A DNA stretch of 64,000 bases from assembly GCF_015712165.1 (NCBI RefSeq), contig NZ_JADPZX010000001.1, forward strand, positions 3,923,001 to 3,987,000, read 5' to 3'. This DNA comes from Streptomyces spinoverrucosus (GTDB taxonomy: Bacteria > Actinomycetota > Actinomycetes > Streptomycetales > Streptomycetaceae). Positions 1 to 64,000 of this stretch are shown piece by piece. The position numbers and the translations under genes are program-made. The stretch's first letter is position 1; the number at the start of each line of letters is the position of its first letter. The notes under the pieces were generated by a model. That model saw only the letters and a list, made by a program, of their open reading frames with translations, did no database searches and had not been told where the DNA came from.

Positions 1-773
1 ACCATCGACGCCGGATAACCGGCCCAGCCCACCAGTCCCGCCGTCGCCGCCGCCCCGCCCGTGAGCAGCAGCCACCCTGCGCGGCGGCGCTCCAACTCGC
101 CCCGGGTCCACGCCGCGCCCAGCGTGTACGGCACCAGCCAGCCCGCGGCCACGTTCACCCAGCCGAGCCAGGACGGGCCGCCGAGGCCGAAGCGCACGAG
201 GTCCACATGGAGGACGACGGCCAGCGGCCACAGCGGGTTGACCCGCGTCAGCAACGGGGTCGCCGCGGTCAGCGCGGCGAAGACCAGCAGGAACCACAGG
301 GGCGACAGGGCGAGCTTGACCAGCGTCCGGACCGTCGTGAACTCCACGCCCGTCAGCAGCAGCGCCGCCGAGGCCACCGTCCACAGCGCCAGTACGGCCG
401 CCACCGGCGCGAAGAGCCGGGCCAGACGGGTGATCAGCCAGCGCCCGTACGTCGTGCCGCGCGCCTGCGCCGAGGCGAGGCTCCGGGTCGCCACATGGCC
501 GCCGACCAGGAAGAACACGGCGAGCGTCTGGAAGATCCAGGAGATCGGCGCCAGCCAGGGCATGTGCTGGAGCGGGCTGGACGCGCGCAGGGTGCCGCCG
601 TCCGCCACCAGGGCGGTCACCAGCCAGTGGCCCAGCACCACGCCGAGGATCGCGAGGGCGCGCAGGGCGTCGACCGCGCGATCCCGTTCCCGGGGTGTCG
701 CCGCGTCGATGCGGGTGGCGGATTTCCGAACGCCCCGGATGTACCGGACAGTCCGGTCGCGTATGTCACGCAC
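1..773 (-). CDS. Acyltransferase-3-like integral membrane protein, 3' end cut by the window
   Basis: At least 257 residues are visible; the C-terminus lies beyond position 1. The product starts VRDIRDRTVRY and has a short basic cytoplasmic head, then RAVDALRALAILGVVLGHW, the opening signature of membrane acyltransferases of the acyltransferase-3 family (an arginine and later a histidine in the first helix). Several hydrophobic helices follow, with short charged loops. The family moves acyl groups onto sugars or other envelope molecules; the substrate here cannot be read. The GTG start overlaps the stop of the upstream hydrolase by eight bases (GTGCGTGA), so the two are translationally coupled. 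The start is well supported because GGAGGTGA lies just upstream, inside the end of the preceding gene. Confidence 0.75.
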   Translation of the reverse strand, partial: MRDIRDRTVRYIRGVRKSATRIDAATPRERDRAVDALRALAILGVVLGHWLVTALVADGGTLRASSPLQHMPWLAPISWIFQTLAVFFLVGGHVATRSLASAQARGTTYGRWLITRLARLFAPVAAVLALWTVASAALLLTGVEFTTVRTLVKLALSPLWFLLVFAALTAATPLLTRVNPLWPLAVVLHVDLVRFGLGGPSWLGWVNVAAGWLVPYTLGAAWTRGELERRRAGWLLLTGGAAATAGLVGWAGYPASM

Positions 774-1800
774 GGGTCACCTCCGAGGTGTCGCCGAGGA
801 CGATCCGGGCGAGGTTGGCCAGGGAGACCGAGCCCGGCGTGAAGTAGTCGCTGTGGCCGCCGTCGCCGGCCGCGAAGACGCGGGCGCCGAAGACCGGTGA
901 CACGGGGTCGGTGCCGAAGCCGACCGTGACGCCGAAGAGGTCGGCCCTGATGTGCGGTGCCTCCGCGATCCAGTCGTCGCCGCCGCGGGCCGCCCAGACA
1001 CGGGCGGACGTGTGCAGCGCCGCCGCCGAGTCCGCGCCCGTGCCGGGGCTGCCGATGAGCGCGATGTCGTCGATGCCGGTGCCGGCGGAGGCGGCGCGGG
1101 CGCAGACGACGGTGCCGTAGGAGTGGCAGACCAACGTGACGTGGGCCCGGCGGCCGGTGATGCCGCGCAGCTGTCGTATGAACTCGCGCAGCTTCGGGGC
1201 GGCTTGGTCGGCGCGGGTGGTGGTGAGGACGGTGGTGCTGATCGTGTCCGGGGTCTCGTAGCCGAGCCAGGCGACGACCGCCGGGCGGGTGCCCTGAGGG
1301 GCGTGCCGGGTCAGCCGGCCGTACAGGGCCGTGGCCGTCGCGCGGAAGCGGGCGTATGTGTCGAGGGTGGTGTCCGAGCCCGGGACGAGGACCGCTATGC
1401 GGTCGGCGTGGGCCAGGTCGCCGAACACCTCGGTGGCCCGGCCGGAGCCACGGCCGTCGAAGGCGAGAAGCGTACGGGACGGGTCGGCCAGGGAGCGGTC
1501 GGCGGCGGCGCGGCCGCGGTCGCCGTGCGCCTCGGCCATACGGGACGCTTCCGCGGCGTTGGCGCGGTTGGCGGCGTAGGCGTCGTCCAGGGTGGATGCC
1601 GTGAGCGGAGCGAGTACGGCGGGGGTGGGGGCCGGGATGCGGGGGTGGGCCGCGGCGGAGAGGGGGACTACGACGGCGGCGGTGACGAGGAGGGCGAGCA
1701 GGGAGCGGCGTAGTCGCCGGGCGGTGCGGAGGGGCGCCCTCCAGCCCCGCGGCCCCTCCGGCCCAGCCGTCGTCGTATCAACCCCGAACCCCAGGCCCAT
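766..1800 (-). CDS. Secreted or membrane-anchored alpha/beta hydrolase, DUF1023 type
   Basis: 344 residues from the ATG at 1800, chosen because GGGAGGGAAG stands about six bases upstream; an in-frame ATG at 1830 lacks such a site. A basic stretch followed by a hydrophobic segment (RRSLLALLVTAAVVVPL) looks like a signal peptide or anchor. The catalytic half contains TLVCHSYGTVV, a nucleophile-elbow variant with the serine after histidine, then GGDDWI as a candidate acid and GGHSDYF as the candidate histidine. This layout fits the actinobacterial DUF1023 alpha/beta hydrolases, whose substrates are mostly unknown. The gene is followed by, and overlaps, the membrane acyltransferase gene, so the pair may act on the same envelope compound; that is inference. 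Confidence 0.75.
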   Translation of the reverse strand: MGLGFGVDTTTAGPEGPRGWRAPLRTARRLRRSLLALLVTAAVVVPLSAAAHPRIPAPTPAVLAPLTASTLDDAYAANRANAAEASRMAEAHGDRGRAAADRSLADPSRTLLAFDGRGSGRATEVFGDLAHADRIAVLVPGSDTTLDTYARFRATATALYGRLTRHAPQGTRPAVVAWLGYETPDTISTTVLTTTRADQAAPKLREFIRQLRGITGRRAHVTLVCHSYGTVVCARAASAGTGIDDIALIGSPGTGADSAAALHTSARVWAARGGDDWIAEAPHIRADLFGVTVGFGTDPVSPVFGARVFAAGDGGHSDYFTPGSVSLANLARIVLGDTSEVTRA

Positions 1801-1915
1801 GCCGTCTTCCCTCCCAGTCCGCCCGCCCATCGGGCCTGTCTGGTTGGGAAATTACGGATCAGGGCTCGTCGTCCGCGTCCCGCCAGGGAGCTCTTCCGGC
1901 AGGTAGCTCTCAGGT

Positions 1916-2019
1916 ACTACGGGTATGAGAGGGGCTCACCTAGGACGGGCATGAGAGCGACTCACCTATCACGCACATGAGAGGGCCTCACCTGTTACGG
2001 GCATGAGACGGCCTCACCA
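1916..2019. repeat. Four tandem 26-bp imperfect repeats
   Basis: Units lie at 1916-1941, 1942-1967, 1968-1993 and 1994-2019 with no spacing. On the minus strand every unit carries GGTGAG, then a variable base pair or two, then TCTCAT and a mostly conserved CCCGT. The last unit contains the stop codon (2014-2016) of the formamidase-like gene, so the array looks like serial duplication of that gene's 3' end. There is no coding sequence in the array and no obvious hairpin. Confidence 0.85.
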
Positions 2020-2913
2020 AGCCAACTGCCCAATCTCCTCGACCACCACCGCACACGCATCCGCCACCGGATCGATCAGCGGAAAGTGACCGACGTCCTC
2101 CAGCAGCGTCAGCCCCACCACCTCCCCCGCCTTCGCCGCCGCCTCCGCGTACGACTCGGCGACGGCCTGCGGAACATCCACGTCCGCGCGCCCCTGGACG
2201 AGCGTCGTCGCGATGCCGGTCGGCAGCAGCAGCGCCGGGTCGGCATACGGCTGCCGCTCCGCGAAGTGCGCCTCGCCACCCAGGAGTTGACGTACCGCTC
2301 CCCCGCACACATCCAGCTTGTCGGCCACCGCGAAGTCCGCGATCGGGGCCAGCGCCACCACGCCCCGCAGCTGCGCGGGCCGGTCCGTGCGCCAGGGCGC
2401 GTCCGCCGGGAGGACGTGCCGGGCGGCCGCCCACAGCGCCAGATGCGCGCCCGCCGAGTGGCCGGTGATCACCGTACGGCGGAAGTCGGCCTGCGGAAGG
2501 GCCTCCCGTACGAGCGCGGGGAGCGCGTCCAGCGCGGCGGCGACGTCGTCGAAGGTCTCCGGCCAGCGACCGGCGACCGGTCCGGTGCCCGGCCCGGTGT
2601 CCCCGTCCGGACTCTCGGCGCCCCGCCGGTACTCGACGCTCGCCACGGCGAACCCCCGGCGGGCCAGGAAGTCCGCGAACGGGCTGATGTGCCGGCGGTC
2701 GTACGGCGCCCGCCACGCACCCCCGTGCAGCACCACGACGAGCGGGGCGAGGGAGGTGGGCCCCGTGGGCTCGGTGCCGCGCGGGGCGTAGAAGTCGATC
2801 ACCTGGTCGGGGTGGTCGCCGTACGCGGCCGTGGCGTCGGGGTCGACGGCCGGATGCGCGAAGGCGGACTCCTCCTCGGCGGCGGCCCGGGCTGCTGCGG
2901 CGTCGTCCGGCAT
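2014..2913 (-). CDS. Alpha/beta hydrolase, probable arylformamidase of the kynurenine pathway
   Basis: 299 residues, cytoplasmic. LVVVLHGGAW (about residues 58-67) is the HGGxW oxyanion-hole motif of the esterase/lipase BD-FAE group, VITGHSAGAHLALW is the nucleophile elbow, QGRADVDVP offers the acid and DVGHFPLI the histidine. Size and motifs fit kynurenine formamidase (N-formylkynurenine to kynurenine plus formate). Kynureninase and tryptophan 2,3-dioxygenase lie just upstream on the same strand, which makes this role likely, since it is the only missing step between them. The decayed TetR remnant and a 10-bp repeat separate it from kynU, so it probably has its own promoter. A general carboxylesterase role cannot be excluded. 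Confidence 0.75.
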   Translation of the reverse strand: MPDDAAAARAAAEEESAFAHPAVDPDATAAYGDHPDQVIDFYAPRGTEPTGPTSLAPLVVVLHGGAWRAPYDRRHISPFADFLARRGFAVASVEYRRGAESPDGDTGPGTGPVAGRWPETFDDVAAALDALPALVREALPQADFRRTVITGHSAGAHLALWAAARHVLPADAPWRTDRPAQLRGVVALAPIADFAVADKLDVCGGAVRQLLGGEAHFAERQPYADPALLLPTGIATTLVQGRADVDVPQAVAESYAEAAAKAGEVVGLTLLEDVGHFPLIDPVADACAVVVEEIGQLAW

Positions 2914-3080
2914 GCTCCAACCTCTCAGCGGTGTAACGGGTTTGGCGGACCAGGGGAATCGGCCGTTGGCGGGGACGGTATCAGGCCGGTGACGTGCGGC
3001 TGCATGGGGATGTCACGCTCGGTGAGGGGCAGGGTGACGGTTCCACCGTTTCGTTTCCGCTGGTGAGTGACGGCAGGACA

Positions 3081-3140
3081 CTCGCCCCCAGGAGTCCCCA
3101 GGAGTCCCCAGGAGTCCCCAGGAGTCCCCAGGAACCCCAA
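3081..3140. repeat. 10-bp tandem repeat, four exact and two degenerate copies
   Basis: GGAGTCCCCA is repeated exactly four times at 3091-3130, flanked by a diverged copy on each side (3081-3090, 3131-3140). The array sits immediately before the decayed TetR fragment. Such a short perfect array is likely to vary in copy number between strains. Confidence 0.85.
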
Positions 3141-3446
3141 AGAACGCGGGCCAACGCGCGGCTGGTGCGCAGGACGTTGGCGGATCCCCGGCAGGGGGCA
3201 CTGTTCCGCGCCGTCATCGCCGCCGCGAGGTGCGGGTGGCGGAGTGGGCGCCGTGCGTGGAACAGGGCGTCGCCCGGGGCGAGTTGCCCGTCGGGACGGA
3301 CGCGGAGGCGGTCGTACGGGCGGTGTCTGCGCCCCCTCTACTACCAGTTGCTGACGACCGGGGCCCCCGCCACCCCCGCCGCGGAGCGCGCCGCGCGGGC
3401 GGCGCACGCGGCTGCCGTGGCGGGGGTGTACGTCACCAGGACGTGA
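3141..3446 (+). pseudogene. Decayed TetR-family regulator, C-terminal half only
   Basis: Three consecutive pieces in two alternating frames reconstruct a TetR ligand-binding domain. ARLVRRTLADPRQGALFRAV is in one frame (from about 3150). VRVAEWAPCVEQGVARGELP and the stretch up to AEAVVRAVSAP are in a second frame (about 3230-3330). APLYYQLLTTG through the end at 3446 returns to the first frame. These match the usual order (conserved RGELP, then PLYYxLL near the C-terminus) of actinobacterial TetR proteins. The helix-turn-helix half is absent, and part of the helix between the first two pieces is missing. The reading frame is therefore broken at least twice and the gene is dead. It may be the former repressor of the adjoining kynurenine genes, but this is inference. 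Confidence 0.7.
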
Positions 3447-3452
3447 CCGGGG

Positions 3453-4646
3453 TCAGCGCAGCACCTCCGCCAGCACCCGCGCCGCCCGTTCCACATCCGC
3501 GAACCCGACATACAGCGGGGTGAAGCCGAACCGCAGCACATCGGGCTGCCGGAAGTCGCCCACGACCCCTCCCTCGATGAGCCGTTTCATCACGTCCCCG
3601 GCATCCGCGCACCGCAGCGCCACCTGGCTGCCGCGCTCCTCATGAGCGGCCGGAGTCACCGACTCCACGCGGCCCTCGGGCACATACGCCCCGACACACT
3701 CCAAGAAGAAGTCCGTCAGCGCGAGCGACTTGGCCCGCACCGCCTCGATCGAGACACCGTCCCAGACCTCCAGCGCGGCCTCCAGCGCCAGCATCGAGAG
3801 GATGTCCGGCGTACCGACCCGCCCGCGCACCGCACCCGGCGCCGGTTCGAAGGAAGCCCGCATGCCGAAGGGCTCCACATGCGAGTTCCACCCCGGCAGC
3901 GGCGAGTCGAACCGGTCCTGCAGCTCGGCCCGCACATACAGGTACGCCGGTGAACCGGGCCCACCGTTCAGGTACTTGTACGTGCACCCGACCGCCAGGT
4001 CCACCCCGTGCTCGTCCAGCCCCACCGGCAGCGCGCCCGCGCTGTGGCACAGGTCCCACACCGCCACCGCGCCCGCCGCGTGCACCGCGGCCGTCAGTGC
4101 GGGCAGGTCGTGCAGCCGGCCCGTCCGGTAGTCGACGTGGTTCAGCAGCACCGCGGCCGTGCGCCCGGACAGGGCGGCCGGCACCTCACCCGGCACCACC
4201 GCCCGCAGCGAGCACCCGGTCATCCGCGCCGCCGACTCGGCGATGTACCCGTCCGTGGGGAAGGTCGTCGCGTCGACCAGGATCTCGTCCCGGCCGGAAC
4301 CGGCGGACTGCGCCATCCGCACAGCGGCCACCAGCGCCTTGAAGACATTGACGCTCGTCGAGTCGCCGACCACGATCTGGCCCGCCGCCGCGCCCACCAG
4401 CGGGGCGATCCGGTCGCCGATCCGCTCGGGCGCGGTCCACCAGCCGCTCTCCTCCCACGAACGGATCCGCAGCTCACCCCACTGACGGCGGACGACATCC
4501 TCGACCCGGCCCGGCACGCCGGCCGGCAGCGCGCCCAGCGAGTTGCCGTCCAGGTACACCACGTCGTCGAGGACGAACGCCGACCGCTTCCCGGCCAGCG
4601 GGTCCTCGCCGTCCCACTTCTCAGCCCGCAGGAGCAGTTCAGACAT
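3453..4646 (-). CDS. kynU: Kynureninase
   Basis: 397 residues. A PLP enzyme of fold type I that cleaves kynurenine to anthranilate and alanine. The N-terminus has YLDGNSLGALP, characteristic of kynureninases. The PLP lysine lies in CTYKYLNGGPGSPAYLYV, and the aspartate that pairs with the pyridine nitrogen is in AVWDLCHSAGALP. Length is normal for bacterial KynU. The ATG overlaps the stop of the upstream dioxygenase gene by eight bases (ATGTCTGA), so the two form a coupled operon. Together with the formamidase-like gene the set completes tryptophan degradation to anthranilate. No kynurenine hydroxylase gene is visible nearby, so the route probably stops at anthranilate here. Confidence 0.93.
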   Translation of the reverse strand: MSELLLRAEKWDGEDPLAGKRSAFVLDDVVYLDGNSLGALPAGVPGRVEDVVRRQWGELRIRSWEESGWWTAPERIGDRIAPLVGAAAGQIVVGDSTSVNVFKALVAAVRMAQSAGSGRDEILVDATTFPTDGYIAESAARMTGCSLRAVVPGEVPAALSGRTAAVLLNHVDYRTGRLHDLPALTAAVHAAGAVAVWDLCHSAGALPVGLDEHGVDLAVGCTYKYLNGGPGSPAYLYVRAELQDRFDSPLPGWNSHVEPFGMRASFEPAPGAVRGRVGTPDILSMLALEAALEVWDGVSIEAVRAKSLALTDFFLECVGAYVPEGRVESVTPAAHEERGSQVALRCADAGDVMKRLIEGGVVGDFRQPDVLRFGFTPLYVGFADVERAARVLAEVLR

Positions 4647-5478
4647 GGGACCTCGCCGTCCACAGCTCCGGGAACACGTTCTTGCGCGCCCGCTTCTCCA
4701 GCCAGGCCACCCCGGCCGAGCCGCCCGTGCCGGGCTTCGCGCCCATGGCGCGCCGGGTGGCGACCAGGTGGTCGTTGCGCCAGCGCCACACCAGTTCGGC
4801 GACGTCGGTCAGCGCCTCGCCCAAGCGGGCGAGTTCGGAGTTCTGGTCGCCCGCGTAGATCGCGGTCCAGGCCGCCTCGACCGCTTCCGACGGCTCGTAC
4901 CGCTCGGAGACGTCGCGCTTCAGCACGGCCTCGGGGATCGCGTGGCCGCGCCGGGCGAGGAAGCGCAGCACCTCGTCGTACAGGCTCGGCTCGTGCAGCG
5001 CCTTCTCCAGCTCGGCGTGCACTCGGGGCGCGCCCCGGTGCGGGACCAGCATCGACGCGGACTTCTCGCCGAGCAGGAACTCCATCCGCCGGTACATCGC
5101 CGACTGGAATCCGGAGCCCTCGCCGAGGGCGGAGCGATACGAGTTGAACTGGGCCGGGGTCAGCTGGCCGAGCGGCTTCCAGGAGGCGTTCAGCGCCTCC
5201 AGCTCGCGGACGGAACGCTTCAGCGCCGCCACCGCCACCGGCACGTCGTCCTCGCGGAGCGCCTTCGCGGCGGTCTCCCACTCATGGACGACGACGGTGA
5301 ACCACAGCTCCATCACCTGGGTCGTGACCAGGAAGACCATCTCTCCGGGATCGTCGGAGAGGGTGTGCTGGAGGTGGGTGAGCACGTCCGCCCTGACGTA
5401 GTCCTCGTACGGCGTTGTGCCATCGAAGTCGAGATGCGGGGTCTCGGGCTCGTTCGTTTCGTGAGCCTCTTGGGACAT
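4639..5478 (-). CDS. kynA: Tryptophan 2,3-dioxygenase
   Basis: 279 residues from the ATG at 5478, which has CAGGAGAC eight bases upstream; an in-frame start 35 codons earlier adds residues not expected in the family. Heme enzyme that opens the indole ring of tryptophan to N-formylkynurenine, the first step of the pathway. Family motifs are clear: TPYEDYVRADVLTHLQH near the N-terminus, MELWFTVVVHEW, and FxSxxYR-like QFNSYRSALGEGSGFQS. The C-terminal RNDHL is followed by KPGTGGSAG; the histidine in RNDHL aligns with the heme ligand region. Transcribed first in the operon with kynU. The gene symbol follows common bacterial usage. Confidence 0.93.
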   Translation of the reverse strand: MSQEAHETNEPETPHLDFDGTTPYEDYVRADVLTHLQHTLSDDPGEMVFLVTTQVMELWFTVVVHEWETAAKALREDDVPVAVAALKRSVRELEALNASWKPLGQLTPAQFNSYRSALGEGSGFQSAMYRRMEFLLGEKSASMLVPHRGAPRVHAELEKALHEPSLYDEVLRFLARRGHAIPEAVLKRDVSERYEPSEAVEAAWTAIYAGDQNSELARLGEALTDVAELVWRWRNDHLVATRRAMGAKPGTGGSAGVAWLEKRARKNVFPELWTARSHV

Positions 5479-5640
5479 CGCTGTCTCCTGTTGTAACTCC
5501 GGGTAGCGGTCCGCCCCTGCCGTTACCGACACGGGGGCCCCGGTCCCCACCCGCATCCTCAGGGATGCCCCGGAACATCGCAAGGCCCGCCCAGGTCACA
5601 CCGGGCGGGCCCGCAACAAAGGCGACTGATCCAGCGTCTG

Positions 5641-6054
5641 CTAACCCAGCGTCTGCGCCGCCGTCGGCGAGGAGTCCTTCAGGAACTGCGAGCAGCGCTC
5701 GTACTCCTCCTGCTCGCCGATCGCACCCGCCGCACGGGCGAGGGCGTGCAGGGCGCGCAGGAAGCCGCGGTTCGGCTCGTGCTCCCAGGGCACGGGCCCG
5801 TGGCCCTTCCAGCCGTTGCGGCGCAGGGCGTCCAGACCGCGGTGGTAGCCCGTACGGGCATAGGCGTACGACTCCACGACGCTGCCCCGTTCGAACGCCT
5901 CGTCGGCCAGCTGGGCCCAGGCCAGCGAGGACGTCGGGTACTTCGCCGCGACGTCGGCGGGCGCGGTCCCGCCCGCGAGCAGCTCACGCGGCTCCGGGTC
6001 GTCGGGGAGGTGGGTCGGGGGCGGTCCCCCGAGGAGGTTCTCGTGAATCGTCAT
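5641..6054 (-). CDS. DUF3151-family protein
   Basis: 137 residues from ATG at 6054 (MTIHENLLGG). A small soluble actinobacterial protein with a helical, TPR-like composition: SSLAWAQLADEAFERG, SVVESYAYARTGYHRGLDAL and then RGFLRALHALARAAGAIGE. The order of these blocks and the WEHEPNRGFLRAL stretch fit DUF3151. The biochemical role is not known. It stands alone between the kynurenine genes and an MFS exporter on the same strand, with 150 bases on one side and a 32-bp tandem repeat on the other. Confidence 0.8.
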   Translation of the reverse strand: MTIHENLLGGPPPTHLPDDPEPRELLAGGTAPADVAAKYPTSSLAWAQLADEAFERGSVVESYAYARTGYHRGLDALRRNGWKGHGPVPWEHEPNRGFLRALHALARAAGAIGEQEEYERCSQFLKDSSPTAAQTLG

Positions 6055-6120
6055 GGGTCCCAGTCTGGTGCATCGCGGCGGAACGAGGGCAGTGGCGGTC
6101 GCCCGCATGCCGCCGACCCG

Positions 6121-6216
6121 CACCCGCCACGCTCCACAACCCCGCCAACCCGCACCCGCCACGCTCCACAACCCCGCCAACCCGCACCCGCCGCGCTCCC
6201 GACCCCCGCCTATCCG
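6121..6216. repeat. 32-bp tandem repeat, two exact copies and one degenerate
   Basis: Positions 6121-6152 and 6153-6184 are identical (beginning CACCCGCCACGCTCCACAAC); 6185-6216 is a diverged third copy. The preceding GCCGACCCG looks like the tail of a further copy. The third unit covers the stop codon of the MFS gene (6210-6212), so this array again sits at a gene's 3' end. Confidence 0.85.
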
Positions 6217-7664
6217 CGCCCCGGCCGCTCCAGCGGTGGCGAGGTCACGTTTCCGTGCCTGCGGCACTCGGGCCGCTCACAGCCCGGCGGCAGACGGCGT
6301 ACGAACGTGAAGGCCAGCGCCGCCCCGACCACCAGCACGGCCGCGCACACCACCATCGCCCGGCCGAACGCCTCGTCGAAGGCGGCCGGCGCGCGGTACG
6401 CCTCCGGGCCCATCCCAGCCAGCAGGGGCAGCGCGGCGACCGCCACCAGGCCCGCCGCCCGCGCCGCCGCGTTGTTGATGCCGCTCGCCAGACCGGCCCG
6501 GGCCGTGTCCACGGAGGCCAGGACCGTGGCCGTGAGCGGCGCCACCAGGGTGACCATGCCCAGGCCCAGCACCAGCAGGGCCGGGAGCACGTCCGCCAGG
6601 TACGAGGCGTCCTGCCCCACCCGCAGCATCAGCAGCATGCCCGCCGCGCACAGCAGCGGGCCGACGGTGAGCGGGATGCGCGGGCCGATGCGTTCGCCCA
6701 GCTCGCCGGAGCGGGCGGAGAACAGCAGCATCAGGACGGTGGCCGGCAGCAGCGCCGTACCGGCGGCCAGGGCCGAGTAGCCGGAGACCACCTGGAGCTG
6801 GATCACGGCGAGGAAGAAGAAACCGCCGAAGGCCGCGTACACACACAGGGTGACCAGATTGACCGCCGTGAACTGGCGCGATCTGAAGATGTCCAGCGGC
6901 ATCATCGGGTCCGGGCGGCGCTTCTCGACGTAGACGAAGGCGACGCCCGCAGCCACGCCCGCGACCGCCGTCACGGCGACGACGAGGGACCCCTCCGTGG
7001 CCTCGATCAGGGCGTAGGTGACCAGGGCGAGCGACAGTGCGCCCAGTGTCGCGCCGAGCACGTCGAAGCGGCCGTGTTTGCGGCCGTCGGCGGACTCGGG
7101 GACGTGCCGCAGGGCCACGGGGACGCACACCAGAGCGAGCGGGACGTTGAGCAGGAAGATAAAGCGCCAGCCGGGGCCGTCCACCAGCCAACCGCCGACG
7201 AAGGGGCCGACGGCCGCGCCGATGCCGCCGAAGCCGGACCACAGGCCGACCGCCCGCCCCCGGTCGTCGGCATGGAAGGAGGCCTGGATCAACGCCAGCG
7301 ACCCCGGCGTGAGCAGGGCGCCGCCGACCCCCTGCAGCGCCCGGGCCGCGATCAGCACCTCCGCGTTCGGCGCGAGCCCGCACAGCAGCGAGGCGACGGC
7401 GAACCACACCACGCCCATGACGAAGATCTTCCGTCGGCCGTAAGTGTCGCCCAGCGAGCCGCCCAGCAGGATCAGCCCGGCGAGCGTGAGCATGTAGGCG
7501 TTGACCGTCCACTGGAGTGCCGCCAGGTCGGCGTCCAGGTCGCGGCCGATGCGGGGCAGGGCGACATTGACGACGGTCGAGTCCAGCAGGGCCATGCTGG
7601 AGCCGAGCACGGTGGTGAACAGGATCCACTTGCCCTGGGACGAGGCCAGCCGGACATCGGGCAT
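6210..7664 (-). CDS. MFS drug/solute exporter, DHA2 (14-helix) group
   Basis: 484 residues with about fourteen hydrophobic segments. Near the N-terminus SSMALLDSTVVNVALPRIG is the DHA2 motif D1 region. GGSLGDTYGRRKIFVMG is the MFS motif A between helices 2 and 3, and GAAVGPFVGGWLVDGPGWR is motif C, which marks drug:proton antiporters. NVPLALVCVPVAL follows as usual. It probably exports a toxic or secondary-metabolite compound using the proton gradient. It stands alone, with no TetR or MarR regulator beside it. Confidence 0.88.
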   Translation of the reverse strand: MPDVRLASSQGKWILFTTVLGSSMALLDSTVVNVALPRIGRDLDADLAALQWTVNAYMLTLAGLILLGGSLGDTYGRRKIFVMGVVWFAVASLLCGLAPNAEVLIAARALQGVGGALLTPGSLALIQASFHADDRGRAVGLWSGFGGIGAAVGPFVGGWLVDGPGWRFIFLLNVPLALVCVPVALRHVPESADGRKHGRFDVLGATLGALSLALVTYALIEATEGSLVVAVTAVAGVAAGVAFVYVEKRRPDPMMPLDIFRSRQFTAVNLVTLCVYAAFGGFFFLAVIQLQVVSGYSALAAGTALLPATVLMLLFSARSGELGERIGPRIPLTVGPLLCAAGMLLMLRVGQDASYLADVLPALLVLGLGMVTLVAPLTATVLASVDTARAGLASGINNAAARAAGLVAVAALPLLAGMGPEAYRAPAAFDEAFGRAMVVCAAVLVVGAALAFTFVRRLPPGCERPECRRHGNVTSPPLERPGRG

Positions 7665-7680
7665 GCCCCCAGGTATACAG

Positions 7681-7708
7681 CGAGCCCGGCGCTGTTGCGC
7701 CGGGCTCG
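7681..7708 (-). terminator. Perfect 12-bp stem-loop after fba
   Basis: CGAGCCCGGCGC and its exact complement enclose a TGTT loop. It lies 17 bases past the stop of the aldolase gene and just before the MFS start, so it most likely ends fba transcription and separates the two genes. Confidence 0.8.
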
Positions 7709-7725
7709 TCGGGGAAGTCCGGGTA

Positions 7726-8757
7726 CTACTTCAGCTTCGTACCGGCCGAGCGCAGGTTCTGGCAGGCCTCGACGACCCGCTTGGCCATGCCCGCCTCGGC
7801 CAGCTTGCCCCAGGTGCGCGGGTCGTAGGTCTTCTTCGAGCCGACCTCGCCGTCGACCTTCAGGACGCCGTCGTAGTTCTTGAACATGTGGTCGGCGACC
7901 GGGCGCGTGAAGGCGTACTGCGTGTCGGTGTCGATGTTCATCTTGACGACGCCGTTCTCCAGCGCGGTCTGGATCTCCTGCTCGGTGGAGCCGGAGCCGC
8001 CGTGGAAGACGAAGTCGAAGACCTTGGCGTCGGCGGGACGGCCGTACTTGGCGGCGACGCCCTCGTTGAGCTCCTTCAGCAGCTCGGGCCGGAGCACGAC
8101 GTTGCCCGGCTTGTACACGCCGTGCACATTGCCGAAGGACGCGGCCAGCAGGTAGCGGCCCTTCTCGCCCAGGCCCAGCGCCTCGGCGGTGCGGATCGCG
8201 TCGTCGACCGTGGTGTACAGCTTGTCGTTGATCTCGTGGGTGACGCCGTCCTCCTCGCCACCGGTCGGCGTGATCTCCACCTCGAGGATGATCTTCGCGG
8301 CGGCGGCGCGGGCGAGCAGTTCCTGGCCGATGGCCAGGTTGTCGGCGAGGGTCTCGGCGGAGCCGTCCCACATGTGGGACTGGAAGAGCGGGTTCTCGCC
8401 GCGGGCGACGCGCTCCTCGGAGACCGCGAGCAGCGGACGGACGTACCCGTCGAGCTTGTCCTTCGGGCAGTGGTCGGTGTGCAGGGCGACCGTCACGTCG
8501 TACTTCTTGGCGACGATGTGCGCGAACTCGGCCAGGGCGACCGCGCCCGTGACCATGTCCTTGCTGTGCTGACCGCCGAGGAACTCGGCGCCGCCGGTCG
8601 AGATCTGGATGATGCCGTCGCTCTCGGCCTCGGCGAAGCCGCGCAGAGCCGCGTGCAGGGTCTGGGACGAGGTGACGTTGATGGCCGGGTAGGCGAACTT
8701 GCCTGCCTTCGCCCGGTCGAGCATCTCGTTGTAGACCTCGGGGGTTGCGATGGGCAT
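7726..8757 (-). CDS. fba: Class II fructose-1,6-bisphosphate aldolase
   Basis: 343 residues. Zinc-dependent aldolase interconverting fructose 1,6-bisphosphate with dihydroxyacetone phosphate and glyceraldehyde 3-phosphate. VALHTDHCPKDKLDGYVRP carries the two zinc-site residues of class II enzymes (the DHC motif). FDFVFHGGSGSTEQEI and VKMNIDTDTQYAFTRPV are the phosphate/Schiff-free active-site loops, and LEVEITPTGGEEDGV carries the catalytic glutamate region. Length is that of the long, Streptomyces-type class IIA enzymes. Its own promoter should lie in the 123 bases between it and pyrE, and a strong hairpin follows it. Confidence 0.96.
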   Translation of the reverse strand: MPIATPEVYNEMLDRAKAGKFAYPAINVTSSQTLHAALRGFAEAESDGIIQISTGGAEFLGGQHSKDMVTGAVALAEFAHIVAKKYDVTVALHTDHCPKDKLDGYVRPLLAVSEERVARGENPLFQSHMWDGSAETLADNLAIGQELLARAAAAKIILEVEITPTGGEEDGVTHEINDKLYTTVDDAIRTAEALGLGEKGRYLLAASFGNVHGVYKPGNVVLRPELLKELNEGVAAKYGRPADAKVFDFVFHGGSGSTEQEIQTALENGVVKMNIDTDTQYAFTRPVADHMFKNYDGVLKVDGEVGSKKTYDPRTWGKLAEAGMAKRVVEACQNLRSAGTKLK

Positions 8758-8880
8758 CTGTCCGCTCCTTGTATGTGCGGGTTGGCGTTCTGCGTGCTTA
8801 CGGCCCTGACCTAGACCTTGGGGTGCGACGTCATCGTCGGCCCCATCTTTCCAGACGAACCGGGATGCTCTAAGAGGCGC

Positions 8881-9429
8881 TCAGTCCAGACCGAGCTCGT
8901 CCTTCGAGTACGCGTACAGGTACGGCACCCCCGCGCCCTCCTGGATCTTCTCGGCCGCGCCGGTCGCCCGGTCGACGATCGTCGCGACGGCCACGACCTC
9001 GGCGCCGGCCTCGCGCACCGCCTCGACGGCGGTGAGCGGGGAGCCGCCGGTGGTGGAGGTGTCCTCGACGACCAGCACGCGGCGGCCGGCGATGTCCGGG
9101 CCCTCGACCCGCCGCTGCAGGCCGTGCGCCTTCGCGGCCTTGCGTACGACGAACGCGTCCAGCCTGCGGCCCCGCGCGGCGGCGGCGTGCAGCATCGCGG
9201 CGGCGACCGGGTCGGCGCCCATGGTGAGCCCGCCGACGGCGTCGAAGTCCAGGTCGGCGGTCAGGTCCAGCAGCACCTGGCCGACCAGCGGGGCGGCCTC
9301 GCCGTCGAGGGTGATGCGGCGCAGGTCGACGTAGTAGTCCGCCTCCAGACCCGAGGAGAGGGTCACCTTGCCGTGCACCACGGCCTTGTCCTTGATCTGC
9401 TGCAGCAGCGCGCCACGTACGTCCGTCAT
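8881..9429 (-). CDS. pyrE: Orotate phosphoribosyltransferase
   Basis: 182 residues. Converts orotate and PRPP to orotidine monophosphate in pyrimidine synthesis. The PRPP-binding loop is RRVLVVEDTSTTGGSPLTAV, with the two acidic residues and TTGGS characteristic of type I phosphoribosyltransferases. LGLTMGADP-like GGLTMGADPVAAAML and FVVRKAAKAHG are the other expected blocks. It lies ten bases after the aldose-epimerase gene on the same strand, so the two are probably co-transcribed. Confidence 0.94.
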   Translation of the reverse strand: MTDVRGALLQQIKDKAVVHGKVTLSSGLEADYYVDLRRITLDGEAAPLVGQVLLDLTADLDFDAVGGLTMGADPVAAAMLHAAAARGRRLDAFVVRKAAKAHGLQRRVEGPDIAGRRVLVVEDTSTTGGSPLTAVEAVREAGAEVVAVATIVDRATGAAEKIQEGAGVPYLYAYSKDELGLD

Positions 9430-9439
9430 GCCGACCAGC

Positions 9440-10228
9440 TTAGAGCCGCCTCCAGCGCCAGGTGGTCGTGGCCTCCAGCGGCTCCAGTGGCGTGACCAGG
9501 CGCGGGAGGGTGTTCAGCCCGTCGGGCGGCCCGGTCTGCGGCTCCACGCAGACGGCGGCCTCCTGCTCGTCGTACACCACGACCCACTCCTCGGGGCTGG
9601 TGACCTTCAGCTCCAGCTGTTCCGGCCAGGTGAGGGTGACGTCGACCCCGCCGGGCATGCCGAAGCAGTCGTCCCAGGGGCCGGGCTTGACGTCGAGGCG
9701 ATTGCCGGTGGGGAGGTGGTCGTCGCCGCGCTCCTCCTGCCAGGCGGGGCTGAAGTCGATCTGTACGTCGGCCCCGCCGAGGTTCCGGCTGAACCACGGG
9801 TGCCAGCCGATCTGCGCCGGGAAGGAGTCGTCATACGTCTCGACGGCCATGGTCAGCGTCAGGGCGTCCGGTGTGAGGCCGATCGCGTGGGTGACGCGGC
9901 CGGAGTAGGGCCAGGGCTCCACCAGGTCGTACGTCAGGACCGCCTCGTCGGCCGTGACGCGCGCGGGGTGCCAGGCGCCGTCGCGGGCGGTGCCGTGGAT
10001 GGCGTGCGGCGGGGCGTTGAGCGGCAGCTGGTGCAGGGTGGCGCCGGTGCGGAACCGGCCGTCGCGCATCCGGCCGCACCAGGGGACCATCGGGAAACAG
10101 CCGAAACGGTCGCCCTGGCGGAGGAGTTCGGTGCCGCCGACGCGGAGTCCCGCGACACGGCCGCCGTTGTCGGGCCGCACGGTCACTTCCGCGTCGCCCG
10201 CGGTCAGCGTGATGGGTTCGTTACTCAC
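9440..10228 (-). CDS. Aldose 1-epimerase family protein
   Basis: 262 residues, starting GTG (SNEPITLTAG). Galactose-mutarotase fold: VRPDNGGRVAGLRVGGTELL at the start, then FPMVPWCGRMRDG carrying the substrate-binding arginine. HAIHGTARDGAWH has the catalytic-histidine motif, IGWHPWFSR the second histidine, and a glutamate is found near EEWVVVYDEQEAAVCVEPQT. It interconverts sugar anomers; the sugar is not evident, and D-hexose-6-phosphate relatives are possible. The region around its start codon is duplicated just upstream (see the 109-bp duplication), which creates a decoy start region. Confidence 0.85.
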   Translation of the reverse strand: MSNEPITLTAGDAEVTVRPDNGGRVAGLRVGGTELLRQGDRFGCFPMVPWCGRMRDGRFRTGATLHQLPLNAPPHAIHGTARDGAWHPARVTADEAVLTYDLVEPWPYSGRVTHAIGLTPDALTLTMAVETYDDSFPAQIGWHPWFSRNLGGADVQIDFSPAWQEERGDDHLPTGNRLDVKPGPWDDCFGMPGGVDVTLTWPEQLELKVTSPEEWVVVYDEQEAAVCVEPQTGPPDGLNTLPRLVTPLEPLEATTTWRWRRL

Positions 10229-10441
10229 GGGACGACCCTACTGGGGAGATCAAGAGGGCCTGTCCGGCTTCAGCCGCTCAGTGGCGGCGGCGCAGGGCGC
10301 GCGGCCCACGAACAGTTGCCGTCGCGGCCCGTACTCACGGGACGACCCTACGGGGAGATCGACAGCGCCTGTCCGGCCGCGGCCGCTCAGTGGCGGCGGC
10401 GCAGGGCGCGCGGCCCACGAACAGTTGCCGTCGCGGCCCGT
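10223..10441. repeat. About 109-bp direct duplication upstream of the aldose epimerase
   Basis: Two copies, 10223-10332 and 10333-10441, differ by scattered substitutions in the left third and are almost identical in the right two thirds. Each holds CTCACGGGACGACCCTA, which in the first copy is the GTG start and leader of the epimerase gene. Each also holds a 24-base block at 10278-10301 and 10387-10410 that recurs at 10585-10608 as the last codons and stop of the neighbouring SRPBCC gene. The rest of the 10442-10584 stretch has looser related sequence and no gene. Confidence 0.85.
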
Positions 10442-10584
10442 GGGAAGACAGCGACGACAGCACACGACCCGCGACCCACGAACGACGGCAGTCGCGACCT
10501 GTCGCGCGGCGGGAACCCAGCCGCGACGGCACCCGGCCCGACCACCAATGGCGCCCGCCGGCGGCCTCTCCGGCCGGCGAGGTC

Positions 10585-11451
10585 TCAGTGGCGGCGGCGC
10601 AGGGCGCGGCCGACGACGATGGCGGTCGCCACCACCAGCGCGGCCGCCGGGGCCCAGCGCAGGGTGGGGTTCTGCGCGACGGTCTGCGGGGCCGGGACGG
10701 GGGCGTAGCGGCCTCGGGGCGGGGCGTGGTCGACCTCCTCCGCGCTGCGGCCGATCATCGTGCGGCGCGCGTGCGCGGCTTCGGCGGGCGGCTCGGCGGA
10801 CTCGGCGAAGTCCCGGGCGACGGGGGATTGCTGCGCGCCCTGGGCGACGGGGGGTTCCGTCGCGTCCTGGGCAGCAGGGGGTTCCGTCGCGTCCTGGGCG
10901 GCGGGGGGCTCTTCGGGGCGGTCGTCGATGAGGTCGGGTTCGTCAGTGGTGGGGTCGAGGGAGGGGGGCGGGACCTCGGTGTCGAACACGGAGGGGGATG
11001 CCGCCGGCGCCGTCTCCTGCGGCTCGCGGCCGGCGTCCGCAGCCAGGTTCTCCGCCGTGCGGCCCAGCAGGCGGGTCACGGCGGAGTGGACCGTTTCCTC
11101 GGGCAACTCGGTGATGCGGCCGTCGGCCGACGCGGTGCCCTGGACGGTGAGTGTGGTGCCGCCGTCGGTGTCGCGGAGGCGGACGGTGAGCGCGAGCTTG
11201 ACCGAGCCGGTGCCCCGGGTCTCGGCGGCGTCGCCCTCGACGGCGTACGAACCGTCGTCCTGCGCGGCGATGCGCAGGGTGCCGCGGTAGGTGATGGAGT
11301 GACTGCCGATCCGCATCTTGAGCCGCCCGGCGACGGGCTCGGCCCCCGCCTCCTGCTGGAGCCCGGGAACCGCCCGGGCGACCCGCGCGGGGTCGGCCAG
11401 CGCCGCGGCCAACCGGTCGGAGGGAACCGGAACGAACACCTCATGCTCCAT
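10585..11451 (-). CDS. SRPBCC (CoxG-like) domain protein with C-terminal membrane anchor
   Basis: 288 residues from ATG at 11451 (MEHEVFVPVP). The first 150 residues form an SRPBCC/START-like lipid-binding fold of the carbon-monoxide-dehydrogenase subunit G kind, with VARAVPGLQQEAG, MRIGSHSITYRG and TADGRI-like ASADGRITELPEE. A long disordered linker rich in Pro, Ala and Glu follows, with an imperfect PPAAQDATE triple repeat at about residues 195-220. A single hydrophobic segment (WAPAAALVVATAIVVG) and a basic tail end it. The layout suggests a peripheral or tail-anchored protein binding a hydrophobic ligand. No CO dehydrogenase genes are nearby, so that role is not implied. Confidence 0.75.
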   Translation of the reverse strand: MEHEVFVPVPSDRLAAALADPARVARAVPGLQQEAGAEPVAGRLKMRIGSHSITYRGTLRIAAQDDGSYAVEGDAAETRGTGSVKLALTVRLRDTDGGTTLTVQGTASADGRITELPEETVHSAVTRLLGRTAENLAADAGREPQETAPAASPSVFDTEVPPPSLDPTTDEPDLIDDRPEEPPAAQDATEPPAAQDATEPPVAQGAQQSPVARDFAESAEPPAEAAHARRTMIGRSAEEVDHAPPRGRYAPVPAPQTVAQNPTLRWAPAAALVVATAIVVGRALRRRH

Positions 11452-11528
11452 GGCGATCGAGCCTACCCGGGGGTGGGCGAAAGTACGCTCCCCTCGACAG
11501 CAACTCGCCCGGCAACTCCCCCATGCCC

Positions 11529-13037
11529 TCAGTACCGCGGGTGCACCAACGTCGACGCCGGCAGCCCCGTCATCCGTGGCGTCAAGGCCTGCCCGGCCGC
11601 GTCCAGCGGTGGCGTCGCCTGCGCGGCGGCCAGGACGAAGCCCCAGTCGTGGGGGGTGTGGGCCGGGCCGGGGGTGCGGTCGGCGGTGAAGGCGGAGTCG
11701 TGGCCCGACACCCGGTACGGGGCCGTGTGCAGGCCCGCCGCGCGGATCGTCGCCTCGACCGTCCAGAAGACCCGCGGGTGGGAGCGGAACGGTCCCGCGT
11801 GCACGGACAGGCGGCCGTCGTCCGCCAGGGTGCGCCGGGCGAGGCCGTAGAACTCCTGGGAGTACAGCTTGGTGCTGTCCGTGATGCCCGGGTCGGGCAG
11901 GTCCGCGATCACCACGTCGTACGCCGCCGCCGGCGCGCCCCGCAGCCAGCGGAAGGCGTCCGCCGTGGTGACGTGGACGCGGGGGTCGTCGTAGGCGTGG
12001 TCGTTGAGGTCGGCCAGCGCGGGGTCCTCGCCCGCCAACTCCACGACCGCCGCGTCGATTTCGACGATGTCGACGTGCCGTACGCCCTGGTGCCGCAGCA
12101 CCTCGCGCGCGGCGAGGCCGTCCCCGCCGCCGAGGATGAGTACGCGCGCGTGCGTGCCGTTCATCGCGGGGTGCACCAGCGCTTCGTGGTACCGGCGTTC
12201 GTCGCGGCCGCTGACGCGGAGCCGGCCGTCGATGAAGAGGTCGAGAGGGCGGCCGTCCCTGCCGCCGGTGAGGACGACCTCCTGGACGTCCGTCTGCAGG
12301 GCGACGCGTACGTCCCGGCCGTAGACGGCGGTGCGGGCGGCGCGTTCGAAGTCGTCGACGAGGACGGCGGCCGAGGCGAGGATCGCGAGGACGGCGACGT
12401 TGGCGACGAGCAGCAGCCAACGGGCACGGCACGTCAGGTCGCGCCGGAACAGGCCCAGGACCAGGCAGCCACCGGCGACGACGTTGACGGCGCCGGTCAG
12501 CAGGGCGCCGGTCAACTGGCCGAGGAACGGCAGCAGAAGGAAGGGGAAGGCGAGGCCGCCGACCAGGGCGCCGACGTAGTCCGCCGCGAACAGGTCGGCC
12601 ACCGCGCCGCCCGCGTCCTGGCGGCGGATGCGCTGGATCAGCTCCATCAGCAGCGGGATCTCCGCGCCGATCAGCAGTCCGATGACGAGGGAGAAGGCGA
12701 CCAGCAGCCAGCGCGGGCCGTTGACCCACAGGCCGCCCCAGTCCCCGGTCCAGGCGAAGACGGCGTACAGGGCCATCGCGCTGCACCCGCCGACCAGGGC
12801 GAGGGCCGCCTCGACCGCGCCGAAGCCGGCGGCGGCGTGGCGGCGCAGCCGCTTGGCGGCGAGCGAGCCGATGCCCATCGCGAAGACCATGACGGACAGC
12901 ACGACGGAGGCCTGGGTGACCGAGTCGCCGATCAAGTACGCGGCCAGGGCGACCAGTTCGAGTTCGTACACCAGTCCGCAGGCCGCGCAGACGAAGACGC
13001 CCGCGAGGACCAGGAACCGTCCGGTTGCCTGCCGCAC
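11529..13037 (-). CDS. Membrane polyamine aminopropyltransferase (spermidine-synthase-like)
   Basis: 502 residues. The N-terminal 210 residues hold about seven hydrophobic helices, beginning [20 protein letters not shown], a segment typical of long bacterial SpeE proteins. The C-terminal half is the aminopropyltransferase domain: [19 protein letters not shown] binds decarboxylated S-adenosylmethionine, [15 protein letters not shown] carries the cofactor-binding glutamate, and [11 protein letters not shown] the catalytic aspartate. The gatekeeper [12 protein letters not shown] block is present (family GRDEFRYHE-like). The polyamine product is not known for these membrane forms, and some act in other methyl- or propyl-transfer. 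It lies 77 bases upstream of the SRPBCC gene on the same strand. Confidence 0.85.
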
Positions 13038-13179
13038 TGGGATCCGCGCGGGGGCGCGCCAGGGGGCGGGGTGCCGGGTGGGGCTGGCGCGTGCGGGTCG
13101 ATCACGACTGCGACGTTACGTCACGGGTGCGGTGCGCTTCGTCACCCACACGTGTGGAACCGCGTGTTGTCGAGGCTCG

Positions 13180-13216
13180 GGGCGTTTGAGCCCGCCCTCA
13201 GTCGCCGGACGGGCTT
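13180..13216. repeat. Streptomyces-type intergenic palindromic repeat overlapping a gene end
   Basis: GGGCGTTTGAGCCCGCCC and TCGCCGGACGGGCTTATGAG form the dispersed palindromic element common in Streptomyces intergenic regions, with AGCCCG (13189-13194) pairing with CGGGCT (13210-13215). It supplies the final codons of the DUF2617 gene (ISPSGD and stop). It may act as a terminator. Recognition is from memory of this element family. Confidence 0.6.
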
Positions 13217-13749
13217 ATGAGCTCACGGCGTTGCGGGTTCACCGCTCGTCTCACCCCCACTCTCGTCCGCGTCGCGACCAACTGGCCGTCCTGTGGGTAC
13301 GCGTGCCAGGTGCGCCAGTGCACCTGGCCCTCGTGGCGCTGGGCGAGCAGGGCCGTGAAGGCGTGCGGGCTGCCGGGGAAGACGCCGACAAGGCCGTTGG
13401 GGTGGTCGGAGACGAGGGCCAGCAACTCCTGGGCGCGGCCCGCGAAGGAGCCCGGTGACAGGGCCTCGACGCGCGCGGCGAACTCGTACTCCCAGTCCCC
13501 CACCCGCTTGGCGACGCCGAGCGGCAGGGGCGTACTGCTGCCGGGAATGCACGCCACCGTCTCCGAGCAACTGCTCCGCTTCTCCTCCAGGAGCACCTGG
13601 TGGGACGCGCCGAGCAGGCGCAACTGGAGCTTGGCACCGGCCAGTTCGAGGTCCAGGGTGGCGAGGGCGGGCAGTGGTTCACGGCCCAGCGCCCAGGCGA
13701 GGTCGGCCGCGCGCGTGTCGGTGTAGGAGGTGTTCAGGGTCGTGAGCAT
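13198..13749 (-). CDS. DUF2617-family protein
   Basis: 183 residues, soluble, starting MLTTLNTSYTDTRAADLAWAL. ATLDLELAGAKLQLRLLGASHQV, VGDWEYEFAARVEALSPG and FPGSPHAFTALLAQR are the conserved blocks that I associate with DUF2617, an actinobacterial family of unknown function. The last six codons come from a dispersed palindromic repeat, so the C-terminus was probably extended or replaced by that element. It is followed on the same strand by the aminopropyltransferase gene after 160 bases. Confidence 0.75.
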   Translation of the reverse strand: MLTTLNTSYTDTRAADLAWALGREPLPALATLDLELAGAKLQLRLLGASHQVLLEEKRSSCSETVACIPGSSTPLPLGVAKRVGDWEYEFAARVEALSPGSFAGRAQELLALVSDHPNGLVGVFPGSPHAFTALLAQRHEGQVHWRTWHAYPQDGQLVATRTRVGVRRAVNPQRRELISPSGD

Positions 13750-14140
13750 GGATCGGCTCCGCTAGCACGCAAAGAAAGGCGGTGTGGGTCCGGCGCGCCC
13801 CGGTCGACACCGGGAGATCGGCCCGGCGGCCCGTCAGGAGCCCGGTCGGTGGCGGGGTCCGCAGGACGTCCGAGGGCCGCGTTGGTGGTTAAGAGGGAAT
13901 CATGAACTGTGGCGACGCCACAGCGTTTTTACCCAACTTCGTGGGGTTTCCATCCCTCAGAGGGCTTATCAGCTCAACTGTTCAACCACGGCGTACGCCT
14001 GAGCGAGGTTGGCGTACGCCGGAGTGAGCGCGAAAGGCGACTGCCCGGCGCACACCACGGCGCCCGCCCGGACCGACGGTCCCGGCGGGCGCCGCGCGGC
14101 GGGGATGCGGTTCCCCCTTCCGGAGCTCGGCTGCCCCGTG
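13750..14140. other. Non-coding stretch with one hairpin and a short possible ORF
   Basis: Nothing here codes convincingly. CTGTGGCGACGCCACAG at 13907-13923 is a perfect 8-bp stem around one base, followed by CGTTTTT on the plus strand, which is terminator-like although no plus-strand gene precedes it. An ATG at 13902 with AAGAGGGA upstream opens 42 codons in which the hairpin is embedded. GGCGTACGCC occurs twice around 13990-14020. Confidence 0.5.
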
Positions 14141-14395
14141 TCAGCTGCCTCCCCCGCATCCACCGCCGCCACCTCCGCAGGACGAGCCGCCCCCGCAGGA
14201 GTGCCCGCCCCCGGAGTCGCCCGAGCCGCTGTCTCCCCCGCCGAACCACCCGCCGCTGCTGCCGCCGTCCCCGTACGAGCGGCTGCGCCGGCGGGACCGC
14301 GCGCCCACCCTGCTCCGGCCGCTACGGACCGAGGTCGCGATGCCCCCGACGAGCACGCAGATCATGAAGAGCGCCAGGATGATGCCGATGACCAT
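14141..14395 (-). CDS. Tiny Gly/Ser/Cys-rich single-pass membrane protein
   Basis: 84 residues from ATG at 14395, with a strong GAAGGAGGGTGA ribosome site. One hydrophobic segment (VIGIILALFMICVLVGGIA) spans residues 2-20. A short basic stretch (RSRVGARSRRRSRSYG) follows, then a C-terminal tail made almost entirely of Gly and Ser with Cys placed as HSCGGGSSCGGGGGGCGGGS. The positive-inside rule puts the basic stretch and tail in the cytoplasm. The low-complexity tail resembles that of other small Streptomyces membrane proteins of unknown role. Three cysteines could bind metal or form a lipid/thioether modification site, but no partner enzyme is adjacent. Confidence 0.7.
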   Translation of the reverse strand: MVIGIILALFMICVLVGGIATSVRSGRSRVGARSRRRSRSYGDGGSSGGWFGGGDSGSGDSGGGHSCGGGSSCGGGGGGCGGGS

Positions 14396-14534
14396 GGCGT
14401 CACCCTCCTTCCGTTTCCCCCGAAGCGGCCCCCCGTGGGCGCCTCGTTCGCTTGCGTGCCGAGGGGATGCCCGGCCGCCGCGCGGCCCAAAGCAGAGTTG
14501 AGGAAGTCCAGAGCTTGAGCGCAGGATGGCCGCC

Positions 14535-15716
14535 ATGACCTCCACCGAGCGCCCCTTCCTCAACCGCCGCCTCGCAGAGTTCGGAACGACGATCTTCGCG
14601 GAGATGTCCGCGCTGGCCCTGAGCACGGGCTCGATCAATCTGGGCCAGGGCTTCCCCGACACCGACGGCCCCGAGGAGGTCCGGGAGGCGGCCGTACGGG
14701 CGCTGCGCGAGGGCCGGGGCAACCAGTACCCGCCCGGCCCGGGCATCCCCGAGCTGCGCGCCGCCGTCGCCGCGCACCAGCAGCGCCGCTACGGGCTGTC
14801 GTACGACCCCGCCGCCGAGGTCCTGGTCACCGCGGGCGCCACCGAGGCGATCGCCGCCGCGCTGCTGGCGCTGGTCGAGCCCGGTGACGAGGTGATCGCC
14901 TTCGAGCCGTACTACGACTCGTACGCGGCGTGCATCGCGATGGCGGGCGGCACCCGGGTGCCGGTCACCCTGCGCCCCGACGAGGGTTCGTTCCGCCTGG
15001 ACCTCGACGAACTGCGCGCCGCCGTCACCGACCGCACCCGGCTGCTGCTGATCAACACCCCGCACAACCCCACCGGCATGGTGCTCACGCGCGCGGAGCT
15101 GACCGCGATCGCCGAGCTGGCCGTCGAGCGGGATCTGCTGGTGGTGACCGACGAGGTGTACGAGCACCTGGTCTTCGACGACGCCGAGCATGTGCCCCTG
15201 GCCACCTTCCCGGGGATGCGCGAGCGCACGGTGACGATCGGGTCGAGCGGCAAGACGTTTTCGTTCACCGGTTGGAAGGTCGGGTGGATCACCGCGGACG
15301 GCCCGCTCGTCGCCGCCGTCCGGACGGCCAAGCAGTACCTGACCTACGTCAGCTCCGGCCCCTTCCAATACGCGATCGCCGAAGCGTTGCGCCTGCCGGA
15401 CGCGTACTTCGACAACTTCCGCGCCGACCTACGACGCAAGCGCGACCTGCTGGGCGACGGCCTGCGCGCGGCCGGGTTCGAGGTCTACCAGCCCCAGGGC
15501 ACGTACTTCATCACCACCGACATCACGCCCTTCGGTGAGAAGGACGCCTACGCCTTCTGCCGTGCGCTCCCCGAACGCTGCGGCGTCGTCGCCATCCCTA
15601 ACTCCGTCTTCTACGACGACCCCGACGCCGGCCGCAGGCAGGTGCGCTTCGCCTTCTGCAAGCAGCGGGCGGTACTGGAGGAGGCGGTGAAGCGGCTGAA
15701 GACGCCGGCCGGGTGA
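14535..15716 (+). CDS. dapC: Class I/II PLP aminotransferase, probable N-succinyldiaminopimelate aminotransferase
   Basis: 393 residues; the ATG at 14535 has AGGA eight bases upstream and is preferred to an ATG three codons earlier. Fold type I aminotransferase: LGQGFPDTDGP at the N-terminus, YPPGPGIPELR, INTPHNPTGMVL, VVTDEVYEHLVFD, and the PLP lysine in IGSSGKTFSFTGWKVGW. The pattern matches the actinobacterial DapC/kynurenine-aminotransferase-like group that supplies the lysine and peptidoglycan pathway. A role on kynurenine or methionine-cycle keto acids is the alternative, noteworthy because kynurenine genes lie 9 kb away. Ends in a nested hairpin shared with the next, convergent gene. 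Confidence 0.8.
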   Translation: MTSTERPFLNRRLAEFGTTIFAEMSALALSTGSINLGQGFPDTDGPEEVREAAVRALREGRGNQYPPGPGIPELRAAVAAHQQRRYGLSYDPAAEVLVTAGATEAIAAALLALVEPGDEVIAFEPYYDSYAACIAMAGGTRVPVTLRPDEGSFRLDLDELRAAVTDRTRLLLINTPHNPTGMVLTRAELTAIAELAVERDLLVVTDEVYEHLVFDDAEHVPLATFPGMRERTVTIGSSGKTFSFTGWKVGWITADGPLVAAVRTAKQYLTYVSSGPFQYAIAEALRLPDAYFDNFRADLRRKRDLLGDGLRAAGFEVYQPQGTYFITTDITPFGEKDAYAFCRALPERCGVVAIPNSVFYDDPDAGRRQVRFAFCKQRAVLEEAVKRLKTPAG

Positions 15717-15740
15717 GGCGGCGGGCTCCGGACACGGCAA

Positions 15741-15790
15741 GAGCCCGGCCCGGGCACCCGACCTTGCCGGTCGGTGCCCTGGCCGGGCTC
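15741..15790. terminator. Nested bidirectional terminator hairpin
   Basis: GAGCCCGGCC (15741-15750) pairs with GGCCGGGCTC (15781-15790), enclosing a second stem GGGCACCCGACC / GGTCGGTGCCC around a TTGCC loop. It sits between convergent dapC and YbjN genes and can serve both. Confidence 0.85.
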
Positions 15791-15803
15791 CCGTGACGCC
15801 CGA

Positions 15804-16331
15804 CTACTCCTCGTCCTCGGGCTTGTCCGCGTCGTTGATCTCCTTCTCCAGGCCGAGCTGCTCGACCAGCCAGCGGTCGAACTCGATGGCCGCGCGCACC
15901 CAGCTGACCGTCGAGGAGACGAAGAACTCCAGGTTGACGCCGGTGCCGATCAGCATCTGGGCCTCGCCGATGAGGCGGACGGTGCCGTCGTCATGGGTGT
16001 GGCTGTAGACCTTCGGCCACAGGGTCCGCCGGTTCCAGTCGTCGATGGACTCCAGAAGCTGCGGCTTCTCGTCGATCGGGTGGGGGCGGTCGTAGAAGGT
16101 CCGCACCGAGAAGACCTGCTGGTCACCCTCGCCGCGGAACATGAAGTACGTACGGAACTGCTCCCACGGCGCCGCGAGGTCACCCTCTTCGTCGACGACG
16201 TACTTCAGCTCCATCTGGTCGAGGAGCTGCTTCACAAGGTCCTGATCCGGGACGACGGGGCCCGCCGGTCCTTGGGGCTCGGGCTGGGGCTTGCCCCCGA
16301 AGTTCGGAATCGAGGACGGGTCGATGGTCAC
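15804..16331 (-). CDS. YbjN-domain protein
   Basis: 175 residues from the GTG at 16331 (VTIDPSSIPNFGG), which has GAAGGGAA upstream. After a Pro-rich head of about 25 residues comes a YbjN-type fold: DQDLVKQLLDQMELKYVVDE, EGDLAAPWEQFRTYFMF, FSVRTFYDRPHPIDEKPQLL, and a C-terminal FFVSSTVSWVRAAIEFDRWL. Family members resemble type III secretion chaperones in fold and are widespread in actinobacteria; their clients are not known. Acidic tail DADKPEDEE. Confidence 0.8.
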   Translation of the reverse strand: MTIDPSSIPNFGGKPQPEPQGPAGPVVPDQDLVKQLLDQMELKYVVDEEGDLAAPWEQFRTYFMFRGEGDQQVFSVRTFYDRPHPIDEKPQLLESIDDWNRRTLWPKVYSHTHDDGTVRLIGEAQMLIGTGVNLEFFVSSTVSWVRAAIEFDRWLVEQLGLEKEINDADKPEDEE

Positions 16332-16465
16332 CGTGAATTTCCCTTCGTACGGATTCCGCCATCCTCCCCCATGCGGGGAGGGGGGTGGCAAGCCCCGACG
16401 TAGTCTGTCAGCCGTCGGCGGACGTGATCCGGCCGGACGGCCGGTGCGAGGCGGGGCGGGGGCTC

Positions 16466-16978
16466 ATGGCGGAGAAACGGGACGTCGCGACGGCTGTCCA
16501 AGGGGCGCCCCGGGGCCGTACCCGGTGGGGGATCTTCGCGGCCGTCGCGGCCCTGCCGGGACTGATCGTGGTCCTGCTCGTCGGCGCCATGCTGGCCTTC
16601 GTCCTGACCGACGACGAGGAGATCGGCCGGTACGCCGCCGAGAACGCCGACTGCGCCGAGGCGCTGGGCTTCGGCGGGGCCGCGCTGCCCGCGGGCGTCG
16701 AGGCCGAGTCGTGCACGGTGGCGCACGGCATCGACACGGCCTACACGGCGGTCTTCCGGATGCCCCGGGCGGACTTCCGCGCCTGGCTCGCCGACACCTA
16801 CCCGGACGCCCCGGCGCCGCGGACCGAGTGCGCGGACGCCGACGCGGAGCTGTGTGTCGACCTCGGCGTCTACACGGGGGGCCTGCCCAAGGGCGTCGAG
16901 GCGCACGGCGTGCACATGGACGTGGACCACGAGGGCACCGAGACCGCCCAGGTGCGTTTCTCGGCGTTCACGACGTGA
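16466..16978 (+). CDS. Hypothetical single-pass membrane protein
   Basis: 170 residues from ATG at 16466 (MAEKRDVATAV), with a G-rich ribosome site (GGGGCGGGGGC). One hydrophobic segment follows a basic head (WGIFAAVAALPGLIVVLLVGAMLAFVL, residues 21-47). The outside domain is acidic and contains four cysteines (NADCAEAL, AESCTV, RTECADADAELCVDLG), which can form two disulfides. It is divergent from the YbjN gene by 134 bases. The family is not recognised. Its stop lies inside an 18-bp direct repeat. Confidence 0.65.
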   Translation: MAEKRDVATAVQGAPRGRTRWGIFAAVAALPGLIVVLLVGAMLAFVLTDDEEIGRYAAENADCAEALGFGGAALPAGVEAESCTVAHGIDTAYTAVFRMPRADFRAWLADTYPDAPAPRTECADADAELCVDLGVYTGGLPKGVEAHGVHMDVDHEGTETAQVRFSAFTT

Positions 16979-16998
16979 CGCGGCGTTCACGACGTGAC
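16962..16998. repeat. 18-bp direct repeat spanning a stop codon
   Basis: CGGCGTTCACGACGTGAC occurs at 16962-16979 and again at 16981-16998. The first copy ends the preceding gene; the second lies in the gap before clpB. Confidence 0.9.
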
Positions 16999-17021
16999 AC
17001 CGAGAAGCGCACGGACGGCAG

Positions 17022-19619
<2,598 letters not shown>

Positions 19620-19670
19620 GTGTCCGTTCTCCTCCTTGCGTGAGCCTCTGACTCAGGCAACGTGCATAAA

Positions 19671-19691
19671 GTTGAGTCTATTCCACTCAAG
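19671..19691 (-). promoter_or_regulatory. HAIR operator for HspR upstream of clpB
   Basis: On the minus strand CTTGAGT, seven bases, ACTCAAC: one mismatch from the HAIR consensus CTTGAGT-N7-ACTCAAG. It is 52 bases before the clpB start, where HspR binding would block the promoter. Confidence 0.88.
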
Positions 19692-19835
19692 GGTGAGGGT
19701 GGGGGCGACCCAGGGTCTTTATGGAGTACCCGGAGGAAGTCTTGAACGCGCCAACGACGGCGAGCGGCACTTTTCAGCCACACTCGAACGCCCGCCCGAT
19801 AGGCCGTGATAGCGGGAAATATCCCGCAAAAACTG

Positions 19836-19874
19836 CAGCGGCGTCACCGTGTTCAGGTCACGGTGACGCCGCTG
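19836..19874 (-). terminator. Perfect 16-bp stem-loop
   Basis: CAGCGGCGTCACCGTG and its exact complement enclose TTCAGGT. It is 45 bases past the stop of the Rieske-like gene and would end the peptide/Rieske transcript. A smaller hairpin, GCGGGA-AATA-TCCCGC, lies at 19812-19827. Confidence 0.85.
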
Positions 19875-19918
19875 CGGGGGGAAGCACCTGAGCGATCTGT
19901 TACGACGGGGGAATCGCG

Positions 19919-20254
19919 TCAGGCACTGCGGGGGGTGGCCGAGATGGTCATGGGGTCGGAGGTCTCCGGCTCCGCCAGCCGATGGTCGCGCTGGTCCAGG
20001 TTCACAAAGATCATTCCGTACCGGATGGCGCACCGCACGGGCTGCGGCGCCCCCCGAGGCCGCCGCAGACACCGGTACGCCCGCACGTCTCCGTCGTCGT
20101 CCCGGGTCACGACGACGGGCTCACCGAACACGGTCACCATCAACGAGTCACCGCTGTGGGGGATGGCGGTGGCCAGGTCGATGAAGTGCCAGCCGGAGCG
20201 GTAGGCAGTGGCCATTTCTCGACGGAAGGAGCGGTCGTCGGGTGGGGTGGTCAT
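19919..20254 (-). CDS. Truncated Rieske-like protein without iron-sulfur ligands
   Basis: 111 residues from ATG at 20254, which overlaps the stop of the upstream peptide gene (ATGA). YRSGWHFIDLATAIPHSGDS, then MVTVFGEPVVVTRDDDGDV and RAYRCLRRPRGA, read as the start of a Rieske oxygenase alpha subunit. The expected C-x-H...C-x-x-H cluster is not there: CLRRPRGAPQPVRC replaces it, with arginine and proline at the ligand positions. The sequence jumps straight to RYGMIFVNLDQ, which normally follows the cluster. The remaining strands could keep a beta-sandwich without iron. The frame is open and coupled to the peptide gene, so it is probably expressed. It may bind or process the peptide; that is speculation. 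Confidence 0.6.
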   Translation of the reverse strand: MTTPPDDRSFRREMATAYRSGWHFIDLATAIPHSGDSLMVTVFGEPVVVTRDDDGDVRAYRCLRRPRGAPQPVRCAIRYGMIFVNLDQRDHRLAEPETSDPMTISATPRSA

Positions 20255-20478
20255 GCCGACCCCTGCCCGCCGCTGCTCTCCTCGACGATGCTGCTCGGCC
20301 AGGAACTGTCCTTGGCGATCGTGACAGCCTGCCCCTTGCTGGGCCAGCTGCTGTCCGCTCGCGAGTCGCCCTTCGCCTCCGAGAGGCCACTCAGGACTCC
20401 GAAGGCCACAACGGTGGAGAAGGCGGCGACAAGAAACGAGCGAAGCATTCTGTTCCGCATAATCGGCTTCGTCCTCAC
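20251..20478 (-). CDS. Small secreted peptide with duplicated DSSWPS motif
   Basis: 75 residues from the GTG at 20478, which has AGGGGA seven bases upstream; ATG codons at 20460 and 20448 are alternatives. A basic start (MRTKPIMRNRMLR) and hydrophobic core (SFLVAAFSTVVAFGVLSGL, residues 14-32) make a Sec signal peptide or anchor. The remaining 40 or so residues contain DSSWPS at 42-47 and again at 57-62, fifteen residues apart, with KGQAVTIAK between them and a Ser/Gly-rich tail. The exact repetition of a Trp-Pro motif after a signal sequence suggests a secreted signal or a repeat-bearing precursor cut into short peptides. It is first in a coupled pair with the Rieske-like gene, and divergent from a LuxR-type regulator 113 bases away. 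No known family is recognised. Confidence 0.65.
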   Translation of the reverse strand: MRTKPIMRNRMLRSFLVAAFSTVVAFGVLSGLSEAKGDSRADSSWPSKGQAVTIAKDSSWPSSIVEESSGGQGSA

Positions 20479-20591
20479 TTGAAGGTCCCCTCTTCCCCCG
20501 TCGAGTAAGACGATGGCTCATTCGGGCACTTCATGGCCACACGATCGGTGCATCATGTTCCTGCATGTTCAGGACCCTGGGGGGTGGAGAT

Positions 20592-21602
20592 TTGGCAGCG
20601 AACCAGACTAAAGCGACACATCACCATGCGATGACTGAGATGTGTGCGGAAGGCGGCCGTCTCTATGCAAACGCGCTGCGCACAGGGCGTATCGCACGCA
20701 TCGACGTGGAGCCCGCACCCTGCCTGATGGAGTTCGCTCTGCTCTACCCAGATCCTGACGACGCGAACTGGCTGATCCCCATTCCCGCGTCCGTTGCCCT
20801 GGCACAGCGACTCAATCCCATCGAACGGGAGATCGCCGAGCGCAGGCGGTTGTCCGTCGAGCTTGCCGATACCCTCCAGCCGTTCATGGACCTCAGTACT
20901 CAGGTGACGGGGAGCACGCACTCCGTCACTGTGCTGGAGGGCGGTGAGCGGATCAACGCCGCCCTCAATCTGGCCACCGCCCAGTGCCAGGTCGAAATGC
21001 TCACGGTCCAGCCGAGCAACCGCATCTCGGAGGCCAGCCTTCTGCAGGGCCTGGAGCGGGACCGGCCGCTGATCGAACGCGGCGTGCGGATACGGACCCT
21101 CTACCAGCACACAGTGCGGTACAACCCTGGGAAGCTCGCCTATGTGGCCCGGCTCTCCGACGGAAAGGTGGAGTACCGCACCATCGACGAGTTGGTCGAG
21201 CGCCTCATTATCTGCGACGAGTCGGTCGCCTTCATCCCTACTCGCGACGACCAGCAGGTCGCCTTGGAGCTGCGCCACCCCGGACTCATCCGCTACCTGA
21301 TCAAGGTCTTCGAGTTCATGTGGAGCCGCGCGGTACCGCTGACCGAACACGCGCCCTACGAGACCGCCCCCAACGGCATCACCGACATCCAGCACTCCAT
21401 CGCCAAACTCCTCGTGGAGGGCCACGTCGACGAGGCAATCGCCCGCCGCCTCGGCATGAACGTACGCACCTGTCGAGCCCACATAGCCAAGCTGGCCTCG
21501 GCCCTGGGCAGCGGCAGCCGGGCCCAACTCGGCTACCTGATAGCCCAGTCGGGCATCCTGACTGGCGATCACCGACCGTCGGGAGGGGAGAGCCTGGCGT
21601 GA
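20592..21602 (+). CDS. LuxR-type regulator with sensor domain (paralogue 1)
   Basis: 336 residues from TTG at 20592, chosen because GGTGGAG precedes it and because the paralogue at 22439-23485 then aligns from its first residue; an ATG at 20565 has no ribosome site. The N-terminus has CLMEFALLYPDPDDANWLIP, shared with the paralogue. The middle (about residues 110-250) resembles the TrmB/phospholipase-D-like sensor fold of actinobacterial orphan LuxR regulators (TVLEGGERINAALN, VEMLTVQP, FIPTRDDQQVALELRHP). The C-terminus is a LuxR helix-turn-helix: IAKLLVEGHVDEAIARRLG then NVRTCRAHIAKL. It probably controls the divergent peptide operon. TCCTGCATGTTCAGGA at 20559-20574, just before the start, is a possible operator. 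Confidence 0.75.
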   Translation: MAANQTKATHHHAMTEMCAEGGRLYANALRTGRIARIDVEPAPCLMEFALLYPDPDDANWLIPIPASVALAQRLNPIEREIAERRRLSVELADTLQPFMDLSTQVTGSTHSVTVLEGGERINAALNLATAQCQVEMLTVQPSNRISEASLLQGLERDRPLIERGVRIRTLYQHTVRYNPGKLAYVARLSDGKVEYRTIDELVERLIICDESVAFIPTRDDQQVALELRHPGLIRYLIKVFEFMWSRAVPLTEHAPYETAPNGITDIQHSIAKLLVEGHVDEAIARRLGMNVRTCRAHIAKLASALGSGSRAQLGYLIAQSGILTGDHRPSGGESLA

Positions 21603-21633
21603 CCATAGATACGCATACTGATCCAGCGAGGAG

Positions 21634-22476
21634 GTGTGTGCGACAGACCTGGCACTAGACGCCCGCGCCTTGGGCGAGGGTTCCGCGTCAGAGGAGGACG
21701 CCACTATGGTGACCTGCCTGCTGCACCCCGGACTGCTCCGCCCGGACATGGACGACATGCGCCGGCTGCGACCACTCAACCCTGCAGCGGCTCTCTCGCT
21801 GCTGCTGCGAAATGCCGCCGAGGACATCGCCAAGCGCCGCCAGGCCGAGACACGTCTGGCCGAAGCGTTCGGGCCGCTCCTGGTCTTCGGCTCAGAGCGC
21901 CTCTCACCAGCGGAACCATCGGAGCTCATTCTTCTGAAAGGCTTGGGCTCCATCAAACACGCCATCGCCGAGGCCATGACCTCCGCCTCTAGCGAACTCC
22001 TCGCTATGCAGCCCTACAACGGCCAGCCGCCGGCCGCCGCCCGTCTGGCAAAGGCTTTGGACCGTGACCAGGCCTTATTCGACCGAGGCGACCCTATAGG
22101 CACCACCTATCAGCACACACAGCGCCACATCCCCGCTGTAGTCGCTCACTACGAGCAGCTGAACGGCGACGCCGAGGCACGCACGCTCAACCAGGTCACC
22201 GACCGCCTCCTCGTCGTCGACCGCACCGTCGCCTTCATCCACGCCAACAAGGACCGCACACTCGCCCTCGAAACCTGCCACTCGACCCAGATCGGCTACT
22301 TCACCATCACCTTCGACCGCCTTGGTTCATGGCAACGTTCATGTATTTGGAGGCAGTCGTCCAGCGCCCACCCATCAGGGCATCACCCCCTGCCGGCGAG
22401 CCATCGCGAGCCTGCTGGCCGAGCACAACTCGGCTACCTCATAGGGCAGTCGGGGATCCTTGATCAGGAAGGCTGA
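21634..22476 (+). pseudogene. LuxR-type regulator paralogue 2, helix-turn-helix deleted
   Basis: An open frame of 280 codons begins near a GTG at 21634 and aligns with paralogue 1 through the sensor domain (LLHPGLLRPDMDDMRRL, AMQPYNGQPPAAARL, FIHANKDRTLALETCHS). After about 22325 the frame is lost: FMATFMYLEAVVQRP is in another frame and TPCRRAIASLLAEH in a third. The original frame returns only at RAQLGYLIGQSGIL, the very end of the family. The roughly 35 residues of the DNA-binding domain between LLAE and AQLGYL are gone, as after a deletion. The product could persist as a sensor-only protein but cannot bind DNA like its relatives. Its 3' end overlaps the convergent paralogue 3 by 38 bases. 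Confidence 0.7.
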
Positions 22477-23485
22477 GCGGCGCTGAGGACCTGCCTTCCG
22501 CGGGCCGAGGGGGCCCATCCAGGCCCACCTGGGCGATGCGGACACCGAGTTGGGTGCGACTGGCAGCTCCCAGCGTCTCCGAGAGCCGGGCGATGTGTGC
22601 CCGACAGGTACGGACGCTTATGCCAAGACGCTCCGCGATCACCGCATCCTGGTGGCCCTCAGCCAGCAGTGCAGCGATGGACTGCTCACGGTGGGAGATA
22701 CCCTCGATGCCGGTGTCGGGGAGGGGGGCCGCGAGGGGGATCGCCAGGCGCCACAGACGCTCGAAGACCGTGACGAAGTAGTGGACCAGAGCCGGGTGGC
22801 GGAGTTCCAGTGCGAGGGTGCGGTCTGCGTTCGCAGGGATGAATGCGACGGTGCGGTCGAAGAGGATGAGTCGGTCGGTCACCTCGTCCAGAGTGCGGGT
22901 CTCGACCGAATCACCCATTAGATCAAGGTAGTTGAGCAGGCCTTGGCCATGCCGGGCCACATGCGTGTACAGGTCCCGCATTCGCACACCCCGGCTGCGT
23001 AGCGCCAGGGCCCGGTGCAGGCCTTCCGTCAGTTCGTGCTCGCGGCGGATGCCGCCCGGCTGCACGGTCAGCACCTCGGTCGTGCACGCCTCGGTCGCCT
23101 CGTCCAGGGCCGCTTGGATGCGGGAGGAGCCGTCGAGAACCCGGATCGCCGTGCCCTCCCCCGCGGACGACGGCGGCTGCGGGCGAAGGCCGGCGTACCA
23201 CTCGAAGGCCGTCACCGCCGAGCCCATCCGCCGTTGACTCGCACTTACTTCGTCGTACACCCCACGTAGCAGCCGCGTCATGACCTCCTGCGGGGACGTC
23301 GGCACCAGCCAGTCCATGTCATCCGGGTCCGGGTGCAGCAGCGCCAACTCCAGTAGGCAGGGCACTGCATCAGCATCCCGGCGTGACACTCGGCCCCGGC
23401 GTACGGCCCGGGAATACACGCGATCCCCGGCCTCGCACAGTCGGTCGGCACCGTGTGGATGCTCGCCCCTTCCGCGCTCGGCCAT
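22439..23485 (-). CDS. LuxR-type regulator with sensor domain (paralogue 3)
   Basis: 348 residues from ATG at 23485 with GGGGGAGGAAG directly upstream. Same architecture as paralogue 1: PCLLELALLHPDPDDMDWLV near the start, IRVLDGSSRIQAALDEATEA and TEVLTVQPGGIRREHEL in the sensor domain, FIPANADRTLALELRHPALV, then the helix-turn-helix SIAALLAEGHQDAVIAERLG and SVRTCRAHIARLSETLG. Tail rich in Pro and Ser (about 25 residues) is not shared. Likely a one-component regulator that senses a ligand in the middle domain. Its targets may be the peptide operon or the bacteriocin-like gene, which lies 275 bases beyond its own start on the opposite strand. Confidence 0.8.
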   Translation of the reverse strand: MAERGRGEHPHGADRLCEAGDRVYSRAVRRGRVSRRDADAVPCLLELALLHPDPDDMDWLVPTSPQEVMTRLLRGVYDEVSASQRRMGSAVTAFEWYAGLRPQPPSSAGEGTAIRVLDGSSRIQAALDEATEACTTEVLTVQPGGIRREHELTEGLHRALALRSRGVRMRDLYTHVARHGQGLLNYLDLMGDSVETRTLDEVTDRLILFDRTVAFIPANADRTLALELRHPALVHYFVTVFERLWRLAIPLAAPLPDTGIEGISHREQSIAALLAEGHQDAVIAERLGISVRTCRAHIARLSETLGAASRTQLGVRIAQVGLDGPPRPAEGRSSAPLSLPDQGSPTAL

Positions 23486-23760
23486 CTTCCTCCCCCGGCT
23501 ACCGTTCCTTGCCGCACACGACCGACACGCCTGCGCAGCACGCTCACAGCATTACGAGCAACAGCCCAACTTCCGCAGCGCAACTATGCGCAGAGGGGCT
23601 TGCCACCGCAACCCGGCCCTGGCTCCACCTTCGCCCAGATGCCAGGTTATGCACCTTTTAACCCCTCCGCTTCAGGCATGTTCAGCATCATGAGGCTACC
23701 TGCACATGCTCATGCCATGCATGGTTGATCAAGCGGCAACGAACGCAATTTTTCGCGAGT
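23486..23760. other. Divergent promoter region of comparatively low G+C
   Basis: No gene is seen between the divergent regulator and the bacteriocin-like gene. The sequence is clearly richer in A and T than its surroundings (for example GCAATTTTTCGCGAGTATG near 23748), which fits promoter DNA and recent transfer. Confidence 0.5.
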
Positions 23761-24201
23761 ATGCCGCACACTTCTGCAGCAACGACACCAAGAGGAGAAT
23801 TCAACACCGCGAAGGTCCCCGGTAAATCTCTCACTATGGCCGCCGCTGCTGCGGCCTTGACCACTGGAGTACTCGCTCCTGCCACGTCGGCCAGCGCGGC
23901 AACACCCCAGCCCAAGGACTGGGGGATGGTTGCCATCAAGGTTGATCCGTCCTCGCGGTCGGTGACCCCTATGACCACTAAGAATGTCGGCGGTGGTACA
24001 TGGACCTACGGCACTGAAATAACGGCCGATGGAAAGCGCTGCTACTCGTACTACTTCCACGGCTCGAAGCTTCACAGAGCGTCCGTGACAATAGCCGGTG
24101 GCACAAGCAGGGCGGCGGAGTCACCTGGGCATACGGCTAGGGCCACCCGAACGGCAGGCGCCGCCTACACGTGCTACGCGTACTGGGCAAATCTCGAATA
24201 A
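23761..24201 (+). CDS. Lactococcin 972-family bacteriocin precursor
   Basis: 146 residues if started at ATG 23761; the start is uncertain. A strong AAGAGGAG at 23791 is followed by no ATG, GTG or TTG in this frame until ATG at 23836, which would leave a signal peptide without its basic head. The signal peptide core is MAAAAAALTTGVLAPATSASA (cleavage near residue 46). The mature part has VGGGTWTYGTE, YSYYFHGSKLHRASVTIAG and a C-terminal AAYTCYAYWA. These are the blocks of lactococcin 972 (GTWxxG, SNYHHGSKTHSATV, aromatic end), in spacing and order. Two cysteines (94 and 138) could form a disulfide. Lactococcin 972 blocks septum formation by binding lipid II; whether this protein does so is inference. 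Confidence 0.72.
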   Translation: MPHTSAATTPRGEFNTAKVPGKSLTMAAAAAALTTGVLAPATSASAATPQPKDWGMVAIKVDPSSRSVTPMTTKNVGGGTWTYGTEITADGKRCYSYYFHGSKLHRASVTIAGGTSRAAESPGHTARATRTAGAAYTCYAYWANLE

Positions 24202-24444
24202 AGAGCCCTTCAGCCTTCCGACCGTCACAGCCTCGTCGCCCCTGGGAAGCGCCGACAGTCAGGGAGGTCCGCTACGGCACGCCCGGCGCCGCGAGCGCCT
24301 GCGCCACGATGAACACCCACATTCCAACGACCTCATCGGCGGGTTGTGCGAGTAACGGGTCGTGAAGCCGTGAGGACGAAACACTCGACTTGCGCCGAGG
24401 CAGGGCCTCAGGCCTCTGGTACCGAAAAAGGACTCTCGAACCTC

Positions 24445-25083
24445 GTGTTCTCTTCCCGCTCCTTCATCTTGGCGCCTGCCGCCGCGCTGACGGCTGGTGC
24501 GGCGCTCGGGGTCCTTGCCCCCCTTCTTGAGATGAGCGACGCGCCAGCAGGCCACATGGCACATCTTGTCTTGGCTGCCGGATGGTCTTGGGCAGCCTTG
24601 GCTTTTTGTGTCGGCCTCGCCCGAAAGTCGCGGATTGAGTCCGCGGTCCTGGCCCCTGCGTCCCTGATCGCCGCCGTTATCACTTACTATGCGACAAAGC
24701 TGGAGCGCGGCAAATTTCTGGCAGCGGACCTTAGTAATCCTTCCCAGGGAGCACAGCTTTATTGGGACGGCTTCTCGTCCAAGACAGTGTTCTGGTGTGC
24801 AGCCGCTGCCACCCTAGGGGCCCTTTTGGGGTTGGCCGGGAACCTGGCGCGAAATCGGGGAATTCAAGGCCTCCCGTTTCGCACGCTGGTTCCACTGATC
24901 GCTTTCATCGAAACGTCAGAGCGGCTACGCGTCGAAGCTTCACTGCAAGGGGCAGTCGCTGGCGCGACATGGAGCGTCACCCGTCTTGTAGCGGTGACCG
25001 TCTTCGTCGTCCTGGTCGGGCAGACGGTGATCAACTTGAGGCCACGAGCTTCGGCCGGACAGGGAAAAGAGCGCACGGGCTGA
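24445..25083 (+). CDS. Multi-pass membrane protein, DUF6518-like, possible immunity or self-protection partner
   Basis: 212 residues from GTG at 24445 (VFSSRSFILAPAAA), which has AAAGGA upstream; an in-frame GTG at 24346 is possible. Five to six hydrophobic segments: SFILAPAAALTAGAALGVLA, LVLAAGWSWAALAFCVGLA, VLAPASLIAAVITYYA, TVFWCAAAATLGALLGLAG, LPFRTLVPLIAFIETSERL, and VAVTVFVVLVGQTVINL. The order resembles the actinobacterial DUF6518 proteins. It follows the bacteriocin-like gene by 243 bases on the same strand, and bacteriocin genes of this family usually travel with a membrane immunity protein, so such a role is possible but unproven. No ABC ATPase is adjacent. Confidence 0.6.
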   Translation: MFSSRSFILAPAAALTAGAALGVLAPLLEMSDAPAGHMAHLVLAAGWSWAALAFCVGLARKSRIESAVLAPASLIAAVITYYATKLERGKFLAADLSNPSQGAQLYWDGFSSKTVFWCAAAATLGALLGLAGNLARNRGIQGLPFRTLVPLIAFIETSERLRVEASLQGAVAGATWSVTRLVAVTVFVVLVGQTVINLRPRASAGQGKERTG

Positions 25084-25105
25084 CCCCTGACGCCGACCGT
25101 TGTCC

Positions 25106-25150
25106 GCCCCGGCCCGTCTGCCACTCCCCCTTCGGCAGATGGGCCGGGGC
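25106..25150 (+). terminator. Strong stem-loop followed by TTT
   Basis: GCCCCGGCCC-GTCTGCC (25106-25122) pairs with GGCAG-ATGGGCCGGGGC (25134-25150), with a T run after it, 23 bases past the membrane-protein stop. Confidence 0.8.
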
Positions 25151-25464
25151 TTTGCTGGCTCATCGATTCTGAGCGGGGTTGAGGCATCGACAGCCGCGCC
25201 GTGGTGATGCAACGTGTTCGGACGCTGGTTGGCGGCATTGCGACAGCCATTGGCGCATCGGGTGGTGAGCCTGACGACACTGTCGTATTCCTACCCGCTG
25301 GAGTCCCGGGGTCTCGAAGACCACCTCCCGGTACTGCTGCAGGCTTTGCAGCAAGCGTGCTCCGCGGACGCGGAACGGTTCTCCCCGTACCAGGGGCCAT
25401 CGAGTGGGCCCAGGGATAGGCCTGAGACGTCGCCTCCGTATCGCCGAACGAGCGAAGGCCCCGC
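25151..25464. other. Stretch without a recognisable gene
   Basis: Short open frames on both strands show no motif and no consistent codon pattern. Given the wreck of a gene that follows, this is probably also decayed coding DNA. Confidence 0.4.
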
Positions 25465-25840
25465 CTGTTGGAGTTTGTGCACCCGACCTCCCGTACGACA
25501 TTCCGGGCGGCCCTCGCCGGGCCGTGGGGAGCGGGGCGTGGGCCTCTGCCAGGACATCTCGCACCTCACCCTCGCCATGCTGCCTGGACGCAGGCTGTGT
25601 CTCCAAATACCTGCACCGTGCGGGAGGCGGACCTGCACCGCCCGGTGGAGGGCCAGAGCCACGCCTGGAACGAGTACTGGGCGGGCGAGTCGTGCGGCTA
25701 CGACCCCATCAAGCGCACCCGGGTCGACGCGTCGCACATCGTGTTCGGTCGAGGCCGGCTGTAAGACGACATCACCCCGTACAAGCGGGTGTCCCGGGGG
25801 CGGGTGGGCCGCCGGCGGTGTCGGCGGAGCCCACGCAGGT
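25465..25840 (+). pseudogene. Shattered transglutaminase-like gene
   Basis: Pieces in three frames rebuild a bacterial transglutaminase-like core. LLEFVHPTSRTTFRAALAGP comes first, then GLCQDISHLTLAML in a second frame (the family GVCQDxxHL motif with the catalytic cysteine), then VSKYLHRAG in a third. VEGQSHAWNEYWAGESCGYD and PIKRTRVDASHIVFGRGR follow, carrying the catalytic SHAW histidine and the YDP aspartate. A stop at about 25762 cuts the last piece from DDITPYKRV, which would normally continue. At least three frameshifts and a nonsense codon make it non-functional. In other actinobacteria such genes sit with ATP-grasp and alpha-E partners; none are here. Confidence 0.65.
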
Positions 25841-25873
25841 AGCGTGAAAGCGACGGGCGTGGAGCCCACGAAG

Positions 25874-25899
25874 GAGGCTCGCGCCGGAACGCGAGCCTC
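25874..25899 (-). terminator. 10-bp stem-loop after the sugar-binding protein gene
   Basis: GAGGCTCGCG and its complement CGCGAGCCTC enclose six bases, 20 bases beyond the stop at 25920. Confidence 0.75.
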
Positions 25900-25919
25900 C
25901 AGTGCACGACTGTGCAGGA

Positions 25920-27029
25920 CTACTTGAGGCCGAGCGTCGCGCAGGCGTCCTTGTACTCGGCGGTGCAGATCTCCGACACCTTGTAGATGCCGTCCGCGAC
26001 CACCGTGTCCTTGATGTTCTCCTGGGTCAGCGCCACCACCGACACCAGCTGGGCCGGGATGCCCTTGTCGGTCGGGCTGTCGACCCGGTCGCGGGCGAGG
26101 GCGTCGAACTGGATGTCCTTGCCCTGCACCTTGGCCACGGCCATCTCGGCGGCGGCCTCGGCCTCCTGCGGGTAGGACTTGTAGACGCTCATGTACTGCT
26201 CACCGGCGACGATCCGCTGCACCGCCGCGAGTTCGGCGTCCTGCCCGGTGATCGGCGGCAGCTTGGTCACGCCGGCCGCCTCCAGGGCCTTGACGACGCC
26301 GCCGGCCATGCCGTCGTTGGCGGAGTAGACGGCGGCGATGTTGTCCTTGCCGATCGCCTGGATCGCCTGGGCCATGTTGGCCTCGGCGTTCTCCGGCTTC
26401 CAGTCCTTGGTGTCGAAGGACTGGGCGATCGTCACCTTGCCGTTCAGCTCGGACAGCGCGCCCTGCTTGAACTGCTTGGCGTTCGGGTCGGTGGGCGAGC
26501 CGTTCATCATGACGATCTTGTCGGAGCTGTCGATGTCGCCGCCCAGCGCCTCCAGGAGGGAGCGGCCCTGCACCTCGCCGACGAGTTCGTTGTCGAAGGA
26601 GATGTACGCGTCGATGGGGCCCTCGGCGAGCCGGTCGTAGGCGATGACCGGGATGCCCGCGTCCTTGGCCTTCTTCACCCCGCCGGCGATGGCGTGCGCG
26701 TCGACGGCGTCCAGCAGGATGACGTCGACCTGCTCGTCGATCATCTGCTGCAACTGACTGGCCTGCTTGTTGGCATCCGCGTCGGCGTTGGCGTACTCGA
26801 CCTTGCCCTGGTTCTTGGTGAGCGAGGCCACCCGCTCCTTGATGATCGGGTAGTCGAACTTCTCGTACCGCGTGTTCGCCGTCTCCGGAAGCAGCAGGCC
26901 GACGGTGATGTCGTTGCCCTTGGTGGGGCTCGCGTCGCTGCTGTCGCCCGTCGCCTCCAGCACGCCACAGCCTGCCAGCGACAAGGTCAACGACGAGGCG
27001 ACCACGGATATGGCGATACGACGACGCAT
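25920..27029 (-). CDS. Sugar ABC transporter substrate-binding lipoprotein, xylose-binding (XylF) type
   Basis: 369 residues from ATG at 27029 (MRRRIAISVVASSLTL); a GTG four codons earlier is possible. The lipobox is LSLAGCG, with the modified Cys at residue 21, so it is a membrane-anchored outer-face protein. The periplasmic-binding-protein-1 fold is clear: ITVGLLLPETANTRYEKFDY, VDVILLDAVDAHAIAGGVKK, AGIPVIAYDRLAEG, AAVYSANDGMAGGVVKALE and LPPITGQDAELAAVQRI, the last being typical of D-xylose binders. No permease or ATPase gene lies beside it, so it must work with a transporter encoded elsewhere, or the operon was split. A terminator hairpin follows at 25874. Confidence 0.85.
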   Translation of the reverse strand: MRRRIAISVVASSLTLSLAGCGVLEATGDSSDASPTKGNDITVGLLLPETANTRYEKFDYPIIKERVASLTKNQGKVEYANADADANKQASQLQQMIDEQVDVILLDAVDAHAIAGGVKKAKDAGIPVIAYDRLAEGPIDAYISFDNELVGEVQGRSLLEALGGDIDSSDKIVMMNGSPTDPNAKQFKQGALSELNGKVTIAQSFDTKDWKPENAEANMAQAIQAIGKDNIAAVYSANDGMAGGVVKALEAAGVTKLPPITGQDAELAAVQRIVAGEQYMSVYKSYPQEAEAAAEMAVAKVQGKDIQFDALARDRVDSPTDKGIPAQLVSVVALTQENIKDTVVADGIYKVSEICTAEYKDACATLGLK

Positions 27030-27325
27030 GGAGGAGCCCACTTCTGCTGCTTTCCGTCAGGTGGCCGCGACGCTGCGGCCCGGATGACTGAAAAGCCAAC
27101 GCGTCGGCGCCCCTCAGCGTCAAGGGAAACTACTTAACGAGATGGCAACATCACGTTCCGCTTAGGTCGTGAACACGGGGCGAAACACCCTCCCGAGAGC
27201 CCTTACAAGCCTTCCACGGACGGGGAGTTGGGTCGCACACGCGGGGCCGCACAACCAATCCCTTTCGCCACGAGTCGTGATCACGAGCGTGCTGCGCGCT
27301 CGTTCCGATTCCGACAGAGGACCGA

Positions 27326-29746
27326 ATGAACCCAGCCAGACGCACGACGGCGGCAGCCGCCACGGCCGTCGTGCTCGCCACGGCGGGCGGCCTGCTCACC
27401 GGCGTCGCGGCCCCCGCCTCCGCCGCGGCATCCTGCACCTCCCCTGTCCTCAAACGGCAGTTCTGGGCGAACACCAAGTTCTCCGGCACCCCGAAGCGGA
27501 CCGACTGCGACAGCGTGGTCAGCGAGAACTGGGGTACCAAGGCGCCCGCTTCGGGCCTGCCGAAGGACGGGTTCGCAGTCCGCTGGTCGGTCACCCGGGA
27601 CTTCGGCTCCGGCGGCCCGTTCACCTTCACGGCGTCCGCCCAGGACGGGATACGGGTGTATCTCGACGGCGAGCTCAAGGTGAACCTGTGGAAGAACGTG
27701 TCGAGGACCGTCACGAAGACGGTCAACCTCACCATCTCCAAGGGCTCACACAGCCTGCGCGTCGACTACGTCAACTGGACGGGCGCCGCGAACGTGAAGT
27801 TCGCCTACACGCCCCGGACATCACCGAGCGTCGACAAGGTCAGGCCGCTGACGCCGACCGGCGCGGCCGTCTCGTACGACACCACGACCCGCAAGGCCAA
27901 GGTCACCTGGGCGCGGAACAAGGAGATGGACCTCGCCGGTTACCGCGTCTACCGCCGGCTGAAGACCGGGGGCAGCTGGACGCGGCTGGCCGGTACCACG
28001 GCCACCTCGTACACCGACGCCCCGCCCGCCACCGGGCAGGCCTTCGCCTACCAGGTGCGCGCCCACGACAAGGCGGGCAACGAGTCGAGCGGCAGCGCCG
28101 AACGGTCCGTCACCACCGTCGACAGGACGCCGCCCGCCGCGCCGTTCGTCGAGCAGGACGTCTGCGCGGTCGACGACAAGCTGGCGGGCCCGGAGCTCGT
28201 CACGACGGCCGCGAACCAGGCCGACATCGCCTGGTACCAGGCGCAGCGCAAGGACGCCGCCACCGGTGCGTGGATCACCGTCCACGAGGGCCCGAAGGGC
28301 TTCGTCTGCGACGCCGGGCAGCCGGCCGACGGCAGCAAGGTCACGTACCGCGGTCGGGCCCGGGACGCGGCCGGCAACTGGTCCGCGTACTCCGCCGCCA
28401 CGACGCTCACCCTCTGGGACACGGTTCCGCCGAAGGCCCCCGCGAACCTTCGCATCGCGTACGAGGCGGGCGTACCGCACCTGGTGTGGACGCCGGTCGC
28501 GGACGCGGCGACGTACGAGGTGCTTCAGTACGACCCGGCCACCGGCGCCTATGTGAACGCCCTCGACACCGCCACCACCACCGCGACCGATGTCGTGCCG
28601 CGGCAGAAGGTGGCCCTGGCGGACGAGTACCGGTACGCGGTCCGCGCGACGGACGCCAAGGGCAACGCCTCCGGGCCCGCCGAGGTGACGCTGAGGATGG
28701 CGGACCGGCCCGAGGCGATCGCCCCGTACCGGCTCTACACCCGTTTGGTGTGGCAGAAGGGCGTGGACCTGGCCTGGCGCAGCGCCGACCCCTGGGCCGC
28801 CGACGAGCGGCACCTGCCGACGTATCAGATCGTCCGTACGGACCCCGTGACCGGGCAGAGCACGACCGTGGAGCAGTGCTCCCCGCCGATCACCGGCGAG
28901 GGTCCGCCGGAACCGCCCAACAGCTACACGTACGGCTCGGCGGACGCGCACGACCCCTCCTACGCGGGGGCCACCGAGGTCATCCACTCGCACTGTCTGG
29001 AAGGCACCGGTGCCTCCGAGACCACGTACGAGTACCGGATCGTCGTGGTCGACCGCTACGGGCACCGCTCCCGGCCGAGCGAGCCGGTCACCGCCACCAC
29101 CGACGACACCCGGCGCCCCGCCCCGGTCACCGACCTGGCGGCCGAGGTCGTTCCGATGGGCGTCCGCCTCACCTGGAACCCCCCGGCCGACGACGACGTC
29201 ATGGGCTACTACGTCTGGCAGGGCACCACCGACCCGGACACGGGCGAGACGGTGTGGAAGAAGAACTGCGTGACGAGCGACTCGCCGGCCGGGACCGAGA
29301 TCCTCTGCCCGACGCTGCCGGACGGACGCGAGCACGTCTACCGGGTGGCCGCCACCGACCGCGAGTACTCGCACGAGGGGCCCGAGTTCTTCCATACGGC
29401 CGAGATCTCGGTCGCCCTCCCCGACACCCGCCCGCCGGGCTGGACCGGCACCGAGGTGCACACGGACCAGTACCCGGAGCTCTCCGTCCGCTGCGGCGAC
29501 ATCCTCTTCGACCCGCCGTGCGAGAACTGGACCGACTACCGCTACGAGCGGTGGGACCCGGCCACCGCCTCGTGGACCACACTCGCCACGGGCAAGGTCG
29601 ACGCCCCGGAGTCCTACATGGACAACACGGTGCACGACGACGTGCTCGGCCTGTACTACTACCGGGCCGTGTACAGCGACGGCCCCGCCGGCAACGAGAA
29701 GGTCATGTGGGAGCGGGCGTACGGCATCTGGGAGAGCTGGCTCTGA
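27326..29746 (+). CDS. Large secreted PA14 / fibronectin type III protein
   Basis: 806 residues with a Sec signal peptide (RRTTAAAATAVVLATAGGLL, cleaved near ASAAA at about 35). Residues 38-165 form a PA14-like domain: FWANTKFSGTPKRTDCDSV, DGFAVRWSVTRDF, SAQDGIRVYLDGELKVNLW. Five or six FN3-like modules follow, recognisable by DLAGYRVYRRLKTGGSWTRL, QAFAYQVRAHDKAGNESSGS, YEVLQYDPATGAYV, VRLTWNPPADDDVMGYYVW and others. No catalytic domain is evident, so it is probably an extracellular binding or matrix protein. It is divergent from the sugar-binding protein and ends in a 15-bp terminator shared with hspR. Eight or so cysteines are scattered in the C-terminal modules. Confidence 0.85.
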   Translation: MNPARRTTAAAATAVVLATAGGLLTGVAAPASAAASCTSPVLKRQFWANTKFSGTPKRTDCDSVVSENWGTKAPASGLPKDGFAVRWSVTRDFGSGGPFTFTASAQDGIRVYLDGELKVNLWKNVSRTVTKTVNLTISKGSHSLRVDYVNWTGAANVKFAYTPRTSPSVDKVRPLTPTGAAVSYDTTTRKAKVTWARNKEMDLAGYRVYRRLKTGGSWTRLAGTTATSYTDAPPATGQAFAYQVRAHDKAGNESSGSAERSVTTVDRTPPAAPFVEQDVCAVDDKLAGPELVTTAANQADIAWYQAQRKDAATGAWITVHEGPKGFVCDAGQPADGSKVTYRGRARDAAGNWSAYSAATTLTLWDTVPPKAPANLRIAYEAGVPHLVWTPVADAATYEVLQYDPATGAYVNALDTATTTATDVVPRQKVALADEYRYAVRATDAKGNASGPAEVTLRMADRPEAIAPYRLYTRLVWQKGVDLAWRSADPWAADERHLPTYQIVRTDPVTGQSTTVEQCSPPITGEGPPEPPNSYTYGSADAHDPSYAGATEVIHSHCLEGTGASETTYEYRIVVVDRYGHRSRPSEPVTATTDDTRRPAPVTDLAAEVVPMGVRLTWNPPADDDVMGYYVWQGTTDPDTGETVWKKNCVTSDSPAGTEILCPTLPDGREHVYRVAATDREYSHEGPEFFHTAEISVALPDTRPPGWTGTEVHTDQYPELSVRCGDILFDPPCENWTDYRYERWDPATASWTTLATGKVDAPESYMDNTVHDDVLGLYYYRAVYSDGPAGNEKVMWERAYGIWESWL

Positions 29747-29758
29747 CCCGACATGGCA

Positions 29759-29792
29759 GGGGCCCGGAGGTTCGGGTGAACCTCCGGGCCCC
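29759..29792. terminator. 15-bp bidirectional terminator
   Basis: GGGGCCCGGAGGTTC and its exact complement enclose GGGT. It lies between the convergent FN3 gene and hspR. Confidence 0.9.
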
Positions 29793-29809
29793 TTCACATG
29801 TGCGCCTGA

Positions 29810-30277
29810 CTAGGAGTCCTTTGCCTTCTTCGGCCGCCACACCACCAGCGCGCTCGTCTGCTGCACCTCCTGGTACGGCACCAGGTCGCGTCGGTAGGAG
29901 GCGTGCACGGCGGCCTCGCGCTGCTGCATCGCCGCCGCCGCGCCGTCCAGCGCGGCCTGGAGCTCCGCGACGCGGGACTGCAGGGCCGCGACCTGGTTCT
30001 CCAGTTCGATGATGCGTTTGATGCCGGCCAGGTTGATGCCCTCGTCCTGCGACAGCTGCTGCACCTGGCGGAGCAGCTCGATGTCACGGGCCGAGTAGCG
30101 GCGGCCGCGGCCGGCCGTGCGGTCCGGAGACACCAGGCCCAGGCGGTCGTACTGGCGCAGTGTCTGCGGGTGCAGGCCGGACAGCTGGGCCGCCACCGAG
30201 ATGACGTAGACCGGGGTCTCCTCGGTCAGTTCATACGGGTTGCGTCGACGGCCGTTGGTGTCCATGGCTTGACTCAT
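29810..30277 (-). CDS. hspR: HspR, MerR-type repressor of the heat-shock operon
   Basis: 155 residues from ATG at 30277, supported by AAGGGAGC just upstream and the ATGA overlap with dnaJ; an ATG four codons later is the alternative. MerR-like winged helix: YVISVAAQLSGLHPQTLRQY, RLGLVSPDRTAGRGRRYSAR, DIELLRQVQQLSQDEGINLA, followed by a dimerising coiled coil (IKRIIELENQVAALQSRVAE). Binds HAIR sequences and represses dnaK and clpB, with DnaK as co-repressor in Streptomyces. As the last gene of the dnaK operon it closes an autoregulatory loop. HAIR sites lie before both dnaK and clpB in this window. Confidence 0.96.
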   Translation of the reverse strand: MSQAMDTNGRRRNPYELTEETPVYVISVAAQLSGLHPQTLRQYDRLGLVSPDRTAGRGRRYSARDIELLRQVQQLSQDEGINLAGIKRIIELENQVAALQSRVAELQAALDGAAAAMQQREAAVHASYRRDLVPYQEVQQTSALVVWRPKKAKDS

Positions 30278-31449
30278 GCTCCCTTCGCGGCCTGGAACAG
30301 CTCCGCCCGCGGATCCTCGCCCGCGGTCGCCTCGCGATACGCCTCCAGCGCGTCACGAGCCTTCCCCGTCAGGTCCTTCGGGACACTCACCTCGACGGTG
30401 ACCAGCAGATCGCCGCGGGTGCCGTCCTTGCGGACCGCGCCCTTGCCCCGCGCTCGCATCGTACGGCCGTTCGGCGTGCCCGGCGGCAGCTTCAGCGTGA
30501 CCGAGGGACCACCGAGGGTCGGCACCTTGACCTCGCCGCCGAGGGCCGCCTCGGTGAACGTCACCGGGACGGTGACGGTGAGGTTGTCGCCCTTGCGGCC
30601 GAAGACCGGGTGCTCCTTGACGTGCACGACCACGTACAGGTCGCCCGCCGGGCCGCCCCGCTCACCGGGCGCGCCCTTGCCGCGCAGGCGGATGCGCTGC
30701 CCGTCCGACACCCCGGCCGGGATGCGCACCTGCATGGTGCGGGACGATTTGGCGCGTCCGCTGCCCTTGCAGACCTCGCAGGGGTTCTCCGCGATCAGGC
30801 CGCGGCCCTTGCAGTCCGGGCACGGGTCAGTGAGGGAGAAGCCGCCGCCGGAGCCGCGCGCCACCTGCCCGGTGCCGACGCACGTCGGGCACACGCGCGG
30901 TGTGCCGTTGGCGTCGCCGGTGCCGGAGCAGGCCTTGCACGGCGCCTGCGAGGACATCCTGAGCGGGACGGTCGCGCCCTCGATCGCCTCGGTGAAGCTG
31001 AGGGTGACCTCGGACTCGATGTCCTGGCCGCGCCGCGGCTGGGTCCGGGTGCCGGTCGCGCCGCCCCGGTTGAACAGGCCCCCGAAGACGTCACCGAGTC
31101 CGCCGCCGAAGCCGCCGGCCCCCTGGCCCTGGGTGCCGCCTCCGAAGAGGTCGCCCAGGTCGAAGTTGAACGAGCCGCCGCCGGCGCCGGGGCCCGGACG
31201 GAAGCCGCCGTTGCCGAACAGGGCGCGGGCCTCGTCGTACTCCTTGCGCTTCTTGGGGTCGCCGAGGACGTCGTTCGCCTCGGAGATCTCCTTGAAGCGT
31301 TCCTCGGCCTTGACGTTGCCCTTGTTGGCGTCCGGGTGGTACTCGCGGGCGAGCTTGCGGTACGCCTTCTTGATCTCGGCCTCGGTGGCGTCCTTGGGGA
31401 CGCCGAGGACCTTGTAGAAGTCCTTCTCGATGAAGTCCTTGGTGCTCAT
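30274..31449 (-). CDS. dnaJ: DnaJ (Hsp40) co-chaperone
   Basis: 391 residues. J domain with the HPD motif (KLAREYHPDANKG), Gly/Phe-rich linker (RPGPGAGGGSFNFDLGDLFG), then four zinc-binding CxxCxGxG repeats (CKACSGTG, CPTCVGTG, CPDCKGRG, CEVCKGSG) and a C-terminal substrate-binding region. Stimulates the DnaK ATPase and delivers clients. Third gene of the operon; 33 bases after grpE, and its stop overlaps hspR. Confidence 0.97.
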   Translation of the reverse strand: MSTKDFIEKDFYKVLGVPKDATEAEIKKAYRKLAREYHPDANKGNVKAEERFKEISEANDVLGDPKKRKEYDEARALFGNGGFRPGPGAGGGSFNFDLGDLFGGGTQGQGAGGFGGGLGDVFGGLFNRGGATGTRTQPRRGQDIESEVTLSFTEAIEGATVPLRMSSQAPCKACSGTGDANGTPRVCPTCVGTGQVARGSGGGFSLTDPCPDCKGRGLIAENPCEVCKGSGRAKSSRTMQVRIPAGVSDGQRIRLRGKGAPGERGGPAGDLYVVVHVKEHPVFGRKGDNLTVTVPVTFTEAALGGEVKVPTLGGPSVTLKLPPGTPNGRTMRARGKGAVRKDGTRGDLLVTVEVSVPKDLTGKARDALEAYREATAGEDPRAELFQAAKGA

Positions 31450-31482
31450 CCTCGACGTCCCTCCTTCCTCATCCGTTCAACG

Positions 31483-32133
31483 TCAGCCCTCGTCCGGGCC
31501 ACCGTTCTCCTTGTCGTCGGCCTTCGTCTCGCTCTCCTCGGCGGGCTTCACGGTCTGCGCGCCCGGCTGGGGCTCGGCGACGGCCACCCGCGCGGGGCGG
31601 ATGGTGCGCTCGCCGATGCGATACCCCGGCTGGAGGATCGCGACGCAGGTCGTCTCCGTGACGTCCGGCGCGTACGAGTGCATCAGGGCCTCGTGGATCG
31701 TCGGGTCGAAGGGCTCGCCCTCCTTGCCGAACTGCTGCAGGCCCATCTTGGCCGCCACGGTCTCCAGCGACTCGCCGACGGACTTGAAGCCGCCGACCAG
31801 CTCGCCGTGCTCCCGGGCCCGCCCGATGTCGTCGAGCACCGGCAGCAGCTCGGTCAGGAGGTTCGCGACGGCGATCTCCTTGACCGTGATGCGGTCCCGC
31901 TCGACGCGGCGGCGGTAGTTCTGGAACTCGGCCTGCAGCCGCTGGAGGTCCGCCGTGCGCTCACCGAGCGCCGTACGCACCTGGTCCAGCTCTGCCACCA
32001 GGCCGGCGTTCTGGTTCACGTCCCCTGCCGTGGCCGCCCCCTCCTCCGGGGCGGCCTGCGGCTCGGCGTCGTCAGGAGTGGCGCCGGAGGGGACGTCGGG
32101 CTTCTCCTCGAAGCCCGGGGTCTCCTCCGTCAC
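31483..32133 (-). CDS. grpE: GrpE nucleotide-exchange factor
   Basis: 216 residues. Acidic disordered head (residues 1-50, rich in Glu, Ala and Pro), long helix with [20 protein letters not shown], the GrpE dimerisation signature, then the beta domain ending [20 protein letters not shown]. Releases ADP from DnaK. Start overlaps the dnaK stop (ATGA), so translation is coupled. Confidence 0.96.
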
Positions 32134-33968
32134 GCGGCACCGTCCTTGCGCTCGTCGTCCACGATCTCGGCGTCGACCACGTCGTCGTCGGCCTTGGGCT
32201 GCTCGGAGGCGCCGCCCGCGGCCGCCTGGGACGCCTGGGCGTCGGCGTACATGGCCTGGCCGAGCTTCTGGGACACGGCCGCGACCTTCTCGGTGGCCGT
32301 GCGGATCTCGGCGGTGTCCTCGCCCTTGAGCTTCTCCTTGAGCTCCTCGACCGCGGCCTCGACCTCGGTCTTGATCTCGCCGGGGACCTTGTCCTCGTTG
32401 TCCTTGAGGAACTTCTCCGTCTGGTAGACGAGCTGCTCGCCCTGGTTGCGGGTCTCGGCGGCCTCGCGGCGGCGGTGGTCCTCCTCCGCGTACTGCTCGG
32501 CCTCCTGGCGCATCCGGTCGACCTCGTCCTTCGGCAGCGAGGAGCCGCCGGTGACGGTCATCTTCTGCTCCTTGCCCGTGCCGAGGTCCTTCGCCGTGAC
32601 GTGCATGATGCCGTTGGCGTCGATGTCGAAGGAGACCTCGATCTGCGGGACGCCGCGCGGCGCCGGGGGCAGACCGGTCAGCTCGAACATGCCGAGCTTC
32701 TTGTTGTAGGCCGCGATCTCGCGCTCGCCCTGGTAGACCTGGATCTGCACCGACGGCTGGTTGTCCTCGGCCGTGGTGAAGATCTCCGAACGCTTCGTCG
32801 GGATCGTGGTATTGCGCTCGATCAGCTTGGTCATGATGCCGCCCTTGGTCTCGATACCGAGGGACAGCGGGGTGACGTCGAGCAGCAGGACGTCCTTGAC
32901 CTCGCCCTTGAGGACACCGGCCTGGAGCGAGGCGCCGATGGCGACGACCTCGTCCGGGTTCACACCCTTGTTGGCCTCCTTGCCGCCGGTCAGCTCCTTG
33001 ACGAGCTCGGCGACGGCGGGCATACGGGTGGAGCCACCGACGAGGACGACGTGGTCGATCTCGTTGATGGAGACGCCGGCGTCCTTCATGACGTTGAAGA
33101 ACGGGGTCTTGCAGCGCTCCAGCAGGTCAGCGGTGAGCTGCTGGAACTGGGCGCGGGTGAGCTTCTCGTCGAGGTGCAGGGGGCCCTCGGCGGACGCCGT
33201 GATGTACGGCAGGTTGATCGAGGTCTCGGTGGACGAGGACAGCTCGATCTTCGCCTTCTCGGCGGCCTCGCGCAGGCGCTGCAGCGCCATCTTGTCCTTG
33301 CTCAGGTCCACGCCGTGGCCGGACTGGAACTGCTTGACCAGGTAGTCGACGACGCGCTGGTCCCAGTCGTCACCACCGAGGTGGTTGTCACCGTTGGTGG
33401 CCTTCACCTCGACGACGCCGTCGCCGATCTCCAGCAGCGAGACGTCGAACGTACCGCCACCGAGGTCGAAGACCAGGATGGTCTGGTCGTCCTTGTCGAG
33501 GCCGTACGCCAGGGCGGCGGCGGTCGGCTCGTTGACGATGCGGAGCACGTTCAGACCGGCGATCTCGCCGGCCTCCTTGGTGGCCTGACGCTCGGCGTCG
33601 TTGAAGTACGCCGGGACCGTGATGACCGCGTCGGTGACCTTCTCGCCCAGGTAGGCCTCGGCGTCCCGCTTCAGCTTCTGCAGCACGAAGGCGCTGATCT
33701 GCTGCGGGTTGAAGGGCTTGCCGTCGAGCTCGATCTTCCAGTCGGTGCCCATGTGGCGCTTGACCGACCGGATGGTCCTGTCGACGTTGGTCACGGCCTG
33801 ACGCTTGGCCACCTCGCCGACCAGCACCTCGCCGTTCTTGGCGAAGGCGACGACGGACGGCGTGGTCCTGGCGCCCTCGGCGTTGGTGATGACGGTGGGC
33901 TCGCCGCCCTCCAGAACGCTGACGACGGAGTTAGTCGTGCCCAGGTCGATGCCGACCGCACGTGCCAT
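32130..33968 (-). CDS. dnaK: DnaK (Hsp70) chaperone
   Basis: 612 residues from ATG at 33968, with GGAGGAATCAACC upstream; an in-frame start 13 codons earlier lies inside the operator region and is unlikely. [16 protein letters not shown] phosphate-1 loop, [14 protein letters not shown] phosphate-2, [12 protein letters not shown], linker [17 protein letters not shown], and an acidic C-terminal tail. Lacks the insert of Gram-negative DnaK, as usual for actinobacteria. ATP-dependent folding chaperone, first gene of the operon dnaK-grpE-dnaJ-hspR. Two HAIR operators upstream (33988 and 34040) show HspR control. Confidence 0.98.
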
Positions 33969-33987
33969 GGTTGATTCCTCCAGCTGA

Positions 33988-34008
33988 CTTGAGTGGAACA
34001 GGCTCAAG
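33988..34008. promoter_or_regulatory. HAIR operator 1, dnaK promoter
   Basis: CTTGAGT-GGAACAG-GCTCAAG: one mismatch from CTTGAGT-N7-ACTCAAG. It lies 20 bases upstream of the dnaK start codon. Confidence 0.9.
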
Positions 34009-34039
34009 TGTGCACGACGGCCGGGGCGGGGTCAACAGA

Positions 34040-34060
34040 CCTGAGTCGGTGAGACTCAAC
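34040..34060. promoter_or_regulatory. HAIR operator 2, dnaK promoter
   Basis: CCTGAGT-CGGTGAG-ACTCAAC: two mismatches from consensus, 31 bases beyond operator 1. Pairs of HAIR sites are expected before dnaK. It ends three bases before the stop of the upstream gene. Confidence 0.8.
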
Positions 34061-34062
34061 TC

Positions 34063-35091
34063 TTATCCGTTCCTTACACGCAAGTGCCCTGTGACCTGCA
34101 AAGACGCAGGAGCGTGCGTGGAGGTTGCCGTCAGCGGGCCGCGCTTTTTCACCCGTAGCAGTGCTCCTACGAGGATCAGCGCGGCGCCCGCCACCCCGAG
34201 CACGGCACCGCCGTCGGCCCACCCGGCGTGCACCAGGACGCCGACGAGCACCCCACCGAAGGCGAGGGCGCCGAGGACGACGGTCACGCCCTGCGGGGTG
34301 AGCCCCAGTCGGCGCAGCCGGTGCGCGAGATGATCGGGCCCGGGCCGCCCGGTGAACCGCCGCACCAGCACCACGAGCAGGACGTCGGCGCTCACCACGG
34401 CGGTGAACGCGAACAGCACGCCCACGGAATCCCCGGGCGCGTACCCCGCACGGGTCAGCACAACCGCGGCGGCGAGCACGAACCCGGTGAACAGCGACCC
34501 GCACGCGCCGAGCGCGATCCGCGCCGGATGCCAGTTGTGCATCAGGAACCCGGTCAGCGCGGCCGCCAGCACGCTCAGCAGCACCGCGAGCCCGTCCATC
34601 ACCGCGACCGCCGCGCACACCCCGACTCCGAAGGCGGTCACCACCCCGACGGTCCCCACCAGCGCGTCCGCGTGGTCCAGCGCCCGGAAGGCCACGGCGA
34701 CGGCGGCGATCCACCCGACGGCCACCACCCCACCGGCCACGCCGACCTCCTCGTACGGCACGACACAGGCCGCCGCCACGGCCGTACCGCACAGCAGCAC
34801 CCGGGCCCGCAGCCGCCACACGTCCGCCACCAGCCCCAGGACGGCGACGGCGGCGGCCGTGATCAGCAGCCTGCGCACGCCGGAACCGAGCGGGGCGACG
34901 CCGGTCCACTCGCCGGCGCCCGCGACGGCGAGGGTGGTGAGCACCACGGCCACCCCGCCGAGCAGCGGGACGGGACGGTTGCGGCGCCGCCGGTCGATCA
35001 GGCCGAGGCGCAGCGCGGGGCCGCGGAGCAGGGCCGTGAGCAGCGAGGCGAAGAAGAGGGCCGCGACGGCGGCGGCGATGCCGTAGAGCAC
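34063..35091 (-). CDS. WecA/MraY-like membrane protein with degenerate active site
   Basis: 342 residues with about ten hydrophobic helices (first LYGIAAAVAALFFASLLTAL). Order of parts follows the polyprenyl-phosphate sugar-1-phosphate transferase family. RPVPLLGGVAVVL matches the first loop, and GPDHLAHRLRRLGLTPQG the last (family xxHLHHRL). MHNWHPARIALGACGSLFTG aligns with the family F-P-A-x-I-F-M-G-D-S-G-S-L, but the aspartate is replaced by alanine or cysteine. The DD motif after the third helix appears only as LVADVWRLRAR, and the N-x-x-D-G-x-D-G-L-A motif is replaced by ALDHADALVGTV. The catalytic Mg site is therefore missing. It may be an inactive relative. Its stop lies next to the dnaK operator. 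Confidence 0.7.
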   Translation of the reverse strand: MLYGIAAAVAALFFASLLTALLRGPALRLGLIDRRRRNRPVPLLGGVAVVLTTLAVAGAGEWTGVAPLGSGVRRLLITAAAVAVLGLVADVWRLRARVLLCGTAVAAACVVPYEEVGVAGGVVAVGWIAAVAVAFRALDHADALVGTVGVVTAFGVGVCAAVAVMDGLAVLLSVLAAALTGFLMHNWHPARIALGACGSLFTGFVLAAAVVLTRAGYAPGDSVGVLFAFTAVVSADVLLVVLVRRFTGRPGPDHLAHRLRRLGLTPQGVTVVLGALAFGGVLVGVLVHAGWADGGAVLGVAGAALILVGALLRVKKRGPLTATSTHAPASLQVTGHLRVRNG

Positions 35092-35253
35092 GCTCTTAAA
35101 TTAGGTGCGAATCTATCAATTTGGTACGAATAACACGTTCAGTTCGTCAGGTAAAGCGTCCGGTTCGTGAGGCGACCCTCAGCGACCCAGATCACCCCAT
35201 GCCTGGCTACAGTGCGACGAGGGATGCGGGTAGTCTCAGACGGACTGGGTAAG

Positions 35254-35267
35254 TTACCGCTTAGTAA
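35254..35267. promoter_or_regulatory. Possible TetR/FadR-type operator before the EtfD-like gene
   Basis: TTAC-CGCTTA-GTAA, an inverted repeat in an A+T-rich stretch 30 bases before the gene. Similar TTAC...GTAA palindromes are seen before fatty-acid oxidation genes, so the match is suggestive only. Confidence 0.3.
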
Positions 35268-35296
35268 TCTCCCTCGCAGGCCCGAGGAGCCCCCAA

Positions 35297-37579
35297 ATGC
35301 AACTCGCCGCGATCATCGTGTCGCTGGTCCTGACCGTGGTCGGTGTCGCGCTGCTCGCACGCGCCGTCGGCCAGTTCGTCAGGCACTTCAGGCTCGGGCA
35401 GCCCGTGCCCGCCGGCAGCCGGACCGACAACCCCTACCAGCGCAGTGTGACACTGGTCAGGGAGTTCCTCGGTCACACGCGGATGAACCGCTGGGGCATC
35501 GTCGGCGTCGCCCACTGGTTCGTGGCCGTCGGCTTTCTGACGCTGCCGCCGACCCTGGCGCAGGCGTTCGGCCAGCTCTTCCAGGCCGACTGGACACTGC
35601 CGGTCATCGGCGGGTTCCTGCCGTTCGAGCTGTACATCGAGTTCATCGGTGTGATGACGATCCTGGGCATCGCCGTCCTGATGGTCATCCGCCTGCTGAG
35701 CCTGCCGTCCCGGGCAGGGCGCAAGTCCCGCTTCGCGGGCTCCAAGTCGGGCCAGGCGTACTTCGTCGAGTACGTCATCCTCACCATCGGCCTCGCGATC
35801 TACGTGCTGCGCGGCCTGGAGGGCGCGATCCACCACGTGGAGCACTACGAGGCCGCGTACTTCGCCTCGTACCCGCTGGTCCTGGCCTTCAAGGGCCTGA
35901 GCGTCACCGCGCTGCAGAACCTGGTCTACTTCACCGCGATGGTGAAGATCAGCACCTCGTTCATCTGGATGATCGTGGTCTCGCTCAACACCAACATGGG
36001 TGTCGCCTGGCACCGCTTCCTCGCCTTCCCGAACATCTGGTTCAAGCGCAACGCCACCGGTGAGACCGCCCTCGGCGCACTCCAGCCCATGACGTCCGGC
36101 GGCAAGCCGATCGACTTCACCGACCCCGGCGACGACGACGTCTTCGGCGTCTCCCAGGTCGAGCACTTCTCCTGGAAGGGCCTGCTCGACTTCTCCACCT
36201 GCACCGAGTGCGGCCGCTGCCAGTCGCAGTGCCCCGCCTGGAACACCGGCAAGCCGCTCTCCCCCAAGCTGCTGATCATGTCGCTGCGGGACCACGCCCA
36301 CGCCAAGGCGCCGTACCTGCTGGCCGGCGGCGGCAAGACGATGGAGGGCGAGGAGAAGGCCTCCGAGGAGCAGCTCGCCTCGGTGCCCGCCGACGCCCTG
36401 GCGGAGGCCGAGCGTCCGCTGATCGGCACCGTCGAGGAGAACGGCGTCATCGACCCGGACGTCCTGTGGTCCTGCACCACCTGCGGTGCCTGCGTCGAGC
36501 AGTGCCCGGTGGACATCGAGCACGTCGACCACATCGTCGACATGCGCCGCTACCAGGTCATGATCGAGAGCGCCTTCCCGTCCGAGGCGGGCACGATGCT
36601 CAAGAACCTGGAGAAGAAGGGCAACCCCTGGGGCCTGGCGAAGAAGCAGCGCCTGGAGTGGCTCAAGGAGGTCGACTTCGAGGTCCCGGTCGTCGGCAAG
36701 GACATCGAGGACCTCACCGAGGTCGAGTACCTGTACTGGGTCGGCTGCGCCGGCGCCCTGGAGGACCGCGCGAAGAAGACCACCAAGGCCTTCGCGGAGC
36801 TCCTGCACATGGCGGGCGTCAAGTTCGCGATCATGGGCGGCGACGAGAAGTGCACGGGTGACTCGGCGCGGCGCCTCGGCAACGAGCCGCTGTTCCAGGA
36901 ACTCGGCATGGAGAACGTCATGGCACTGAACATGGCGTTCGGCGAGGAGACGGACGACGAGGGCAAGGTGACGGAGGAGTCCCGCAAGCCCAAGTCGGCC
37001 AAGAAGATCGTCGCCACCTGCCCGCACTGCCTCAACACCCTCGGCAACGAGTACCCGCAGCTCGGCGGCGACTACGAGGTCATCCACCACACCCAGCTGC
37101 TCCAGCACCTGGTCGACGAGGGCAAGTTGGTCCCGGTGACGCCGGTCGAGGGCATCATCACGTACCACGACCCCTGCTACCTGGGCCGCCACAACAAGAT
37201 CTACACGCCGCCGCGCGAGATCATCGCCAGCGTCCCGGGCATCCGCAACGAGGAGATGCACCGCCACAAGGAGCGCGGCTTCTGCTGTGGCGCCGGTGGT
37301 GCGCGGATGTGGATGGAGGAGCGGATCGGCAAGCGCATCAACAACGAGCGTGTCGACGAAGCCCTGTCGTTGAACCCCGACATCGTCTCCACCGCCTGCC
37401 CGTTCTGCCTGGTGATGCTGACCGACTCGGTCAACGGGCGGAAGAACGAGGGGACGGCCAAGGAGTCCATCCAGGTCGTCGACGTGGCCCAGCTGCTGCT
37501 CGACTCCGTCAAGACGCCGGTGACGCCGGAGGGTTCGGCGGACGCGGAGAGCGAGGCGGAGCCGGAGCCGGTGAAGTGA
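35297..37579 (+). CDS. Membrane (Fe-S) oxidoreductase, EtfD / heterodisulfide-reductase-like
   Basis: 760 residues. N-terminal membrane part with five or so helices and histidines suitable for heme b (HHVEHYEAAYFASYP, WGIVGVAHWFVAVGF). Then a ferredoxin-like domain with two 4Fe-4S motifs: CTECGRCQSQCP (near residue 305) and CTTCGACVEQCP (near 396). The C-terminus has two CCG domains: CPHCLNTLGNEYPQL with CYLGRHNKIYTPP, and CCGAGGARMW. This is the layout of Rv0338c/EtfD, which takes electrons from electron-transfer flavoprotein and passes them to menaquinone during fatty-acid oxidation. That activity is inferred by family. The stop codon is doubled by a 13-bp repeat and a terminator follows at 37612. 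Confidence 0.85.
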   Translation: MQLAAIIVSLVLTVVGVALLARAVGQFVRHFRLGQPVPAGSRTDNPYQRSVTLVREFLGHTRMNRWGIVGVAHWFVAVGFLTLPPTLAQAFGQLFQADWTLPVIGGFLPFELYIEFIGVMTILGIAVLMVIRLLSLPSRAGRKSRFAGSKSGQAYFVEYVILTIGLAIYVLRGLEGAIHHVEHYEAAYFASYPLVLAFKGLSVTALQNLVYFTAMVKISTSFIWMIVVSLNTNMGVAWHRFLAFPNIWFKRNATGETALGALQPMTSGGKPIDFTDPGDDDVFGVSQVEHFSWKGLLDFSTCTECGRCQSQCPAWNTGKPLSPKLLIMSLRDHAHAKAPYLLAGGGKTMEGEEKASEEQLASVPADALAEAERPLIGTVEENGVIDPDVLWSCTTCGACVEQCPVDIEHVDHIVDMRRYQVMIESAFPSEAGTMLKNLEKKGNPWGLAKKQRLEWLKEVDFEVPVVGKDIEDLTEVEYLYWVGCAGALEDRAKKTTKAFAELLHMAGVKFAIMGGDEKCTGDSARRLGNEPLFQELGMENVMALNMAFGEETDDEGKVTEESRKPKSAKKIVATCPHCLNTLGNEYPQLGGDYEVIHHTQLLQHLVDEGKLVPVTPVEGIITYHDPCYLGRHNKIYTPPREIIASVPGIRNEEMHRHKERGFCCGAGGARMWMEERIGKRINNERVDEALSLNPDIVSTACPFCLVMLTDSVNGRKNEGTAKESIQVVDVAQLLLDSVKTPVTPEGSADAESEAEPEPVK

Positions 37580-37590
37580 GCCGGTGAAGT
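37565..37590. repeat. 13-bp tandem duplication at a stop codon
   Basis: GAGCCGGTGAAGT is repeated directly (37565-37577, 37578-37590). The first copy includes the last codons of the EtfD-like gene. Confidence 0.85.
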
Positions 37591-37611
37591 AACCGCCTGC
37601 GAGGCTTCGGG

Positions 37612-37640
37612 CGCCCCCTGTCCTTGGTGGACGGGGGGCG
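37612..37640 (+). terminator. 12-bp stem-loop followed by CGTTTT
   Basis: CGCCCCCTGTCC and GGACGGGGGGCG (one G-T pair) enclose TTGGT; CGGCGTTTT follows. Confidence 0.75.
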
Positions 37641-37748
37641 TCGGCGTTTTCCGATCACCGCCGGGGTCGAGATCGTTTTGCGGGTCCCTTGCCCCGGCGA
37701 GACGCTGGTTGAGTCAGGGGCGACTGCGTCATCCTTCGGGAGGTTCTC

Positions 37749-39143
37749 ATGCGGACTTCGACCTTGGAAGCGATGAGGACCACCCTGCGCGGGCCGGTCA
37801 CCGGGCCCCAGGACCCCGATTACGACCAGGCCCGCAAGATCTACAACGCGATGATCGACAAGCGTCCCGCCGCCATCGCCCGCTGTGTCGACGCCGGGGA
37901 CGTCATGGCCGCCATCCGCCTCGTCCGCGAGCAGGGGCTGGACCTGGCCGTGCGGGGCGGGGGGCACAGCGGCCCCGGTCTGTGTCTGGTGGACGGTGGG
38001 GTCACCGTCGACCTGTCCCCGATGCGGTGGGTGCGGGTCGACCCCGCCGCCGGGACCGCCCAGGTCGGCGGTGGCAGCCAGCTCGGCGACCTCGATCACG
38101 CCACCCACGCCTTCGGACTCGCGACGCCCTCGGGCATCATCTCGATGACCGGCGTCGGGGGCCTGACGCTGGGCGGCGGCCACGGCTACCTCACGCGCAA
38201 GTACGGCCTGACGGTGGACAACCTGCTCGCGGCGGACGTCGTGCTGGCCGACGGCAGCTTCGTCACCGCGAACGAGAACGAACACCCGGACCTGTTCTGG
38301 GCCCTGCGCGGTGGCGGCGGCAACTTCGGGGTCGTGACCTCGTTCACCTATCGCCTCCACCCGGTGGACACGGTCGGGTTCGGGGTCACGGTGTGGCCGG
38401 TCGACCGTACCCGCGAGGTGCTGACGTGGTACCGGGACTTCCTTCCGCGGGCGCCGGAGGAGGTCTACGGCTTCTTCACCCTGTTCACCATCCCGCCGGG
38501 CCCGCCGTTCCCGGAGGAGATCCACGGCCGGAAGGTGTGCGGCGTCGTGTGGTGTCACACCGGTGACCTAGACGGCTTCGAGCGGGACTTCGAGGCCGTG
38601 CGGGAGCCGGGCCCGCCCGTCTTCCACTTCACGTCACCGATGCCGTATCCGATGGTGCAGGGCGCCTTCGACGAACTGATCCCCACCGGGTACCAGTGGT
38701 ACTGGCGCGGCGACTTCTTCGACAGCATCCCGGACGCCGCCGTCGACGTGCATCTCAAGTACGGCGAGAACCTGCCGACCCCGCTGTCGCTGATGCACCT
38801 GTATCCGGTGGACGCCGCCGCCCACCGGGTGGCTCCCGAGGACACCGCCTGGGGGTACCGGGACGCCGTCTGGTCCGGCGTCTTCGCCGGGGTCGACCCC
38901 GATCCCGCGCAGGCCGGGACCATCAGGCGGTGGTGTGTCGACTACCACGAGGAGATGCACCCGTACTCCATGGGCGGCTCCTATGTGAACTTCCTCGGCC
39001 AGGACGAGGCCCCGGGGCGGGTCCGGGCCACGTACCGCGACCACTACGACCGTCTCGCGCAGGTCAAGCGGACCTACGACCCGGACAACGTCTTCCACGC
39101 CAACCAGAACATCAGGCCGGCCTCGCGGGAGGGGGGCGGGTGA
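37749..39143 (+). CDS. FAD-linked oxidoreductase, BBE/GlcD type
   Basis: 464 residues. VAO-family flavoprotein: AVRGGGHSGPGL carries the histidine to which FAD is often attached covalently (RGGGHS). VRVDPAAGTAQVGGGSQLGD and GLATPSGIISMTGVGGLTLG bind the cofactor, and LFWALRGGGGNFGVVTSF is typical. The C-terminal BBE segment YVNFLGQDEAPGRV and RTYDPDNVFHANQNI matches berberine-bridge-type oxidases, which act on sugars or on natural-product intermediates. No signal peptide. The substrate is unknown. Its last 32 bases overlap the convergent phosphatase gene. Confidence 0.88.
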   Translation: MRTSTLEAMRTTLRGPVTGPQDPDYDQARKIYNAMIDKRPAAIARCVDAGDVMAAIRLVREQGLDLAVRGGGHSGPGLCLVDGGVTVDLSPMRWVRVDPAAGTAQVGGGSQLGDLDHATHAFGLATPSGIISMTGVGGLTLGGGHGYLTRKYGLTVDNLLAADVVLADGSFVTANENEHPDLFWALRGGGGNFGVVTSFTYRLHPVDTVGFGVTVWPVDRTREVLTWYRDFLPRAPEEVYGFFTLFTIPPGPPFPEEIHGRKVCGVVWCHTGDLDGFERDFEAVREPGPPVFHFTSPMPYPMVQGAFDELIPTGYQWYWRGDFFDSIPDAAVDVHLKYGENLPTPLSLMHLYPVDAAAHRVAPEDTAWGYRDAVWSGVFAGVDPDPAQAGTIRRWCVDYHEEMHPYSMGGSYVNFLGQDEAPGRVRATYRDHYDRLAQVKRTYDPDNVFHANQNIRPASREGGG

Positions 39144-41301
39144 GCTGTCGCGGCCGGACCAGGAGCAGGGCGACGTCATCGCTGCGATGCGCGCACTCCT
39201 GGGCGTCATGGACGAGGGTGTCGGCGAGGGCTTCCACCGTCGGATCGCCGGCCCGGGCGAGCCGGTCGGCGAAGGCGTCGGTGACCTCGTCGAGATCGAC
39301 GCCGGGGACTTCGACCAGGCCGTCGGTGTACAGCACGAGCACGGAGCCCGGCGGCAGGGCGATCTCGGTGGCCGGGTAGGTGGCGGTCGCGTCGATGCCC
39401 AGCAGGAGGCCGGCCGACAGGCGCAGGACCTCGGTACGTCCGTCGGGGTGGCGCAGGACGGGCGGCGGGTGACCGGCGGTGGCCAGGCACGCGCGGTGGC
39501 GGGCGAGGTCGAGATGGGCGTAGAGGCAGCTGGTGAACAGGCCGGGGTCCAGGTCGGTGAGCAGGCGGTTGGTACGCGCGAGGACCTCGCCGGGGCTTGA
39601 GCCGGCCGTGGCGTGGACCGCGGTGCGGACCTGGCCCATCAGAGCGGCGGCCTGGACGTTGTGGCCCTGAACGTCGCCGATGGCCGCGGCGGCGGTCGTG
39701 TCGTCGAGGCGGATGAGGTCGTAGAAGTCGCCGCCGATGCCCATGCCGTGGGCGGCGGGGAGGTAGCGGGCGGCGACGTCGAGCCCGGGCACGCGCGGCA
39801 GGGCGTGGGGCAGCAGGGCGGCCTGCAGGCTGTGGGCGAGCCGGCGCTTGGCGTCGTAGAGGCGCGCGCGGTCCAGGGCCTGCGCGATCAGCCCGGCGAG
39901 GGAGGTGAGGACGGCCCGCTCCTCGGGGACGAAGGGGTGGGGCCGGTCGTAGGCGAGGACCAGTGAGCCCACCGGGCGCCCGGAGGTGATCAGGGGCAGG
40001 AAGGCCCAGGCGGCCATGTCGTCCTGGAGGACCGCCGGCGGATAGGCGCGTTTCAGGTCGGAGAAGGTGCTGAAGAAGCTGGGGACGCCGGTGGTCAGGC
40101 AGCGCACGGCGGGGGTGTCGGAGGTCAGGGGCGCGGCGTCGAAACGGCTCATCAGTTCGGCGGTGTAGCCGCGGTAGCCGATGATCCGCAGCCTGCCCTC
40201 TTCCGCGGTCATCAGGGCGAGGGCCCGGGCTTTGGTGGCGGGCAGCACCAGGTCGGCGACCCGGTCGACCACGTCCTGCACTCCCGCGGCCTGCGTGAGG
40301 GTCGCCGCCAGATGCATCAGGTGGTACAGCGCGGCGGTCCGGCCCGTGGCGGAGGAAGGCAGGGCGTGGAGCGCGGGCGGACGGTCCGGGGCTCGCGCCG
40401 CCGAGGCGGGGGTGATGCGCACGCTGATGCCCGAAGCGTCCGGGTAGAGGCGGAAGGACAGCCAACGGTCCGGTGGGCGCAGGGCGGTGAAGGCCGTCGG
40501 CCGGCGGCTGAGCACCGCGGCCCGGTAGCGGTCCTGGGCGACGGGGTCGTTCAGCCACGGCAGTGCCTCCCACGGCCGGGCCCCCAGCAGATCGGGCAGG
40601 CAGGCGCCGAGGAGGTCGAGGGCGGTGGTGGTGACGAAGGCGATCCGGCCGTCCATGTCCAGTGCGCAGGACCCACCGGGAAGGCGCTCGGCGAAGGCCA
40701 CCGCGGACTGGGCCTCGGGCGGCCCGGACGTGCCGGTTCCCGGCCCGGGCACGAGGCGCGGTTCGGTGCCGTGCACCACGGAGTGGCCACTGTCGGCGGC
40801 CGCCCGCAGCAGCAGGCCCAGGCGGTCGCAGAGGTCGCCGATCGCATCGCGTTCCCGCGGACACAGCTGTGCGGAGTGCGAGCCGGGCCACTGGAGCACA
40901 AGTCCGCCCCACTCGGCGTCGTCAGTGGTGATCGGGGCGGCGGCCAGCGCGAAGGGATACGGCAACACCATGGCCAGCTGGGGGTAACGACGCGCCAGCT
41001 CCTCCTGACCGCCGACCCACACCAGGCGCTGTCCCCGGACGGCGTCGGCCACCGGGGTCGGAGCGCCGAGAGCGGCCCGCTCCCAGGGCGCGGAGATCTC
41101 CCGGGGGACTCCGCTCACCACCGCCATCCGCAGCACCTGCTCGCCCGGTTCCGGCAGATACACGGCGCCCACGCAGGCACCGGTGTCCCGCATGCCCTGC
41201 ACCAGGGCGGCCGCCAGCAGGTCCGAACCGAAGCCCGTCCCGGCCGCGGCGCGGGCGACGTCACGCACACCCTCACCCCCTGCCGGTCCACGGGCACGCA
41301 C
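39112..41301 (-). CDS. GAF/PAS-containing PP2C (SpoIIE-type) phosphatase
   Basis: 729 residues (GTG at 41301; a GTG at 41268 with AGGGGG upstream is equally plausible). A first GAF-like sensor (about 20-180), a PAS-like segment (about 205-310, ALDMDGRIAFVTTTALDLLG), a second GAF (about 325-480, AAWAFLPLITSGRPVGSLVL), then the PP2C/SpoIIE catalytic domain with GMGIGGDFYDLIRLDD and AAAIGDVQGHNVQAAALMGQ, which hold the metal-binding aspartates, and SDDVALLLV at the end. Such proteins dephosphorylate anti-sigma-antagonist proteins and so tune alternative sigma factors in streptomycetes. No antagonist or anti-sigma kinase gene is next to it. Convergent overlap with the oxidase gene. Confidence 0.87.
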   Translation of the reverse strand: MRARGPAGGEGVRDVARAAAGTGFGSDLLAAALVQGMRDTGACVGAVYLPEPGEQVLRMAVVSGVPREISAPWERAALGAPTPVADAVRGQRLVWVGGQEELARRYPQLAMVLPYPFALAAAPITTDDAEWGGLVLQWPGSHSAQLCPRERDAIGDLCDRLGLLLRAAADSGHSVVHGTEPRLVPGPGTGTSGPPEAQSAVAFAERLPGGSCALDMDGRIAFVTTTALDLLGACLPDLLGARPWEALPWLNDPVAQDRYRAAVLSRRPTAFTALRPPDRWLSFRLYPDASGISVRITPASAARAPDRPPALHALPSSATGRTAALYHLMHLAATLTQAAGVQDVVDRVADLVLPATKARALALMTAEEGRLRIIGYRGYTAELMSRFDAAPLTSDTPAVRCLTTGVPSFFSTFSDLKRAYPPAVLQDDMAAWAFLPLITSGRPVGSLVLAYDRPHPFVPEERAVLTSLAGLIAQALDRARLYDAKRRLAHSLQAALLPHALPRVPGLDVAARYLPAAHGMGIGGDFYDLIRLDDTTAAAAIGDVQGHNVQAAALMGQVRTAVHATAGSSPGEVLARTNRLLTDLDPGLFTSCLYAHLDLARHRACLATAGHPPPVLRHPDGRTEVLRLSAGLLLGIDATATYPATEIALPPGSVLVLYTDGLVEVPGVDLDEVTDAFADRLARAGDPTVEALADTLVHDAQECAHRSDDVALLLVRPRQLTRPPPARPA

Positions 41302-41410
41302 CCGGGCGCCCTGCGTAAGTCCCAGGCACCCTTAAACGGACGATACGCCCGCATTGAGGGGGTGGCATTCCACAGCCGTGTCGCATGCCGCGCGGGCTAG
41401 GATCCGGGCC

Positions 41411-42355
41411 ATGGCCCTCACCGCGCAGGACGTGGACCGGTTCGAAGCCTCCAGGCCCCGTCTGGAGGCCATCGCCTACCGCCTCCTCGGCTCGACGAGC
41501 GAGGCCGAGGACGCCGTGCAGGAGACGTTCCTGCGCTGGCAGGCCGCCGACGTCGACCGCATCGAGGTGCCCGAGGCCTGGCTGACGAAGGTTCTCACCA
41601 ACCTGTGCCTCAACCAGCTCACCTCGGCCCGCGCCCGGCGCGAGACCTATGTGGGCCAGTGGCTCCCCGAGCCGCTGCTCGCCGGGGACCCGATGCTCGG
41701 CCCGGCCGACACCGCCGAGCAGCGCGAGTCGGTCTCGTACGCGGTCCTCGCCGTACTGGAGCGGCTGTCCCCGGGCGAGCGGGCGGTGTACGTGCTGCGG
41801 GAGGCCTTCGCCTACCCGCACCGGGAGATCGCCGAGATCCTCGACCTCACCGAGGCCGCCAGCCAGCAGATCTTCCACCGCGCCAAGAAGCGCGTCGCGG
41901 CCGGCAAGGCCCGCACCGAGATCGACGAGGCCGCCGCCCGGCGGGTCGTCGAGGAGTTCCTCGCGGCCGCCACCAGTGGCCGGACCGAGCCGCTCGTACG
42001 GCTGCTCACCCAGGACGCCGTCGCGATCGGCGACGGCGGCGGGAAGGTCCCGGCCCGCGCCAAGGCGTTCGAGGGCGCCCTCGCGGTCGCGAAGTTCATG
42101 CGGGGCCTGTTCAAGCCCGGCAAGGCCAAGCGCGACCTGATCGGCGGCTCCGCCGAGATCTACGCCACGACCGCCAACGGCGACCCCGCCGTCGTGGCGG
42201 TCGTCGACGGCCGGGTCGTCGGCGTCATGTGCCTGGAGGTCACCGCCGGGGGCATCGCCGCGTTCCGCAGCCAGGCCAACCCCGACAAGCTCGAACGCGC
42301 GACCCGGCGGTGGGCGGCCGCCGACCACGGAGAACCCCTGCTCATCGCCTTCTGA
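41411..42355 (+). CDS. ECF41-group sigma factor (SigJ-like)
   Basis: 314 residues from ATG at 41411. Sigma region 2 (FEASRPRLEAIAYRLLGSTS, EAEDAVQETFLRWQ) and region 4 (LSPGERAVYVLREAFAYPHR, EIAEILDLTEAASQQIFHRA) are followed by a SnoaL-like C-terminal extension. The three hallmark motifs of ECF41 are all present: WLPEP at 84-88 in the linker, DGGGK at 208-212 and NPDKL at 290-294. In this group the C-terminal domain controls the sigma activity in place of an anti-sigma factor. The next gene, a FAD oxidoreductase, fits the usual ECF41 target type (oxidoreductase, carboxymuconolactone decarboxylase or epimerase). Confidence 0.92.
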   Translation: MALTAQDVDRFEASRPRLEAIAYRLLGSTSEAEDAVQETFLRWQAADVDRIEVPEAWLTKVLTNLCLNQLTSARARRETYVGQWLPEPLLAGDPMLGPADTAEQRESVSYAVLAVLERLSPGERAVYVLREAFAYPHREIAEILDLTEAASQQIFHRAKKRVAAGKARTEIDEAAARRVVEEFLAAATSGRTEPLVRLLTQDAVAIGDGGGKVPARAKAFEGALAVAKFMRGLFKPGKAKRDLIGGSAEIYATTANGDPAVVAVVDGRVVGVMCLEVTAGGIAAFRSQANPDKLERATRRWAAADHGEPLLIAF

Positions 42356-42361
42356 TCATGA

Positions 42362-42377
42362 TGTGAGCTGCTTCACA
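42362..42377. promoter_or_regulatory. Palindrome TGTGA-N6-TCACA
   Basis: A perfect five-base-arm inverted repeat of CRP-like form, seven bases past the sigma gene stop and upstream of the oxidoreductase gene. It could be an operator or a short hairpin. Confidence 0.4.
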
Positions 42378-42386
42378 CCGCACACC

Positions 42387-42414
42387 TGTCAGGAATCGGC
42401 GGGGCGCCCGGTTC
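42387..42414 (+). promoter_or_regulatory. Possible ECF41 target promoter before the oxidoreductase
   Basis: TGTCAGG at 42387 and GGTTC at 42410 are spaced like a -35/-10 pair and lie 44 bases before the oxidoreductase start. The -35 is close to the TGTCACA reported for ECF41 groups; the -10 is a poor match. Confidence 0.25.
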
Positions 42415-42457
42415 AAGGGGCGAACCCGCAAGCCCCGCTCAGGACAGGAGTACGGAC

Positions 42458-43645
42458 ATGCAGCACCGCATCGTCGTCCTCGGAGCCGGATACACCGGAG
42501 CCGCCGCCGCCGGACGCCTCGCCAGGCGGCTGCGCCGCGAAGACGCCGCCATCACCCTTGTGAACGCCGAGCCCGACTTCGTCGAGCGCGTCCGGATGCA
42601 CCAGCTCGCGACCGGCCAGGACCTCAGGCCCAGGCCCTTGCACGAGATGTTCGCGGGCAGCGGCGTCGAGCTGAGGCTCGCGGAGGTCACCGGCGTCGAC
42701 GTCGACCGCGGCACCGTGGGCGTCGTCGACGCGAACGGCACCGAGGAGCGGGTGGCGTACGACACCCTCGTCTACGCCCTCGGCAGCGGCTGGAACGACC
42801 AGGGCGTCCCCGGCACCGCCGAGCACGCCCACGAGATCGCCAGTCGCCCCGGCGCGCTGCGGCTGCGCGAGCGCCTGGCCGGCCTGGACGCGGGACGGCC
42901 CGTGGTCGTGGTCGGCGGCGGCCTCACCGGCCTGGAGGCCGTGACCGAGATCGCCGAGGCCCGCCCGGACCTCGACGTCACCCTCGCGGCCCGCGCCGGA
43001 CTCGGCGACTGGCTCTCCCCCAAGGGCCGCCGCCATCTCCGGCAGGTCCTCGGCAGGCTCGGCGTCACCGTGCACGAGCACACCGCCGTCACCGCGGTCG
43101 AGGCCGACCGTGTCACCACCGCCGACGGCAGGACGATCCCCGCCGCGGTCACCGTGTGGACCACCGGCTTCGCCGTCCACCCGATCGCGAGGGCCACCAC
43201 CCTGGAGGTCACCGACACCGGCCAGATCGTGGTCGACGGGACGATGCGCTCGCTCTCCCACCCGGACGTGTACGCCGTCGGCGACGCGGCCATGGTGAGG
43301 GGCCCCGGCGACAAGCCGCTGCGGATGTCGTGCGCCTCGGGCACCCCCACCGCGTGGCAGGCCGCCGACGCCATCGCGGCGCGCCTGACCGGCGGCAAAC
43401 TCCCGAACGTGCCGCTGCGCTACTTCAACCAGTGCATCTCGCTGGGCCGCAGGGAAGGCCTGATCCAGTACGTCACCGCCGACGACCGCGCTGTCGACGC
43501 GGCCCTGACCGGCCGACTCGCCGCCGTCTACAAGGAACTGATCTGCAAGGGCGCGGCCTGGGGCGTCGCCAACCCGACCCTCGGGCTGCCGACCCGACGC
43601 CGCCGCGTGCTGCGCGAGCCGGCGCGGGCGGGGGCGACGGCCTGA
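42458..43645 (+). CDS. NAD(P)/FAD-dependent oxidoreductase, NDH-2-like
   Basis: 395 residues. Two Rossmann folds: IVVLGAGYTGAAAAGRLARR at residues 4-23 for FAD and RPVVVVGGGLTGLEAVTEIA for NAD(P)H. The C-terminal FAD motif is HPDVYAVGDAAMV. No CxxxxC active-site disulfide and no clear C-terminal membrane helix, so it is a type II NADH-dehydrogenase-like or related flavoprotein rather than a disulfide reductase. Electron acceptor unknown. Probably controlled by the ECF41 sigma factor encoded just upstream. Confidence 0.85.
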   Translation: MQHRIVVLGAGYTGAAAAGRLARRLRREDAAITLVNAEPDFVERVRMHQLATGQDLRPRPLHEMFAGSGVELRLAEVTGVDVDRGTVGVVDANGTEERVAYDTLVYALGSGWNDQGVPGTAEHAHEIASRPGALRLRERLAGLDAGRPVVVVGGGLTGLEAVTEIAEARPDLDVTLAARAGLGDWLSPKGRRHLRQVLGRLGVTVHEHTAVTAVEADRVTTADGRTIPAAVTVWTTGFAVHPIARATTLEVTDTGQIVVDGTMRSLSHPDVYAVGDAAMVRGPGDKPLRMSCASGTPTAWQAADAIAARLTGGKLPNVPLRYFNQCISLGRREGLIQYVTADDRAVDAALTGRLAAVYKELICKGAAWGVANPTLGLPTRRRRVLREPARAGATA

Positions 43646-43795
43646 GCCGAGGCGCGTTGACAAGATCCCTCACCCCCTCTGGGTGTCGCCGCGAACGTGC
43701 TGGAACCGACGGAGGGCACGCTGAGGGTGTTCGACGCGGCCCCGGGCTCGGCGGAGGCCGGTCGTCGTACGGCATGAACTCATGGGCACGGCCGT

Positions 43796-45537
<1,742 letters not shown>

Positions 45538-45541
<4 letters not shown>

Positions 45542-46602
45542 ATCCGCCACCACTCCCGGGCCGACTGTGCGGCGACCTTGCCCGACGCGTCGTACACGGT
45601 GACGATCCGCTCGTCCCCGCCCCCGAAGAGGAGCGTCCGCACGTCCTCCTTGGGCAGCGGCGCGCTCGCGTACCAGAGGCCCCAGCCCGGGCTGCCCGCC
45701 AGGACGAGGACCCTCGCGGTGACCCTGCCGTCGCCGGTTCCGACCTCGACGCGGCACGGATCGCCGCGCAGGCCGCGGAAGAGGCCGGACAGGAAGAACC
45801 CGCCCTCCACGGTGTCCGCCCGCACGGAGACGCCCGGTTCGTCGAGCGGGAGGTGGCTGTCGTCCCTCGGGACGGCCACGGGCACCGACCAGTGCCCTCC
45901 GTCGGCCGTGAGCCACACCCGCACTCCCGGCCCGGCGGTCACCCGCTCGCCCGGAGCGACGACCCGGATCGGGCTCGTCGTCGAACAGGCGCCGCCCTCC
46001 GCCCCGGCCCCCGACGTCCCGTCCCGCTCCCCGCCGCCCCCGAGTTGGTCGGCGGCGAGCAGGGCGACAGGCGTGAGCAGCGCCGCGCAGACGGCCGAGG
46101 CCACGGCGACACGGCGCCGCCGCCGTACGCCGCCCCGGGCCTGGAGGTCGGCCAGTGGCACCTCGGACGGGGTGAGGTCCTCGACGGTACGGGCGTACGC
46201 CTCGCGCAGTCGCCCGGTGTCGGCGCCGGACGCCCGCAGTGCGTGCCGGGCGTGGGCACGTACCGCGCCCACCGAACAGCCCAGCAACTGGGCGATCTCC
46301 GCGTCCGCCAACCCCTCCCAGACCCGCAGCACCAGCACGGTCCGCCGCCGCGCGGCCCGCCGTCCACGCGGCCGGCGCAAGTGGACCCGCACCAGACAGC
46401 GCCGCACGTGGAAATCCACGTCGTTGCGCGGAACGCGGCGCCACCGCGCGCACATCCGCACCAGCGTTCTCCGCACCAGTTCCTCCGCCGCCCCGGGGTC
46501 GTCGGTGAGCAGCCGCGCGGTCACGACCAGCCGGGACCAGTGCGTCCGGGCGTAGGTGGCGAAGTCGTGGCCGGCGGGGGGCGGTTCGTGGGTGGGGGGC
46601 AC
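45538..46602 (-). CDS. Sigma-like domain fused to membrane segment and extracytoplasmic domain
   Basis: 354 residues from the GTG at 46602, with AAGGAC upstream. Residues 10-150 look like a worn ECF sigma: FATYARTHWSRLVVTARLLT and AAEELVRRTLVRMCARWRRV for region 2, and RVWEGLADAEIAQLLGCSVG then AVRAHARHALRA for region 4. A basic stretch (RGGVRRRRRV) and one hydrophobic helix (AVASAVCAALLTPVALLAAD, about 167-188) follow. The C-terminal 160 residues lie outside, starting GACSTTSPIRVVAPGERV, and are probably beta-rich. A sigma-like head tied to an outer sensor domain is unusual and suggests membrane-tethered regulation. The coupled downstream gene encodes the degenerate penicillin-binding protein. 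Confidence 0.7.
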
Positions 46603-46865
46603 GTGGGGCGGTCCTTCGGTTCGGGAACTCGGTCGTGGCCGGACAAGTGGGCGTCCGGCCCGGTCGGTGGGCTCATTCCGCGCGCAGACAGGCTGAACGG
46701 CCGACGAGCCAACACCGTTGAGGAAAGAGGGAGCCCAAAACCCGTGTGCGCCGTCTTCCCGGTGGGGTCGCGCGTCGCTGGATGCGATCTGCGCGACCCA
46801 CGGGACCTGTACGCACGGCGGAGGTGGCCGGGTTGCAAGGAAAGGGCACGGATTCCGGTGGAGGC

Positions 46866-47381
46866 ATGACCGAGGACGAGTTCGACGCCTTCTACGCGAC
46901 CGCGTTCCCCCGGCTGACCGGACAGCTCTACGCCTTCACCGGAGACCACGGCGAGGCCCAGGACGTCGTCCAGGAAGCGTTCGTACGGGCCTGGGACCGG
47001 CGACAGCGGTTCCTCGCGGACAGCGCGCCCGAGGCGTGGATCCGCACGGTGGCCATGCGGCTGGCGGTGAGCCGCTGGCGGCGGGCGAAGCGCTGGCTGG
47101 AACTGGTGCGGCGCACTCCGCCGCCGGAATCCACCCCGGGGCCGGGCCCCGAGCACACCGCGCTCGTGGCCGCCCTGCGCGAACTGCCCGAGGCTCAGCG
47201 GATGGCGATCGTCCTGCACCATTTGTGCGACCTGAGCGTCGAGCAGGTAGCCTCCGAGACCGGTGCGCCCGTGGGCACGGTCAAGGCGAGGCTGTCGCGG
47301 GGGCGGGCGGCGCTGGCGCGGCGTCTTGCGGAGGACGAGGCCGACTGGCCGGTCCGGGAGGGGAGCGGCCATGCCCGATGA
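46866..47381 (+). CDS. ECF sigma factor, SigE-family type
   Basis: 171 residues from ATG at 46866 with GGTGGAGGC just upstream. FYATAFPRLTGQLYAFTGDH and EAQDVVQEAFVRAWDRRQRF form region 2, and WIRTVAMRLAVSRWRRAKRW follows. LRELPEAQRMAIVLHHLCDL and SVEQVASETGAPVGTVKARL form region 4. Complete and normal in length. It overlaps the following membrane-protein gene by 11 bases, the usual layout for an ECF sigma and its membrane partner. Divergent from the sigma-like fusion gene; the 263 bases between them hold both promoters. Confidence 0.88.
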   Translation: MTEDEFDAFYATAFPRLTGQLYAFTGDHGEAQDVVQEAFVRAWDRRQRFLADSAPEAWIRTVAMRLAVSRWRRAKRWLELVRRTPPPESTPGPGPEHTALVAALRELPEAQRMAIVLHHLCDLSVEQVASETGAPVGTVKARLSRGRAALARRLAEDEADWPVREGSGHAR

Positions 47382-48018
47382 ACTCTCCGCCGCGCTCCAT
47401 GAGTTGGCCGCCACCCGGGCGACCCCACCGGTCGTCCCCGGCCCCGGGATCCGTGCCCGGGCGATGCGCCGCAGACGCCGCCGCCGTACCGCGTACACCC
47501 TCGGCGCGGGGACCGCGGCGCTGGCGCTGCTGGGCCTCGCGCTGACGCTGCTCCCGGCCGGGAACCCGGACCAGCCGCCCGGCCACCGGTCCCCGGCCTT
47601 GGCGTCTCCCGATGACGCCACACCGTCCGTGACCAGCCCGGTGCCCGTCTCCGGCACGCTCGACCTGCCCGGACGCACCCTCACGCTCGACGGCCGCGCG
47701 TTGCCGATCGTCTCGGCATCCGACGCCTCACTCGGGTCCACGAGCTCGCTGACGGTGGTCGCGAAACAGAACCCGACGGACCTGACCATCGACGTGCCCT
47801 CCAAGGCCTCCGCCGTGGTGAGCTTCCCGTATGTGGTCGAGCTGCGCGACGAGGAGGGCGGACCGCACTACGTCGGCCTCTTCGCCCCTCGGCTCAAGGG
47901 CCTGAGCGACTTCAGGGTCAGAGGCGACTGGATCGGCCTCGGCGCCAAGGACGCCCAGTGGTTCTACACCCGGATCGACCTCGGCGACACCCTCTCGGTG
48001 ACGGCCGACGCCGGGTGA
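47371..48018 (+). CDS. Membrane protein coupled to the ECF sigma, putative anti-sigma partner
   Basis: 215 residues from ATG at 47371. Cytoplasmic head of 38 residues ending in a run of arginines (RARAMRRRRRRRTAY), one membrane helix (TLGAGTAALALLGLALTLLP), and an outer domain rich in Pro, Ser and Thr then beta-like (VSGTLDLPGRTLTLDGRALP). No zinc-binding HxxxCxxC anti-sigma motif is present. The coupling to the sigma gene suggests it restrains that sigma factor, but the short head makes this uncertain. Confidence 0.65.
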   Translation: MPDELSAALHELAATRATPPVVPGPGIRARAMRRRRRRRTAYTLGAGTAALALLGLALTLLPAGNPDQPPGHRSPALASPDDATPSVTSPVPVSGTLDLPGRTLTLDGRALPIVSASDASLGSTSSLTVVAKQNPTDLTIDVPSKASAVVSFPYVVELRDEEGGPHYVGLFAPRLKGLSDFRVRGDWIGLGAKDAQWFYTRIDLGDTLSVTADAG

Positions 48019-48096
48019 GCAGCGACCGGGTGCGCCGCGCACCGGGCCGTCGCAATCTGGACGTATGACCCATCGATGCGCGACGAAAGGTGCCCT

Positions 48097-48828
48097 ATGA
48101 ATATCGCGGTCATCGGCGGTACCGGCCTGATCGGGTCGCAGGTCGTGAAGAAGCTGGAAGCGGCCGGGCACGAGGCCGTGCCGCACTCGCTGTCCACAGG
48201 TGTCGACGTGATCACGGGCCAGGGCGTGGCGGAGGCCGTGGCCGGCGCCGAGGTGGTTGTCAACCTGACGAATTCCCCGACCTTCGACGACGCGTCCTTG
48301 GCGTTCTTCCAGACCTCGATGGACAACATCCTGGCCGCCGCCCGGGAGGGCGGGGTGGGCCACGTCGTCATCCTCTCGATCGTCGGCGTGGAACACGTGG
48401 CCCAGCTCGACTACTACCGGGCCAAGGTCCTCCAGGAAGACATCCTCAAGGCCGGGCCGATCCCCTACTCGATCGTCCGCGCCACCCAGTTCATGGAGTT
48501 CGTCGACGCGATCCTGTCCTGGACCACGGAGGGCGACACCGTCCGCCTGCCCACCACCCCGCTCCAGCCGATCGCCGCCCAGGACATCTCCGACATCGTC
48601 GCCGAAGTCGCTGCCGGACCCCCTCTGAACGGGACCCTCAACATCGCCGGGCCCGACGTCTTCCCCCTCGACGAACTCGGCCGGATCACCCTGGACGCCC
48701 GTCCCGACGGCCGCACCGTCGTCACCGACGACACCGCCGGCATGTTCGCCGTCGTCGAGGGCGACGTCCTCACCGCCAAGGGCGACGCCCGCATCGCCCC
48801 CACCCGCTACACCGACTGGCTCTCCTGA
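48097..48828 (+). CDS. NmrA/SDR-type NAD(P)-binding protein
   Basis: 243 residues from ATG at 48097. The Rossmann motif MNIAVIGGTGLIGSQVVKKL is at the N-terminus. It continues as an atypical short-chain dehydrogenase (VVILSIVGVEHVAQLDYYRA, IPYSIVRATQFMEFVDAIL, FPLDELGRI). The YxxxK active-site pair is present as YYRAK. Many relatives are redox sensors rather than enzymes. The cupin gene 30 bases downstream is probably in the same transcript. Confidence 0.85.
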   Translation: MNIAVIGGTGLIGSQVVKKLEAAGHEAVPHSLSTGVDVITGQGVAEAVAGAEVVVNLTNSPTFDDASLAFFQTSMDNILAAAREGGVGHVVILSIVGVEHVAQLDYYRAKVLQEDILKAGPIPYSIVRATQFMEFVDAILSWTTEGDTVRLPTTPLQPIAAQDISDIVAEVAAGPPLNGTLNIAGPDVFPLDELGRITLDARPDGRTVVTDDTAGMFAVVEGDVLTAKGDARIAPTRYTDWLS

Positions 48829-48858
48829 ACCGGCCGGCCCACCACTGGAGGCCTCACC

Positions 48859-49305
48859 ATGGCGAACGACGAGCCGGCAGCGGACCGCACCGAGAGCCAA
48901 CCGCGCTCGGAAACATGGAAGACGGCGTTCACCGTGCTGCAGTCGGTGAAACCGCCGTCCGTCCCGGAGGGCGCGGAGGCGATGACGGTCCTCGTCCAGT
49001 ACCCTCCCGGCGACCCCGGCGCCCCACCGCACCGGCACGCGGGACCCGCTTTCGGCTACATGCTGGAGGGGGAGATGCTCTTCGAGCTGGAGGGCGAGCC
49101 CGAGCGGGTGATCAAAGCCGGGGAGACCTTCTGGGAACCGGGCGGCGACGTCATCCACTACCAGGACGGGAACAACCGGACGGACTCCTGGAGCCGCTTC
49201 GTCGTCACCATGATGTGCGCGCCGGGTCAGCCCATGCTCACCCTGGTCGACGACGAAGAACTGGCCCGACGTCAACACCTGCGAGCTCCCCGTCCGGGCA
49301 CCTGA
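48859..49305 (+). CDS. Cupin-domain protein
   Basis: 148 residues. Single beta-barrel cupin: PPHRHAGPAFGYMLEGEMLF holds the first metal-binding motif (HxH and a glutamate), and AGETFWEPGGDVIHYQDGNN the second with its histidine. Starts ATG with a GGAGGCC-like site upstream. Likely a small metal-binding oxygenase, isomerase or sensor. Likely co-transcribed with the NmrA gene. Confidence 0.82.
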   Translation: MANDEPAADRTESQPRSETWKTAFTVLQSVKPPSVPEGAEAMTVLVQYPPGDPGAPPHRHAGPAFGYMLEGEMLFELEGEPERVIKAGETFWEPGGDVIHYQDGNNRTDSWSRFVVTMMCAPGQPMLTLVDDEELARRQHLRAPRPGT

Positions 49306-49419
49306 CCGGAGCCGTCAGGTCTCTTCCATCGCCACGAGTCGCCGACCGGTGCGCCCGGACTTAGCGTTGAGGTATCCCCCGAACTCGCATCGACTTCCTC
49401 CACCGAAAGGAGCCGACTC

Positions 49420-50376
49420 GTGGTCAACCACGTCCTCGAGCCGGAGGCGCAGGAAATCGCGGACGCGACCGCGAATCCTCCCTTCCTCTACGAACTCGGT
49501 CCGGAGGGCGCCCGCAAGGTGCTCGATGACATCCAGGCAGCCCCCATCGACAAGGCCGAGGTCGGCGAGGACAAGTGGATCACTGTCCCGGCCCAGGTCG
49601 GAGACGTGCGGGTCCGGCTCATCAAGCCGGTGGACGCCACCGGGCCACTGCCGGTGATCCTCTACATCCACGGCGGCGGGTGGATCCTGGGCAACTCCGG
49701 CACGCACGACAGGCTCGTTCGGGAGCTGGCCGACGGCACCCGGGCGGCCCTCGCCTTCGTCGAGTACGACCGCTCACCGGAGGCGCAGTACCCCACCGCC
49801 ATCGAGCAGGCGTACGCGACCGCTCAGTGGGTCACCAAGAACGGGAGCAGCGAGGGCCTCGACGCCGGCCGGATGGCCGTCGCGGGCGACTCGGTCGGCG
49901 GCAACATGGCCGCGGCGGTGGCGATCATGGCCAAACAGCGCGGGGACGTGCACTTCGTGCACCAATCGCTCTACTACCCGGTCACCGACGCCGGTCAGGA
50001 CACCGAGAGCTATCGGGAGTTCGCCGACGGCCCGTTCCTCCTGGCCCGTTCCATGGCCTGGTTCTGGGACGCGTACATCCCGAACGCCCCCGAGAAGCGC
50101 GACGAGATCACGGCGTCGCCGCTCCGCGCCACCCTTGAGGACCTCGCGGGTCTCCCCCCGGCCTTCGTGATCGTCGACGAGAACGACGTCCTCCGCGACG
50201 AGGGCGAGGCCTACGCCGCCAAGCTCACTCAGGCAGGCGTCCCGACCACGAGCGTTCGCTACAACGGCATCATCCACGACTTCATGATGCTCAACCCCGT
50301 CCGCTCCTCCGCGGCATCAACGGCAGCCGTCGAGCAGGCCGTTCACGTCCTGCGGAAGGCACTCGGCACCGTCTGA
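49420..50376 (+). CDS. Alpha/beta hydrolase, hormone-sensitive-lipase-like esterase
   Basis: 318 residues from GTG at 49420, with AAAGGAG eight bases upstream. ILYIHGGGWILGNSGTH is the HGGG oxyanion-hole motif, VAGDSVGGNMAAAVAIM the nucleophile elbow (GDSVG), VIVDENDVLRDEG the aspartate loop, and YNGIIHDFMML the histidine. This is the HSL (type IV) esterase pattern, and the alpha/beta hydrolase fold is complete. No signal peptide. Substrate unknown. It stands 114 bases after the cupin gene and 82 before the ABC transporter genes. Confidence 0.87.
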   Translation: MVNHVLEPEAQEIADATANPPFLYELGPEGARKVLDDIQAAPIDKAEVGEDKWITVPAQVGDVRVRLIKPVDATGPLPVILYIHGGGWILGNSGTHDRLVRELADGTRAALAFVEYDRSPEAQYPTAIEQAYATAQWVTKNGSSEGLDAGRMAVAGDSVGGNMAAAVAIMAKQRGDVHFVHQSLYYPVTDAGQDTESYREFADGPFLLARSMAWFWDAYIPNAPEKRDEITASPLRATLEDLAGLPPAFVIVDENDVLRDEGEAYAAKLTQAGVPTTSVRYNGIIHDFMMLNPVRSSAASTAAVEQAVHVLRKALGTV

Positions 50377-50457
50377 CCGGCGTCGGTTTCCGTCCTCGCC
50401 GGAAGCTGAAACCGCGTTGAGGCCGTTCTGAACCGCCGCGGCCGCAAGCTCTGCGGC

Positions 50458-51438
50458 ATGACGACGACAGAGCACGAACTCGCGATCGCGGCCACCGGGT
50501 TGCGCAAGTCCTACGGGGACAAGACCGTCCTCGACGGCATCGACATCCAGGTGCCCGCCGGCACGGTCTTCTCCCTCCTCGGCCCGAACGGCGCCGGCAA
50601 GACCACGGCGGTCAACATCCTGTCCACGCTGATCTCCGCCGACGGCGGGCAGGCCCGGATCGCCGGGCACGACCTCGTCGCCGAGGCCCAGTCGGTACGC
50701 GCCGCCATCGGCGTCACCGGCCAGTTCTCCGCCGTCGACGGTCTGATCACCGGCGAGGAGAACATGCTCCTCATGGCGGACCTGCACCATCTCTCCAAGC
50801 GCGAGGGACGGCGGGTCACCGCCGAGCTGCTGGAGCGCTTCGATCTCGTCGAGGCCGCGAAGAAGCCCGCGTCCACCTACTCCGGCGGCATGAAGCGCCG
50901 CCTCGACATCGCCATGACCCTGGTGGGCGACCCGCGGATCATCTTCCTCGACGAGCCGACCACCGGCCTCGACCCGCGCTCCCGGCACAACATGTGGCAG
51001 ATCATCCGCGAGCTGGTCACGGGCGGCGTCACCGTCTTCCTCACCACCCAGTACCTGGAGGAGGCCGACCAGCTCGCCGACCGCATCGCGGTGCTCAACG
51101 GCGGCAGGCTCGTCGCGCAGGGCAGCGCCGAGGAGCTCAAGCGGCTCGTCCCCGGCGGCCATGTGCGGCTGCGCTTCTCCGACCCGGCGGCGTACGAACA
51201 GGCGACCACCGCACTGCGCGAGACGACCCGCCACGACGAGACGCTCACCCTGCAGATCCCCAGCGGCGGAAGTCAGCGCGAGCTGCGCGCCATCCTCGAC
51301 TGGCTCGACGCCGCCGGCATCGAGGCCGACGAGCTGTCCGTGCACACCCCCGACCTCGACGACGTGTTCTTCGCCCTGACCGGCAGCCCCGTACCCGCCC
51401 AGTCCACGCAGACCACCGCCAAGGAGACCGTCCGATGA
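50458..51438 (+). CDS. ABC exporter ATPase, DrrA type
   Basis: 326 residues. Walker A LLGPNGAGKTTAVNILSTL, Q-loop in TGQFSAVDGLITGEEN, signature YSGGMKRRLDIAMTL, Walker B IIFLDEPTTGLDPRSR, and the C-terminal DrrA-like extension with LDDVFFALTG. Member of the daunorubicin-resistance family that exports hydrophobic drugs or lipids. Its stop overlaps the permease start (ATGA), so they form a two-gene transporter. The convergent AfsR-like regulator might control it or sense its substrate. Confidence 0.93.
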   Translation: MTTTEHELAIAATGLRKSYGDKTVLDGIDIQVPAGTVFSLLGPNGAGKTTAVNILSTLISADGGQARIAGHDLVAEAQSVRAAIGVTGQFSAVDGLITGEENMLLMADLHHLSKREGRRVTAELLERFDLVEAAKKPASTYSGGMKRRLDIAMTLVGDPRIIFLDEPTTGLDPRSRHNMWQIIRELVTGGVTVFLTTQYLEEADQLADRIAVLNGGRLVAQGSAEELKRLVPGGHVRLRFSDPAAYEQATTALRETTRHDETLTLQIPSGGSQRELRAILDWLDAAGIEADELSVHTPDLDDVFFALTGSPVPAQSTQTTAKETVR

Positions 51439-52229
51439 GCGCCGCCACCCACGCCGTCCGCGACAACCTCACCATGCTGCGGCGCAACCTCCTGCACGCC
51501 CGCCGCTATCCCTCCCTCACCCTCAACCTCCTCCTCACCCCGGTCATCCTGCTGCTGCTGTTCGTGTACGTCTTCGGCAACGTGATGAGCGCCGGCCTCA
51601 ACGGCGGCACCGCGGACCGCTCCGAGTACATCGCCTACCTGGTCCCCGGCATCCTGATGATGACCATCGGCGGGATCGCGATCGGCACCGCGGTGTCCGT
51701 GGCCATGGACATGACCGAGGGCATCATCGCCCGGTTCCGCACCATGGCCATCTCCCGCACCTCCGTGCTGATCGGCCATGTGGCCGGCAGTGTGATCCAG
51801 TCACTGATGGCCCTGGCCGTGGTGCTGGGCGTCGGTGTGGCCATCGGCTTCCGGCCCAACGCGACACCGCTGGAGTGGCTCGCGGCGGCGGGGCTGCTGG
51901 CACTGGTCAGCGTGTCGCTGATCTGGCTCGCGGTCGGCATGGGCCTGGCGTCCCCCAACGCCGAGGGCGCCAGCAACCTCGCCCAGCCCCTGATGATCCT
52001 GCCGCTGCTGGGCAGCGCGTTCGTGCCGGTGGACGCCATGCCGGGCTGGTTGCGCTGGTTCGCCGAGTACCAGCCCTTCTCGCCCGCGATCGAGACCCTG
52101 CGCGGCCTCCTCATGGGCACCGGGATCGGCACCACCAACGCCGTCCTCACCGTGGCCTGGTGCCTGGGTCTGAGCCTGCTGGGCCACTGGTGGTCCAGGT
52201 CCCTGTTCAACCGCGAGCCGCGGAATTGA
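51435..52229 (+). CDS. ABC exporter permease, DrrB type
   Basis: 264 residues from ATG at 51435. Six hydrophobic helices: SLTLNLLLTPVILLLLFVYV, IAYLVPGILMMTIGGIAIGT, LMALAVVLGVGVAIGF, LAAAGLLALVSVSLIWLAVG, PLMILPLLGSAFVPVDAMPG and TNAVLTVAWCLGLSLLG. The MARFRTMAISRTSVL-like stretch (IIARFRTMAISRTSVLIGH) and the AEYQPFSPAIETLRG block are typical of ABC-2 DrrB permeases. Its last 23 bases overlap the convergent regulator gene. Confidence 0.92.
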   Translation: MSAATHAVRDNLTMLRRNLLHARRYPSLTLNLLLTPVILLLLFVYVFGNVMSAGLNGGTADRSEYIAYLVPGILMMTIGGIAIGTAVSVAMDMTEGIIARFRTMAISRTSVLIGHVAGSVIQSLMALAVVLGVGVAIGFRPNATPLEWLAAAGLLALVSVSLIWLAVGMGLASPNAEGASNLAQPLMILPLLGSAFVPVDAMPGWLRWFAEYQPFSPAIETLRGLLMGTGIGTTNAVLTVAWCLGLSLLGHWWSRSLFNREPRN

Positions 52230-55200
52230 GTTCGCGCAGCGCCGCTGCCCGCAGCTCGTCCCGTCCCAGGGCGGCGTACTCCGACTCCGCGTCGGCGTAC
52301 GCCGCCCTGTCGGCCTTCTCGGCCGCCTGCCGGGACCGGGCCAGGGAGAGGGTGGGGAACTCCCGTACCACCGGCATCCGTTCCGCCAGCGCCACCAGCC
52401 GCACGGCCGACGCCTCGCCCCGGGCGAGCCCGGCGAAACCGAGGGCGAGCAGGACCGTGCCGTACACCGGCAGTTCCACCGGAGCCCGGTCACCGGAGGA
52501 GCCCGACGGGCCGGACAGCATCTGAAGCAGCCGCTCCCGCAGTTCCCCGGCCAGCCCCGCCACCGGCTCCAGCCGGCCGTGCTGGGCGTGCGCCGCCACC
52601 GCGGCCGACTGCATCTGAAGCAACCACGGCTCCATGAACGGATCGTCGGCGTAGAGCAGGCTGGCCTCCCGCATCCCCTCCACGGCCTGCCGCCACAGCC
52701 CGAGCCCGACCTCGGTCAGCCCCCGGGCCAGCGCGATCTCCGCCCGGGCCGGATGATCGGGCGTGTAGATCTGGGCGGCCTCCGGCTGCTGGTCCAGGGT
52801 CGTGAGCCCCAGCCAGTACTCCGCCTCGTCGATCTCCCCCCGGTGCAGACAGGCCAGTACCAGCCCCCAGCCGACGCCGACCAGGTCGAACCAGTCGCCG
52901 AACTCGCTGAGCTCGTCCCGCGCGGCCCGCAGATGGTCGTACGCCTCCGCGCCCCGCCCGGACTGCAGGCACAACTCGCTGACCCGTCCGTGACCGAGCA
53001 GCCGCATGGCCGGATTGCCGAGCGGCTCCAGCGCGTCGACCATCCGCCGGGCGCACTCCAGCGCACGCTCCGGCTGGTGCTCGGACTCCCATACGTAGCT
53101 GGCGACGCCGGCCGCGACGCCCGCCAGCATGGGCTCGTCGGCGTCGCAGAGCTCCTGCAGTCGCGCGTACTGCGGAGGGCGTATGTCCGGGACGGCACAC
53201 AGCACGACGGCCATCGCCCGCGACAGGGTGTCCGGCCGGGCGGGCGGCAGCCGGCGCAGCGTGACGAGCTGACGTATGGCGTGCGGGCCGAAGCCCATGA
53301 ACAGGCTGGCCGCGCACACGGCCGCCGCGCTGCGGGCCGGCTCCACGTCCTCGGGGTTCTCGGGTCCGGGGCGGAAATGGGACAGCGGCCCGGCGGTCTC
53401 GGCGGCGAGGGCGGCGAGCCGGGCGAAGTTGGAGTCGGTGGCCCACAGCGAGGACAGCACCGCGGTGACGGCGGCGATGGCCGGCGCGTCGCCACGGTTC
53501 AGCGCGTGCCGCAGCGCCAGGACGAGGTTGTCCTGCTCGGCCCGCATCCGGCGCCAGGCGGACAACGGGTCGCCGCTGAACAGCACATCGTGGTGGGCGC
53601 GGCCGAAATCGCGGGCCCAGGCGAGGAAACGGTCGGTCACCGCCTCCTCCTCGCCCGCCTCCGCCCGCTGATCGGCGCTGAACTCCCGCAGCGTCTCCAG
53701 CATGCGGAAGCGCACCCCGGACGGACTGTCGTCCACCTTGATCAGGGACTGGTCGGCCAGCTGCTCCAGCAGGGTCAGCGCGTCCCCGGTCTCGCCGAGC
53801 ACGTACTGTGCCGACTCCTCGGTGAAGCCGCCCGGGAACACCGACAACGCCCGCATGGCCGCCCTGCCGTCGGGCTCCAGCAGATTCCAGCTCCACTCGA
53901 CGACCGCCCGCAGCGTGCGATGCCGCTCGGGAGCGTCGCGGGCGCCGCCCCGCAGCAGCGTGAAGCGGTTCTTGAGCCGACGCGAGATGTCGGCCACGGA
54001 CAGCACCCGCACCCGGGCCGCGGCGAGTTCCACGGCCAGCGGCAGCCCGTCCAGGTGCCGGCAGATCTCGGCCACCCGGTCGGCGGGCAGTTCCACACCG
54101 GGCCTCGCCGCCCGCGCCCGCTGCTCGAAGAGCTCGACGGAGGTCGCCAGGGAAAGCTCCGGCAGCGCGTACACGGACTCCGAGGTCAGCCCCAGCGGGG
54201 CCCGGCTGGTGGCCAGGATCCGCAGCCCCTTCGACCGCGACACCAGCGCCTGTACGAGATCGGCCGCGCCCCGGATCACCTGCTCGCAGTTGTCCAGCAC
54301 GAGCAGCACGGGCCCCGAACCCAGCGCTGCGACGATGCCGGACACCGCATCCGCGCCGCCGGCGAACTGCCGCCCTTCCCCCGCGCCGACGGCCGAGGCC
54401 ACCTCACCGGCCACGTCGTCGTCGGCGATGACACCGGCCAGGGTGACGAAATGGACCACCGGTTGCTCGGCCGCACGGCTCACCGCATGAGCGAGGCGGG
54501 TCTTGCCCAGCCCGCCGGGCCCCACGACGGTGACGACGCGGACGTCGCGCAGCAGCCCCACCACGGCGGCGACGTCGGCGTCCCGGCCCAGCAACGGGTT
54601 CGGCTCGTGCGGCACACCGTGCCGGACCGGCGCCACGTCGGCGCTCAGCAACTGCTGGTACACGGACCGCAGTTCAGGACCGGGGTCGGTGCCCAGCTCG
54701 TCCCGCAGTCGACGGCGATAGGCGTCGTACCGGGTCAGCGCCGCGGCCCGCCCCGCCGCCGCGGCCTCGCAGCGCAGCAGCTGAGCCAGCACCTCCTCGT
54801 CGCGCGGCAGTTCGCGGGCCAGCTCGGCCAGCGGCGCCGCGGCCTCCTCCCGTCGTCCCAGCCGGGCGAGCGCGAGTGCCCGCGACCGGACCAGCGAACG
54901 GAACGCCCGGACACGATCGACGCGCAGTGCGACCACCGGATCATGCAGGTCCTCGCCCGCGCCGGCGCCCACGCTCCCGTCCCACAGAGCCAGGCCCGCC
55001 TCGGCCTGCTCCAAGGCGCCCTTGTGATCCCCCGCCCTGGCACGCTCGGCGCTCGCGGCCTCATACATCAGCACCGCGGAACTGTCGACCTGCACGTCGT
55101 CGAGCGCGATGCGATAGCCCGTCGGTGTGCTCACGATCAGATCGGCGCCCAGCTGGGACCTGAGCCGCGACACCAGGATCTGCACCGCCTTGGCCGGCCG

Positions 55201-55362
55201 CTCCGGCAACTCCTCCCGCCACAGCCCCTCCACCAGCCGACCGGTGCTGCAGCCGGTGCGCAGATCCTCGGCAAGCAACGCCAACAGCCCGCGCAAGCGG
55301 GGCGCGGTGATCTCCCGCCCACGACAGGCGACTCGGGACAGCAGGGCCAACTCGGTGGTCAC
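52207..55362 (-). CDS. AfsR/SARP-like regulator with NB-ARC and TPR region
   Basis: 1051 residues, GTG start. The N-terminal OmpR-like winged helix is at 1-90 (GREITAPRLRGLLALLAEDL, AVQILVSRLRSQLGADLIVS). A BTAD domain follows at about 95-240 (YDAYRRRLRDELGTDPGPEL). The NB-ARC ATPase comes next, with Walker A VTVVGPGGLGKTRLAHAVSR near residue 285, VLLVLDNCEQVIRGAADLVQ and ILATSRAPLGLTSESVYALP. A long helical C-terminal half (from about 545) has TPR-like composition. This is the layout of AfsR-type activators of antibiotic genes, but the N-terminal DNA-binding part begins without the usual extra residues, so it may be slightly short. The convergent ABC transporter is its only close neighbour. 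Confidence 0.9.
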   Translation of the reverse strand: MTTELALLSRVACRGREITAPRLRGLLALLAEDLRTGCSTGRLVEGLWREELPERPAKAVQILVSRLRSQLGADLIVSTPTGYRIALDDVQVDSSAVLMYEAASAERARAGDHKGALEQAEAGLALWDGSVGAGAGEDLHDPVVALRVDRVRAFRSLVRSRALALARLGRREEAAAPLAELARELPRDEEVLAQLLRCEAAAAGRAAALTRYDAYRRRLRDELGTDPGPELRSVYQQLLSADVAPVRHGVPHEPNPLLGRDADVAAVVGLLRDVRVVTVVGPGGLGKTRLAHAVSRAAEQPVVHFVTLAGVIADDDVAGEVASAVGAGEGRQFAGGADAVSGIVAALGSGPVLLVLDNCEQVIRGAADLVQALVSRSKGLRILATSRAPLGLTSESVYALPELSLATSVELFEQRARAARPGVELPADRVAEICRHLDGLPLAVELAAARVRVLSVADISRRLKNRFTLLRGGARDAPERHRTLRAVVEWSWNLLEPDGRAAMRALSVFPGGFTEESAQYVLGETGDALTLLEQLADQSLIKVDDSPSGVRFRMLETLREFSADQRAEAGEEEAVTDRFLAWARDFGRAHHDVLFSGDPLSAWRRMRAEQDNLVLALRHALNRGDAPAIAAVTAVLSSLWATDSNFARLAALAAETAGPLSHFRPGPENPEDVEPARSAAAVCAASLFMGFGPHAIRQLVTLRRLPPARPDTLSRAMAVVLCAVPDIRPPQYARLQELCDADEPMLAGVAAGVASYVWESEHQPERALECARRMVDALEPLGNPAMRLLGHGRVSELCLQSGRGAEAYDHLRAARDELSEFGDWFDLVGVGWGLVLACLHRGEIDEAEYWLGLTTLDQQPEAAQIYTPDHPARAEIALARGLTEVGLGLWRQAVEGMREASLLYADDPFMEPWLLQMQSAAVAAHAQHGRLEPVAGLAGELRERLLQMLSGPSGSSGDRAPVELPVYGTVLLALGFAGLARGEASAVRLVALAERMPVVREFPTLSLARSRQAAEKADRAAYADAESEYAALGRDELRAAALRELNSAARG

Positions 55363-55430
55363 CCCCGAAGATTAGCCAGCAGAACGCCGACTGCGGCTGG
55401 GATCGAGTCCTTGAGTCCGCTCTGCCCGGT

Positions 55431-56063
55431 TCAGCGGACGTTCGGGGAGCCGCGGAACGCCCCGGCCAACACGGGGACCAGCCACCGCTCGATCTGCTCA
55501 GAGGGTTTGCCGGCCAGTTCGGTGCCTATGGGTGCCAACGCGAGCCAGTTCAGCAGGCCGGCCGCGCAGCGTATGCGGAAGTCCAACTCCTGCTCGTCGA
55601 CTCCGGGAAGGCTCGCCGAGAGCGCCCGGACGATGTCCTGCCGGGACTGCTGGAACTTCGGGGTCAGTCGGCCCCAGCCGTCAGGGGGGTCGATCCCGAC
55701 TCGTGCCACCGTCCGCATGACCGCCAGATCCGGTCCGCCGGCGGCCAGTGCGCGCATCATCGGCCGGGCGAACGCCGCGGCCAGGTCCTCGACGCCGGAC
55801 GTGGCGTCGAGCGAGGCGACCGCGTCGATCTGTGCGTCCAGATACCGCTCCAGCGCCTGCTCGATCGCTGAATCGCACAGCGCCTTCAGCGACCCGAAGT
55901 GGTAGCTCACCGCGGAGACGTTGGCTCCGGCGTGACCTGTGATCTCACGGAGGGTCACACCCTCCTGGCCGCGTTGCGCGAGCAACTCCTGCGCGGCGGC
56001 CAGCAGGCCGTCCCGCGTCCGCCGGCCGGCCTCGCGGCGCTGATCTGCCCGTTCTGTCGCCAT
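55431..56063 (-). CDS. TetR-family repressor
   Basis: 210 residues. Helix-turn-helix at about 15-60: TRDGLLAAAQELLAQRGQEG, VTLREITGHAGANVSAVSYH, FGSLKALCDSAIEQALERYL. A larger C-terminal ligand domain follows. Divergent from the SnoaL-like gene, with three copies of a 16-base palindrome in the 171 bases between them. It therefore most likely represses both that gene and itself. The ligand is unknown. Confidence 0.9.
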   Translation of the reverse strand: MATERADQRREAGRRTRDGLLAAAQELLAQRGQEGVTLREITGHAGANVSAVSYHFGSLKALCDSAIEQALERYLDAQIDAVASLDATSGVEDLAAAFARPMMRALAAGGPDLAVMRTVARVGIDPPDGWGRLTPKFQQSRQDIVRALSASLPGVDEQELDFRIRCAAGLLNWLALAPIGTELAGKPSEQIERWLVPVLAGAFRGSPNVR

Positions 56064-56072
56064 GAACAGAAC

Positions 56073-56088
56073 TCAAACAGCTGCTTGA
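56073..56088. promoter_or_regulatory. TetR operator 1, TCAA-N8-TTGA
   Basis: TCAAACAGCTGCTTGA, ten bases before the TetR start codon, so it can block autogenous expression. Confidence 0.75.
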
Positions 56089-56133
56089 TTTCGCTGTCAA
56101 GCCGACGAGGCGCGACGCCCTCGGGTAGTTAAA

Positions 56134-56149
56134 TCAATCATTCGCTTGA
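56134..56149. promoter_or_regulatory. TetR operator 2, TCAA-N8-TTGA
   Basis: TCAATCATTCGCTTGA, overlapping the -35 element of the promoter for the SnoaL-like gene. Confidence 0.75.
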
Positions 56150-56175
56150 CAGGTTCGAGCCGCTCTCCATACAGT
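56146..56175 (+). promoter_or_regulatory. Sigma-70-type promoter of the SnoaL-like gene
   Basis: TTGACA at 56146-56151, an 18-base spacer and TACAGT at 56170-56175. The -35 overlaps operator 2, and the -10 touches operator 3. Confidence 0.7.
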
Positions 56176-56190
56176 CAAGCGATCGTTTGA
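56175..56190. promoter_or_regulatory. TetR operator 3, TCAA-N8-TTGA
   Basis: TCAAGCGATCGTTTGA, near perfect palindrome at the expected transcription start of the SnoaL-like gene. Confidence 0.8.
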
Positions 56191-56234
56191 TTTGAACGTG
56201 CCGCACCGGAACCCCAACGTGGAGGAACACGAAC

Positions 56235-56894
56235 ATGAAGTCGCTCGGATGGAAGACGATCACTGCCACGGCCGCGGCAGCGAGCCTGGCCGGCCTCGCC
56301 ATCGCGGCTGGGCCGACGCAGGCCGCGAGCCCCGCCGCCGGCACCGCTCACGTCCAGCCGGCCGGCAGCTCGGAGGCCCGCCCGGCCCTGACGCCTCGCC
56401 AGCTGGCGGCACTGCCCCTCACGGACCGCCACCTGACCAGGCACGAGATAGCCAACCTCGCGGTCGTCCTGAAGGCGTACTACGTGGCGGAGGGCAAGAC
56501 CCTGGACGCCGACGCCTTCGCCAAGAGCTTCACCAAGGACGGCGTCTTCAACGACAAGGTCGCCGGCGCCAGCTACACGGGCAAGGGGCTCGTTGACGTT
56601 CCGAACTACATGGCCGGCCTCTTCCCGGACGTCCACCGCGATCTTCAGCGCATCACCGTGAACGGCGATGTGGTCAGCATCGAGCTGGCGATCCAGGGCA
56701 CGTTCGAGGGGCCGCTGGAGACGCCCGCGGGCACCCTCAAGCCGAACGGCTCGAAGATCGACGTCCCGACCGCCGACTTCTGGTACCTGCGCAACGGCAA
56801 GGTCGAGAAGTTCGACTGTTTCGTCGGTTACACGAAGATGTACTCCGACATGGGCGTGAACCTCGACTGGGCCTCGGCGGTCAACGGGAGCTGA
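56235..56894 (+). CDS. Secreted SnoaL-like protein
   Basis: 219 residues with a Sec signal peptide (KTITATAAAASLAGLAIAAG, cleavage near residue 33). The later part has the SnoaL/NTF2 cone fold: EIANLAVVLKAYYVAEGKTL, FAKSFTKDGVFNDKVAGASY, IELAIQGTFEGPLETPAGTL, KIDVPTADFWYLRNGKVEKF, CFVGYTKMYSDMGVNLDW. Polyketide cyclases and ester-cyclase-like proteins share this fold; a secreted form suggests ligand binding or hydrolysis outside the cell. It is under the divergent TetR regulator and ends in a 13-bp terminator. Confidence 0.8.
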   Translation: MKSLGWKTITATAAAASLAGLAIAAGPTQAASPAAGTAHVQPAGSSEARPALTPRQLAALPLTDRHLTRHEIANLAVVLKAYYVAEGKTLDADAFAKSFTKDGVFNDKVAGASYTGKGLVDVPNYMAGLFPDVHRDLQRITVNGDVVSIELAIQGTFEGPLETPAGTLKPNGSKIDVPTADFWYLRNGKVEKFDCFVGYTKMYSDMGVNLDWASAVNGS

Positions 56895-56942
56895 ACCGGC
56901 ACCGCCTTTGACCGCGCTTGTCCGGTCTCACGGGCACGCTGT

Positions 56943-56971
56943 GGGCCCGGCTGCCGCCGGCAGCCGGGCCC
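56943..56971 (+). terminator. 13-bp perfect stem-loop
   Basis: GGGCCCGGCTGCC and its complement enclose GCC, about 50 bases past the SnoaL-like gene stop. Confidence 0.85.
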
Positions 56972-57136
56972 TGGGTGCGCACGCCCCCTGCACCGATCGA
57001 ACCGCATCGCGAGACCTCCCCGAGCTGCGGTACCCGCGCAATCCGGCCGCCTGGAGAGTTCCGGATTCCGGCAGTGACGGCGGACCGTGCGTGCGGGCAG
57101 ACTTCGCGCCGAGGAAGCACGGAAAGGGAGTGGGAC

Positions 57137-57493
57137 GTGGCGGTTTTCCTGTGGTGCTGGATCGGCCTGTTCACTGCGGTACTACTGCCTCTCGGCATCG
57201 CCATGCTCCGCGGCTGGGCACCGAAGAGGGCCCGCGCACGGTGGTCCCGGGCGCGGATCCGGGTGCAGGGGGTCGCCGCACTCGTGCTGTACGTGGGGGG
57301 CCTGGTGCCGGCGGTGGCCGACTTGGCGGGCATGCCCAGCGAAGCCGCCGACATCCTGCAGTCCGCGACCACACCCCACCTGGTGTTCCTGAGCCTGGGG
57401 CTGCAGGGCGGCGCGGCTCTCTCCGACTGGTTCGGACGGCGGACCGAGCCGTGGACGGACCCGTCCGGGGCGCAGCCTCGGCAAGTCGGGTGA
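57137..57493 (+). CDS. Small multi-pass membrane protein
   Basis: 118 residues from GTG at 57137 with AAGGGAG eight bases upstream. Three hydrophobic segments: VAVFLWCWIGLFTAVLLPLG, VQGVAALVLYVGGLVPAVAD and TTPHLVFLSLGLQGGAALSD. The family is not recognised. It is followed 115 bases later by NfeD and SPFH genes on the same strand and may be part of the same membrane assembly. Confidence 0.6.
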   Translation: MAVFLWCWIGLFTAVLLPLGIAMLRGWAPKRARARWSRARIRVQGVAALVLYVGGLVPAVADLAGMPSEAADILQSATTPHLVFLSLGLQGGAALSDWFGRRTEPWTDPSGAQPRQVG

Positions 57494-57608
57494 GCGCGAA
57501 GTACAGGCACATGTGGACGTCTCAAAGAACCACAGCTGCCGTGTCTGTTTCTACCCGGCGGTCCGGGAGGTAGCTTGGTGGACAAGGCCCCTGAAGGAGG
57601 GCGATTCG

Positions 57609-58046
57609 ATGCCGTGGTTCGTATGGCTGCTCGCCGCCGCGGCATTGGGTGCTGCGGAGTTCTTCACCCTGACGCTGGTCTTCGGGTTGCTGGCGGGCGC
57701 CGCGTTGGTTGCCGCCGTAGTCGCCGGTCTGGGTGTCGGCCTTCTCGGCCAGCTCCTGGCCCTGGGGGCAGCAGCGGCAGCGGGCCTCTTCATCGTCCGT
57801 CCCATCGCGCTGCGGAACATGGCACAGCGACCCCTCACACGGGAGGGCAGTGATGCGCTGATCGGCAAGCGGGCCGAGGTCGTGCAGGAGGTCACCGCTA
57901 CCCGCGGCCTGATCAAACTGTCCGGCGAGGAGTGGTCCGCCCGCGCCTTCGACGAGAGCCTGGTGATCCCGGTGGGAGCGCTGGTGGACGTCATGGAGAT
58001 CGAAGGCGCCACGGCCATCGTCTACCCCCGCGAACTCCTCCCATGA
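57609..58046 (+). CDS. NfeD-family protein
   Basis: 145 residues from ATG at 57609. Two or three membrane helices (FVWLLAAAALGAAEFFTLTL, VFGLLAGAALVAAVVAGLGV, LLALGAAAAAGLFIVRPIAL) are followed by an OB-fold domain with GSDALIGKRAEVVQEVTATR and VIPVGALVDVMEIEGATAIV. NfeD proteins pair with SPFH proteins in membrane microdomains; the SPFH gene is next. Confidence 0.88.
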   Translation: MPWFVWLLAAAALGAAEFFTLTLVFGLLAGAALVAAVVAGLGVGLLGQLLALGAAAAAGLFIVRPIALRNMAQRPLTREGSDALIGKRAEVVQEVTATRGLIKLSGEEWSARAFDESLVIPVGALVDVMEIEGATAIVYPRELLP

Positions 58047-58050
58047 ACGG

Positions 58051-58090
58051 CTGAACACACAGCTGAACGGCTGAACGGCTGAACACACAG
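58051..58090. repeat. Short tandem repeats of CTGAAC between NfeD and SPFH genes
   Basis: CTGAACACACAG occurs at 58051-58062 and 58079-58090, with two copies of CTGAACGG between. Each copy carries a TGA, like the stop of the NfeD gene just before. Confidence 0.8.
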
Positions 58091-58103
58091 CAACGGAGGC
58101 ACT

Positions 58104-59219
58104 GTGGATCCGGTTGTCATCCTCACTCTTGTGGCGGCCATTGTCGTCGTCTTCCTCGTGGCCTCCACTGTGCGGATCGTCCCGCAGGCGCGCCGCTACA
58201 ACATCGAGCGGTTCGGCCGATACCACCGGACGCTGCAACCCGGCCTGAACCTGGTCGTGCCGGTGGCGGACCGCATCAACACCAAACTCGACGTGCGCGA
58301 GCAGGTCTACTCGTCCGACCCCAGGCCGGTGATCACCGAGGACAACCTCGTGGTGAACATCGACACCGTGCTCTACTACCAGATCACCGACCCGCGGGCG
58401 GCGGCCTACGAGGTCGCCGACTACCTACAGGCGATCGATCAGCTCACCGTGACCACGCTGCGGAACGTCATCGGCAGCATGGACCTGGAGGAGACGCTCA
58501 CCTCGCGTGAGGAGATCAACTCCCGGCTGCGCGCCGTCCTCGACGACGCCACCGGCAAGTGGGGCATCCGGGTCAACCGTGTCGAGATCAAGGCCATCGA
58601 TCCACCGCACACCATCAAGGAAGCGATGGAGAAGCAGATGCGGGCCGAGCGTGACAAGCGCGCGGCCATCCTGCACGCCGAAGGGGAGCGCCAGGCCAAG
58701 ATCCTCACCGCGGAAGGCACGAAGCAGAAGGACATCCTGGAGGCGCAGGGCACGCAGCAGGCCATGATCCTGCGGGCGGACGGCGAGGCGAAGGCGGTGG
58801 AACTCGTCTTCCAGGCCGTCCATCGCAACAATGCCGACCCGAAGATCCTGGCCTACAAGTACCTCGAGACGCTGCCGCACCTGGCGAGCAGCGACAACAA
58901 CACGTTCTGGGTGATCCCGGGGGAGCTGACCGAGGCAGTTCGGACCGTCACCCGTGCGTTCGGTGATCAGTCGACGCCGGGTCCGCACAAAACCGCGCCA
59001 CCCGAGGAAGCGGCCACCGCCGGCGCCGACGACACGTCGGACGAAGGCCGGACTCCGGAGCTCGATGCGGGCTGGTCGGCCTCGCTCGACGCGGCCGCGG
59101 CCGCCGACGAGGCCGAGAAGCAGGCCGCCGCCGCGGTGAGCGACGCCAAGGCCGAGGCCGAGGCCGCGGCTGCGAAGTCGCCCCAGATGCCGCGCCGGGA
59201 GCACACGTCCGGCGGTTGA
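58104..59219 (+). CDS. SPFH-domain (stomatin/band 7, QmcA-like) membrane protein
   Basis: 371 residues from GTG at 58104 with CGGAGGCACT upstream. N-terminal membrane helix (VVILTLVAAIVVVFLVASTV), SPFH domain (RRYNIERFGRYHRTLQPGLN, INTKLDVREQVYSSDPRPVI, YYQITDPRAAAYEVADYLQA), then a coiled coil rich in Glu, Ala and Lys (MEKQMRAERDKRAAILHAEG, KQKDILEAQGTQQ), and a Ser/Ala/Glu-rich tail. Such proteins form oligomeric rings in membrane microdomains and control FtsH-type proteases. It follows the NfeD gene, the usual partner, by 57 bases. Confidence 0.92.
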   Translation: MDPVVILTLVAAIVVVFLVASTVRIVPQARRYNIERFGRYHRTLQPGLNLVVPVADRINTKLDVREQVYSSDPRPVITEDNLVVNIDTVLYYQITDPRAAAYEVADYLQAIDQLTVTTLRNVIGSMDLEETLTSREEINSRLRAVLDDATGKWGIRVNRVEIKAIDPPHTIKEAMEKQMRAERDKRAAILHAEGERQAKILTAEGTKQKDILEAQGTQQAMILRADGEAKAVELVFQAVHRNNADPKILAYKYLETLPHLASSDNNTFWVIPGELTEAVRTVTRAFGDQSTPGPHKTAPPEEAATAGADDTSDEGRTPELDAGWSASLDAAAAADEAEKQAAAAVSDAKAEAEAAAAKSPQMPRREHTSGG

Positions 59220-59367
59220 GCAACGGTGCGGTGGCGCCGCGCATCTCGGGTGTGTGGATCCTTCGTAGAGACTGGCCGAGTCGGGTGGGTGCCGTACCGC
59301 GGTTCGTAGGCATGATCTCAGGCGCAGCGCGTTTCCCGGGGCGGCGCGGACGAGAAGCGGGCACCGG

Positions 59368-62300
59368 ATGAGTGGGGCCGAGAGCGCGGCGGGCGCTCCG
59401 ACGCAGTGGACGGTCGGCCGGACGGTGGACGGCCGCTATCACGTGCGGGAGGTCGCCGGGAAGGGCACGATGGGCCAGGTGCTGCGGGTCTGGCACAAGC
59501 AGTGGGAGATCGACCTGGCGGTGAAATGCCCGAACGCCGACTGGTTCGAAACCGACGCTCAGAAAGCCCTGTTCGTCGCGGAGGCCGAGGCATGGGTTTC
59601 GCTGGGGCTGCACCCGAACATCTGCGGCTGCCACTATGTGCGCTCGTTCGACGATGTCCCGCGCGTGTTCGCGGAGTACGTGAGCGGCGGCAGCCTGCAC
59701 GACTGGATCGCCGATCGGCGCCTGTACGCGGATGACCGGGATGTGGCCGTCGCACGCGTCCTCGACGTGGCCGTCCAGATCGCCTGGGGGCTCGGCCATG
59801 CCCACAGCAGGAACCTGGTCCACCAGGACGTGAAGCCCGAGAACGTCCTGCTCGGCGACCACGACGACAGCATGGTCACCGCCAAGGTCACCGATTTCGG
59901 CCTGGCCCGTGCCCGTCGAGTCGCCGACCCGAGTACCGCGACCGGGGACGCGTCGCCCGAGACGAGCAACACGGTGTCGTTCGGCGGGATGACGAAGGCG
60001 TACGCCTCCCCCGAGCAGATGGCGCGTCGTCACCTCGACCGGCGCACCGACATCTTCAGCTTCGCGGCATCGGTGCTGGAGATGTTTGCCGGCGGGGTGC
60101 GCTGGGGGCTCGGCCCCGAAGCGGGCTCGTTCCTCGCGAGGTACCGGGCCGGCGCCTTCGCGGACGCCACCCTCCCCCCGATTCCGCCCCGCCTGGCGGA
60201 TCTCCTGGAACGCTGCTTAACGATCGACGCTTCGGCCCGGCCCGGGTCGATGACCGATGTCGCCGCCGAGATCGCCGGCATCTACCGGTCGGTGACCGGC
60301 CGGACCTATCCACGTCTGGAGCCGCAGGAAGCGGATCTGCGGGGCGACGAACTCAACAACCGGGCTCTGTCGTTCCTCGACCTCGCTCGGCCGGACGACG
60401 CCGAGGCCGCGTTCGCGTCAGCGCTGTCCGCCGATCCGCAGCACGCGGAGGCCACGTACAACGTCGGGCTGATGCGCTGGCGCCGTGGCGAGATCACCGA
60501 CGAGGACGTCATCACCGACCTTCAGGCCGTCCGCCGCGACACCGAGGACTCCTGGTCGGCCCGGCATGTGCTGGGCCTCGCCCACCTGGAACGCGGTGAC
60601 CTCAGGGCCGCCCGTCCGCTCCTCGAACGCGCGGACCCCGAGGTGTCCGGCCGACCCGATGTCCGTGCGGCGCTGGAATCCCTTGATTCCGGTGTCGTCG
60701 ATGCCCAGTGCCTTGCTATGCGGGAGATCCGCTGGGTGTGGACTCGCCCCGGGTGGGCCGACCCGATGCTCAAAGTCGATGTCTCCGCCGACGGGCGGCG
60801 CGCGGTGACCGGTGGCGTCGACGACGAGGTCCGGGTGTGGGATGTGCTCACCGGGCGGTGCCTGCACACCCTGGGAGGCCATTCCAAAGGAATCCACTCC
60901 GTCCGGATCACCCCCGACGGTCGGTACGCGGCGTCCACCGGCGGCGACAACACGGCGCGGTTGTGGGACCTGTCCGACGGCACGTGCCTGCGCGCCATCC
61001 GGACGGCGGGCAGCTTGGCGTGGGCCGCGCTGAGTGCCCGCACGGGGGTCGCGGTCGGCCTGGAGTACACGAGGCACGACGGGAGGCCGGGTGCCGCTCT
61101 CGTCGTCTGGGACCTGCGCAGCAGACAGGTGCGGTGGCGGCTCGACCAGGAGGTCGAGCAGTTCGTCAGGGCCGAACTCAGTCCTGACGGCCGCTGGGTG
61201 CTCGTCGCCGGATACAAGGACTGCGTCGCTCGCGTGTGGGATCTGCGGACCGGGCGGTCCCGACATGTCTTCGGCAGCGATGGTGTCAACCAGTCGGCGC
61301 TCGGCTTCGACCTCGACGCGGGAGTCGCGGCCATCGGGAACTGGGACTCGACCATCGACATCTGGCATCTGCCGACCGGCCGCCAGACCCGGACGCTGAC
61401 CGGGCACACCCGCATCGTCAAGTCGCTGGCCCTGGCCTCGGACGGCAAACGGCTCCTTTCCGGAGCGGTGGACGGCACCGTGCGGTTGTGGGACGTGGAC
61501 ACCGGCCAGTGCCTGCGAACGTTCCGTGGCCACGACGGCGACGTATGCCACGTGCAATGGGGACTGAACGACCAGTACGCCCTGTCCGCCGGGCAGGACA
61601 ACGCGATCCGGCTGTGGCGGACGCCCAGCGCCCACACCGCGCCGCCCCAGCTGAGCCGGCCCCGTGAGCACCGGGAGCTGAGCGAGCGGGACGAGAAGGT
61701 CGAGGCACTGGTCGACGAGGCGGCGCGGCTGGCGGCGGCCGGGGACCGCACCACCGCGCTCGTGCGGCTCCGTGAGGCCCGGAAGGTCCCCGGCCATGAG
61801 CGGGCGCCGAAGGTGATGGCGGCCTGGCGCTCACTGAGCCGGTCCGCCGCCCGCATCGGCCTGCGTGCCGTGTGGACCGTACGGAGCCTGGCAGGACACG
61901 AATCCGCGATCATGTCGGTCGACGTGACCGCCGACGGACGGATCGCGGTCTCGGGCGGGATCGACGGGACGCTGCGTCTGTGGGACGTGGAGAGCGGCCG
62001 TTGCCTGCGGACCATCGCCAACCCGAAGCGGACCGGCGCCCATCGCGCGGTCGACGTGGTGCAACTGAGCGCGGACGGAACGCGCGTCATGGCGTCCGGC
62101 CGAGACGGTTCGGCGCACGCCTGGTCCGTCGACACGGGACAACTGCTGTACTCCGTGGACGGGGAGCGCCTGATCGCGGTCGACACCAGTGATCCCCTGA
62201 TGCGCATGATCGGACCGATGAGCCGGGGGGCGAGATCGGCCCGGTTCAGTGCCGATGGACGGCGCGCACTGATCGGCGGTGCCGACCGATCGTTTCGGCT

Positions 62301-62844
62301 CTGGGACCTGGAACGCGGAACCTGCCTGCGGACGCTGACCGGGCACCGGGGCCCCGTGCAATCCGCGTGGATCGGCAGCGACGGACGACTGGCCGCCACC
62401 GCGGGAGCGGACGCGGCCGTACGGCTGTGGGACCTCTTCACCGGTCATTGCACGCGCGTCCTCCTCGGACACACCCATTGGACGATGGCGACGGCACTGA
62501 GCGGCGACGGTCGTCTCGCCGTGTCCGCCGGCGGCTACGAGGACCGGACCATCCGGGTCTGGGACGTCGCCACCGGCGACTGCGTCGCCGTACTCGACGA
62601 ACACCTCGGCAACGCGAAGGGGATCCGCTTCACCCCGGACGGACGCTACGTGGTCTCCGGCGCCGAGGACACGACACTGCGGATCTGGGACATCGCATCG
62701 GGCCGATGCGTACGCGCGGTCGAGGCGCACCCCGGTGGCGTCGAGTCCGTCGCGCTGACGGGCGACGGACACTTCGTCGTGTCCGGGGGAAGCGACGGCG
62801 TCGTCCGGCTGTGGGCACTCGACTGGGAGCTGGACGTGGGGTGA
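59368..62844 (+). CDS. Ser/Thr protein kinase with TPR-like and WD40 domains
   Basis: 1158 residues. Kinase domain 15-315: Gly-rich loop GKGTMGQV (31-38), Lys53 in AVKC, HQDVKPENVLL (Asp154; histidine is retained but the usual arginine of HRD is Gln), DFG at 176-178 and the APE-like YASPEQMAR. A TPR-like helical stretch (about 325-440, ELNNRALSFLDLARPDDAEA, AEATYNVGLMRWRRGEI) joins it to two blocks of WD40 repeats (about 470-755 and 830-1155), each with DGRxA...GGxDxxxRLWD motifs, thirteen to fifteen in all. Twin beta-propellers would serve as a partner-binding platform. No transmembrane segment, so it is cytosolic. The missing RD arginine suggests activation without activation-loop phosphorylation. 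Convergent with an unknown protein gene, 12 bases between stops. Confidence 0.9.
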   Translation: MSGAESAAGAPTQWTVGRTVDGRYHVREVAGKGTMGQVLRVWHKQWEIDLAVKCPNADWFETDAQKALFVAEAEAWVSLGLHPNICGCHYVRSFDDVPRVFAEYVSGGSLHDWIADRRLYADDRDVAVARVLDVAVQIAWGLGHAHSRNLVHQDVKPENVLLGDHDDSMVTAKVTDFGLARARRVADPSTATGDASPETSNTVSFGGMTKAYASPEQMARRHLDRRTDIFSFAASVLEMFAGGVRWGLGPEAGSFLARYRAGAFADATLPPIPPRLADLLERCLTIDASARPGSMTDVAAEIAGIYRSVTGRTYPRLEPQEADLRGDELNNRALSFLDLARPDDAEAAFASALSADPQHAEATYNVGLMRWRRGEITDEDVITDLQAVRRDTEDSWSARHVLGLAHLERGDLRAARPLLERADPEVSGRPDVRAALESLDSGVVDAQCLAMREIRWVWTRPGWADPMLKVDVSADGRRAVTGGVDDEVRVWDVLTGRCLHTLGGHSKGIHSVRITPDGRYAASTGGDNTARLWDLSDGTCLRAIRTAGSLAWAALSARTGVAVGLEYTRHDGRPGAALVVWDLRSRQVRWRLDQEVEQFVRAELSPDGRWVLVAGYKDCVARVWDLRTGRSRHVFGSDGVNQSALGFDLDAGVAAIGNWDSTIDIWHLPTGRQTRTLTGHTRIVKSLALASDGKRLLSGAVDGTVRLWDVDTGQCLRTFRGHDGDVCHVQWGLNDQYALSAGQDNAIRLWRTPSAHTAPPQLSRPREHRELSERDEKVEALVDEAARLAAAGDRTTALVRLREARKVPGHERAPKVMAAWRSLSRSAARIGLRAVWTVRSLAGHESAIMSVDVTADGRIAVSGGIDGTLRLWDVESGRCLRTIANPKRTGAHRAVDVVQLSADGTRVMASGRDGSAHAWSVDTGQLLYSVDGERLIAVDTSDPLMRMIGPMSRGARSARFSADGRRALIGGADRSFRLWDLERGTCLRTLTGHRGPVQSAWIGSDGRLAATAGADAAVRLWDLFTGHCTRVLLGHTHWTMATALSGDGRLAVSAGGYEDRTIRVWDVATGDCVAVLDEHLGNAKGIRFTPDGRYVVSGAEDTTLRIWDIASGRCVRAVEAHPGGVESVALTGDGHFVVSGGSDGVVRLWALDWELDVG

Positions 62845-62856
62845 GGCGGGATCGGC

Positions 62857-64000
62857 TCACCGGCTTCGGCGACGCTCGTGAAACCGCTGCTCGAATCCGG
62901 CCTCGTAGCGGGAGGGTGCCTCGGCCGACGACGACCGTTCCAGCACGCCGTCATCGGCCACGTAGAAGATCGCCCGCCAGATCCTCGTCTCTCCCCGGGG
63001 CACGGGAACGTAGACCATCCAGCCGACGCCGAGCCGCGACGCCGTGAGATCACGGACCGAATAGTCCGGGCCCTCCAGACCGTTGGCGAGCATGTACTCG
63101 CGCACGATGGCGATCGCCCGGTCTTCGGGGATCGGCGGCAAATCCGTGCGTCTCACCACGTCGGCCATCCACAGTTGCTGGAACGCACCGTCGATGTCGG
63201 CGTCCCCGCCACCGAACAGGTGGACCACCATGTCGCGGGTGACCGCTCCTGCCTCGGCCGCGGCCACCAGCCGCGCCGCCGCCCTCCGCACGGCCGGCTC
63301 CCCGCCCCGCCCGGTCAGACGCGCGACGGTGTCGCTCACGGTGGCCGCCGTCCGGATGCCCGGCAGGGCCACGGCGACGTCCTCGGGCTCCTGCGACTCG
63401 CCACGGCACCAGCGTTGCCCCTCGTACCAGTAACAGAAGGACATCAGGCCGTTCGATCCGCGTGCGTCGAGGACGTCGTCCGTCACCCAGTCCGGCGCTC
63501 CGGCGAACAGGTCGGGGAACGGCGCGTCCCCCCGGTATGCGGCAGCCAGTTCGGGCGCATCCCGCACGCCCCCCGACAGCACCGCGCGCTCCCCGGGGAG
63601 CAGCCGGAGTGTCGAACCTCCTCGGGAGGAGTTCTCGAACCAGGCGTGCGAGGGCCGCACTCGGGGACCCCTCAGGGATCCCGCCGCGACGAACGCGGCC
63701 GACAGCGTCGCCCACCACGCCCACACCACCGGGAGTTCGGGCATCGCGTCGCCCAGCGCCACCCCCCGTACCTCGGCCTCCGCGTCGGCCCGTGCCCGTG
63801 CCGCGGCCACCCGCGGGCTGCGCGACTGCCGGTCCTCATGGCCTACGTAGGCCGCGAGCCAGGTAGGCAGCTTCTCGTGCGGAAACCCGAAGCGTGCCAG
63901 GTCGGCGCGGTACGCGTCCGGCGGAAGCAGGTACTCGTCCGGGAACGGCGCTTCGCCGTGGTCGTAGTCGACTTCGGGGACGCCGTCGGCCGTCAACCGG
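62857..64000 (-). CDS. Hypothetical protein, 5' end may lie beyond the window
   Basis: At least 379 residues; a TTG at 63996 is possible but the frame remains open to position 64000, so the start is unknown. It has no signal peptide or membrane segment. Notable blocks: DEYLLPPDAYRADLARFGFP, LPTWLAAYVGHEDRQSRSPR, PELPVVWAWWATLSAAFVAA, LRLLPGERAVLSGGVRDAPE, GLMSFCYWYEGQRWCRGESQ and a C-terminal YVPVPRGETRIWRAIFYVAD. No family is recognised. Its convergent neighbour is the kinase-WD40 gene; whether it is a substrate is a guess. Confidence 0.6.
   Translation of the reverse strand, partial: RLTADGVPEVDYDHGEAPFPDEYLLPPDAYRADLARFGFPHEKLPTWLAAYVGHEDRQSRSPRVAAARARADAEAEVRGVALGDAMPELPVVWAWWATLSAAFVAAGSLRGPRVRPSHAWFENSSRGGSTLRLLPGERAVLSGGVRDAPELAAAYRGDAPFPDLFAGAPDWVTDDVLDARGSNGLMSFCYWYEGQRWCRGESQEPEDVAVALPGIRTAATVSDTVARLTGRGGEPAVRRAAARLVAAAEAGAVTRDMVVHLFGGGDADIDGAFQQLWMADVVRRTDLPPIPEDRAIAIVREYMLANGLEGPDYSVRDLTASRLGVGWMVYVPVPRGETRIWRAIFYVADDGVLERSSSAEAPSRYEAGFEQRFHERRRSR

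Follow-up and report, generated by a model that had tools for sequence, protein, structure and literature searches.

A repeat-bearing precursor gene and a divergent TrmB/LuxR-type regulator as a probable peptide pheromone system of Streptomyces

We analyzed a window of 64,000 nucleotides from the 8.85-Mb genome of Streptomyces spinoverrucosus. It contains a small gene for a putative secreted precursor with two copies of a short word, and this gene is divergent from a LuxR-type regulator gene (reg1). We read the pair as part of a genus-wide, species-specific pheromone system in which a peptide is sensed by an intracellular receptor and give this reading a probability of about 0.8; the secretion, processing, import and binding of the peptide are inferred. 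From one species to another the word varies together with the reg1 binding domain, and the two are therefore very probably message and receptor.

The precursor gene and its surroundings

The features on the precursor side of the locus are as follows.

20251..20478, minus strand: gene of the proposed pheromone precursor (75 aa), starting at GTG
Precursor residues about 1-35 or 1-41: candidate Sec-type leader, followed by the two word copies
20341..20355, minus strand: word copy 1, DSSWP, residues 42-46
20296..20310, minus strand: word copy 2, DSSWP, residues 57-61, with synonymous codons that differ from those of copy 1
19919..20254, minus strand: Rieske-like gene, 111 aa, its start overlapping the precursor stop (ATGA)
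20479..20591, no strand: divergent intergenic region, 113 bp, strongly conserved in the loci aligned
20560..20573, no strand: conserved palindrome CCTGAACATGCAGG, a candidate regulator site

The ORF at 20251-20478(-) translates to MRTKPIMRNRMLRSFLVAAFSTVVAFGVLSGLSEAKGDSRADSSWPSKGQAVTIAKDSSWPSSIVEESSGGQGSA. It is the 75-residue product that an initial annotation of this DNA had described, and DSSWPS occupies residues 42-47 and again 57-62. The Sec signal proposed there is also plausible. The N terminus is basic, a hydrophobic stretch follows, and there are two putative signal peptidase sites, SEA/K and SRA/D. The word is encoded by GAC AGC AGC TGG in copy 1 and GAC AGT TCC TGG in copy 2. The annotated DSSWPS repeat is real, but its unit is a tetra- or pentapeptide, [DNE]xxW(x), and not a hexapeptide; outside it the identity between copies is at most 0.28.

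The precursor stop overlaps the ATG of the downstream Rieske-like gene, so the coupling of the two genes stands. The description of that gene as truncated does not. A gene of about 111 aa is stably kept in 80/80 syntenic loci, and it is not a decaying remnant. Its protein is at least 84% identical in the 80 loci. The gene is present in 158/199 Streptomyces genomes, and a search at E 1e-20 gave no match in the other 41. Of the cluster ligands, the cysteines are kept in 80/80 and 79/80 aligned proteins, and both histidines are arginine in 80/80 (80 of 81 were aligned, one being left out for length). The CxH...CxxH pattern of a Rieske [2Fe-2S] protein is absent, and the Pfam score is 17.0 bits against a cut-off of 20.3. 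The initial annotation had also considered a modified-peptide precursor, and this Rieske-like neighbor is all that we found in its favor. Beyond it lies a gene at 17022-19619, which we take to be ClpB-like.

The divergent gap of 113 bases was confirmed. It spans 20479-20591 when the LuxR-type gene is taken to start, as is likely, with the TTG at 20592. Measured from the ATG at 20565, which gives a longer reg1 ORF, the gap is 86 bases. The intergenic alignment covers 78/81 loci; three loci missed the start pattern. A second GAACATG sits 10 bp past the palindrome CCTGAACATGCAGG. The extended 23-bp site occurs once in the genome at up to 3 mismatches, which would fit local autoregulation. At up to 3 mismatches the 14-bp palindrome has 14 matches in the window, compared with a mean of 4.6 in shuffled sequences, and one match is exact. 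A scan of 20440-20640 for sigma-70-type promoter and terminator patterns found neither.

Conservation and grammar of the word

A protein search with the precursor returned 42 homologs, the named ones being hypothetical, uncharacterized or secreted Streptomyces proteins. A profile search gave at least 254 matches at E values up to 0.01. Among the best 120 of these 254, most entries with a name are Streptomyces proteins described as hypothetical or secreted; three are named 5'-nucleotidase. The 42 homologs and the conserved divergent pairing place the peptide ORF far beyond chance.

The genome scan confirmed 163 stretches, of which 80 were retained as syntenic loci (81 counting the window). The named loci are from Streptomyces, except one from Kitasatospora and one from an "Actinobacteria bacterium." A motif-bearing peptide is divergent from a reg1 ortholog (at least 73% identity) in the window and in 80/80 syntenic loci. 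The convergent regulator reg3 is present in 78/80, and in the other two (L029 and L046) the contig stops short of that position. The Rieske-like gene is present in 80/80 and ClpB in 75/80, the remaining five loci being short.

A second draw comprised 199 Streptomyces genomes. At least 124 of them, the S. spinoverrucosus genome included, have reg1 at E values up to 1e-140. All 123 others carry a word-bearing divergent peptide, 119 found by script and four (L189, L198, L216 and L217) by eye. Their DNA came from 29 loci and 94 further loci, and some species may recur from the first set. In 34 more genomes of the draw the Rieske-like gene is present and reg1 has no match at E 1e-140. Twenty of these were taken, and each of the 20 carries a reg1-like gene, with identities of 50-64% (for L271 residues 1-177 alone aligned). 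A peptide with DxxW or ExxW was seen by eye in 19 of the 20 loci, the exception being L264. Two unlike words occur in L259, mixed words in L274 and a single copy in L276. New words at these loci include EPSW, EPTW, DPGW, DLVW and DIVW. The initial annotation had made its proposal depend on conservation of the motif and of the gene pair in relatives. Both are kept across Streptomyces (80/80 loci; 123/123 genomes).

A family draw of 150 genomes gave a reg1 match at E 1e-60 in 34, of which 30 are Streptomyces. The four others, from three genera, are 39-48% identical to reg1, and each has a divergent, putatively secreted ORF with DxxW. The words are DSAWG (L250), DPAWG (L251), DSGWGP (L252) and DHVWD (L253). 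A paralogous regulator of the S. spinoverrucosus genome (28-30% identity) was found in 3/101 genomes. This TrmB/LuxR-like regulator is divergent from an ORF with predicted secretion that ends in DSLIWG (L247, 1030-1296(-)), and its relative in L248 from one that ends in DSFIWG (1077-1325(-)). These pairings and the four outside Streptomyces are few observations. Scans around the distant paralogs L013-L016, L249 and L254-L256 found no comparable peptide.

All of the first 122 precursors contain [DN][ST]xW. Among the 110 distinct precursors of the first set, 297/299 tryptophans of the mature tail lie inside the word. The combined set holds 219 distinct precursors with [DNE][STIVL]xW. They have 35 different first tetrapeptides and 1-18 copies each, and 598/600 tail tryptophans lie in the word. 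A single copy is present in 41/219, and in 76/219 the tail ends exactly 1 residue past the last tryptophan. Examples of the word are DSSWP, DTSWP, NSSWP, DSHWP, DSVWS, DSSWG, DSGW, DIGW and EISW. The longest array among the 219 precursors is in L093 near 6001(+), with 18 copies of DSTW.

Copies are nearly uniform within a precursor and differ between precursors. For positions 1 to 5, agreement within the 100 multicopy precursors of the first set is 1.00, 1.00, 0.94, 1.00 and 0.81. Between precursors it is 0.76, 0.69, 0.34, 1.00 and 0.25, with flanks at 0.28 or less. One tetrapeptide is used in all copies of 92/100 multicopy precursors in the first set and 85/87 in the second; words are mixed in 8/100 and 2/87. 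Copy pairs with identical residues use the same synonymous codon in 142/214 cases, where 144.1 are expected. Codons match no better than chance, so selection on the peptide and not on the DNA keeps the copies uniform. We rejected an origin of the repeats at the DNA level, through recent duplication or gene conversion, because the codons match like independent draws and the flanks differ.

The regulator and its co-variation with the word

The features on the regulator side are as follows.

20565..21602, plus strand: reg1, proposed receptor; translation may start at TTG 20592
20907..21350, plus strand: ligand (effector) domain of reg1, residues 115-262; its sequence tracks the word
20997..20999, plus strand: Met145 codon of reg1; Met with Ser at word position 2 and otherwise not, in the Streptomyces reg1 proteins examined
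21634..22476, plus strand: reg2-type paralog; no Pfam-recognizable helix-turn-helix, that region looking disrupted; probably degraded
22439..23485, minus strand: reg3, convergent paralog; good LuxR helix-turn-helix; sequence not tracking the peptide

In the predicted structure reg1 is a TrmB-like protein with an added LuxR helix-turn-helix. The modeled order is a TrmB-like winged helix, a long helix, an effector domain of the PLD/TrmB fold and a C-terminal LuxR helix-turn-helix. The first three are the elements of a TrmB-type protein, and the last matches GerE, as in LuxR/GerE proteins. Residues 20-261 of the model align with TrmBL2 and TrmB. The full-length rmsd is 12 or more, so the predicted domain placement differs from that of TrmBL2 and TrmB. 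The modeled effector domain by itself fits 2f5t with an rmsd of 2.5 over 129 aa. Pfam lists no autoinducer-binding domain for reg1, and the region matches the PLD/TrmB fold instead. A TPR ligand-binding domain is absent. The phospholipase D motif HxKxxxxD is not found in 73 reg1 proteins. With columns anchored by eye at Asp218, all 73 have Val or Ala in place of the His and Arg in place of the Lys, and all 73 keep the Asp.

The regulator array that separates reg1 from reg3 is in flux, with 0-4 reg2-type copies. Among 81 loci there are 0 copies in 24, 1 in 43, 2 in 12, 3 in 1 and 4 in 1, these counts being lower bounds where contigs end. As cognate receptors reg2 and reg3 were rejected: the site homologous to residue 145 is Val in 73/73 reg3 proteins and is mixed in reg2. 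A Lactococcin-972-type bacteriocin gene lies beside reg3 at 23725-24201(+) (Pfam E 1.5e-14). It has no tblastn match in the DNA analyzed from the 80 syntenic loci and may have been inserted in this genome or its close relatives.

Co-variation was scored at 73 of the 81 loci. Eight were excluded because an ORF was too short or too long or because ClpB was missing. Trees were quick IQ-TREE or FastTree trees without mixture models. The number of changes required by the word tetrapeptide is 40 for the ClpB tree, 40 for the Rieske-like tree, 41 for that of reg3 and 24 for that of reg1. Trees of separate reg1 segments require 32 (residues 1-90), 25 (91-265) and 35 (266-346). With random sets of 75 columns the means are 29.7, 25.7 and 36.7, so at equal column numbers the lead of the ligand domain is modest over residues 1-90 and clear over the helix-turn-helix part. 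The peptide gene is overlapped or directly adjoined by the Rieske-like gene, whose tree nevertheless fits worse, and linkage alone is thus insufficient. That the word just follows the species was also rejected. The ClpB, Rieske-like and reg3 trees need more changes, and column scans agree.

In single-column tests against word position 2, reg1 residue 145 reaches an association of 0.93 and the next column 0.23. The best column in reg3, ClpB or the Rieske-like protein reaches at most 0.26. In the first set of 73 loci, Ser at position 2 goes with Met145 in 49/49 and Thr with Val or Leu in 24/24. The rule recurs in 110 receptors outside that set, where Ser goes with Met in 53/53 and Thr, Val, Ile or Leu never does (57/57). 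Of 109 distinct new receptors, 95 are less than 90% identical to the first set (Ser-Met 42/42; other residues with Met 0/53) and 49 less than 80% identical (13/13; 0/36). A further 19 receptors give Ser-Met 9/9 and non-Ser without Met 10/10. The Streptomyces total is 110/110 for Ser with Met145 and 82/82 for other residues without Met. Outside Streptomyces the rule fails, with Ser alongside Leu145 in L250 and L252.

On the tree of 192 distinct receptors, position 2 and residue 145 each change 25 times. On well-supported branches, 11/11 independent pairs of position 2 and residue 145 agree (p 0.00098). The smaller peptide residue goes with the larger receptor residue, which is the expectation from direct contact. 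Position 5 and residue 127 pair in the first set as Pro with Gly, Ser or Asn (43/43), Ser with Leu (18/18) and Gly with Phe (10/10), but this link rests on 2 changes and blurs in the second set. Position 1 is tied to residue 161 by a single change. With so few changes, these two links are not independent of phylogeny. Judged by the sequences compared, it is nearly certain that the word and reg1 have co-evolved as ligand and receptor. The earlier proposal of a regulator plus secreted-peptide module thus gains support from the conservation of the pair and from residue-level co-variation with the ligand domain.

Proposed signaling and known systems

The proposed mechanism would run as follows. 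The precursor would be exported by the Sec route. Proteolysis would release short peptides built on the word, here DSSWP. These may re-enter cells, probably through a general oligopeptide permease, and would bind the PLD/TrmB-fold domain of reg1. Bound reg1 would then alter transcription through its winged helix, its LuxR-type DNA-binding domain or both. Its targets probably include its own divergent promoter and, through the presumed ortholog in Streptomyces coelicolor, the control of antibiotic production.

That ortholog was placed by gene order and length. At L220 the ORFs for reg1, reg2 and reg3 encode 337, 327 and 394 aa, and reg1 of the same genome (L117) is identical to the Streptomyces rubrogriseus protein P0106. 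Published papers give LuxR-family SCO3665 and SCO3666 as 327 and 394 aa (PMC3282765) and clpB as SCO3661 (PMC2687793). With matching gene order and ORF lengths, SCO3664-SCO3666 would be this locus in S. coelicolor, and SCO3664 is very probably the reg1 ortholog, as judged by order and lengths rather than by S. coelicolor sequence. Insertions in SCO3664 are among those reported to raise actinorhodin more than 50-fold (PMC6585502). This rise on disruption suggests that reg1 holds production down. The portions available of these papers (PMC6585502, PMC3282765 and PMC2687793) treat SCO3664-SCO3666 as regulator or LuxR-family genes only and mention no peptide or ligand there. A literature search that left subscription journals largely uncovered found no account either of the peptides or of a peptide-receptor role for SCO3664, and earlier publication is possible. 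S. coelicolor reportedly also has a signal of about 655 Da imported by BldK. A link to it was not supported: among the unmodified 560-720 Da fragments surrounding the tryptophans of the L117 precursor, whose word is DSHWP, none has that mass.

Three other explanations were weighed against a pheromone. The precursor or pieces of it could bind reg1 inside the producing cell before being exported, acting as an antagonist or reporting on secretion, and no message would then pass between cells. The co-variation of word and receptor would be explained equally well, and a DNA-binding receptor of the TrmB/LuxR type would be cytoplasmic. The predicted Sec-type leader of the precursors examined speaks against it, and so does the frequent change of the word (63 changes of the tetrapeptide across the 192-sequence reg1 tree), which is expected of an intercellular message, whereas a ligand used internally would have little cause to change so frequently. 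We regard internal sensing as unlikely. Less probable still is a RiPP or bacteriocin-like product with modified Trp words, perhaps made with help from the Rieske-like protein, whose mature form the regulator would sense. Repeated cores after a leader and the conserved Rieske-like gene directly downstream would suit such a product. However, among the ten window genes tested the other conserved neighbors are regulators, ClpB and a sugar-binding protein, and both cluster histidines of the Rieske-like protein have become arginine. The leader also resembles a Sec signal, and for an antimicrobial one would not expect species differences that parallel those of a one-component regulator.

The repeats and the co-variation might instead stem from common descent, or from joint transfer of a segment with the peptide gene and reg1, with no contact between ligand and receptor. 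In favor of this, the two genes adjoin each other, and the reg1 tree accommodates the word better than that of ClpB. Yet the reg1 residues nearest the peptide gene (1-90) need 32 changes and the Rieske-like gene 40, against 25 for the ligand domain. One column also stands at 0.93 over a next best of 0.23, and its 25 co-changes are repeated and complementary in size. We give this explanation almost no weight.

The pheromone reading can be widened, and we lean toward the wider form with less confidence than toward the system itself. Streptomyces would have a pheromone class with a D/N/E-x-x-W grammar, residue-coded pherotypes and TrmB-fold/LuxR receptors, which would help to time antibiotic production and would reach beyond the genus. 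The pherotype code would then consist of residue 145 for position 2, and perhaps of residue 127 for position 5 and residues 118 and 161 for position 1. The best-known hormones of Streptomyces are gamma-butyrolactones, and many useful antibiotics are made by streptomycetes. If the reading is right, the peptides would be a cheap, synthesizable handle on antibiotic production, at a regulator locus that, given the presumed orthology, shifts actinorhodin more than 50-fold. They would also provide dozens of natural ligand-receptor pairs for studying how signaling specificity evolves. The use of oligopeptide pheromones by streptomycetes becomes directly testable with five-residue synthetic peptides.

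The RRNPP systems (Rap-Phr, PlcR-PapR, NprR-NprX and Rgg-SHP) belong to Firmicutes and their mobile elements (see also PMC10075063). As in those systems, a propeptide gene adjoins the gene of an intracellular receptor and the message would be a short linear peptide, with secretion here suggested by the leader. Several RRNPP receptors bind DNA, as is proposed for reg1. RRNPP receptors have TPR repeats, whereas reg1 has a ligand domain of the predicted PLD/TrmB fold and a LuxR helix-turn-helix. The precursors here also differ in carrying 1-18 near-uniform words each and in their Streptomyces host. The PDB entries 3qph, 2f5t and 5box, by their titles, describe TrmB as binding sugar and TrmBL2 as a chromatin protein. 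Unlike these, reg1 has an added LuxR-type helix-turn-helix and a ligand that is probably a peptide. It differs from LuxR quorum receptors, both the AHL type and VqmA, in that Pfam finds no autoinducer-binding domain in it and the proposed signal is a gene-encoded peptide and not a small molecule. Yeast alpha-factor is made from a secreted precursor in which the message occurs several times. The precursors described here share this multicopy design, but they are bacterial, have a core of 4-5 residues and would act on an intracellular receptor that is encoded divergently.
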